Assembly: GCA_027019175.1 (NCBI GenBank)
Contig: JALUXB010000047.1
Coordinates: 1 to 36,505 of the forward strand
DNA length: 36,505 nucleotides
Source: Sulfurovum sp.
GTDB lineage: Bacteria > Campylobacterota > Campylobacteria > Campylobacterales > Sulfurovaceae
Direction of reading: 5' to 3'
The notes under the pieces are model-generated. The model was given only the letters and a program-made list of their open reading frames with translations. It did not search any database and had not been told where the DNA came from. The translations under genes and the position numbers were made by a program. Below, in pieces: positions 1 through 36,505 of the stretch (position 1 is its first letter; the number at the start of each line of letters is the position of its first letter).

Positions 1-900
1 AGCCAGAATACACCGCTCTACCGCTACCTTGGCGGTGCCGAAGCGCGCAGACTGCCCGTTCCCTGCATGAACATCCTCAACGGAGGAGAACATGCCGACA
101 ACAGCGTGGACTTTCAGGAATTCATGGCCGTGCCCCACGGTGCGCCGAGTTTCAGTGAAGGGCTGCGCTACGTTGCCGAAACTTTTCATACGCTAAAAGG
201 ACTTTTACACGATAGAGGGCTTGCCACTTCGGTAGGTGACGAGGGCGGTTTCGCCCCTAATCTCGGCAGCAATGAAGAGGCGATAGAACTCATTGTCGAA
301 GCGATCGAAAAGAGCGGCTACAGACCGGGAGAAGACATTTCCATCGCCATCGACAGTGCCGCTACCTCATTTTCCACGGACAAAAAAGGGCACTACGACC
401 TGAAGTGGTCGGGTGCAGGAAAAATGCTGAGCAGCGACCTCATCACGCTGGCAGAGGAGTGGGTAAAGAAGTATCCCATCATTCTCTGGGAAGACCCGCT
501 GGCAGAAGAGGACTGGGAAGGATTTGCCCAGTTTACAAAAGCTCTGGGTGACAAGATAGAGGTGGTAGGCGACGATATCTTCGTCACCAACACCAAATTC
601 ATCTCACGTGGTATTGCGGAGCATACCGCCAACGCCTCTTTGATCAAACTAAACCAGATCGGTACGGTTACCGAAACGGTCGAAGCGGTCAGGCTCTGTC
701 TGGAAAACGGATGGCGGGCGTTCCTCTCGCACCGCTCCGGTGAAACGGCAGACACCTTCCTTGCCGACTTTGCAGTTGCCATGCAGAGCGGACACCTTAA
801 AAGCGGCTCGGCATCACGCAGTGAACGCCTTGCCAAGTACAACCGCATTATAGAAATTGAACATGCTCTGGGTGACGATGCCCAATACTACTGGAAATAA
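1..900 (+). CDS. eno: Enolase, 5'-truncated by window edge
   Basis: Enolase (2-phosphoglycerate to phosphoenolpyruvate, cytosolic glycolysis/gluconeogenesis). The frame is open from base 1 and gives 299 residues, so roughly the first 130 residues of a ~430-aa enolase lie outside the window. The family segment PVPCMNILNGGEHADN is visible at the start of the readable part, followed by the substrate-loop-type HGAPSF segment, the metal-ligand region WEDPLAEEDW, GDDIFVTN, the lysine in LIKLNQIGT, and the C-terminal signature LSHRSGETAD. The apparent ATG at 67 is internal and is not a start. It stands 15 bp upstream of gap and leads a same-strand run of central-carbon genes. Identification is secure. 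Whether the genome has a second eno elsewhere cannot be seen. Confidence 0.97.
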   Translation, partial: SQNTPLYRYLGGAEARRLPVPCMNILNGGEHADNSVDFQEFMAVPHGAPSFSEGLRYVAETFHTLKGLLHDRGLATSVGDEGGFAPNLGSNEEAIELIVEAIEKSGYRPGEDISIAIDSAATSFSTDKKGHYDLKWSGAGKMLSSDLITLAEEWVKKYPIILWEDPLAEEDWEGFAQFTKALGDKIEVVGDDIFVTNTKFISRGIAEHTANASLIKLNQIGTVTETVEAVRLCLENGWRAFLSHRSGETADTFLADFAVAMQSGHLKSGSASRSERLAKYNRIIEIEHALGDDAQYYWK

Positions 901-915
901 TAAAAGGAGAATATC

Positions 916-1929
916 ATGAAAAAACGTGTAGCAATCAACGGACTGGGACGCATAGGGAACCAGGTACTCAGACACTATATCCACTCCCTGCCAAAAAACT
1001 GTGAAATTGTCGCAGCCAATACATCGAGCGTGGAAGATGCCTCTTACCTGCTAAAGTACGACTCTGTTCACGGACGGGCAGACTTTGACATCAGCACGGA
1101 AGAAAACAAGCTCATCATTGACGGGCATGAAATCGCCATTGTCAGCAGCCACAATCCGCTGGAACTGCCGTGGAAAGAGATGAATATCGATATTGTCCTG
1201 GAGTGTACGGGGCACTTTACCGAAGGCTCGCTTGCCGCGCAGCACATAGAGGCGGGGGCGAAAAAGGTCATTATCTCCGCACCCGGAAAGAATGTGGACA
1301 AGACCATTGTATTGGGTGTGAACCAGAACGAGTACGACCCTGCCGCACATCATGTGCTCTCCAACGCGTCGTGTACGACAAACTCACTTGCCCCGGCAAT
1401 GAAAGTGCTTGAAGAGAACTTCGGTGTAGAAAATGCGATGATCACCACCACACACGCCTACACCTCCAGCCAGACAACGGTGGACAAGCGTGCCAAAAAA
1501 CGCAGACGCGGCCGTGCGGCGGCGGTGAATATCATCCCTACAACGACCGGTGCGGCTATTGCCACAACAGAGGTCATCCCCGCACTTCAGGGCAAAATGG
1601 AAGCGATGGCACTGCGTGTGCCTGTACCGGACGGTGCCATTACAGAGATTGTTGCATTACTGAACAAGCCTGTCACTGCCGAGACAGTCAATGCTGCGTT
1701 TAAAGCAGCATCAGAAGGTGAACTCAAAGGTATTCTGGAATTCAACACAGATGAGATTGTCTCTTCGGACATTCTCGGCAACCGCCACTCAAGCATTATT
1801 GACAGCCTCTCTACCGCTGTAGTGGGTGAGCGTATGGTCAAGGTGTTGGCGTGGTACGACAACGAGTACGGCTACTCTCAAAGACTGCTGGAACTGGCAG
1901 ACTTTGTTGCCTCCAAAATGAACGCGTAA
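916..1929 (+). CDS. gap: Glyceraldehyde-3-phosphate dehydrogenase, type I
   Basis: Phosphorylating GAPDH, 337 aa, the usual family length. The N-terminal Rossmann motif NGLGRIGNQ is at residues 8-16. The catalytic cysteine is Cys153 in SNASCTTNSLAP, and the TTTHAYTSSQ and RAAAVNIIPTTTGAA segments and C-terminal WYDNEYGYS are all present. Start ATG 916 follows AAAAGGAGA. The residue after the cofactor-contacting Asn (AANTSSVEDASYLL) is Thr instead of the Asp typical of strictly NAD-dependent enzymes (IND-type). This leaves room for NADP or dual use, but that is inference from one position. The gene lies between eno and aldolase with 11 bp to the next start, so it is surely co-transcribed. It could work in the glycolytic or gluconeogenic direction. 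Confidence 0.97.
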   Translation: MKKRVAINGLGRIGNQVLRHYIHSLPKNCEIVAANTSSVEDASYLLKYDSVHGRADFDISTEENKLIIDGHEIAIVSSHNPLELPWKEMNIDIVLECTGHFTEGSLAAQHIEAGAKKVIISAPGKNVDKTIVLGVNQNEYDPAAHHVLSNASCTTNSLAPAMKVLEENFGVENAMITTTHAYTSSQTTVDKRAKKRRRGRAAAVNIIPTTTGAAIATTEVIPALQGKMEAMALRVPVPDGAITEIVALLNKPVTAETVNAAFKAASEGELKGILEFNTDEIVSSDILGNRHSSIIDSLSTAVVGERMVKVLAWYDNEYGYSQRLLELADFVASKMNA

Positions 1930-1940
1930 GGAGGGGAATA

Positions 1941-2843
1941 ATGCAACTTTATGTACCCGCAGACGTACCTGCTGAAAAGGAAAAATCGTTTATAGAGAAT
2001 TTTGAAAAGACCACCGGAGGCAGCGGACGGCTGATGCTCTTTGCAGGTGACCAGAAAGTAGAACATCTCAACAACGACTTTTACGGCGAGGGGATTCCCC
2101 TTGAGGACAATGATCCTGAACACCTCTTTAAAATCGCTTCACAGGCTGACATCGGCGTCTTTGCCACACAGTTCGGGCTCATTACCCGCTACGGACGTGA
2201 TTACCCGAACATTCCCTACCTTGTGAAACTCAATGCCAAAACCAATCTCATCCCCTACAGTGCCAAAGACCCGTATTCACAGCAGTGGCTGGATGTTGAA
2301 GATGTGGTACGTTTCCAGAAAAGCAGCGGACTGGATATTCGCGGGGTTGGCTACACGCTTTACCTCGGCAGCGAACACGAACATGCCATGCTGCGTGAAG
2401 CAGCACGCATCGTCCATGAAGCACATCTGAACGGCTGGATTGCAGTGTTGTGGATATACCCCAAAGGCAACTTCGTTAAAGACCAGCACGACAGACACCT
2501 CATTGCCGGTGCAGGCGGTGTGGGTGTAGCACTCGGGGCAGACTTTGCCAAACTCAAAGTGCCTTACATTGACGGCAAACTTGACACGGACGGACTGGTG
2601 GAAGTGACCACTGCCGCAGGACGCACCGGTGTACTTTGTGAGGGTGGAGATAAAGTCGCGCCCGAAGCTTTCCTCATGGAACTCCATGAGCAGATCCACA
2701 AAGGAGGCAGCCGGGGTAACGGTACGGGACGCAACATTCACCAGCGTCCGCTCGATGAAGCCATCCGTATGGCAGATGCCATCTATGCGGTGACGGTCAA
2801 GAACGCTTCGGTAGAAGAAGCCCTGAAAATACTGGAAGGATAA
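1941..2843 (+). CDS. Class I fructose-bisphosphate aldolase, archaeal/DhnA type
   Basis: 300-aa member of the DeoC/LacD/DhnA superfamily of Schiff-base aldolases, which cleave fructose-1,6-bisphosphate to the triose phosphates. The start chosen is ATG 1941, preceded by GGAGGGGAATA. An in-frame longer start at 1851 would overlap gap and is rejected. The barrel signatures seen are FAGDQKVEHLN near the N-terminus, LWIYPKGNF, and GADFAKLKVP, where Lys204 aligns with the Schiff-base lysine of the Thermoproteus tenax enzyme. RGNGTGRNIHQRP, a phosphate-binding Gly-rich loop, lies near the C-terminus. It is cotranscribed with gap and the flavoprotein (3 bp to the next start). Neighbouring eno, gap and pfkA support a sugar-phosphate role. 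Members of this family with other substrates exist (LsrF, ADH synthase), so the substrate is inferred from context. Confidence 0.85.
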   Translation: MQLYVPADVPAEKEKSFIENFEKTTGGSGRLMLFAGDQKVEHLNNDFYGEGIPLEDNDPEHLFKIASQADIGVFATQFGLITRYGRDYPNIPYLVKLNAKTNLIPYSAKDPYSQQWLDVEDVVRFQKSSGLDIRGVGYTLYLGSEHEHAMLREAARIVHEAHLNGWIAVLWIYPKGNFVKDQHDRHLIAGAGGVGVALGADFAKLKVPYIDGKLDTDGLVEVTTAAGRTGVLCEGGDKVAPEAFLMELHEQIHKGGSRGNGTGRNIHQRPLDEAIRMADAIYAVTVKNASVEEALKILEG

Positions 2844-2846
2844 ACC

Positions 2847-4238
2847 ATGGAAACATATGATCTTGTCGTGATTGGTGCCGGCCCGGGAGGCACCCCCGCA
2901 GCGATGGCGGCTGCACAGTTTGGCAAAAAAGTGCTGATTGTCGATAAACGTGATGCACCGGGCGGAGAGTGCCTTTTTGAAGGGTGTATCCCCTCAAAGG
3001 TACTGGAAAATGCCGCCAACCGCTTTGCTATGCTCAAAGAGATGAAAGCCTTTCATATCGATGTGGAGACCAAAGGACAGATTCACTGGGAAGCAGTGCT
3101 TGCGGACAAGACGCAAATTGTTAAACAGCGTTCCATTGGTGCGCTCAAACAGATGGAGCGTTTCCCCAATCTCCGGTTCAAACAGGGTACTGCCGCTTTT
3201 GTCGATGCCAATACCCTTGACGTTGACGGTGAAAAGGTATCGTTTGACTATGCCATTGTGGCAACGGGAGCTAATGCCTACCTGCCACCATTTGAAGGGG
3301 AAGGGGTTGCACACGCCTGGACCAATGCCGATGTTTTCAAGCACAGTGATCTGCCCGAAGAGATTACCTTTATCGGTGCGGGTGCCATCAGCTGTGAACT
3401 GGCACAGATGTTCAATAAGCTGGGAACGACCTGCCGTATGTTGGAACGTGGTGAACGCATTCTCAAGCATATTGACGAAGAGAGCGCCCTTGTTGTACAG
3501 CAGAAGATGATTGATGCGGGTATTGACATCCGTCTGAACGTCACCTTTGGAAGTATTGATGGCAAAGAGGGAGACTTTACCGTCAACTACAGCCAAAACG
3601 GAGAAAGCAAGAGCCTAAACACACCCCACCTGCTTATTGCCACAGGGCGTGCTGCCAATGTGGAGGGCATAGGGCTTGAGAATGCCGGTGTCACTTTTGA
3701 CAGACACGGCATCAAAGTAGATGAAACGCTGCAGACCACTCAGCCAAATATCTATGCCGTGGGCGACTGTACCGTAGGGCCGAAGTTCGCACACTGGGCG
3801 ACCTATCAGGCGGGTATTGCCATCCACAACATATTTGCCCCCATGAAACACAAAAGCGACATGGGCAAACTCAGCTGGGTGCTCTTTTCCGACCCGCAGA
3901 TAGCTTCTGTGGGGTTGAGTGAAGCCGATGCGGCAAAAGCAGGCATGGAGGTAGAGACAGCACATTACGACTTCACCACCGATGCCAGAGCACAGATCGA
4001 CAAGGCAGCCGAAGGCTTTTTGAAATACGTCATTGAAAAAAAGAGCGGTATTATCCGCGGTATCCAGATTGTCAGTGAAGATGCCTCTTCACTGAGCGGG
4101 GAAGCATCACTTATTGTTGCCAATGAAATGACAGTGATGGATGTGATGAAAACGATCCACCCACACCCGACATTGACGGAAAGTTTCGGTAAACTGGCGC
4201 AGCAGGTCTTCTTCAAAAGCATGATGCAACGAAGATAA
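2847..4238 (+). CDS. Dihydrolipoamide dehydrogenase-like flavoprotein disulfide reductase
   Basis: 463-aa class I pyridine-nucleotide disulfide oxidoreductase. It has an FAD-binding dinucleotide motif IGAGPGGTPAA at residues 9-19, a redox-active disulfide Cys42/Cys47 in GGECLFEGCIPSK, a second NAD(P)H-binding motif FIGAGAISCELAQ, an FAD motif TQPNIYAVGDC, and the C-terminal dimer-interface histidine motif HPHPTLTE. These match dihydrolipoyl dehydrogenase or mercuric-reductase-like enzymes. No extra N-terminal metal-binding domain or C-terminal Cys pair is present. A second, shorter E3 homologue sits inside the pdh operon (11894-13210), so this one is a paralogue with its own partner, possibly another 2-oxoacid complex or a lipoyl-like carrier not in this window. 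It follows the aldolase by 3 bp. Confidence 0.85.
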   Translation: METYDLVVIGAGPGGTPAAMAAAQFGKKVLIVDKRDAPGGECLFEGCIPSKVLENAANRFAMLKEMKAFHIDVETKGQIHWEAVLADKTQIVKQRSIGALKQMERFPNLRFKQGTAAFVDANTLDVDGEKVSFDYAIVATGANAYLPPFEGEGVAHAWTNADVFKHSDLPEEITFIGAGAISCELAQMFNKLGTTCRMLERGERILKHIDEESALVVQQKMIDAGIDIRLNVTFGSIDGKEGDFTVNYSQNGESKSLNTPHLLIATGRAANVEGIGLENAGVTFDRHGIKVDETLQTTQPNIYAVGDCTVGPKFAHWATYQAGIAIHNIFAPMKHKSDMGKLSWVLFSDPQIASVGLSEADAAKAGMEVETAHYDFTTDARAQIDKAAEGFLKYVIEKKSGIIRGIQIVSEDASSLSGEASLIVANEMTVMDVMKTIHPHPTLTESFGKLAQQVFFKSMMQRR

Positions 4239-4265
4239 ATATTTATAAATATTAAAGGATAAATC

Positions 4266-5669
4266 ATGGCAACAGTCATCTCATACGGTGCTGCCGAAGT
4301 CGTTACCGGTTCGTGTCACCTGATGGAACTGGACAACGGAAAGAGAATTATGGTCGACTGCGGGATGTTTCAGGGCAGAGAGGAGCACCGTAACTACGGC
4401 CCTTTCGACTTTGATGCCACGGAAGTCGACTATCTGCTCGTTACCCACGCACACCTGGATCACGTAGGGCGCATTCCAAAACTGGTCAAAGAGGGTTTTG
4501 ACGGTACCCTTGTGGCTACCGAAGCGACACTGGCGCTGGCAGAAGTGGTACTGCTTGACAGTGCAAAGATCATGAAAGAGGACTATCTGACCCGTTATAA
4601 GAAAGCGCAGAGGCGCGGTACGGAGCATACCGTCCAGGCACCGCTCTATGAAACCAAAGATGTAGAGACGGCACTGGCACTGCCAAAGATCATTCCCGAA
4701 TATGACAAACCTTTTGAACTTTGTGAAGGCGTGACCGTCACGTACAGAAATGCGGGGCATATTCTCGGTTCAGCCTACATTGAAATTGACTACGAAGAGA
4801 ACGGTCAGAAACGGAAGATCGTATTCTCAGGGGATATTGGAAATGACAATGACATGGTCATCCCCAATCTCGTTTCGTGTAAAAATGCGGACTATCTCTA
4901 TGTAGAGTCAACCTACGGCGATCGTAACCACAAAGGCGCACTGGAAAGTGAAAAAGAGTTCAGAGGTGTTATTACCAAAACGCTTGAGAACTGGGGAAAT
5001 GTCATCATCCCTTCCTTTGCCATAGAGCGGACACAGGAGATTCTCTGCATTCTTAAGGAGATGCATGACAACGGTACACTGCCTGAGTGTAAAGTATTCC
5101 TTGATTCTCCCATGGCTACACGGGCGACCGCTGTCTATAAAGAGTATGCTGAAAAGCTTCTGAGCAAGGAGTGTCAGGACATGAAGCAGCGTGACGGCAC
5201 GGTGTTTGACTTTGACGGGCTGGAGTATACATTGAGTGTGGATGACTCCAAAGCTATCAACGAAGTCGACTCGCGTGCCATCATCATTGCCGGAAGCGGC
5301 ATGTGTACGGGAGGGCGAATTTTGCACCACTTCAAAAACCGTCTGTGGAACCGTAAAAATGCAGTACTATTTGTCGGATACCAGGCCGTAGGTACACTGG
5401 GACGCCGGATTGTCGACGGTGCGAAGTGGGTTAAGATTTACCATGAAGACATACGTATCAAAGCGAGCGTCTACACCATCAACGGCTTCTCTGCCCATGC
5501 TGATCAGAACGGCATTATCAAATGGGTGGGCGATATAGACGACCTTAAACGTATTTTCCTCATTCACGGTGAAGAGGAGAAGCAGGAGGTACTCAGAGAA
5601 GTCATGGGTGAAAAGCTGCATGAAAAAGCCCATATTGTCAAGCCCGAAGAGGTGATCTACCTGACATAG
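4266..5669 (+). CDS. Metallo-beta-lactamase / beta-CASP RNase-family protein
   Basis: 467-aa protein of the beta-CASP branch (CPSF73/Ysh1-like nucleases). The zinc motif THAHLDH gives H61, H63, D65 and H66. Further metal positions are in AGHILGSAY and SGDIGN. The beta-CASP part has ESTYGDR, SFAIERTQEI and SGSGMCTGGRILHH, and the C-terminal RMMBL part has GFSAHADQ and the FLIHGEEE segment. By family it would be a single-strand endo- or 5'-exoribonuclease acting on RNA, but substrate is unproven and it is distinct from the longer RNase J. Spacing is 27 bp from the previous gene with AAAGGATAAATC as ribosome site. Its position inside a glycolysis/PDH transcription unit is unexplained. Confidence 0.85.
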   Translation: MATVISYGAAEVVTGSCHLMELDNGKRIMVDCGMFQGREEHRNYGPFDFDATEVDYLLVTHAHLDHVGRIPKLVKEGFDGTLVATEATLALAEVVLLDSAKIMKEDYLTRYKKAQRRGTEHTVQAPLYETKDVETALALPKIIPEYDKPFELCEGVTVTYRNAGHILGSAYIEIDYEENGQKRKIVFSGDIGNDNDMVIPNLVSCKNADYLYVESTYGDRNHKGALESEKEFRGVITKTLENWGNVIIPSFAIERTQEILCILKEMHDNGTLPECKVFLDSPMATRATAVYKEYAEKLLSKECQDMKQRDGTVFDFDGLEYTLSVDDSKAINEVDSRAIIIAGSGMCTGGRILHHFKNRLWNRKNAVLFVGYQAVGTLGRRIVDGAKWVKIYHEDIRIKASVYTINGFSAHADQNGIIKWVGDIDDLKRIFLIHGEEEKQEVLREVMGEKLHEKAHIVKPEEVIYLT

Positions 5670-5703
5670 CGTCCAAGGGTAGAGAGGAGAGGAGGAGTAG
5701 ATC

Positions 5704-6957
5704 ATGCAGATGAACCTGAAAGAGAAAATACGCTTTGACGTTGCCAAAAACAGAGAGCGTATTAAACAGCTGGGTCCCGGGCTTATTACCGGAGGTGCAG
5801 GGGATGACCCCGCAGGGATCGTCACCTATACCATTGTCGGTGCGACAAGCGGCTTTTCCCAGTTGTGGCTGCTGCTTCTCTCTACTCCGATGATGATTGC
5901 CATTCAGAATATCGTAGCGCGTATCGCGATAGTAACCGGAAAAAGTCTGCCGGAAATTACGACTGCTTTTTATTCCAAAAAACTGACCGTACTGATGATT
6001 ATGATTCTGGCTATTGCCAATATTCTGACCATCGGTGCGGATCTCAACGCCATCGCAGCTATTTTTCATATGATCAGCGGTTATCCTACTGTCCATTTTC
6101 TGATTCCTATCACAGCACTTATCGCTTACCTGATCACATTTGGAAAATACAAAAAGGTCAAACAGATTTTTATCGGACTGACCGTATTGATGGTAGTCTA
6201 TATCGCGGCTGCAATTTTGGCAAAACCGCCTCTGTTGACATTAATTGAGAATACCTTTATCCCCCATATTCATATGGAAAGCAGCTGGATCATCGCCGCG
6301 CTTGGGATGTTGGGTACGACCATCTCTCCCTATTTGATGTTTTGGCAGGCAGCAGAAGAGAAAGAGGAAAAAAAGAGTATCGTGCAGGCTGATGAAGTAG
6401 GGTTCGATACTATTACCGGAATGGTCTACTCCAACCTCCTTGCGTATGCCATGATCGTTACCGGCGCAGTGATGCTCTATGGTACCCACAGCAATATTCA
6501 GGAGATGTCGACTCTGGCTGCGGCACTGCGTCCGGTAGCCGGCAGCGATGCCTTTGCCCTTTTTGCCATTGGTGTAGTGGTAGCAGGATTTCTTGCCATT
6601 CCGGTACTTGCCGGTTCGACTGCCTATGCTGTGGCAGATACTTTTGGCTGGCGGGAAGGAATGGACTACAAAGTCAGTGATGCAAAGGGGTTTTACATCG
6701 TTTTTATCGGGGCACTGGTAACGGGAGACCTGATCGATATCTTTCCCCGTATTACCGTGGTAGATGCCCTTTACTATTCACAGGTACTCAATGGCATCCT
6801 CATTCCTGTCCTTATCGGGATTGCGCTGCTGATCGCAAACAACAGCAAGATTATGGGAACATATGTTGCTACGCGATTTCAGAACATTTTTTCTGCCTTT
6901 GCCATGGTCGTGACACTGGCACTGACGTTTGTCATGATATGGCAATGGATAGGGTAG
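5704..6957 (+). CDS. Nramp-related divalent metal transporter
   Basis: 417-aa polytopic membrane protein with about 11 hydrophobic helices, matching the Nramp (SLC11) fold in length and in the N-terminal LGPGLITGGAGDDPAG. Canonical Nramp proteins carry DPGN in helix 1 and MPH in helix 6 to bind Mn2+/Fe2+. Here helix 1 has D35-P-A-G and helix 6 has S208-P-Y (TTISPYLMFWQ), so the Asn and the soft Met ligand are both absent. Such changes are typical of Nramp-related proteins proposed to carry Mg2+ or other hard cations, so MntH activity should not be assumed. Start ATG 5704 follows GGAGGAGTAGATC. It is followed after 9 bp by a Na+/H+ antiporter, which suggests an ion-homeostasis pair embedded in the carbon operon. 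Confidence 0.85.
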   Translation: MQMNLKEKIRFDVAKNRERIKQLGPGLITGGAGDDPAGIVTYTIVGATSGFSQLWLLLLSTPMMIAIQNIVARIAIVTGKSLPEITTAFYSKKLTVLMIMILAIANILTIGADLNAIAAIFHMISGYPTVHFLIPITALIAYLITFGKYKKVKQIFIGLTVLMVVYIAAAILAKPPLLTLIENTFIPHIHMESSWIIAALGMLGTTISPYLMFWQAAEEKEEKKSIVQADEVGFDTITGMVYSNLLAYAMIVTGAVMLYGTHSNIQEMSTLAAALRPVAGSDAFALFAIGVVVAGFLAIPVLAGSTAYAVADTFGWREGMDYKVSDAKGFYIVFIGALVTGDLIDIFPRITVVDALYYSQVLNGILIPVLIGIALLIANNSKIMGTYVATRFQNIFSAFAMVVTLALTFVMIWQWIG

Positions 6958-6966
6958 GAGTGCACA

Positions 6967-8523
6967 ATGTCGTATGAATCGGTCATTCTCATTCTCTTTG
7001 TCATCGCTTCTGCGGTTGCGGTTATTGCAAAAAAAGTCAACCTTCCCTATACCATTGCTCTTGTGGCGGTAGGACTGGGACTGGGCGGCCTGCACCTGCT
7101 CCATCCGCCTTCGCTGACACAGGAACTGCTCTACACCATCTTCTTACCTCCTCTCATTTTCGAAGCGGCCATTCATCTGCGTGCCTCCGAACTTTGGCGG
7201 GACGGCTGGCCCATTGCAACACTGGTGATCCCCGGTGTGATTGCCTCTACCCTCCTTACCGCCGGTGTATTGGTACCGGTAAGTACCCATTTTGTAGAAC
7301 TCAATGCCATTACCTGGCCGGTAGCCATACTCTTTGGTGCAGCTGTGGCGGCGACAGATCCTGTGGCGGTCGTTTCTCTTTTCAACAGACTTGGGGCTCC
7401 GCGGCGACTGAGACTGCTGATAGAGAGTGAGAGCCTGCTCAATGACGGTACGTCTATTGTGGTTTTTATTTTGGCATTGCAGTATGTAACGGGACATCAC
7501 GACACCATTCAGGGGACAACTGTAGAGTTTTTCCGTGTGGTGGGCTTTGGACTCCTTGCAGGTAGCATTGTGGGGCTCATTACTGCTGCGGTCATGCGCC
7601 ATATCGATGATGCGATGATCACTATCACACTGACGACCATTGCAGCTTACGGATCATTTCTGATTGCAGACAGACTGGGAGTTTCGGGGGTCATGAGTAC
7701 CGTTGCTGCAGGACTCGTTACCGGAGGGCGAGGACTCTCACAAATTCTGTTCCCCTCCATCCGCCTGGCAACCGAAACCTTTTGGGAATATATTGCCTTT
7801 GCCATGAACTCACTGATTTTCCTGCTGATGGGCTTTGCGGTCAACCTGACACTGCTCTGGGAGCTTTTCCCCATTGTCATCCTTGCCTACCTCTCCGTAC
7901 TTGCCGCCCGTTTTTTCGTTGTCTCTGGCACCTGGTCTATTTTTTATCCGACCAAGTACAAATTCCCCTACAGCTGGGCAGTTGTGATGAGTTGGGGAGG
8001 GCTTCGAGGGGCGCTCTCTATGGTACTGGCACTGAGTATTCCCGACAGCTTCGCACTCAAAGAGCTCATCGTTACACTGGTATTTGGGGTGGTACTTCTG
8101 TCTATTTTTATACAGGGGCTCACCATGGCACCGCTGCTTCGTCTGCTCGGGATTCTCTCACCAGTCTCCCGGCTGAAGCAGTATGAACAGCTCAAAACGG
8201 AGATCACACTCTATCATGAACTGATAGACCGTCTTGACAAACTGCATAAACGCCGTTTCCTCAGTCAGCAGAGCCTTGAATCTCTCAAAGATGAGTATCA
8301 AAAAAAGATCGATGCACTCAGCAGCGCGCTCGATGAGATAGAGGTTGACAAAGAGGCACTGGTGAAAGAGGAGGTGCTTAAAACCAAGCGGCGTATGCTG
8401 ATGGAGGAGAGCCGGGCACTGCTGGAGATGTACCAAAGCGGTACCATCAGTTTAGAGGTTTACAAGGCGGTCAAGCACGAATTTGACAGTCAGCTTTTTG
8501 AGCTTGAGAATCTGGGGGCATAA
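6967..8523 (+). CDS. CPA1-family Na+/H+ antiporter (NhaP/NhaK-like)
   Basis: 518-aa membrane antiporter with about 12 hydrophobic segments over residues 1-400 and a hydrophilic, strongly helical C-terminal tail (about 405-518) likely to be cytoplasmic. CPA1 signatures are FGAAVAATDPVAVVSLF, with the ion-binding Asp, then IESESLLNDGTSIVVF and SWGGLRGALSMVLALS, with the conserved Arg of the GLRG segment. It would exchange Na+ or K+ for H+ across the inner membrane. The charged tail resembles regulatory tails of NhaP-type proteins. The gene starts 9 bp after the Nramp-like gene with GGAGTGCACA upstream and is followed by a 74-bp gap before pdhA. Cation choice cannot be read from the sequence. 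Confidence 0.9.
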   Translation: MSYESVILILFVIASAVAVIAKKVNLPYTIALVAVGLGLGGLHLLHPPSLTQELLYTIFLPPLIFEAAIHLRASELWRDGWPIATLVIPGVIASTLLTAGVLVPVSTHFVELNAITWPVAILFGAAVAATDPVAVVSLFNRLGAPRRLRLLIESESLLNDGTSIVVFILALQYVTGHHDTIQGTTVEFFRVVGFGLLAGSIVGLITAAVMRHIDDAMITITLTTIAAYGSFLIADRLGVSGVMSTVAAGLVTGGRGLSQILFPSIRLATETFWEYIAFAMNSLIFLLMGFAVNLTLLWELFPIVILAYLSVLAARFFVVSGTWSIFYPTKYKFPYSWAVVMSWGGLRGALSMVLALSIPDSFALKELIVTLVFGVVLLSIFIQGLTMAPLLRLLGILSPVSRLKQYEQLKTEITLYHELIDRLDKLHKRRFLSQQSLESLKDEYQKKIDALSSALDEIEVDKEALVKEEVLKTKRRMLMEESRALLEMYQSGTISLEVYKAVKHEFDSQLFELENLGA

Positions 8524-8597
8524 GTGTATGCAAACAGCAGTTAAACAAAAAGAGGAGTATACTTTGAAAAGAACATCCCATATGAAAGGAGTTAATC

Positions 8598-9569
8598 ATG
8601 GATAAGCTTTTGGCAGAAACCCTTTACTATGAAATGGTACGGGGCAGGGCATTTGAGTATGCCGCAAAAGAACACTATATGCAGGGTAACATTTCAGGGT
8701 TCCTGCACCTTGACATCGGACAGGAGGCCCTGAGTGTCGGCGCGATGAAAGCCTTTGCAAAAGGGGATGTCTTCTCCACCTACAGAGAGCACATCATGGC
8801 GCTTGCACGCGGCATCTCTCCAAAGGCGGTCATGGCCGAGCTCTTCGGAAAGGAGGCCGGAGTGAGCGAAGGAAAGGGCGGGTCGATGCACCTCTTTGAC
8901 CCTTCACACTTCTTCTACGGCGGCGATGCGATTGTCGGCGGTCATCTGCCCAATGCGGTAGGATGTGCCTATGCCCGCAAATTCCAGGGAGAGGAGCATG
9001 GTGTCATGGCCGTTTTTGGAGACGGTGCCACCAACGGCGGCGCCTTTTTCGAGTCGCTCAACATTGCGGCTGCCCAAAAACTGCCGTTGCTTTTTTTGTG
9101 TGAAAACAACGAATATGCCATCGGTACGAAGATCACCCGTGTAGCCCCCTTTGAAAAACAGGCAAAGAAAGCTGAGCCTTACATGCCCACCATCGAGGTA
9201 GACGGTATGGATGTGGTTGCCGTGTATGAAGCGGTCAGTGAAGCGCAGCACTATCTTGAAAAGGGGCACGGCCCCATTTTTGTGGAGGCGATGACCTGCC
9301 GCTATGAAGGACACTCCATGAGCGATGCCAACAGTTACCGAAGCACACAGGAGATGGCGCTGTGCAAGGCGCGTGACCCGATTGAACGGATGAAAAAGGT
9401 GCTGCAGGAGCAGTATGGTATGGATGATAATGCCATTGAATCATTGGAAACAAAAGCACAAAACGAGATTGATGAAGCTGTCAGGTTTGCAGCAGAAGCG
9501 GCAGAACCTGCCCCTGAAGCGCTTACGGTACACGTGTTTACAGAAGGAGGATCCCATGCTCTATCGTGA
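8598..9569 (+). CDS. pdhA: Pyruvate dehydrogenase E1 component, alpha subunit
   Basis: 323-aa thiamine-diphosphate-dependent E1 alpha of the alpha2beta2 type, decarboxylating pyruvate and passing the acetyl group to E2 lipoate. Key sequence: GQEALSVGAMKAF, YREHIMALARGI, GKGGSMHLFDPSHFFYGGDAIVG, cut here into shorter pieces of the usual E1 alpha pattern, and the ThDP/Mg motif GDGATNGGAFFESLNIAA. The phosphorylation-loop-like segment YEGHSMSDANSYRS follows. Start ATG 8598 follows AAAGGAGTTAATC. A TATACT at 8558-8563 in the 74-bp upstream gap could be a -10 box but no good -35 accompanies it. The last 14 bases overlap pdhB. Branched-chain or acetoin E1 are alternatives, but lipBA and glycolytic neighbours favour pyruvate. 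Confidence 0.93.
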   Translation: MDKLLAETLYYEMVRGRAFEYAAKEHYMQGNISGFLHLDIGQEALSVGAMKAFAKGDVFSTYREHIMALARGISPKAVMAELFGKEAGVSEGKGGSMHLFDPSHFFYGGDAIVGGHLPNAVGCAYARKFQGEEHGVMAVFGDGATNGGAFFESLNIAAAQKLPLLFLCENNEYAIGTKITRVAPFEKQAKKAEPYMPTIEVDGMDVVAVYEAVSEAQHYLEKGHGPIFVEAMTCRYEGHSMSDANSYRSTQEMALCKARDPIERMKKVLQEQYGMDDNAIESLETKAQNEIDEAVRFAAEAAEPAPEALTVHVFTEGGSHALS

Positions 9570-10533
9570 AGCATTGAACAAAGCCCTGGATGAAACCATG
9601 GCAGTAGATGATACCATTGTTGTGCTCGGAGAAGATGTCGGACGCTACGGCGGCAGTTACCGTGTGACCGAAGGACTTTATGCCAAATATGGTGAAAAAC
9701 GCCTCATCGATACGCCTATTGCCGAACTCTCTATTGTCGGTAACGCTGTAGGTATGGCCATCGGCGGTCTGCGTCCGGTAGCGGAAATCATGACAGCCAA
9801 TTTTGCACTGCTGGCGTTTGACCAGATCATCAACCATATGTCCAAGTACCACTACATGAGTGCAGGCAAGATCACCTTGCCGATGGTTGTGCGCTTTCCG
9901 CAGGGTGTCAGCAAACAGCTTGCTGCCCAGCACAGTGAAAGCTACGAGCAGATGCTCTCTGCCGTACCGGGATTGAAAGTACTGGCAGCAAATGATGTTA
10001 ACTATGCCTACCATGCGCTCAAACATGCCGTGATGAGTGACGATCCTTTTGTCTTCATAGAACATGAACTGCTCTACAACAAAAAGGGCGAAGTCGATCT
10101 TAAAACCCCTGTCGATCCGTTCAAAGCCCGTATCGTCAAAGAAGGCAGTGATGTGACCATTGTCAGCTATCTGAAGATGGTTGACGATGTTATGGCTGCC
10201 GTACCGAAGATTGAAGCAGCACTGGGCTGCAGCTGTGAAGTGATCGACCTTTGTTCACTCAACCCTGTCGATTATGACACGCTTAAAGCAAGCATTGAAA
10301 AGACATCCCGTATTGTGATGGTCGAAGAAGATCATAAAACAGGTGGCTACGGTGCGCAGATTGTCAGTTGGGCAGCAGAAGAGATGTTTTACACACTCGA
10401 TGCCGCACCGCTGCGTATTGCCGGAGCCGATGTGCCTATCCCTTACAACCGGTCACTTGAGCTTCGGAGCATTCCTACGCCAGATTCCATTGCCGAACAG
10501 ATAATTGAATGGGGGAGAAAAAACGATGTATGA
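9556..10533 (+). CDS. pdhB: Pyruvate dehydrogenase E1 component, beta subunit
   Basis: 325-aa E1 beta (transketolase pyrimidine-binding plus C-terminal domains). The start is ATG 9556, preceded by AGAAGGAGGATCCC inside the end of pdhA; upstream in-frame codons from 9415 lie wholly within pdhA and are rejected. Seen are VLGEDVGRYGGSYRVTEGL near the N-terminus, with the catalytic-region Glu, then DTPIAELSIVGNAVGMAIGG, FIEHELLYN and, in the C-terminal domain, VEEDHKTGGYGAQIVSW. Together with PdhA it forms the ThDP-dependent heterotetramer that loads E2. The 14-bp overlap with pdhA and the 8-bp overlap with the E2 gene imply translational coupling. Confidence 0.95.
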   Translation: MLYREALNKALDETMAVDDTIVVLGEDVGRYGGSYRVTEGLYAKYGEKRLIDTPIAELSIVGNAVGMAIGGLRPVAEIMTANFALLAFDQIINHMSKYHYMSAGKITLPMVVRFPQGVSKQLAAQHSESYEQMLSAVPGLKVLAANDVNYAYHALKHAVMSDDPFVFIEHELLYNKKGEVDLKTPVDPFKARIVKEGSDVTIVSYLKMVDDVMAAVPKIEAALGCSCEVIDLCSLNPVDYDTLKASIEKTSRIVMVEEDHKTGGYGAQIVSWAAEEMFYTLDAAPLRIAGADVPIPYNRSLELRSIPTPDSIAEQIIEWGRKNDV

Positions 10534-11890
10534 GATCGTCATGCCCCAACTCTCCGATTCCATGGAGGAGGGTAAACTTGTCAGCTGGAAAGTCAAACCC
10601 GGGGACAGTGTCAAAACCGGTGATGTCATTGCAGAAGTGGAGAGCGACAAAGCCATTATGGAGGTGCAGACCTTCAAAAAGGGTACCGTCAAAGAGCTGC
10701 TTGTCAAAGAGGGGGACGAAGCACCGGTTGGAACGGTGATTGCGAGAATAGACGTTGGTAGTGAGCAGGTAGCAACGAGCAGTGAGAAACCGAAAGAGAA
10801 TGAGGAACGGAGTAAGGAGCAACGAGTAGTTAGCAGTGAGCAACCGAAAGAGAACGAGCAACGAGTAGTTAGTAATGAGCAACCGAATGGGGAGTCCTCT
10901 TCGTCATCCTCCGGCTTGACCGGAGTATCTTCGCATGAATCAGAGAAAAATATCAAGACCCCTAATCAGGTCAAGAGTGACAACAAGCCCCATCCTCAAT
11001 CATCCATCCTCAATTATCCATCCGCCAAAGGCGCAGCCGTTTCCCCCAAAGCACGTGCCAAAGCAGCGGCGTACGGCATAGATATTGATACACTGATGGA
11101 GCATCGACCGCAACAGACACTGCATGCGGAAGATATCGATGCCTACCTGAATGAGCATTACTTTACACCAAAAGCGTTGAAGCTGATGAAAATGTATCAC
11201 ATCGATCCTTCGGCATTTACATTGGATCATAAAATCGATGCAGAAGAGGTACGTACTTACATTAATACCAATAAAATTCCGCTTCCAAAACCGCTGACAC
11301 CAATGCAAAAAGCGGTTATTGCCACTGTTACCGCTTCCGCAGGCAAGCCTGTGTACCGTGTCTATGAGCATTTGGATGCTACAGAGCTTCTCAAACATGA
11401 AGCAAAATACAGTATGACAGTACTGTTGGTAAAGCTCTTTGCACAAACGATGATGCAGTTTGACCATTTCCGTGCACAGTTGCATGAAGATGCAATGCAG
11501 ATATTCCCCAATGCTTCCATTGCCGTTGCGGTGGCGGATGAGGAAAACCTCTATATGCCTGTGATCAAGGATGCCAACCAACTTGGTCTTGCCGAAATTG
11601 CCCGGCAACTACATGTATTCAAAGAGAAACTCAAGAACAAAGGTTTCACGTCAGAAGATTTTGTAGGCTCGACCTTCGGTATTTCCAATCTGGGGATGTT
11701 CGGTATCGAGCGTTTTGATGCGATGATCAACAAAAATGATGCGGCAATTGTTGCTATCGGTGCAATGGTGGACAACCTCCTCTCTGTCACCTTTACGGTA
11801 GACCACAGACTTATCAACGGTTATGAGGCAGCAGAGTTTGTGCAGGCGCTTAAAGCAGCAGCAAAAGATCCGAAAAACTTTAAGGAGTAA
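10526..11890 (+). CDS. pdhC: Pyruvate dehydrogenase E2 (dihydrolipoamide acetyltransferase)
   Basis: 454-aa acetyltransferase core of PDH. Start ATG 10526 follows GGGGGAGAAAAAACG; a TTG at 10505 is less likely. The lipoyl domain covers residues 1-78 with the lipoylated Lys42 in EVESDKAIME. A low-complexity Glu/Ser/Gln/Pro linker of about 95 residues follows, containing a 13-residue repeat. Two tandem peripheral-subunit-binding-like domains come next, starting AVSPKARAKAAAYGID and FTPKALKLMKMYHID; one is usual. The catalytic domain begins near PLTPMQKAV and ends with the active-site motif DHRLINGYEAAEF, where the usual HRxxDG Asp is Asn. Chloroplast E2 also lacks this Asp, so activity is plausible. 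It overlaps pdhB by 8 bp and precedes E3 by 3 bp. Confidence 0.92.
   Translation: MYEIVMPQLSDSMEEGKLVSWKVKPGDSVKTGDVIAEVESDKAIMEVQTFKKGTVKELLVKEGDEAPVGTVIARIDVGSEQVATSSEKPKENEERSKEQRVVSSEQPKENEQRVVSNEQPNGESSSSSSGLTGVSSHESEKNIKTPNQVKSDNKPHPQSSILNYPSAKGAAVSPKARAKAAAYGIDIDTLMEHRPQQTLHAEDIDAYLNEHYFTPKALKLMKMYHIDPSAFTLDHKIDAEEVRTYINTNKIPLPKPLTPMQKAVIATVTASAGKPVYRVYEHLDATELLKHEAKYSMTVLLVKLFAQTMMQFDHFRAQLHEDAMQIFPNASIAVAVADEENLYMPVIKDANQLGLAEIARQLHVFKEKLKNKGFTSEDFVGSTFGISNLGMFGIERFDAMINKNDAAIVAIGAMVDNLLSVTFTVDHRLINGYEAAEFVQALKAAAKDPKNFKE
10818..10890 (+). repeat. 39-bp direct repeats inside the E2 linker
   Basis: AACGAGTAGTTAG occurs at 10821-10833 and again at 10860-10872, a period of 39 bp, with GTGAGCAACCGAA or close variants after each copy. 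A more diverged copy lies just upstream (10774-10817). In frame this encodes a 13-residue Ser/Glu/Gln-rich unit (EQRVVSSEQPKEN). The run is unlike the flanking coding DNA and looks like short intergenic repeat DNA that has become part of the linker. Confidence 0.75.
10909..10925. repeat. Short palindrome (REP-like) inside the E2 linker
   Basis: CTCCGG-CTTGA-CCGGAG is a perfect 6-bp inverted repeat with a 5-base loop, and the arms extend by one or two more imperfect pairs. The setting (TCATCCTCCGGCTTGACC...) resembles the small palindromic repeats scattered through intergenic DNA of many bacteria. Here it is read in frame as part of the Ser/Gly-rich E2 linker. Family membership is judged by eye only. 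Confidence 0.5.
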
Positions 11891-11893
11891 GGA

Positions 11894-13210
11894 ATGTATG
11901 ACATTATCTATATCGGCGGCGGACTCAACTATGCCGGTGCCGTTGTTGCGGCAAAGAACGGCAAAAAAGTAGCGCTCATCGAGAATGATCTCAATCAGCT
12001 TGGCGGTGTTTGTCTCCATAAAGGATGTATTCCTTCCAAAATGTTCCTTCACCATGCCAATACCGTATTTGAAAGCCGAAATGATGTTTTTGACTCACCG
12101 TTAAAGCTCAATATGCAGACACTTTTTGACAAGAAAGACAAACTGCTCAAAAATGTTACAAAAGTAGTGCAAAAGCAGTGTGAAGGGATCGACCTTATTG
12201 AAGGCAAAGGTGTGGTTGTTGCACCAAATACGGTAAAAGTGGGTGAAGAGAGCTATGAAGCGGAGTACATCGTCATGGGTACAGGCTCTTCACCATTTAT
12301 ACCTGAAGGCATTGCCTATGACGGGAAAACGGTCATTACCAGCAATGATGTGCTCAACCTTACAAAATTACCCGAAAAGATAGCCGTCTACGGTACCGGT
12401 GCCATTGGGCTTGAAATGGCAAGTTTCTTTGCCGCTGCAGGCAGTGAAGTCACCCTGATCGGACGGCATGATGTGCTGCTTAAAGGGGCATACCCGGAGA
12501 TGGACAATGCCCTTAAAGGCGCATTGGGTAAACTGGGCGTAACCCTGATGATGCCCCATAGCATCAAAAGTGCCAAACCGACCAAACGCGGGGTACATAC
12601 CCTCTTTGAGGACGGCAGTGAGAAATACTTTGAAATGCTGCTGGCAGCGACCGGACGCAGACCCAACACCGATGTCGTGGCCTGTGATGAGATTGCCGTA
12701 GGCAAGGGAATAGAGACAGATATCTGGTTTGAAACGACACTGCCTAAGCATTACGCTGTGGGTGACTGTAACGGCAAACTGCAGCTTGCACACGCAGCAC
12801 GTGCCGAAGCGCTCAACGTTACCGAACAGATTCTCGGACAGAGCCCGCGTGCACTCAACCTTGACCATGTGGTAAAGTTCATCCATACACTGCCCATGAG
12901 CTACGCTTACGTCGGCAAACGCAAAAGTGACCTGGAAAAAGCGGGCATTGCCTACCGCGAAAAGCGTGTACCGCTCAACCAGTTCACCTACTCGGTCTAT
13001 AACCATGCATCCAAAGGGATGATGGTCAGTTATGTGGATAGCGAAGGATTCATTCTCGGCGGTGAGATTCTTGCCCCCAATGCCGAAGAACTCATTGCCG
13101 CTGTGGGGATGGCACTGGCGGGAGAGATGGATGCTGCACAGGCAAAACGGGTCATCTTCGCCCATCCGACCTTCAGCGAAGCACTGGAGCGTACGTTCTA
13201 TCGGCTATGA
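11894..13210 (+). CDS. lpdA: Dihydrolipoamide dehydrogenase (PDH E3)
   Basis: 438-aa E3 flavoprotein that reoxidises dihydrolipoyl-E2 with NAD+. It carries the FAD motif YIGGGLNYAGAVVAA, the redox disulfide in GGVCLHKGCIPSK, the NAD motif VYGTGAIGLEMASFFAAAG, the second FAD motif KHYAVGDCNG, and the C-terminal FAHPTFSEALERT with the catalytic His. It is somewhat shorter than the usual 460-475 aa. Start ATG 11894 follows AAGGAGTAAGGA, 3 bp after E2, and the stop overlaps the lipB start in an ATGA arrangement. Operon position assigns it to the PDH complex; the paralogue at 2847-4238 is the other E3-like protein in the window. Confidence 0.93.
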   Translation: MYDIIYIGGGLNYAGAVVAAKNGKKVALIENDLNQLGGVCLHKGCIPSKMFLHHANTVFESRNDVFDSPLKLNMQTLFDKKDKLLKNVTKVVQKQCEGIDLIEGKGVVVAPNTVKVGEESYEAEYIVMGTGSSPFIPEGIAYDGKTVITSNDVLNLTKLPEKIAVYGTGAIGLEMASFFAAAGSEVTLIGRHDVLLKGAYPEMDNALKGALGKLGVTLMMPHSIKSAKPTKRGVHTLFEDGSEKYFEMLLAATGRRPNTDVVACDEIAVGKGIETDIWFETTLPKHYAVGDCNGKLQLAHAARAEALNVTEQILGQSPRALNLDHVVKFIHTLPMSYAYVGKRKSDLEKAGIAYREKRVPLNQFTYSVYNHASKGMMVSYVDSEGFILGGEILAPNAEELIAAVGMALAGEMDAAQAKRVIFAHPTFSEALERTFYRL

Positions 13211-13794
13211 TCGTACATGAGTGGGGAGAGGTGCCGTATGGCGAAGCAATGGCACAGATGCGACGGGTACACCGGCAGGCTGTAGAGGATGGGAAGAACC
13301 ATCTTATCTTCTGTTCCCACCCGGAACTCTTTACCGTCGGTGCCGATGACGAGAGCAAATGGGATGTACCCACTGTACGAAGTGACCGCGGCGGTGCCAT
13401 TACCTGCCACTCTCCCGGTCAGCTGGTTACGTACTTTTGTTTTCAGGCAGCACAGCCCGCACGCTTCTACCGCAATGTCTGTGAGGCGTACAGCCTCTTT
13501 TTCAAAAGCACGCTTCCCGAGGTTGCTTACGAGAGGAAGCAACCGGGATTTTACATCGCAAACCGCAAGATCGCCTCTTTGGGCTTTAGGTATGCCAACG
13601 GGGTTTCCATGCATGGGGTATCACTCAATGTGGATGTCGACCTGACACTGCACAACCGTGTCAACCCCTGCGGTCTGGAAGGCATTTATGCCACATCTTT
13701 GGCAGCAGAGGGTGTTGTGCTCCCTATGGCAAACGTTAAAAGTACGTTACAAACGCAGATTTCGGAGGTATTCGGTGATCCCGTACAAGCCTAA
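13207..13794 (+). CDS. lipB: Octanoyl-[acyl-carrier-protein]:protein octanoyltransferase
   Basis: 195-aa LipB, which transfers octanoate from acyl-ACP to the lipoyl-domain lysine of E2 (first step of lipoate assembly). Family motifs: DRGGAITCHSPGQLVTYF in the N-terminal half, NRKIASLGFRYANGVSMHG with the catalytic Lys, and RVNPCGLEGI with the catalytic Cys. Start ATG 13207 overlaps the lpdA stop by 4 bp, indicating translational coupling; the 3' end overlaps the lipA start by 20 bp. Context (pdh upstream, lipA downstream) makes PDH E2 Lys42 the obvious target. Confidence 0.95.
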   Translation: MIVHEWGEVPYGEAMAQMRRVHRQAVEDGKNHLIFCSHPELFTVGADDESKWDVPTVRSDRGGAITCHSPGQLVTYFCFQAAQPARFYRNVCEAYSLFFKSTLPEVAYERKQPGFYIANRKIASLGFRYANGVSMHGVSLNVDVDLTLHNRVNPCGLEGIYATSLAAEGVVLPMANVKSTLQTQISEVFGDPVQA

Positions 13795-14617
13795 GGTCAA
13801 AGCACCCGACCTCGAACTCATTTCACATACGGCACAGATACTGCGAAACAATGCCATTACAACAGTTTGTGAAGAGAGTGCCTGCCCCAACCGTACCGAA
13901 TGCTATGCTGCCCGGACAGCAACGTTTATGATTTTGGGCGACACCTGTACCCGCGCCTGCCGGTTTTGCAATGTCAAAACGGGAAGAGGGGTACCGCCCG
14001 ACCCCGAAGAGCCGCAGCGCATTGTCAATGCTGTCAGGGAACTGGGGCTGTCGTATGTGGTCATTACATCTGTAGACAGAGATGATCTGGATGATCTTGG
14101 AGCAGGGCAGTTTGTTGCCGTCACCCAGGCACTCAAAGCGGCTTTGCCGAATGTGAAGGTAGAACTTCTTACCCCAGATTTCAAAGGCAAAGAGAGGCTT
14201 CTTGAGCGCATTGTAGCGTGTGGAGCAGACAAGCTGGCACACAATGAAGAGACGGTACGCAGACTCTCACCCAAAATCCGTCCGCAAAGTGATTACGACC
14301 GTTCTCTTGATGTACTGCGTTACTATGCAGCACACTTTCGTCACGGTAAAGTGAAGTCCTCCCTGATGGTAGGATTGGGAGAGCAGGAAGCAGAGCTTGA
14401 AGCAACACTGCTTGACCTTTTCAATGCAGGCGTACGGGAGCTTACAGTCGGGCAATATCTGCAGCCGACTGCGAACCATGCGCCCGTTGTAACATATTTT
14501 AGACCGGATTTTTTTGATACAATAGCACAAAAGGCGCATACTATAGGCTTTGAAGCAGTTGCTTCCGGCCCGCTGGTACGCAGTTCGTACCATGCGGAGC
14601 AGTTAGGAAAACAATGA
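13775..14617 (+). CDS. lipA: Lipoyl synthase (radical SAM)
   Basis: 280-aa LipA, inserting two sulfurs into protein-bound octanoyl groups. Two cluster motifs are present: CEESACPNRTEC (auxiliary 4Fe-4S, CX4CX5C) and CTRACRFC (radical-SAM CX3CX2C). The C-terminal RSSYHAEQ carries the conserved serine that ligates the auxiliary cluster. I place the start at GTG 13775, preceded at 8 bp by GGAGG (13763-13767). Upstream in-frame sequence from 13658 lies inside lipB and shows no LipA homology. The gene ends 50 bp before pfkA. Confidence 0.95.
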   Translation: MIPYKPKVKAPDLELISHTAQILRNNAITTVCEESACPNRTECYAARTATFMILGDTCTRACRFCNVKTGRGVPPDPEEPQRIVNAVRELGLSYVVITSVDRDDLDDLGAGQFVAVTQALKAALPNVKVELLTPDFKGKERLLERIVACGADKLAHNEETVRRLSPKIRPQSDYDRSLDVLRYYAAHFRHGKVKSSLMVGLGEQEAELEATLLDLFNAGVRELTVGQYLQPTANHAPVVTYFRPDFFDTIAQKAHTIGFEAVASGPLVRSSYHAEQLGKQ

Positions 14618-14667
14618 TGCATAAGTCAAGTGTGTCATCATGTAAAACAACATAGAAAAGGTATCCA

Positions 14668-15633
14668 ATGAAAAAAATGGCCATTGTCTGCTCCGGCGGA
14701 GATTCTTCTGGAATGAACGCGGCACTCAAACGTTTCGTAGAGTACTGCATACGCAAAGAGATAGAGCCATGGTTTGTCCATGACGGCTATGAAGGGCTTA
14801 TTGATGACCGGATTGAAAAAGCCGATTATGCTTCGGTGGCAGGGATTATCACCCGCGGCGGTACAAAAATCGGCTCTGCACGATCGAAACGTTTTATGGA
14901 GGAGCATTACCGGAAGCAGGCCATTGCCAATCTGCATGCGCGGGGTATCGGTTCACTGGTGGTACTTGGCGGTGACGGCTCTTTTCGGGGTATGCACAAA
15001 CTGACACAGGAGAGTGACCTTGCCTTTTGCGGTATCCCTGCAACCATCGACAATGATATTGCCGGCACGGAATACTGCCTTGGTGTCGATACGGCGCTTA
15101 ATGTCATTAAAGATGCGGTCGATGCCATCCGTGATACCGCATCATCCTTCGGGCGTGCATTTGTCATTGAAACCATGGGACGCGAATGCGGTTACCTTGC
15201 ACTTGTATCGGCACTTACCGGGGGAGCGGAAATGTGCCTGATACCTGAGATACCCTATGATCTGAATGCCTACAAGCGTGATTTTCTTCGGGAAAAAGCA
15301 CAGGGCAGACGCTACTTCATTGCCATTGTTTCCGAAGCACTGAAAAAGAGTGATGAAATTGCCAAATGGTTTGAAGAAGAAGTCGGTATTGAATCACGTG
15401 TGACAGTTTTGGGACACATTCAGCGTGGCGGTGTCACCAGTGTACATGACCGTCTTATGGCGTACCGTTTTGTCACCCATGCTGTCGATGCACTGCTTGA
15501 GGGCAAAAAAAGCAGTGTCATCTGTTACAACGATGGCGGATTTGAAGCAAAGCATATCAATGACGTTGCTTCAAAACAATACAGTATACCCGAAGAGCTG
15601 CTCAGTCTGGCCAGGGAATACGGTTCACAGTAG
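14668..15633 (+). CDS. pfkA: ATP-dependent 6-phosphofructokinase
   Basis: 321-aa group A phosphofructokinase, the committed glycolytic step (fructose-6-phosphate to fructose-1,6-bisphosphate). Seen are CSGGDSSGMNAALK at the N-terminus, TRGGTKIGSAR, the nucleotide-site GGDGSFRG, catalytic PATIDNDIAGTE, ETMGRECGYLA and LGHIQRGG. The Gly in GGDGS and the absence of Lys before TIDND favour ATP over pyrophosphate as phosphoryl donor. Start ATG 14668 follows AGAAAAGGTATCC. It is the last plus-strand gene of the carbon cluster and is convergent with the gene at 15646. Most heterotrophic Campylobacterota (Campylobacter, Helicobacter) lack Pfk, which makes its presence informative. Confidence 0.95.
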   Translation: MKKMAIVCSGGDSSGMNAALKRFVEYCIRKEIEPWFVHDGYEGLIDDRIEKADYASVAGIITRGGTKIGSARSKRFMEEHYRKQAIANLHARGIGSLVVLGGDGSFRGMHKLTQESDLAFCGIPATIDNDIAGTEYCLGVDTALNVIKDAVDAIRDTASSFGRAFVIETMGRECGYLALVSALTGGAEMCLIPEIPYDLNAYKRDFLREKAQGRRYFIAIVSEALKKSDEIAKWFEEEVGIESRVTVLGHIQRGGVTSVHDRLMAYRFVTHAVDALLEGKKSSVICYNDGGFEAKHINDVASKQYSIPEELLSLAREYGSQ

Positions 15634-15645
15634 GAATGTAACTGT

Positions 15646-15906
15646 TTACTGGCAGATCGCCTGTTTGGTTTTTTCCTGGTTGAGCTTTTTGACAAGTTTG
15701 TCAGTGAGTGCTTTGTAGCGCTCTTCATCGAGCTTCAGCTTTGTTTTAAGGGCATCGAGGTCGGCATTGTCTGCCCAGGCTTCAAGCAGTTTGAGCTCTT
15801 TTTTTGTCAGCTTTGCTTTGAGTGCCATTTTCAGTTCCTGCTCTTCTTTCAGCGGGTGTACCAGTTTTTTGATGTGTTGTTTCAGTGTCTCTTCGAGGTT
15901 TGTCAT
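15646..15906 (-). CDS. Small helical protein of unknown function
   Basis: 86-aa, Lys/Glu/Leu-rich, almost entirely helical protein with no signal peptide or membrane segment. The stretch KLTKKELKLLEAWADN, followed by LKTKLKLDEERYKALTDKL, has the spacing of a helix-turn-helix of the sigma-region-4/LuxR kind (leucine-rich first helix, turn, recognition-like helix). DNA binding is a guess from that pattern alone. It is the last gene of the minus-strand ctpA-pur-plsC operon, 33 bp after plsC, and converges on pfkA with only 12 bp between stops. Not recognised by name. Confidence 0.65.
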   Translation of the reverse strand: MTNLEETLKQHIKKLVHPLKEEQELKMALKAKLTKKELKLLEAWADNADLDALKTKLKLDEERYKALTDKLVKKLNQEKTKQAICQ

Positions 15907-15939
15907 AATATATTCTCTCTTTAAATAGTGTAATGTTAA

Positions 15940-16650
15940 TCAGCGTTCGCGTCCATATTTCTCATACGCTTCGTCAATTTCATGCTGCATTTGTTTTTGC
16001 AGTGTTTCATACCAGTCCTTGGGTGCCTGAGAGACATCGATAGTCGATAAAAACTTGTAGTGTACTTCGCCGCTGTGTCCGGTACGGTCGTGTTCGTTAA
16101 GTACCCACTTGCTGCCGGTGATCACTACCGGCTGTACTTTGAGCCCGAGCTTGTTGGCGATCATATTTGCTCCCTGCTTGAAAGGCAGCAGTTTCTGGCC
16201 TTTGGCACGGGTTCCCTCCGGAAATATCGCCACCGCTCTGTGTTTGACTTCAAGTGATTCCTTGACATCTTTCATCAGCTTCACAAGCCCCGCACGTGAG
16301 CTTCGATCAAGCGAGATCATATCGCCGCCGCGCAGCAGGTTCCCAAACCATACAGCATCGAAAAGCTCTTTTTTGGCCACCCATCGCAGGTGATTGGTCT
16401 GTAACGCTTCCATACCGATAATGTCAACGATGCCCTGATGGTTCATCAAAAACATATCGGCTTCAGGATCCATTTCGCCTTCCTGAACAGCTTTGCTTCC
16501 CATCAGAAAAAGATTGAGCCGGTTAAGCGTATGCATGATCTTTCCTTTTTTCTTGGGAAAGAGAAAAATAGCAGGGATCATGATGCCGCCTACTACAAAG
16601 GAGATGACTGCTGCGCCCCAGTAAAATCTAATTTTTGCAAAGGTCTTCAT
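15940..16650 (-). CDS. plsC: 1-acyl-sn-glycerol-3-phosphate acyltransferase
   Basis: 236-aa LPLAT-family acyltransferase that makes phosphatidic acid from lysophosphatidate at the inner membrane. An N-terminal membrane anchor (about residues 9-31) precedes the catalytic MNHQGIVD (NHX4D box, degenerate at the fourth spacing residue) and the substrate motif FPEGTRAKGQ, with VQPVVITGS further on. The start overlaps the preceding gene by 23 bp. The same neighbour order (purQ, periplasmic protein, plsC) occurs in Campylobacter jejuni as I recall it. Confidence 0.93.
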   Translation of the reverse strand: MKTFAKIRFYWGAAVISFVVGGIMIPAIFLFPKKKGKIMHTLNRLNLFLMGSKAVQEGEMDPEADMFLMNHQGIVDIIGMEALQTNHLRWVAKKELFDAVWFGNLLRGGDMISLDRSSRAGLVKLMKDVKESLEVKHRAVAIFPEGTRAKGQKLLPFKQGANMIANKLGLKVQPVVITGSKWVLNEHDRTGHSGEVHYKFLSTIDVSQAPKDWYETLQKQMQHEIDEAYEKYGRER

Positions 16651-17671
16651 CTTTTACCCATCCTATCAATCCGTTTTTGTACTCGACTTTATTGTAGTCA
16701 AGACGTTTGGCCAGCAGCGGAGACTCGAACTGCTTGAGCGCTTTGGTACTGATGCCGCTGGTCTCCGTGGGCAAAATATACAGCGGGGCTCCCTGTTTGA
16801 TGCAGATACGCTCTTTTGGCGTGTAAAAGGACAACAGCGTAATGAGGGAAACAGTGCCCAGTACGAGATAGAAAAAATCTCTGTAGATGATGAACATCAG
16901 AAAAAAGAAACCGACCAGTGCCATGAAACCATATTTCTTAAATTTCTCGAAACTGTCCTCTTTGGGGTTCAGGTCGGTTTGTGTTACAACACTGGTATCA
17001 AGCAGTTCTACAGGTACACTCAGGGTAACATACTGCTGCTTTATGGTATTGAAATAGGAAAAAGAGAGCTTTTTTTGGCTGTCAGGTACTACCGCATAGA
17101 ACTCTGCGGTGGCTTTGGCACCATGACGCCGTACCGACTCTACACCCGACTCAAGCACGTTTGAAAGGTGCATATTTTCCAAATTGGCTTCAAACGCTTC
17201 AATATTGAGGCTGACGAGATAGTTTTTCTCGTCATAATGGGAAACCTGGGAGCCGCGTATTTTCATATCGGCGGCAAGCACACCGCAAAAATCGGGTCTG
17301 ACTTCAAGTTTTTCCACAGGAATGGTGTACTGGTCAAGAATCGTAATCTGCCCGCCGTCATTGATGTAGATACGCGGAATCGTAATCTGCCCTGCGTGAG
17401 TTGCCTTGTAGTAAAAGGTGTAAAAGTTGTCATTGCCGTTGCGGATGACCAGAGGTTTTTCCGACAGGGGATGGATATCGTTGCTAATATCGAAGCGATA
17501 TTGGGGAGCTTTCTTAACCTCCCGTGTGTCGATGATTGTTACAGGGAATATCTGGTTTTCGTATACTTTTTTGGGAATGTAGCTGTATTTGAATCCGCCT
17601 TCGGCATGAAGCAGGGAGCTTGCCGCCAGCAGCAGGCTCCAAAAAAGCACAAAGGCGCGCAGTGAAGACAT
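16628..17671 (-). CDS. Exported, membrane-anchored protein (Cj0515-like)
   Basis: 347 aa. A signal peptide (residues 1-23, cleavage after LHA) is followed by about 215 residues of beta-rich periplasmic sequence, two closely spaced transmembrane helices (about 246-263 and 266-284), and a C-terminal segment of about 60 residues with SH3-like character (APLYILPTET, then NGLIGWVKDEDLC). The overall plan resembles BatD-like proteins, but I see no decisive motif. The position between purQ and plsC matches the periplasmic protein gene Cj0515 of C. jejuni. Start ATG overlaps the purQ stop by one base (TGATG). Function unknown. Confidence 0.8.
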   Translation of the reverse strand: MSSLRAFVLFWSLLLAASSLLHAEGGFKYSYIPKKVYENQIFPVTIIDTREVKKAPQYRFDISNDIHPLSEKPLVIRNGNDNFYTFYYKATHAGQITIPRIYINDGGQITILDQYTIPVEKLEVRPDFCGVLAADMKIRGSQVSHYDEKNYLVSLNIEAFEANLENMHLSNVLESGVESVRRHGAKATAEFYAVVPDSQKKLSFSYFNTIKQQYVTLSVPVELLDTSVVTQTDLNPKEDSFEKFKKYGFMALVGFFFLMFIIYRDFFYLVLGTVSLITLLSFYTPKERICIKQGAPLYILPTETSGISTKALKQFESPLLAKRLDYNKVEYKNGLIGWVKDEDLCKN

Positions 17672-18342
17672 CAGGCGCCGAACCCTTTGAGCATTTTCAT
17701 GCCGTCTTCACTGCCAAGAATAGACTCAAGCGCACGTTCAGGGTGCGGCATCAGTCCAAAGACATTCTTCTTTTCATTACAGACACCTGCAATAGACGTC
17801 ACTGAACCGTTGACAACGACACGGTTGCCATCTTCGTCACAGTAGCGCACCAATATCTGTCCATTTGCTTCGAGGTTTTCAAGCCCTTCGTCATCGATAT
17901 AGTAGTTACCGTCAGCATGGGCAATAGGGATATTGAGCACTTCCCCTCTTTCGCACTGGTTCAAAAAGGCATTGTCTGTGTTCTCTACACGCAGTGTCTG
18001 ATGTTTTGAGATGAAGTGCAGGTTGTTATTGCGCTTGAGAGCCCCCGGAAGCAGTCCAGCTTCCGTAAGGATCTGGAATCCGTTACAGATACCCAGTACC
18101 TTTCCGCCCTCGTTGGCATATTTTGTAACCGCTTTCATGACAGGGGAGAAACGTGCAATGGCACCTGAACGCAGATAGTCGCCATATGAGAAACCGCCGG
18201 GTACGACAACCATATCGATGTCGGATGGCAGGGTATCACTCTCATGCCAAACCAGCTCGGTTTCATGTCCAAGCTTTTCGAACGCATACTGTGTATCGAA
18301 TTCACAGTTGGTTCCCGGAAATCGTAATACTGCTACTTTCAT
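17671..18342 (-). CDS. purQ: Phosphoribosylformylglycinamidine synthase, glutaminase subunit
   Basis: 223-aa class I glutamine amidotransferase that feeds ammonia to PurL in step 4 of IMP synthesis. The nucleophile elbow GKVLGICNGFQILTEAG contains the catalytic Cys, and the C-terminal MPHPERALE provides the His/Glu of the triad. The N-terminus RFPGTNCEFDTQYAF is typical of PurQ. One base separates it from purS, and the stop overlaps the next start. The large synthetase subunit PurL is not in the window. Confidence 0.97.
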   Translation of the reverse strand: MKVAVLRFPGTNCEFDTQYAFEKLGHETELVWHESDTLPSDIDMVVVPGGFSYGDYLRSGAIARFSPVMKAVTKYANEGGKVLGICNGFQILTEAGLLPGALKRNNNLHFISKHQTLRVENTDNAFLNQCERGEVLNIPIAHADGNYYIDDEGLENLEANGQILVRYCDEDGNRVVVNGSVTSIAGVCNEKKNVFGLMPHPERALESILGSEDGMKMLKGFGA

Positions 18343-18343
18343 C

Positions 18344-18583
18344 TTACTTGATCTCTATGTTGTAATCTTCAATAACCGTGTTGGCAAGAAGTGTTTCACA
18401 CATCTCTTTGACTTCCGCTTCGGCTTTGGCTTTGTCATCCGTATCGAGCTGCAGCACGATCTGCTTCCCTATACGTACATCGTTCACGCCTTCGAATCCG
18501 AGTGAATCGAGTGCATGGTGTGTTGCCTTTCCCTGTGGGTCAAGGACGCCTTCTTTTAAAAATACGTTTACGATCGCTGTCAT
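18344..18583 (-). CDS. purS: Phosphoribosylformylglycinamidine synthase, PurS subunit
   Basis: 79-aa small structural subunit that bridges PurQ and PurL in the three-protein FGAM synthase. Family features: KEGVLDPQGKATHHALDSLGF, split by the usual strand-helix pattern, and the VRIGKQIVLQLD strand, with KEMCETLLANTVIEDY near the C-terminus. Length is normal for PurS. Start ATG 18583 follows AAAAGGGAAAGAC. It lies between purC (14 bp) and purQ (1 bp). Confidence 0.95.
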   Translation of the reverse strand: MTAIVNVFLKEGVLDPQGKATHHALDSLGFEGVNDVRIGKQIVLQLDTDDKAKAEAEVKEMCETLLANTVIEDYNIEIK

Positions 18584-18597
18584 GTCTTTCCCTTTTA

Positions 18598-19317
18598 TTA
18601 GTTGTTTGTTCCAAGAATTCTGTTAAGTACCTCTTCGTACGCCACTTTCAGCCCGCCAAGTCCCTTTCTGAAACGGTCCTTGTCCATACTTTCACCGCTC
18701 TCGGAGTCCCAGAGTCTGAAGTTGTCCGGGCTCAGTTCGTCGATAAGGATGATGTTGCCGTCTACGTCACGTCCAAACTCCAGTTTGAAGTCTACCAGCG
18801 TCAATCCGCGCTCTGCGTAGAATGCTTTGAGCAGGTCGTTGATGCGTCTTGCCATATAGCGGATATACTCCAGTTCCGAAGTGTCTTTAACCAGTTCGAG
18901 GATGAGACAGTGCTGGTCATTGAGTTTCGGGTCGCCCAGCTCGTCGTTTTTGTAATCAAACTCTACCAGTGTGAACGGCAGTACTTTGCCGTCTTCGATA
19001 CCGAGGTTTCGGCTGAGACTTCCTGTCGCAATGTTACGTACGATCACCTCTATGAGGATGACATCGGCTTTTTTGTGGAGCATGTGGTTGTCATCGAGCA
19101 TCTTCACAAAATGGGTTGGGATACCTTTATTGTTCAGATACTTGAAGAGTTCTGTAGAGATCTTGTTATTGAGAGCCCCTTTACCCGCTTCACTCGATTT
19201 TTTCTCGCCGTTAAAAGCTGTCAGGTCGTCTTTGAATTCGGAAATGTAAAAACGCTCATCGTCCGTACTCCAGATCTTTTTTGCCTTGCCTTCATATACC
19301 AGTGACTTTTTTTCCAT
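18598..19317 (-). CDS. purC: Phosphoribosylaminoimidazole-succinocarboxamide synthase
   Basis: 239-aa SAICAR synthetase, ligating aspartate to CAIR in IMP synthesis. The N-terminal [13 protein letters not shown] nucleotide loop, [13 protein letters not shown], the signature [11 protein letters not shown] and [15 protein letters not shown] are all present. Start ATG shares its first base with the ctpA stop (TAATG), so it is translationally coupled to the protease gene, the same gene order as in Campylobacter. Confidence 0.97.
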
Positions 19318-20696
19318 TAATGTTTCCCTTTCTCTGTGATGATAAGTGCTTTGAGAATATCGAGTCCGCTTTTAAGCTGTGCATCATTGTAGATCATCTT
19401 TTCAGTGATCACTTTGTTGTTGACGGTGCTGTTTTCATCTTCACTCTCAACTGTCGCATTTGCATCTTTGGCTTTTTGTTTTTTGGATGCAGTTTCAGCC
19501 GTATCATTCCCAATTTTTTTAAGTTCTGTTTCCAGATGTTTTTTCAAATCTTTCTCTTTAAGCAAAATAGGGTCTTCTTCATACTCTATTTTCCCAAGAT
19601 GTACCGGAATGTCCGGTGTAACACCTTTGTTCTGGATGGTTCTGCCGCTTGGAAGATAATAGCGTGCCACTGTCAGCTTGACCGCTTCGTCTTTGCCTAC
19701 AGGCAGGACGATCTGAACCGAACCTTTTCCGAAGGTTTTTTCGCCGACAATGACAGAACGGTTGAAGTCCTGAAGTGCACCCGAAACAATTTCACTGGCA
19801 CTTGCCGAACCGCCGTTTACCAGTGTGACGATCGGTGTTTTCAGATCGGTTCCCTCTTTGTGTGCCCTGTATTCGACATTTTCAGATTTTACACGTCCTT
19901 TTTGGCTGACAATGACACCGTGGTCTACAAACATATCGACCAGACCTGTCGCCTGGTCGAGCAAACCGCCGGGATTGTTCCGCAGGTCGAGGAGGATTCC
20001 CTTGGTATTGTTGTGGTCAGCAAGGGCTTTCTTGACACTCTCAACGACTTTCTGGTCAAAAGAGGAGATGTGCAGATAGAGAATACCGTCTTCACCTTCT
20101 ACCGTTTTTGGGTAAACCGAATCGATCTTGATGATATCGCGGGTAATTTTGATCTTGAGCGGTTTGGGCTCTTTTTTCCTAACTATAGTAAGCACAATAT
20201 CGGTACCCGGTTTGCCGCGCATCAGTTTGACCGCTTCATCGATGCTCATTCCAATGGTTGCTTTGTCATCGATCTTGAGAATGATGTCTCCGGCTTTGAC
20301 ACCTGCTTTCATGGCCGGTGTACCGTCCAGCGGTGCAATGACAGTCAGTGCACCGTCCTTCATACCTACCGAGATACCCAGCCCGCCAAACTCGCCTTTG
20401 GTCTGTACGGTAAGGTCTTTATAGGATTTTTTGTCCATGTAGGCAGAGTGGGCATCGAGATTGCTCATTAGTCCCTTGAGCGCCTTGTTCACCAATGTCG
20501 TGGTGTTTGTCTCGTCGACATATTCCTGCTCGATCAGGTTGAGAATCTGTGTAAATTTGATATAGGCTTCAAGTTTCTGTTTGGCAGTATCTTCTTTGGG
20601 CTGTTCTTTTGCCTGTGCGAAAGAGCCGAAAAGATAGGCTGCTGTCAGGGTTGAAAGCAGACCTGCTGCGATCACTTTTTTGCTTTTTTGAATCAT
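19317..20696 (-). CDS. ctpA: Carboxy-terminal processing protease (S41)
   Basis: 459-aa periplasmic S41 serine protease. Signal peptide is residues 1-29 (cleavage after AQA). A PDZ domain spans about 95-175 ([13 protein letters not shown] and [11 protein letters not shown]). The protease core has [14 protein letters not shown], the catalytic Ser in [15 protein letters not shown] and Lys in [13 protein letters not shown] charged Lys/Glu/Asp tail from about residue 390 is longer than in many homologues. It processes or degrades exported proteins from their C-termini. First gene of the minus-strand operon; a TATAAA-like -10 may lie on the minus strand around 20725-20732, but no clear -35 goes with it. 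Confidence 0.95.
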
Positions 20697-20904
20697 AGGG
20701 TAGGTACTCCGTTCATTAAGGTGATATTTTATAGAAATCTCACTAAGAGATTGCTGTTTGCGGATACTATATAGTGTAGAGGTAAATCACAGTTAAACAG
20801 TAGGCTTTCTATTCATATATTGTTATTCGATTTGCATTACAATAGTGTGCAGGAAGATTCATATCGCTTGTTTCAGCAAAAATTAAATTTTTTTTGTAAA
20901 GAAA

Positions 20905-20935
20905 CTTGACAATAAGTGACTAAACTTGGTATAAT
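20905..20935 (+). promoter_or_regulatory. clpB promoter with HAIR-like operator
   Basis: A consensus sigma-70 promoter: TTGACA at 20906-20911, 18-bp spacer, TATAAT at 20930-20935, about 30 bp before the clpB start. Overlapping the -35 is CTTGACA-N7-ACTAAAC (20905-20925), which matches the HspR operator HAIR (CTTGAGT-N7-ACTCAAG) at 10 of 14 positions with exact spacing. HspR controls clpB in several bacteria and is present in Campylobacter and Helicobacter. The promoter is strong evidence; the operator is tentative. Confidence 0.75.
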
Positions 20936-20966
20936 ACGTCCAAATTAAGAAAAGAAGGAAGCCAAT

Positions 20967-23540
20967 ATGAGTATCTTAGAAAAATTGACTAACCAAATGC
21001 AGGAAACGATTGAATCGGGAGTTTCACTCGCACTGCACAATAAAAATCAGGAAGTTGAGCCCATTCATCTGGTTTGGGCACTGCTGACAAACAGCAACTC
21101 CATCCTCAACCAGGCGCTCAATAAAATGGGTGCCGAAAAGGCAGCCATCGAGCTGGAAGCGAAAAGTGTCGCTTCCAAACTGCCGACAGTCTCTACCGTA
21201 ACGAAAGAGACCATTAAGCTTGGACAGAACCTTGTACGTTCGCTCCAGAATGCCGAGGGGGTCATGGCGGCAAACGGTGACCAGTATCTTGCCGTAGATA
21301 CATGGCTGATGGCAAACATTAATGAAAGCTATATCAAAGATGTTATCGGCAAATATGTTGACATTACCGAGTTCAAGAAAACACTCGAGTCTATCAGAGG
21401 TGGAAAGACCATCGATTCACAGACTGCCGATGAAACACTCGAAGCACTTGGACAGTACGGTATCGACCTGACACAAAAAGCGATTGACGGTGAACTCGAC
21501 CCGGTCATCGGGCGTGATGAAGAGGTACAGCGTGTCATGCAGATCCTCATTCGTAAGACGAAGAACAACCCGATCCTTATCGGTGAGCCTGGAACCGGTA
21601 AAACAGCTATTGTCGAAGGGCTGGCACAGCGTATCGTTAACAAAGAGGTACCACTGAGCCTGCAGCATATGCGTGTTATTTCACTCGACATGAGCCGTCT
21701 GATCGCAGGTGCAAAGTACCGCGGAGAGTTCGAAGACAGACTCAAAGCGGTTGTCGATGAAGTCAAAGAAGCAGCCAACATCATCCTCTTCATTGATGAG
21801 ATCCACACCATTGTCGGTGCGGGAGCGAGTGAGGGAAGCATGGATGCGGCGAACATTCTGAAGCCTGCACTGGCACGTGGAGAGCTGCACACTATCGGTG
21901 CGACCACGCTCAAAGAGTACAGAAAGTACTTTGAAAAAGATGCCGCGCTTCAAAGACGTTTCCAGCCGGTCAAAGTGGACGAGCCGAGCATCAATGAAGC
22001 GCTGCAGATCCTCAGAGGGATCAAAGAGCGTCTTGAGACACACCATAATGTTATGATCACTGACGGTGCGCTTGTGGCGGCGGCAAAACTCTCTGACCGC
22101 TACATTACTGACAGATTCCTGCCGGACAAGGCGATCGACCTCATTGACGAGGCCGCAGCAGAGCTGAAGATGCAGATTGAGAGTGAGCCGACAGAGCTTG
22201 CCCGCGTCAAGCGTGAGATCTCTACACTTCAGGTAGAGAGAGAAGCGCTCAAAATGGAAGAGAGTGAAAAGAACAAGGCACGTCTTGAAGAGATCGAAAA
22301 AGAGCTTGCAGACCTTGAAGAGAAGCGTGTAGAACTGCAGAACCGCTTCGAGAATGAGAAGCGTGTCTTCAGCGAAATCGCGGAGATCAAGCAAGCCATC
22401 GAGTCGCTCAAGCATGAAGCAGAAACTGCAAAACGTCAGGGTGACTTCAACAAGGCTGCCGAGATCGAGTATGGTCAGATCCCGGCCAAGGAAGCAGAGC
22501 TCAAAGCCCTTGAAGAGAAATGGAATGCAATGCAGAAAGAGGGTACGCTGCTGAAGAACTCGGTAGACGAAGAGATGATCGCAAGTATCATCAGCCGCTG
22601 GACTGGTATTCCGGTCAACAAGATGCTGCAGAGTGAAAAAGACAAAATCCTGCACATCGAAGATGTCCTTAAAGAAGAAGTGGTCGGTCAGGAAGAGGCG
22701 CTTAAAGCTGTTGCACGTGCTATCAAGCGTAACAAAGCAGGTTTGAGCGATACCAACAGACCGATCGGAAGCTTCATGTTCCTTGGACCAACGGGTGTCG
22801 GTAAGACACAGGTTGCCAAAACACTGGCGAAGTTCCTCTTCGACAGTGAGAAGTCGCTCATCCGTATCGATATGAGTGAGTACATGGAGAAGCACGCGGC
22901 CAGCAGACTGGTTGGTGCACCTCCGGGATATGTCGGGTACGATGAGGGTGGTCAGCTGACCGAAGCGGTCAGAAGAAAGCCGTACTCTGTCGTACTCTTC
23001 GATGAGATCGAGAAGGCGCATCCGGATGTATTCAACACACTGCTTCAGGTGCTCGATGACGGACGTCTGACAGACAACAAAGGGGTAACGGTGGACTTTA
23101 AGAACACCATCATTATCATGACCTCTAACATTGCGTCAGACAAGATCATGGAGTTCAAAGATCCTGAAGACAGACGCAAGGCAGTTAACGACGAGTTGAA
23201 ACTCCACTTCAAACCGGAGTTCCTCAACCGTCTGGACGACATTGTGATCTTTAATCCGCTCGATCTGGATGCGATCACCAACATTGTGGATATCCTTTTC
23301 AGAGGTATCCAGCAAAAGCTTGCAGAGCGTGATATTACCATTACGCTTACACCGGCTGCCAAAGCCTACATTGCCGAGGCAGGGTTCGACCCGGTCTACG
23401 GTGCGAGACCGCTTAAAAGAGCACTCTACGAAGTGGTCGAGGACAGACTCGCCGAGCTTATCCTTGAAGACAAAGTCGTCGAGGGCAGCAGCGTCGAGTT
23501 CGACGTCCAAAACGGCGAGATCGTCGTCAACATCTCCTAA
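20967..23540 (+). CDS. clpB: ATP-dependent disaggregase ClpB
   Basis: 857-aa Hsp100 disaggregase that works with DnaK to rescue aggregated protein. N-domain about 1-150. The NBD1 Walker A is [13 protein letters not shown] with Lys212 and its Walker B is [10 protein letters not shown] coiled-coil middle domain (about 400-530, rich in [14 protein letters not shown]-type heptads) identifies it as ClpB rather than ClpA or ClpC. The NBD2 Walker A is [12 protein letters not shown] with Lys613, Walker B is [11 protein letters not shown], and the pore-loop [13 protein letters not shown] is present. Start ATG 20967 follows AAGAAGGAAGCCAAT. Monocistronic, with a strong promoter upstream and a hairpin immediately after the stop. 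Confidence 0.98.
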
Positions 23541-23547
23541 GGTGAGG

Positions 23548-23563
23548 GAACCCGTCCGGGTTC
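23548..23563 (+). terminator. Probable clpB terminator
   Basis: GAACCC-GTCC-GGGTTC is a perfect 6-bp stem with a 4-base loop, starting 8 bases after the clpB stop and followed by a pyrimidine-rich run (TTCCCCTTTCTTCTC). The T-tract is interrupted by C, so termination strength is uncertain. Confidence 0.6.
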
Positions 23564-23674
23564 TTCCCCTTTCTTCTCTATTTCCCTCTGTATCATTTTT
23601 AATCAAAGTTATAATCCATACAAATAAATATACACGACATTGATTATTTTTTAATCATAATCATGTTAATACTT

Positions 23675-23715
23675 TTGACACAGATCAATATTTTTACCTT
23701 CATGCTTCCTATAAA
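23675..23715 (+). promoter_or_regulatory. Crp/Fnr-type box and promoter of the heme-copper operon
   Basis: TTGAC-ACAG-ATCAA (23675-23688) differs by one base from the FNR palindrome TTGAT-N4-ATCAA and is of the kind bound by Fnr/Dnr/Nnr-family regulators. A TATAAA -10 lies at 23710-23715, which would place transcription start near 23722 and the box centre 40-41 bp upstream, the classic class II activator position. There is no good -35, as expected for an activated promoter. A second inverted repeat, TGATTA-N5-TAATCA at 23641-23657, lies just upstream. The 209-bp gap between clpB and the operon otherwise holds only the clpB hairpin. Confidence 0.65.
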
Positions 23716-23749
23716 ATAAGGCCGTAAAATTATTTAGGAGGAGAGAACT

Positions 23750-24343
23750 ATGACGTTTTCCAATTCACTGGAACTGCTCTCTTTTCACTGGGTTGTATAT
23801 ACCATTTACGCGTTTATGATCATTTCAATCGTGGCGTGGTTTGGGTACAATCTGGGACGAAAAGAGAAAGCTAAATCAATCGTACGCATACCTTTTTACG
23901 GCTATATGGCATTTTTGGTCATTATGGGGGTAGGACACCACATCTTTACCTATAATGCCATTCCATGGGTATCGCAGGATATTATGCGTCACAACATCAA
24001 GCCTGATGCACGCTACAACATAGAGGTAGACAATCACAAGTGGCGTCTGCCCAAACTTCCCATTGTCGTACAGTGTGGACAGACCATCGCATTTGATGTT
24101 ACCAGTGATGATTTGACATACGGTTTCGGTCTCTTTAGACAGGATCGTACGATGGTAATGCAGATGCAGGTCGATCCGGGTCATAACAATGATATCTACT
24201 GGACATTCAACCACAACGGTGATTTCGATCTGACATCTACGGAGTATTCCGGTCCGAAACAGTATGATGAAGAGGGCAATGACCTGATGTTCGTCAAACA
24301 CTTCATGAAAGTGGTCGGATGTGAAAAAGGAGGTAAACAATGA
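23750..24343 (+). CDS. CuA-less cytochrome oxidase subunit II-like protein
   Basis: 197 aa. Two N-terminal transmembrane helices (about 13-35 and 48-66) precede a periplasmic cupredoxin-like domain. The fold pattern follows heme-copper oxidase subunit II, but the CuA ligands are gone. In place of the CxExCG cluster is S163-T-E-Y-S167-G, and the upstream His position is Y124 in LTYGFGLF. The protein therefore should not carry CuA, suggesting electrons arrive directly at subunit I from quinol or another donor. Start ATG 23750 follows a perfect AGGAGGAGAG site. It overlaps subunit I by 4 bp (ATGA). Quinol oxidase and NO-reductase accessory subunits are both compatible. Confidence 0.75.
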   Translation: MTFSNSLELLSFHWVVYTIYAFMIISIVAWFGYNLGRKEKAKSIVRIPFYGYMAFLVIMGVGHHIFTYNAIPWVSQDIMRHNIKPDARYNIEVDNHKWRLPKLPIVVQCGQTIAFDVTSDDLTYGFGLFRQDRTMVMQMQVDPGHNNDIYWTFNHNGDFDLTSTEYSGPKQYDEEGNDLMFVKHFMKVVGCEKGGKQ

Positions 24344-26025
24344 GTTGGAAAGAAAACCTGGTAAGCGGGACGAATTTTGATCCCGACAGCCTTAATGCAC
24401 TACAGAAAGTGACGCTTAGAGCGGTTGTTATGGCCTTTCTCTTCTATGGGCTGGTTGCAATTGAGGGAATGATCATGCGTATGGTGGAAACAGGAAAAGA
24501 GGTTGCACCTATTCCGGAAATGTTCTTCCATCCTGACCACTTCTTTTCCATTATGACCGCACACCCTATTGTCGGTATTTTCGGGTCAACCTATCAGCTG
24601 GTCTTCGGCGCGTTTACCTTTTTGGTGCCATACCTGACAAAAAAGCCGCTTTACAGCATCAAGCTTGCCAACTGGACATGGGGGCTCATTACTGCTGGTA
24701 CGGCAATGGCATGGTTTGCTGCGTTTGCTTGGCACTATGCACCGCTTTACACGCTCTACTGGCCGCTGCCTGTCGATACAAGACAGTTCAGTGAAGTAGG
24801 GGGCATCGTATTCATCGTTGGAGTGGCACTTATTATGTTTGGAACGTTCGGGTTCATCTATAATATCTATGCGACTATATTCGCAAGAGTAGGGGTGCAC
24901 AAAGACAAAACGACCAAAGAGCTGCTTATCTCCGGTTTCGGTGTCGACGGAATGCTCAACCTCATGAACAAACTCAGAGGCAAGCCGCCATACTCCAAAG
25001 AGCCTGCACTGGCACTGCCGGTCGTTGCTATCTTCCGTGGTACGGTCGATACATTCCTCGATGCAGTCGTTATTCTCGGAGCGGGAATTTTAGTACTCAT
25101 CTATCTCATCGCCGACCTTGGCGGGCTGCACTGGGATATGAACGCCATCGATGCGCTGCTTTACAAGAACTGGTTCTGGTGGGGGCTTGACCTTGTTGCC
25201 GACGGTCTGGTACTCATCTATGTAGCGGGTTCATGGTACCTGCTTGCTACGCTCATTACCGGTCAGAAGCTCTTTATGGAAAACGTTGCGCGTGCTGCTT
25301 TGATGCTCGAACTGCTGGTTTCATGGATGGTATGGTCTCACCACCTGCTCTCAGACCAGCCGCAGCCTGAAATGATGAAGCTCATCTCAGGCGAGATGGT
25401 TACCGCATTCGAATTGCTCACACAGGGACTCGCACTCTTCATTACACTCGTAACACTCTGGAAGGCAAGACCGCTGAAGATGACAATGGAGCTCAAGTAC
25501 CTCCTTGGCGGTCTGGTAGGCTTTGGTCTGGCTGTACCGGCAGGGATCATCCAGGCAGATATGGGGCTTAACCGTGTACTGCACAATACACAGTGGATCA
25601 TCGGTGCGCACGTACACATCGCCATCATTGTAGGGCTTTACATGACACTCTACTCAGCGGTATATGTACTCTGGCCTATTGTCACCAACAACACCAAGCT
25701 CTACTCGCACAAGCTTTCCAACCTCCACTTCTGGCTCCACCTTATCGGGGGTATCGGTATGGGTGCTTTCATGGGGATGGCAGGGCTTGACGGTATGCTC
25801 AGACGTCACCTCTACGTGCATGGCGAATTCAACCCGCTGATGATTTTCGCCGCGATCTGTGGTACGATGCTGCTTGCGGCATGGGCGATTTTCCTCTACA
25901 ACATTGTAATGTCTGTAGGGATCAAGGGACTTGTCGGTATTTTCATGCCGGCAAAGGACCCTACGCCTTCATACGGCATAGACGAAGAATTGGAGCCGGC
26001 AGATGACCCGGCCTTTGCAAAGTAG
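24340..26025 (+). CDS. Divergent heme-copper subunit I, candidate nitric oxide reductase
   Basis: 561-aa, about 13-14 transmembrane helices, heme-copper oxidase superfamily. Heme ligands are present: H75 in MTAHPIVGIF (low-spin), and H424 and H426 in GAHVHIAI (high-spin and low-spin). The second-metal site keeps H334-H335 (WSHHLLSD). The helix that normally holds the third His and the cross-linked Tyr (GHPEVY) reads WWGLDLVADGLV instead. Aligned on the NorB pattern HLWVEG, His becomes D284 and Glu becomes D288. No oxidase Tyr is present, so O2 reduction by the usual mechanism is unlikely. An Asp replacing this His is what I recall for the gNOR type described in Campylobacterota. Regulation by an Fnr-like box fits. 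NO reduction is inference. Confidence 0.75.
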   Translation: MSWKENLVSGTNFDPDSLNALQKVTLRAVVMAFLFYGLVAIEGMIMRMVETGKEVAPIPEMFFHPDHFFSIMTAHPIVGIFGSTYQLVFGAFTFLVPYLTKKPLYSIKLANWTWGLITAGTAMAWFAAFAWHYAPLYTLYWPLPVDTRQFSEVGGIVFIVGVALIMFGTFGFIYNIYATIFARVGVHKDKTTKELLISGFGVDGMLNLMNKLRGKPPYSKEPALALPVVAIFRGTVDTFLDAVVILGAGILVLIYLIADLGGLHWDMNAIDALLYKNWFWWGLDLVADGLVLIYVAGSWYLLATLITGQKLFMENVARAALMLELLVSWMVWSHHLLSDQPQPEMMKLISGEMVTAFELLTQGLALFITLVTLWKARPLKMTMELKYLLGGLVGFGLAVPAGIIQADMGLNRVLHNTQWIIGAHVHIAIIVGLYMTLYSAVYVLWPIVTNNTKLYSHKLSNLHFWLHLIGGIGMGAFMGMAGLDGMLRRHLYVHGEFNPLMIFAAICGTMLLAAWAIFLYNIVMSVGIKGLVGIFMPAKDPTPSYGIDEELEPADDPAFAK

Positions 26026-26071
26026 TCTTGATACGGCCGGGGATTACCCCGGTCGCAACAAAGGAGAAACA

Positions 26072-26677
26072 TTGATACACCTTGAGCGTGTTGCACTTGA
26101 AATCAAAAACGTTGGTTTGTATGACCTTATTTTGCAGGACGTACAGCATATCGCAGGCAAAAAACGCCTCAGCGAAGATGAGATCATAGAGATCATCCAA
26201 ACCCATCCAGAGATTCTTGAAGCCTACAAGCAGCTCAACGTCGAGTACAACATCAGCAACATTCATATTCGCGATATTGATATTGAAGCGCTTGATGATG
26301 CGTGCAAAGAAGAGGCCAAAGCAGTCAATGACAACCTTGCAAGACTGCGGGAGATCGAGAAGTATACGCTTGACTTCGAGCAGAGTGCCACACTGGTCAT
26401 TATCTTTTCGGTAGAGTTCTTTGTGCTCTTTTCTGTGCAATACTTCATTGTTTTGCTTGACCTTAAAACCTGGCAGTGGTGGATTTACGGCTTTTTTGCA
26501 CTCTCTATTGTTGCAGCCTACATCTATGCCAAAAAAGAGCAGAAGAAATATGCGCACTTCAGTGCAGAGTATGAAACACTGTACGAAAAGACGCTGAAGA
26601 TGATAGACCGGCTCGAAGAAAACGGCTGTATCAAACGCGCTGACCTGATCATCGAAGAGTGTGAAGAGCATGTCTGA
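26072..26677 (+). CDS. Two-helix membrane protein with coiled coil, unknown function
   Basis: 201 aa if it starts at TTG 26072, which I prefer because AAGGAG stands 5 bp before it. An ATG at 26003 would overlap the preceding gene and lacks a ribosome site. The N-terminal 100 residues are soluble and acidic (RLSEDEIIEIIQTHPEIL), two transmembrane helices lie near residues 110-130 and 137-155, and a charged helical tail follows. The soluble part faces the cytoplasm by the positive-inside rule. It may be co-transcribed with the heme-copper operon (46 bp gap) and overlaps the next gene by 8 bp. I do not recognise the family. Confidence 0.7.
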   Translation: MIHLERVALEIKNVGLYDLILQDVQHIAGKKRLSEDEIIEIIQTHPEILEAYKQLNVEYNISNIHIRDIDIEALDDACKEEAKAVNDNLARLREIEKYTLDFEQSATLVIIFSVEFFVLFSVQYFIVLLDLKTWQWWIYGFFALSIVAAYIYAKKEQKKYAHFSAEYETLYEKTLKMIDRLEENGCIKRADLIIEECEEHV

Positions 26678-27173
26678 GCCTGTACGCATCTCCTACCGGT
26701 GGGATGCCCAGAATGTCAAACGTCTTTTTGACGCTTCCTACCGCTACCAGTTCGAACACTCGGCTAAACGCTACATCGGCTGGTTTTTCATCGCGCTGGC
26801 GCAGTTTGGTGTCGTAGCGGCAATGAAGCAGGGTGGTTTCGGACTGCTCATCTTCTCAACGATTGTCCTGTTTTACTGGTATTATGGTAAAAAGGCCATT
26901 GCAAAGTATCGTGCCAAAGCCTCCTTTGAAACATCCCCGTTCAAAAACAAAACCATTACTATGGAAGTGGACGACAACGGCTTTACCATCGATGCGCATG
27001 ATAAGAAGGTACACTGGAACTGGGATGATATTGACGAAATTATTCCTCTTGGCGAAGACATTATGCTATACAAACATCCATATTTTCACTACATACCGGC
27101 GAACGGTTTTGCTTCCATCGAGGAGAAGAGCCGCTTTAAAAGCATGGCAAGAGAACACGGGAAACTAAAGTAG
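26670..27173 (+). CDS. YcxB-like membrane protein
   Basis: 167 aa. Two transmembrane helices (about 37-52 and 56-74) are followed by a C-terminal beta-rich domain of about 85 residues reading ITMEVDDNGFTIDAHDKKVH, then WNWDDIDEIIPLGEDIMLY and HYIPANGFAS. This is the pattern of the YcxB-like domain (strand, HxxWsdI, strand, yiPkraf). Start ATG 26670 overlaps the previous gene by 8 bp. Its stop converges on the next minus-strand gene with a 9-bp overlap. The function of this family is unknown. Confidence 0.75.
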   Translation: MSEPVRISYRWDAQNVKRLFDASYRYQFEHSAKRYIGWFFIALAQFGVVAAMKQGGFGLLIFSTIVLFYWYYGKKAIAKYRAKASFETSPFKNKTITMEVDDNGFTIDAHDKKVHWNWDDIDEIIPLGEDIMLYKHPYFHYIPANGFASIEEKSRFKSMAREHGKLK

Positions 27174-27434
27174 TGTACATCTTTTCATATAAGGGTCGAA
27201 AAGCAGCCCTTTGACAAGTATCTGCGGTAAGATTTCCATCTGTTCCATGTCGTACAGCAAGGTTTGAACAGATATGTCATTCCCCGTATTTCCTTCTTCC
27301 TGAAGTGCAAAGTATCTGTTTACATACGATTCTGCACATGTCAGGACACTTTCGTCAAAAAGACCAAGATGGCGCAATGTTGCAAGTTTGAAAAAAACTT
27401 CATCTTTCTCTGTATATTCAATGTAATGTGACAT
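27165..27434 (-). CDS. Small hypothetical protein
   Basis: 89 aa, acidic, soluble, two Cys residues, no recognised motif. The chosen start is ATG 27434, preceded on the minus strand by AAAGGATACTGCA; a longer reading to 27569 has no ribosome site and low-quality sequence. Composition (YTEKDEVFFKLATLRHLGLF and MEQMEILPQILVKG) suggests a compact helical protein. It lies downstream of pepA in the same orientation after a 150-bp gap with two hairpins, so it probably has its own promoter. Confidence 0.6.
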   Translation of the reverse strand: MSHYIEYTEKDEVFFKLATLRHLGLFDESVLTCAESYVNRYFALQEEGNTGNDISVQTLLYDMEQMEILPQILVKGLLFDPYMKRCTLL

Positions 27435-27548
27435 TGCAGTATCCTTTCCGTTTAGTAGGATAATTCTATAGGAAAGAGCAAAAGAAGATAAGGGCATATA
27501 GAAGATATTTTTTTGGGCAAAATGCCAAGTCGGGTGGGATGTGTTGTC

Positions 27549-27576
27549 ACTGCATATACCAGACGGCATATGCAGT
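27549..27576 (-). other. Hairpin downstream of pepA
   Basis: ACTGCATAT (27549-27557) and ATATGCAGT (27568-27576) form a perfect 9-bp stem with a 10-base loop, 8 bp after the pepA stop in the minus-strand sense. A second stem, AGTGCC/GGCACT at 27579-27596, overlaps the pepA stop codon. Neither is followed by a T-tract, so they look like mRNA 3'-end structures or a weak terminator. Confidence 0.45.
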
Positions 27577-27584
27577 CAAGTGCC

Positions 27585-29057
27585 TTAGTGGGCACTCTCT
27601 TTTGCAAGACTTTCAAGAAAGCGGACAGTCATGCGTACACCCGCACCGGACGCACCGCTTGGGTTTTCTCCCCATACGTGCTCGACAAAAGCAGGACCGG
27701 CAATATCGATATGCGCCCACTTCTCTTTGTGGTCTTCATCGATGAACTCACTGAGGAAAAGCCCCGCCGTAATGGCTCCGCCGTAACGGGTGTTGGAGAT
27801 ATTGCAGATATCCGCAATCTCACTTTTGAGTGTCTTTTTAAGGTAGTCGTTAAAGTCAAGCGGTGTCACAAGCTCTCCGGCAATTTTCGCCTGCTGTCTG
27901 ACTTTGGTTTTGACATCGTCACAAAAGCCCATCACACCTGAAGTATAATGGCCTACACCTACCACGCACGCACCGGTAAGGGTGGCAAAGTCAAGCAGGT
28001 AGTCGGCTTTGACCTCCTGCTGCGCGTAACAAAGCACATCGGCAAGTACCAGCCTTCCCTCGGCATCGGTGTTGCGTACCTCAATGGTTTTGCCGTTCTT
28101 CGCAGTCAGTACATCATCGGGTTTGTAAGCATCACCACCGATCATGTTCTCCACCATGCCCAGGAAGCCGTGTACTTCCACATCGAGTTCAAGTTCCGCG
28201 ACGGCCTTCATAACCCCGATCACCGCAGAAGCACCGCTCTTGTCAGCTTTCATCGTTACCATGAAATCACCCGGTTTCAGGCTCAGCCCGCCTGAATCAT
28301 AGGTAAGTCCTTTTCCCACAAGTGTAATGACCTTTTTAGGGTTTTTGGGTTTGTAACTGAGATGGATGACTTTGGGTTCATGACGGGACGCACGTCCGAC
28401 GGCAAGCAGTGTGTGCATTTTCTCTTTTTTCAACGCTTTAACATCAAGAACAGTGCAGCCAAGCCCCAGCTCTTTGGCCAGTTTCTTTGCCTGCTTTGCC
28501 ATGGTTTCAGGGTAAAAATCATCCGGCGGGGTATTGACGATATTTCGGGTGTAGTTGGTTGCTGATGCAACGATCTCACCGTTATGGACAGCACGGGCGG
28601 CAGTTTCCATGCTGATTTCATGGGCTTCATACCCTTCAAGAGAAATATCAACTGTTTTGACAGGACACTTGTTCTTTTTGCTCTTGTATTCGGTAAAGGT
28701 GTAACTCCCGAGGATAATGCCTTCAACCATCGCACGGATAGAGGCTGAACAGCGCGGATGGCTTACATAAGTGGCGATCTTGACACGCTTGAAAGCTTTT
28801 TTCCCAATGAGTGAACGGATGGCACTCGCTACGGCAGGGCGTATAGCCGCCCCCTTGAGGTTTTCCGCACCGACATAGAGGCGTTTTTTGTCTACCAGAT
28901 GACATACTTCATTCTGCGCACCAGTAAAGCCTGCTTTTTTAAGTACTTTTTTGTCTTTGACAAATGTATGCTTCAGGTTTCCGTCGATGACAATAACGAT
29001 CTCGACATCGGCTTTGATTTCACTCAGGGGTGAAGTGGTTATATTAAAATTCATCAT
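27585..29057 (-). CDS. pepA: Leucyl aminopeptidase (M17)
   Basis: 490-aa cytosolic di-zinc aminopeptidase removing N-terminal residues from peptides. The catalytic domain shows VGKGLTYDSGGLSLKPG (metal-binding Lys and Asp), MKADKSGASAVIGVM, and the family signature NTDAEGRLVLADVL with the metal-ligand Asp and Glu and catalytic Arg. The N-terminal alpha/beta domain is less conserved, as usual. Tandem ATG codons at the start leave one residue of uncertainty. It is divergent from the ABM gene at 29161 across a 103-bp intergenic region. Confidence 0.96.
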   Translation of the reverse strand: MMNFNITTSPLSEIKADVEIVIVIDGNLKHTFVKDKKVLKKAGFTGAQNEVCHLVDKKRLYVGAENLKGAAIRPAVASAIRSLIGKKAFKRVKIATYVSHPRCSASIRAMVEGIILGSYTFTEYKSKKNKCPVKTVDISLEGYEAHEISMETAARAVHNGEIVASATNYTRNIVNTPPDDFYPETMAKQAKKLAKELGLGCTVLDVKALKKEKMHTLLAVGRASRHEPKVIHLSYKPKNPKKVITLVGKGLTYDSGGLSLKPGDFMVTMKADKSGASAVIGVMKAVAELELDVEVHGFLGMVENMIGGDAYKPDDVLTAKNGKTIEVRNTDAEGRLVLADVLCYAQQEVKADYLLDFATLTGACVVGVGHYTSGVMGFCDDVKTKVRQQAKIAGELVTPLDFNDYLKKTLKSEIADICNISNTRYGGAITAGLFLSEFIDEDHKEKWAHIDIAGPAFVEHVWGENPSGASGAGVRMTVRFLESLAKESAH

Positions 29058-29160
29058 TTAATCCTTCTCAATATGATAGTGGGGAAAGTATAGCAAAGAA
29101 TGGTAAAGGAGAGTAGAAAGTATGGTATGATTTCGGGAAATAAAGATATAAAAGGGATAG

Positions 29161-29484
29161 ATGATGTCAAAAATACTCTACTGCATTGCACAATTTACAC
29201 CCAAAGAGGGGATGTACGATGCACTTTTTGAAACTCTCAAAGCACTTGAGCCTGATACACTTCGGGAGGAGGGGTGTCTGCACTACCGTGTCACCAGGCA
29301 GATTGAAAATCCGTTTGCAACCGGAGAGAGTATGCCTTTTGTATTCAACGAAGCATGGGCAAGTGTAGAAGATTTTGAACGTCATTGTCAGAGAAAAGAG
29401 ATCGTTGCCTTCTTTGAAAAAGAGTGCCTCAGCTCAGACGGCATGGTTGCAGCCTACAACGTGACTGCCTACAGCGACGAGTAG
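29161..29484 (+). CDS. ABM-domain (YgiN-like) quinol monooxygenase
   Basis: 107 aa (or 106 from the second ATG), a single antibiotic-biosynthesis-monooxygenase ferredoxin-like fold. It has the strand KILYCIAQFTPKEGM, the segment EEGCLHYRVTRQ, the strand FVFNEAWASVEDFERHCQ, and the end FEKECLSS. Relatives act on quinols or heme-like small aromatics, or have unknown stress roles; no cofactor is needed. Upstream AAAAGGGATAG serves as ribosome site. It is convergent with the CorA-like gene with one base between stops. Confidence 0.75.
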   Translation: MMSKILYCIAQFTPKEGMYDALFETLKALEPDTLREEGCLHYRVTRQIENPFATGESMPFVFNEAWASVEDFERHCQRKEIVAFFEKECLSSDGMVAAYNVTAYSDE

Positions 29485-29485
29485 A

Positions 29486-30421
29486 TCAGATCCACTTTTG
29501 CTTTTTGAGCCACCGGAAGATGAGCCAGGCAATGACGATATTGAGTCCCCAGATGATAAAGTAGCCGTATTTCCAGTCGAGTTCAGGCATATTCTTGAAG
29601 TTCATACCGTAGTTGCCGACAATAAAGGTCAGAGGCAGGAAGATAAGTGAAATAGCTGCAAGGCGCTGCATTGCCTGGTTCATCCTGTTGCTCAAAAAGC
29701 CCATCAGCAGGTTTTGCAGATAGCCGGTACGGTCAAGATAGGTTTTCGATTCGTTGATGAGAAAGGCCAGGTGTTCCTTGAGGTCGATGAACTCATATTT
29801 GAGTTTTTGGCGTGTCTCCAGCGGATAGTGGTTGTAAACTTTGTTCACCGCATCATTGGACTGTACCGACAGTTTGGCAATGCGGTTGAGGGTACGTCTG
29901 GCGAAATAGAGGTGCTTTTGAATCTCTTTCTCTTCAATCTCTTCGGAGAAGATATTGTCTTCAATCGCCTCAAGTCTGTCATCGAGTCTGTCCACGACAC
30001 CCATGGTGTGGTCTACCATAATATCGATAACATTGTAGGTGACATATTCCAGTGAATCTCTCTCTTCATGCCGCTTGTAAAGGTGTGAAATAATGTTTTT
30101 GATAATATGTTCATTGTCACTGAGAAAAATGAATTTGTTTTCCCCGATAACCAATGCGACATTATTGTCGTTATAGAGCAGTTCATCCTCTTCATCCGGG
30201 CTGAAATATTTGAGGATGATCATCTTGAAATGTCGGCTCTGCTCAAAAGTGATGGTCTGGTCTTCGTTGTGAATATCTTCCAGGAAACTTTCCGGAAAGT
30301 TGTGTGCTTTCAGCCATGCATTGATTTCAGGGTTGTCGATGTGGGTAAAGATGATTTGTTGCGCATCGATGTTGATGTCAATGTTTTCACGGTAATGAAT
30401 GCGGTCACTGAGGATATACAT
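29486..30421 (-). CDS. CorA-family divalent cation transporter
   Basis: 311 aa, the usual CorA length. It has a large N-terminal cytoplasmic alpha/beta domain, a long helical stalk (about 160-245), then two C-terminal transmembrane helices with the selectivity signature YGMNFKNMPEL between them and a basic tail (RWLKKQKWI). Forms a pentameric channel for Mg2+ (or Co2+, Ni2+, Zn2+). The start follows the upstream gene by 2 bp, so the pair is co-transcribed. Confidence 0.93.
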   Translation of the reverse strand: MYILSDRIHYRENIDINIDAQQIIFTHIDNPEINAWLKAHNFPESFLEDIHNEDQTITFEQSRHFKMIILKYFSPDEEDELLYNDNNVALVIGENKFIFLSDNEHIIKNIISHLYKRHEERDSLEYVTYNVIDIMVDHTMGVVDRLDDRLEAIEDNIFSEEIEEKEIQKHLYFARRTLNRIAKLSVQSNDAVNKVYNHYPLETRQKLKYEFIDLKEHLAFLINESKTYLDRTGYLQNLLMGFLSNRMNQAMQRLAAISLIFLPLTFIVGNYGMNFKNMPELDWKYGYFIIWGLNIVIAWLIFRWLKKQKWI

Positions 30422-30423
30422 GG

Positions 30424-30828
30424 TTAGTTCTCTTTTTCTGTGTGATTATGTTTTGGAAGCGGTGTGCCGGGCAGGTTTCTGAATTTGACGGTATGGGCTT
30501 TAGTATCTACTTTGAAGAGAAAGTTTCCCCATCGGTAGGTGCTGTTGCGGTCATTGTAGGGCTTGAGTGCCTCCATCAGCATTTTTTCATCAGCAGGTTT
30601 ATAGGAAAAACGCCCAAAAAGCTGGTTGGTGTCAAGGTCGTGTGTCTCTTCAATGTTGTATGCAGAGTCAGGCAGCAAGCCGGGAATCCACCCTTTTTCG
30701 ATGACTTTTTCCTTGACAACACTCTCTTTGTCCGGGTATTTGTTGATAATGACATCAGAAAAATAGGCAGTGAGTATCCAGTAGATCAGAGCAAAAAAAA
30801 GGAGAATGGCAAGTATGATTTTTTTCAT
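30424..30828 (-). CDS. Hypothetical membrane-anchored protein
   Basis: 134 aa from ATG 30828 (a TTG at 30843 is an alternative; neither has a good ribosome site). One N-terminal hydrophobic helix (KIILAILLFFALIYWILTAY) acts as signal anchor, followed by a hydrophilic extracytoplasmic domain with GWIPGLLPDSAYNIEETHDL and a His-containing C-terminus (PLPKHNHTEKEN). Coupling to the CorA-like transporter gene (2 bp) hints at a role alongside it. Not recognised. Confidence 0.7.
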   Translation of the reverse strand: MKKIILAILLFFALIYWILTAYFSDVIINKYPDKESVVKEKVIEKGWIPGLLPDSAYNIEETHDLDTNQLFGRFSYKPADEKMLMEALKPYNDRNSTYRWGNFLFKVDTKAHTVKFRNLPGTPLPKHNHTEKEN

Positions 30829-30873
30829 GGGCGGAGCTTTCAAAATAAGTTCTGTTATTGTAGCATAACTTGG

Positions 30874-30949
30874 TGGTGTCCCCAGGAGGACTCGAACCCC
30901 CAGCTAGGCCTTAGGAGGGCCCTGCTTTATCCAGTTAAGCGATGAGGAC
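30874..30949 (-). tRNA. tRNA-Arg (anticodon CCU)
   Basis: Read on the minus strand, 76 nt including encoded CCA. The acceptor stem is GTCCTCA paired with TGGGGAC, with one G-U. The anticodon stem GGGCC/GGCCT encloses loop CTCCTAA, giving anticodon CCU. The T-arm is GGGGG-TTCGAGT-CCTCC, and A73 is followed by CCA. It decodes AGG. It sits at the boundary between the conserved backbone and the accessory region, but its 3' end faces the backbone side. Confidence 0.95.
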
Positions 30950-31252
30950 ACTGACAACGCAATTGTACCTTTGCATGGCTTATAGAAAGCCGATGAGACG
31001 GCATTACACATATAAGATGCTACGCTCCCAGTGGGCAGTGTTGTTTGGGGTATGTGGGGAAGGTGGTTAGGGAGTTTGTGGTTGGTCATGAGGTTTAAGA
31101 GTAATCTGCTTATAATGTTTCTTGAATTACATTGTTGCCTCGGACGCTTTGCCTACCAAGACAACGGGAGCGTGGGCCTGAACACCCGCTGTTAAATATA
31201 TATTTGACAAATCATTAGATATAATGAGTAAATTTATGAATAAGGTAGCATT
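30950..31252. other. Intergenic region between tRNA-Arg and AT-rich cassette
   Basis: 303 bp without a convincing gene. TACGCTCCC (31021-31029) and GGGAGCGTG (31166-31174) are an inverted pair, and AGTGGGCA at 31030 resembles the arms of the dispersed element at 34072. This may be a decayed copy. Near the 3' end TTGACA (31204-31209) and TATAAT (31220-31225) are only 10 bp apart, so only the TATAAT is a credible -10 for the cassette. Composition drops sharply to AT-rich after about 31190. Confidence 0.5.
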
Positions 31253-33250
31253 ATGGCAAATAGTTTATTCTTTAATCAAGTCAAAGAAAATGATAATAAC
31301 AGAGAGATAATAAGGTTATTGGAACAATATGCACTAGATAATCCAACTGAACAGTTATATTTGATTACAGCACCTTTAAGTGAACAAAAGTATCAATATG
31401 AATATGAACATAATGCTCTTGTAATTCTATCTCCTAAACATAAAATAATTTTTTTAGATTTAAAAAACAATAAAGATGAATTTGAAGAATATTGCGAAGA
31501 TTTTATTGAAGATTTAAGTTCATTGTCTGATAAATATAACTATAAACAACATATTGGAAGACCTAGAAAATGGAAAAGTGAATTAATTTGCTATGAAGAA
31601 AATATACCAACAAACATTAATGATTTTTTAAGTAATCATGCAATTACTGATTCAAATTTAAGAAGAAAAGTTGAACTTTTAATATCACTTCTAATAGGTA
31701 GTATTAATGATATTAAAAAAGTTGGAGTAGATGCACCAGAAACACTTTTAGAAAAAGTCAAGAAAAATATTATTCTTTTTGATGGTGATCAAACAAGATT
31801 TATTTATAAGGATTTTCAGAAGAAAATAGTTTCAATACAAGGTTTATCAGGAACAGGCAAAACAGAGCTATTGTTGCATAAATTAAAAGAATTATATATC
31901 AAGGATGATGATACAAAAATATTTTTTACTTGTCATAATAAAACTTTAGCAAAGAATCTAAAAGATCGTATTCCTAAGTTTTTTGATTTTATGAAAGTTG
32001 AGAAACAGATTGAATGGAATGAACGATTATGGGTTAATATAGCTTGGGGTTCAGAAAAGTATCCAAATACAGGTATTTATAGCTATATTTGTGATTTTTA
32101 TAATATTCCATTTATGAGATATCGTTATGGTATAGGATATAAAGAAATTTTTACTGAAGCTTTAAAATATATTGATAAAATTAAAGATAATGATGAATTT
32201 AGGTATGCATTTGATTATGTTTTAATAGATGAAAGACAAGATTTTCCTAAAGAATTTTTTGAACTTTGTGAAAAAGTAACAAAGAAACAAGTATATATTG
32301 CAGGAGATATTTTCCAAGATATTTGGGACAATACTGGTGATGATGAACTGGAGGTTGATATTGTTTTAAATAGATGTTATAGAACAGATCCTCGTACATT
32401 AATGTTTGCTCATGCATTAGGTATGGGACTTTTTGAAGATAAAAAACTGAATTGGTTATCTGATGAACAATGGAAAGAAATAGGATATACAATTAAGAGA
32501 GAATCAGATAGAAAAATGTGTTTAACTAGAGATCCAATCAGGAGATTTGAAGATTTAGAACAAGAAGAAGTACCAAGTATGATAATAGAAAAACAAACTT
32601 CTATTACTCAAATAGTTAATCTCTTAAAAAAAATAAAAGATGAAAATCCAACAGTAGAACCTGATGATATAGCAATTATAATTGTAGATGACAATAAGAG
32701 TATTTATGAATTTATTGATAAGTTAGGCTATAGAATTTCTGAAAATTTAGGTTGGGAAGTGAATAGAGCACATGATACAAAATCTCAAGTAGATAATACA
32801 ATTTTTATATCTAACAGAAACAATGTTAAGGGATTAGAATTCCCATTTGTTATATGTTTGACTGGGAAAATTAAAGATGGGTATAGATATCGAAATAGTC
32901 TCTACACAATGTTAACAAGAAGTTTTATACAATCTTATTTATTAGTTACGAATGATGATGGTATAGAGATTCAGCAAAAAGGACTAGATATTATTAACTC
33001 GCAAAGATGTATTCAAACAACAGAACCAACAGACGAAGAAAAGGAGAACATTAGGCAAACTGTAATAAAAATGAAGGAAGAAAGAACTATATCTTATGAT
33101 GAATTTTTAAATAAAATTTTTGATACTCTGAATATTCCTCAAAATTGTAGAAAAAAACTAAAAAAAGGATTAATTGATTTTGAAATAGAAGAGTTCGACG
33201 AAGAACAGACAAAATACTATATTGAAAAAAATAGAAATTTTTGTAAATGA
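31253..33250 (+). CDS. SF1 (UvrD/Rep-like) helicase-family ATPase, AT-rich cassette gene 1
   Basis: 665 aa. Residues 1-195 are a domain I cannot assign (KHKIIFLDLKNN and HIGRPRKWKSELI stand out). The helicase core begins with Walker A G197-LSGTGKTE (Lys203), motif II VLIDERQDF (Asp326, Glu327; the DExQD form of superfamily 1), a motif III/IV-like CYRTDPRTLMFAHALG, motif V NVKGLEFPFVIC and motif VI MLTRSFIQSYLLV with the Arg finger. The helicase part is compact, lacking large 1B/2B insertions. Codon use is extremely AT-rich compared with every upstream gene, a sign of transfer. The stop overlaps the next start (ATGA). The layout suits a defence-type cassette, but no known system is recognised, so function is open. 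Confidence 0.85.
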   Translation: MANSLFFNQVKENDNNREIIRLLEQYALDNPTEQLYLITAPLSEQKYQYEYEHNALVILSPKHKIIFLDLKNNKDEFEEYCEDFIEDLSSLSDKYNYKQHIGRPRKWKSELICYEENIPTNINDFLSNHAITDSNLRRKVELLISLLIGSINDIKKVGVDAPETLLEKVKKNIILFDGDQTRFIYKDFQKKIVSIQGLSGTGKTELLLHKLKELYIKDDDTKIFFTCHNKTLAKNLKDRIPKFFDFMKVEKQIEWNERLWVNIAWGSEKYPNTGIYSYICDFYNIPFMRYRYGIGYKEIFTEALKYIDKIKDNDEFRYAFDYVLIDERQDFPKEFFELCEKVTKKQVYIAGDIFQDIWDNTGDDELEVDIVLNRCYRTDPRTLMFAHALGMGLFEDKKLNWLSDEQWKEIGYTIKRESDRKMCLTRDPIRRFEDLEQEEVPSMIIEKQTSITQIVNLLKKIKDENPTVEPDDIAIIIVDDNKSIYEFIDKLGYRISENLGWEVNRAHDTKSQVDNTIFISNRNNVKGLEFPFVICLTGKIKDGYRYRNSLYTMLTRSFIQSYLLVTNDDGIEIQQKGLDIINSQRCIQTTEPTDEEKENIRQTVIKMKEERTISYDEFLNKIFDTLNIPQNCRKKLKKGLIDFEIEEFDEEQTKYYIEKNRNFCK

Positions 33251-33888
33251 AACAATACTCTTTTAATTTAAGTTCAGTTATTTATAACAAGGTTTTTCCT
33301 ATGTATAGAGTGAAAACAAAAGCTCATATAATTGAAATATTGATGGAGATTACAAGATATATTTTACTTCAAAATGACCCTGATTTTGTTATTCACGATG
33401 AAGATTCTATGGGAAAAGTTATTTTATATATTGACAAAATGAGTCGTCTTTTTTTCTTTTCTAAAAATAAATATTACTCTATTGTATTCCCATTTCATTT
33501 TTTAGAAGAAGATGGTCAATACAAAATAGTTTTTAACAGTACAATAGAAGTAAATTCTCAACTTATTTCTAAAGTACTTTCAACAATAACATGTGATGAA
33601 TTTAAAGCACAATGTAGTTTAGATTTTATTGAACCAATCTGTAACGCAGAAGATGAGTGTGGTGAGGATTTTTGGGAACTTTTGAGAGAGTTACTTTTAA
33701 TGGAAGATGGATATATTCGTTATGATTATGATGAAGAACATGAAAGTGGAGATACTCATCCTAAAAATCATTATGATATTTTTTATTCAAGTAATGCCAC
33801 ATTCAAAGTAGGATTAGATGATAATCTAAATAATGATGATTTTATTGACTTGGTAAATATTAATACTAATTGTAAATATTTAAGATAA
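33247..33888 (+). CDS. Unrecognised partner protein, AT-rich cassette gene 2
   Basis: 213 aa, acidic, no signal peptide or membrane helix. It starts within the helicase stop codon (ATGA), so the two products are probably made in fixed ratio and work together. Visible landmarks are CNAEDECGEDFWELLRELLL, then DGYIRYDYDEEHESG, and the C-terminal HPKNHYDIFYSSNATFKVGL, which looks like a conserved His/Asp-bearing block. No nuclease or toxin motif is recognisable. AT content equals that of gene 1, so the pair travelled together. The stop is two bases before the 63-bp tandem duplication. Confidence 0.75.
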   Translation: MKQYSFNLSSVIYNKVFPMYRVKTKAHIIEILMEITRYILLQNDPDFVIHDEDSMGKVILYIDKMSRLFFFSKNKYYSIVFPFHFLEEDGQYKIVFNSTIEVNSQLISKVLSTITCDEFKAQCSLDFIEPICNAEDECGEDFWELLRELLLMEDGYIRYDYDEEHESGDTHPKNHYDIFYSSNATFKVGLDDNLNNDDFIDLVNINTNCKYLR

Positions 33889-33890
33889 AT

Positions 33891-34016
33891 GGATAAAGGG
33901 GCACGGTGATAATGATAATCTTGTTTATTCAAGCCAAGATAAGGACATAGGTGGGATAAAGGGGCACGGTGATAATGATAATCTTGTTTATTCAAGCCAA
34001 GATAAGGACATAGGTG
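33891..34016. repeat. Perfect 63-bp tandem duplication
   Basis: Unit 1 (33891-33953) and unit 2 (33954-34016) are identical over all 63 bases by direct comparison. Each contains small hairpins (CTTG-N6-CAAG and ATCTTG-N11-CAAGAT). The duplication begins two bases after the stop of the second cassette gene, and has higher G+C than the cassette. The remaining 34017-34071 shows nothing I can name. Confidence 0.9.
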
Positions 34017-34071
34017 TAGGGTGATTATCGTCATAGTCACAAATACTACTGTACAAACCTAATTATCTTAA

Positions 34072-34179
34072 CTCGTCCCCATGCTCCTGAGTGGGGATGC
34101 ATACTCAAATCTTACATATAAAAAACCTCCACTCTATCAGAACGCTCATATACACTCCTACGCAGAGCATGGGAGCGAG
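34072..34179. repeat. Dispersed inverted-repeat-bounded element, copy 1
   Basis: 108 bp bounded by 15-bp arms CTCGTCCCCATGCTC (34072-34086) and GAGCATGGGAGCGAG (34165-34179), complementary at 13 of 15 positions. The first 35 bp (34070-34104) match copy 2 at 35880-35914 with a single difference, and the interiors align collinearly. No coding capacity. The plan resembles a MITE or a structured dispersed repeat. Related motifs (CTCCTGCGTGGG ... GCAGAGCGTGGGA) occur, from memory, across many sulfur-oxidising and other Proteobacteria. Confidence 0.8.
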
Positions 34180-34209
34180 AAGGAATAAACCATATTCATA
34201 TATGCATAA

Positions 34210-35302
34210 GTTCAAAAACATCTGGCACTCCATAAAGGAGTAAAAGATGCAAACAGATTATCTGTTTCATGGTATTAGAGGGTTTGAAAGATTTGCCTAT
34301 TATTGCTATCGTTATGATATGGCAAGCAAAGAAGCACAACCAAGATACAAGATCGTTCTATTTTATGAGAAGTATGGACTAAATGCAACCCTTGAAGCCT
34401 TTGAGATCAGCAAACGAACGCTTTACCGATACAAAGCACTCCTTCAAAAAGGAGGCAACACTATTACGTCATTAGAGCCCAAATCCAAAACACCCAAACA
34501 TCCACGTCAATCTGCGGTATCCAAAGAGATCGTTACTGAGATAAAACGACTTAGAGAGTGCTATCCAAACATCGGCAAAGCCAAGTTGCACCATCTGCTC
34601 AAGCCTTGGTGCGACAAACACAACCTTTCCCTTCCTTCCGAATCGACCATAGGCAGAATCATTGCCAAGGATAAGGACAAAATGAGGATCACCCCTTTGC
34701 GTATTGACCGCAATGGGAAAATCAAACCCAAAAAGCGTACCTTCAAAAACAGAAAGCCTAAAAACCTTAAAGCCAAACCGATGCATCTATGGGCAGTAGA
34801 TACCATACAAAAGGTCTCTAACGGAATTAGAAGATATATTATGACACTTGTTGATCCCAATAGTCGTATCGCTTTTGCTGTAGCACTCCCTTCCAAACAC
34901 TCCAAGCATACCAGAAGGGTACTTGAAGCGCTGATTGATGGCGTAATAGGTGATGTGACCATTACGGCACAACCTAAAGCTTTTGCCATTCTATCCGATA
35001 ACGGCTCGGAATTTATGAAAGAGTTTGATGCACTGCTTCAGGAGAAAAAACTAACCCACTACTGGACATACCCCAGAAGTCCTAAAATGAATGCGCATAA
35101 TGAAAGATTTAATCGCACTATTCAAGAACAATTTGTCGATTACTATGAAGATTTGCTCTTTACCGATACGGAACTATTCAATGAATATCTGGCTGATTGG
35201 CTCATTAAATATAACACCCAAATTCCTCATCACAGTCTTAAAATGAAAACTCCGGTACAATATCTAATAGAAAACCATCCCGAGTGCCATATGTTGTCGA
35301 CC
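34210..35302 (+). mobile_element. IS481-like insertion sequence
   Basis: One transposase gene framed by imperfect inverted repeats. The left 21 bp (34210-34230, ending CATCTGGCACTC) and right 21 bp (35282-35302, starting GAGTGCCATATG) are complementary at 17 of 21 positions. Weaker matching continues outward (ATATAT at the same register), and an alternative outer pair ATATTCATAT (34192) / ATATGAATAT (35320) exists, so the true ends may lie up to about 20-30 bp further out. No clear target-site duplication found. The right repeat lies within the 3' end of the transposase gene. Confidence 0.7.
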
Positions 35303-35317
35303 AATACAATATATTGA
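34247..35317 (+). CDS. DDE transposase, IS481-like integrase-core family
   Basis: 356 aa, full length and uninterrupted. An N-terminal helix-turn-helix (GLNATLEAFEISKRTLYRYK) and a second basic region (KPKKRTFKNRKPKNLKAKP) precede the retroviral-integrase-type catalytic core: D185 (LWAVDTIQ), D251 (LSDNGSEF) and E286 (AHNERFNRTIQEQF), with 34 residues between the last two. The C-terminal YNTQIPHHSLKMKTPVQYL is the usual transposase ending. Start ATG 34247 follows AAAGGAGTAAAAG. Intact triad suggests it could still be active. Confidence 0.9.
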   Translation: MQTDYLFHGIRGFERFAYYCYRYDMASKEAQPRYKIVLFYEKYGLNATLEAFEISKRTLYRYKALLQKGGNTITSLEPKSKTPKHPRQSAVSKEIVTEIKRLRECYPNIGKAKLHHLLKPWCDKHNLSLPSESTIGRIIAKDKDKMRITPLRIDRNGKIKPKKRTFKNRKPKNLKAKPMHLWAVDTIQKVSNGIRRYIMTLVDPNSRIAFAVALPSKHSKHTRRVLEALIDGVIGDVTITAQPKAFAILSDNGSEFMKEFDALLQEKKLTHYWTYPRSPKMNAHNERFNRTIQEQFVDYYEDLLFTDTELFNEYLADWLIKYNTQIPHHSLKMKTPVQYLIENHPECHMLSTNTIY

Positions 35318-35342
35318 CAATATGAATATTTTTGAATACAAT
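35314..35342 (+). promoter_or_regulatory. Promoter of first toxin-antitoxin module
   Basis: TTGACA (35314-35319), 17-bp spacer, TACAAT (35337-35342), about 30 bp before the antitoxin start. The -35 lies within or at the edge of the IS right end and overlaps the transposase stop region, so the promoter may be partly IS-derived. The same hexamers and spacing recur at the second module. Confidence 0.7.
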
Positions 35343-35372
35343 GTAAATAAATATATTCAAGGAGCCGTTTCT

Positions 35373-35609
35373 ATGAAAACTGTAACAATGAGAGTTGATG
35401 ACGAGATTTATCAGATGATAAAAAGAGCTGCGGATGGAGAGCGAAGAAATATTTCCAACTTTATCGAATATGCAACACTACAATACTTAACATCTTCTCA
35501 GTATGTCAGTGATAGAGAGATGGATGAAATATTAAACGACAAAGAGTTGGTCAAAAACCTGGAAATCGGGCTACAAGAAGCAAAAAACGGAGCGTATGAT
35601 ATTGTATGA
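35373..35609 (+). CDS. Ribbon-helix-helix antitoxin, module 1
   Basis: 78 aa from ATG 35373, preceded by AAGGAGCCGTTTCT; an upstream in-frame ATG at 35322 is before the promoter -10 and is rejected. N-terminal MKTVTMRVDDEIYQMIKRAA, then ERRNISNFIEYA, is the beta-strand-helix-helix of CopG/MetJ-type DNA-binding antitoxins, and the C-terminal acidic tail would wrap the toxin. It probably represses its own promoter. The last 14 bases overlap the toxin gene. Confidence 0.85.
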   Translation: MKTVTMRVDDEIYQMIKRAADGERRNISNFIEYATLQYLTSSQYVSDREMDEILNDKELVKNLEIGLQEAKNGAYDIV

Positions 35610-35871
35610 TTTTAAGATAGCCGAGACAAAAAATTTTCAAAAAATCAAACAACAAATAGATCCCAATCTATACGACAAGATCGTAAACATCGTCTATCCT
35701 CAACTCAAATCAAATCCCTATTTTGGAACAAACATAAAAAAACTCAAAGGTAAATTTGAAGGATATTATAGATATAGGGTCGGAAACTATAGACTTTTTT
35801 ATCTCATTGAAGATGAAAAAGTATTGATTGTGATAACTGATTTTAGGCACAGACAAAATGCTTATGGCTAA
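35596..35871 (+). CDS. RelE/ParE-superfamily toxin, module 1
   Basis: 91 aa, small basic protein with the RelE-fold pattern: helix-rich N-terminal half (IKQQIDPNLYDKIVNIVYPQL), then strands LKGKFEGYYRYRVGNYRLFYLI and VLIVITDFRHRQNAYG (longest motif split here). The YRYRVGNYRLFY and C-terminal HRQNAYG are typical of ribosome-dependent mRNA interferases. Start ATG 35596 overlaps the antitoxin by 14 bp. mRNA cleavage is family inference; ParE-type gyrase inhibition is an alternative. Confidence 0.85.
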   Translation: MILYDFKIAETKNFQKIKQQIDPNLYDKIVNIVYPQLKSNPYFGTNIKKLKGKFEGYYRYRVGNYRLFYLIEDEKVLIVITDFRHRQNAYG

Positions 35872-35881
35872 GGTTTGACAA

Positions 35882-35979
35882 CTCGTCCCCATGCTCCTGC
35901 GTGGGGATGCATACCTAAACTTTGCATATAAAACATCCACACCATCTAAAACTCCCATATATACTCCCATGCAGAGCAT
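35882..35979. repeat. Dispersed inverted-repeat-bounded element, copy 2
   Basis: Left arm CTCGTCCCCATGCTC (35882-35896) identical to copy 1; interior collinear with copy 1 with one small indel and scattered substitutions. The right part keeps ATGCAGAGCAT, but the terminal GGGAGCGAG has been replaced by unrelated sequence leading straight into the promoter of the second toxin-antitoxin module. So this copy is end-truncated or decayed. It fills most of the 187-bp gap between the two modules. Confidence 0.8.
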
Positions 35980-35997
35980 TGTACAAGCGGAAAAGTC

Positions 35998-36030
35998 TTG
36001 ACAATGCGCTATAAGTACACTACAATTGTA
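35998..36030 (+). promoter_or_regulatory. Promoter and operator-like palindrome of second TA module
   Basis: TTGACA (35998-36003), exact 17-bp spacer, TACAAT (36021-36026). The -10 is embedded in the perfect 10-bp palindrome TACAATTGTA (36021-36030), a plausible site for the ribbon-helix-helix antitoxin to autorepress. Confidence 0.75.
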
Positions 36031-36058
36031 TCTACAAAAAGTAAAAGGTTTAATCATT

Positions 36059-36289
36059 ATGAAACAAGCGATAAATATTAGATTGGAAAAAGATACGTTG
36101 GAAACACTTGATGAGTATGCTGCCGAACTGGACAAAACAAGAACAAGTTTGATTGAAAAAGCGATCGAACTCTATTTTGACAGACTGGATGAGATGGTTG
36201 CTGATAAGCGAATAGACAACCTCAAATCGGGGAAGAGTACGTTGGTACCACTGGAAGAAGTGTTCAAAAAAGCCGGGATCGATGTATAA
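36059..36289 (+). CDS. Ribbon-helix-helix antitoxin, module 2
   Basis: 76 aa from ATG 36059 (an in-frame TTG at 36026 lies in the -10 and is rejected). MKQAINIRLEKDTLETLDEY, then LDKTRTSLIEKAIELYFD, is a clear ribbon-helix-helix, and the C-terminal PLEEVFKKAGIDV is the toxin-binding tail typical of RelB/ParD-type partners. AAAGG at 36043-36047 is a weak ribosome site. Overlaps the toxin by 8 bp. Confidence 0.85.
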   Translation: MKQAINIRLEKDTLETLDEYAAELDKTRTSLIEKAIELYFDRLDEMVADKRIDNLKSGKSTLVPLEEVFKKAGIDV

Positions 36290-36505
36290 AATAGCGTTCG
36301 ACAAAGATGCGGAGAAAGAGTTTTTAAAATTAGACTCACAGGCACAAAAAATTGTATCTGCAAAGATTCTGGATTTGCGGGATGGTAACTTTTCCAATGA
36401 TAAAGCACTTAAAGGGAAACACAAAGGCAAATTCAGGAAAAGAGCCGGAAACTACAGGATAATTTATCTAAAAGAGAATGATTATTTGGTTATTTCCATC
36501 ATTAG
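36282..36505 (+). CDS. RelE/ParE-superfamily toxin, module 2 (3' end beyond window)
   Basis: The first 74 codons are visible and the frame is open to the window end. MYKIAFDKDAEKEFLKLD, then KALKGKHKGKFRKRAGNYRI and IYLKENDYLVISII, follow the RelE pattern with the RxxxGxYRIIY strand. Roughly 10-15 residues are missing. Start ATG 36282 overlaps the antitoxin by 8 bp. It differs clearly from the module 1 toxin, so the pairs are not a simple duplication. Confidence 0.85.
   Translation, partial: MYKIAFDKDAEKEFLKLDSQAQKIVSAKILDLRDGNFSNDKALKGKHKGKFRKRAGNYRIIYLKENDYLVISII

Follow-up and report, generated by a model that had tools for sequence, protein, structure and literature searches.

A Sulfurovum locus for a probable gNOR-type nitric oxide reductase with a conserved aspartate pair at its active site

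In a stretch of 36,505 nucleotides of Sulfurovum sp. DNA (assembly GCA_027019175.1, contig JALUXB010000047.1; the whole stretch is referred to here as the window), we found a locus that very probably encodes a two-subunit NO reductase of the gNOR (norGH) type and, in the same transcription direction, an accessory membrane protein or a pair of them. Judged by its sequence, the window protein is a member of the known gNOR family, and published descriptions match it. gNOR has been proposed as an NO reductase related to the B-family, with Sulfurimonas, Sulfurovum, Persephonella and Methylomirabilis as hosts, and the criteria by which it is recognised include the absence of a complete proton channel. 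It has been described as having Asp as the active-site residue at the Tyr position (Table A4) and a cupredoxin second subunit in Sulfurimonas, Sulfurovum and Persephonella (PMC8756737), and as a quinone-oxidising, non-electrogenic enzyme (PMC8906906). Whether gNOR conserves energy is disputed (no in PMC8756737 and PMC8906906; yes in PMC6349771), and in 2024 it was listed among the families that are proposed and not biochemically characterised (PMC11388526). The window protein resembles gNOR in its Asp at the Tyr position, its two-subunit organisation with a cupredoxin subunit II, its host group and its predicted quinol donor. We found no difference that would exclude the locus from the family; two of its features, a downstream accessory gene for a protein with two transmembrane (TM) helices and a conserved FNR/DNR-type site, do not appear in the gNOR literature that was searched.

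The catalytic subunit I is encoded on the forward strand at 24340..26025 by a complete ORF of 561 amino acids with an ATG start. A profile search identified it as COX1/PF00115 (E 8e-50), and these are exactly the coordinates at which an earlier, sequence-only reading had placed a heme-copper subunit. The start of the gene overlaps the end of the subunit II gene by four bases (ATGA). In an AlphaFold model, the heme-copper fold extends across the whole subunit I chain (Foldseek E down to 1.7e-12; VIA Z ~30). The host assembly is 2.2 Mb, and its nearest named relatives are Sulfurovum genomes (99% identity for subunit I); the top matches of the protein are Sulfurovum and Sulfurimonas records with identities of up to 99%, and occurrence in these two genera is one of the marks of gNOR. 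When the sequences of solved structures were searched with subunit I, only distant cbb3 and ba3 matches were returned. Among plasmids, tblastn with the subunit I protein gave no match at 1e-5 and only weak oxidase matches at E 10, and no plasmid-borne gNOR was found.

Helix VI of subunit I has the sequence WWGLDLVADG. The codons for D284-L285-V286-A287-D288 (25189..25203, forward strand) put one Asp where the metal-ligand His would stand and another at the Tyr/Glu position, and the codons for H334-H335, the two metal-ligand His that are retained according to homologue conservation and profile alignment, lie at 25339..25344 on the same strand. We found that seven residues (H75, D284, D288, H334, H335, H424 and H426) are invariant in all 128 full-length Campylobacterota homologues, which range from 60 to 100% identity, and again in a 28-sequence alignment in which identity goes down to 60%. 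Because these residues are invariant across homologues, the odd helix VI is neither a sequencing error nor a lone odd copy. The sequence-only reading had claimed that the heme ligands H75, H424 and H426 and the H334-H335 pair are kept and that helix VI lacks the third metal-ligand His as well as the cross-linked Tyr, and both observations hold across this set. The strict conservation of both D284 and D288 across Campylobacterota, as it appears in these alignments, is new here.

When the gNOR-type profile was aligned to the B-family with hhalign (E 8e-35, the best of its profile relations), the cross-linked Tyr was matched by D288, which is the replacement expected of gNOR, and the metal-ligand His by D284, and the register was unshifted from D271 onward. 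In the comparison with cNOR/qNOR (E 3e-7), hhalign placed D284 on H207 and D288 on E211, reproducing the His-to-D284 and Glu-to-D288 correspondence that had been read earlier from a NorB alignment. In the hhalign alignment to the A-family (E 1.4e-31), helix VI is aligned Gly-to-Gly, so that D284 is one residue off the His and the match of Asp to Tyr is shifted by one residue; one alignment made with HMMER to the ba3 oxidase of Aquifex likewise runs Gly-to-Gly with D284 one residue off. The i/i+4 spacing of the conserved Asp pair favours the register with D284 on His and D288 on Tyr over the register shifted by one residue. The AlphaFold model of subunit I has pLDDT values under 50 across residues 279-293, which is the helix VI region, and the geometry between D284 and H334/H335 is unreadable there.

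The phylogeny comprised 16 gNOR-type sequences and references for the A-family, the B-family, cbb3, cNOR and qNOR together with one eNOR-like sequence. The 16 gNOR-type sequences group in a single clade with support of 100/100, which branches on a long stem and lies apart from every reference group; they are absent from the clade of c/qNOR and from that of the A-family, each of which has 100/100 support. Placement inside an oxidase clade had been named in advance as grounds for abandoning the NO reductase proposal; the sequences instead have a fully supported clade of their own. For the gNOR stem, a grouping on the B-family side has support of 63/46, and a grouping with c/qNOR and cbb3 has an AU p of 0.47.

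The window enzyme shares its fold, heme ligands, HH pair and ba3-type cupredoxin subunit with the B-family ba3 oxygen reductases of Thermus and Aquifex; however, oxygen reductases are recognised by three metal-ligand His and a cross-linked Tyr, whereas here the third His has become D284, the Tyr has become D288, and CuA is absent. It resembles cNOR and qNOR (NorB) in its heme ligands, its HH pair, the acidic residue at the E211 position and the lack of Tyr. In contrast to these enzymes, which are recognised by an FeB site of three His and a Glu and by membership of the NorB clade, the window enzyme has Asp for the metal-ligand His207 (D284) and for E211 (D288), has no cytochrome c subunit and lies in a separate clade. 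The eNOR reference from the Thermus plasmid pHB5018b is similar in its B-family relation, its cupredoxin subunit and its replaced Tyr, but it keeps the third metal-ligand His and has Gln at the Tyr position, and its subunit II, unlike that of the window, keeps the CuA-type residues CNDYCGLGH. This eNOR-like subunit I of Thermus thermophilus (locus L138, 979-2661) is annotated as a cbb3 oxidase and has HFK for HFH at the heme ligand pair, and after its gene come genes for an Rrf2 regulator and a DUF542 protein.

Subunit II (23750..24343, forward strand; 197 amino acids) has N-terminal TM helices followed by a ba3-type cupredoxin domain, and this domain matches ba3-type CuA domains both by profile (E 1.6e-8) and by fold. 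The locus has in this way the cupredoxin-type second subunit, instead of heme c, by which gNOR is recognised. A cytochrome c oxidase would be expected to carry CuA in subunit II; in subunit II and its relatives, however, the CuA ligands are gone, with the His of HGF replaced by Y124 and the Cys pair of CxEYC replaced by S163 and S167, the latter kept in >90% of relatives, and the aligned subunit II sequences contain no equivalent of the second CuA His. Loss of the CuA ligands would therefore remove the usual entry for electrons from cytochrome c, and it agrees with the prediction of quinol oxidation by gNOR (PMC8906906). The window protein is most likely a quinol-fed NO reductase.

Upstream of the subunit II start by 75 bp, at 23675..23688 on the forward strand, there is an FNR/DNR-type palindrome, TTGACACAGATCAA (TTGAC-N4-ATCAA), a candidate anaerobic or NO-responsive operator. 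TTGAT-N4-ATCAA is the FNR/DNR/NNR consensus. It is present at ≥9 of 10 positions in 74 of the 96 non-redundant gNOR upstream regions, as compared to 3.2 expected, and these sites sit mostly 65-80 bp before the start. The same site type, TTGACTTATGTCAA, precedes the first gene in this genome's nor/nir cluster by 90 bp. The sites before gNOR and before the nor/nir cluster support anaerobic or NO-dependent expression. The window contains two FNR/DNR-type palindromes where 0.15 are expected; the second, TTGATGGTGATCAA at 31779-31792, is probably a chance match because it lies inside a UvrD-like helicase gene.

Subunit I is followed on the forward strand by a gene for an accessory membrane protein, a candidate assembly factor or extra gNOR subunit, at 26072..26677 (ORF 26003-26677), the conserved part of which begins at about TTG 26072 after AGGAG. 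The N-terminal half of the protein is soluble, two TM helices are predicted by eye from the sequence, and no family was found for it in Pfam or NCBIfam. The gene adjoins subunit I in every closer-clade locus long enough to show it, and its relatives are also found after subunit I in several more distant loci. Across 397 genomes, the gene was detected at E ≤1.5e-12 in 39, all of which carry gNOR and have the gene beside it, and there was no convincing match in the 350 genomes without gNOR. Three extra matches among the 397 genomes, with E from 2e-4 to 8e-4, were rejected as unconvincing. Eight of the 47 gNOR genomes are without the accessory gene; six of these belong to a group at 63-65% identity and two have fragmented genes. 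The next gene, at 26661..27173 on the forward strand, encodes a 170-amino-acid membrane protein that is weakly YcxB-like (Pfam YcxB E 0.0037, below the cut-off); it is kept in most closer-clade loci and has 30-66% identity in other species. The gNOR-linked accessory gene and the conserved FNR/DNR-type operator, both recognised by comparing loci, are new here. As a tentative proposal, Campylobacterota gNOR may be a larger assembly in which the co-inherited two-TM protein would serve as a dedicated extra subunit or metal-insertion factor for a binuclear site whose non-heme metal would have two His and two Asp as ligands, an arrangement not yet characterised in the heme-copper superfamily.

A PF00115 search of the window assembly found two further subunit I genes, a cbb3 oxidase and a cNOR (norC-norB adjoining nirS). 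Their helix VI motifs, GHNAVAF in the cbb3 oxidase and HLWVE in the cNOR, differ from that of the window gene, which is therefore the genome's only candidate gNOR and its only heme-copper subunit I that is neither cbb3 nor cNOR. The nirS gene is split over the ends of contigs C13 and C20, where the C13 piece ends in 108 residues that recur at the C20 start, and the nor/nir cluster has thus been broken by assembly. For NosZ, no TIGR04246 match above the cut-off was found in the window genome, and the same model matches 125 relatives, including most same-genus genomes; Pfam PF18764, which matched no control genome, was set aside, and the statement on NosZ relies on TIGR04246. The missing NosZ may reflect a truncated denitrifier that ends at N2O, or an assembly gap.

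At the level of the phylum, the gNOR gene is present in 47 of 397 Campylobacterota genomes. As raw counts, in which shared ancestry is included, nirS-like matches are found in 42 of the 47 gNOR genomes as compared to 34 of the 350 others, and norB (≥66% identity) in 41 of the 47 as compared to 33 of the 350. Four gNOR genomes (G125, G146, G229 and G272) have neither a nirS nor a norB match, so some hosts would use gNOR outside the nirS pathway and denitrification would not be its sole setting. G053, G057, G249, G304 and others carry a further NirS-like type that has diverged strongly, with 25-33% identity to NirS of the window genome, and in several Campylobacterota genomes this divergent gene adjoins norB. 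A second NorB-like protein of ~460 amino acids, with 36-41% identity to the window genome's cNorB, is present in G365, G129, G308 and others.

Taken together, these data make NO reduction the best-supported function that we infer for the window enzyme. The central proposal of the sequence-only reading, that this is a non-canonical NO reductase of the gNOR kind, is strengthened by the Asp at the Tyr position, the loss of CuA, the separate clade, the distribution alongside denitrification genes and the shared regulatory site type. Electrons would come from menaquinol, not from cytochrome c via CuA, and would go through the low-spin heme, ligated by H75/H426, to the high-spin heme, ligated by H424, and to a non-heme metal with H334, H335, D284 and probably D288 as its ligands. 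This metal is likely iron because its ligation by carboxylate is similar to that at the FeB site in c/qNOR. Two NO would be joined at the binuclear site to give N2O. The enzyme would work beside the cNOR, whose norCB genes adjoin nirS, and would help to clear the NO made by NirS; no nosZ was detected in the genome, which would leave N2O as the end product.

A reading of the enzyme as an unusual B-family-related terminal oxygen reductase that manages without the cross-linked Tyr would account for a fold and nearest profiles that are those of oxidases and for the ba3-type subunit II. We consider it highly improbable, since all 128 sequences have other residues in place of both the Tyr and the third metal-ligand His, CuA is lost, the protein lies outside every oxidase clade, the genome already carries a cbb3 oxidase, and the gene co-occurs with nirS and norB. 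It is also very unlikely that the Asp-rich site acts on some other small substrate, for example in NO dismutation or on nitrite-derived species: we know of no characterised equivalent of the dicarboxylate site, and NO as the substrate is itself a prediction, but it is NO reduction that the literature predicts for gNOR, and the distribution of the gene tracks NO-producing genes.

If the enzyme does reduce NO, it might do so mainly for protection, as in nitrate ammonifiers or under nitrosative stress, and not for respiration, which would be a different role with the same chemistry. The four gNOR genomes without nirS and norB matches, the cNOR already present in this genome and the description of gNOR as non-electrogenic (PMC8906906) all point in that direction; however, nirS-like genes occur in nine of ten gNOR genomes, and gNOR and the nor/nir cluster have a regulatory site type in common, so that a mainly protective role seems possible but rather unlikely. 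The protective and respiratory roles are compatible and not mutually exclusive.

gNOR has been predicted from genomes, and no purification is reported in the literature searched. With the window locus, a vent-type sulfur bacterium appears to carry this known, uncharacterised kind of NO reductase, with Asp where oxidases use His and Tyr. The family occurs widely among sulfur-oxidising Campylobacterota, with strict conservation of its acidic metal site, and in most of the genomes that have it a specific, unnamed membrane protein accompanies it, as does an operator of the anaerobic or NO type at most loci. The locus and its relatives provide a concrete gene set for the expression and testing of gNOR. 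The finding is relevant to the production of N2O at vents and at redox boundaries; in such places gNOR genes could be miscounted as oxidases.
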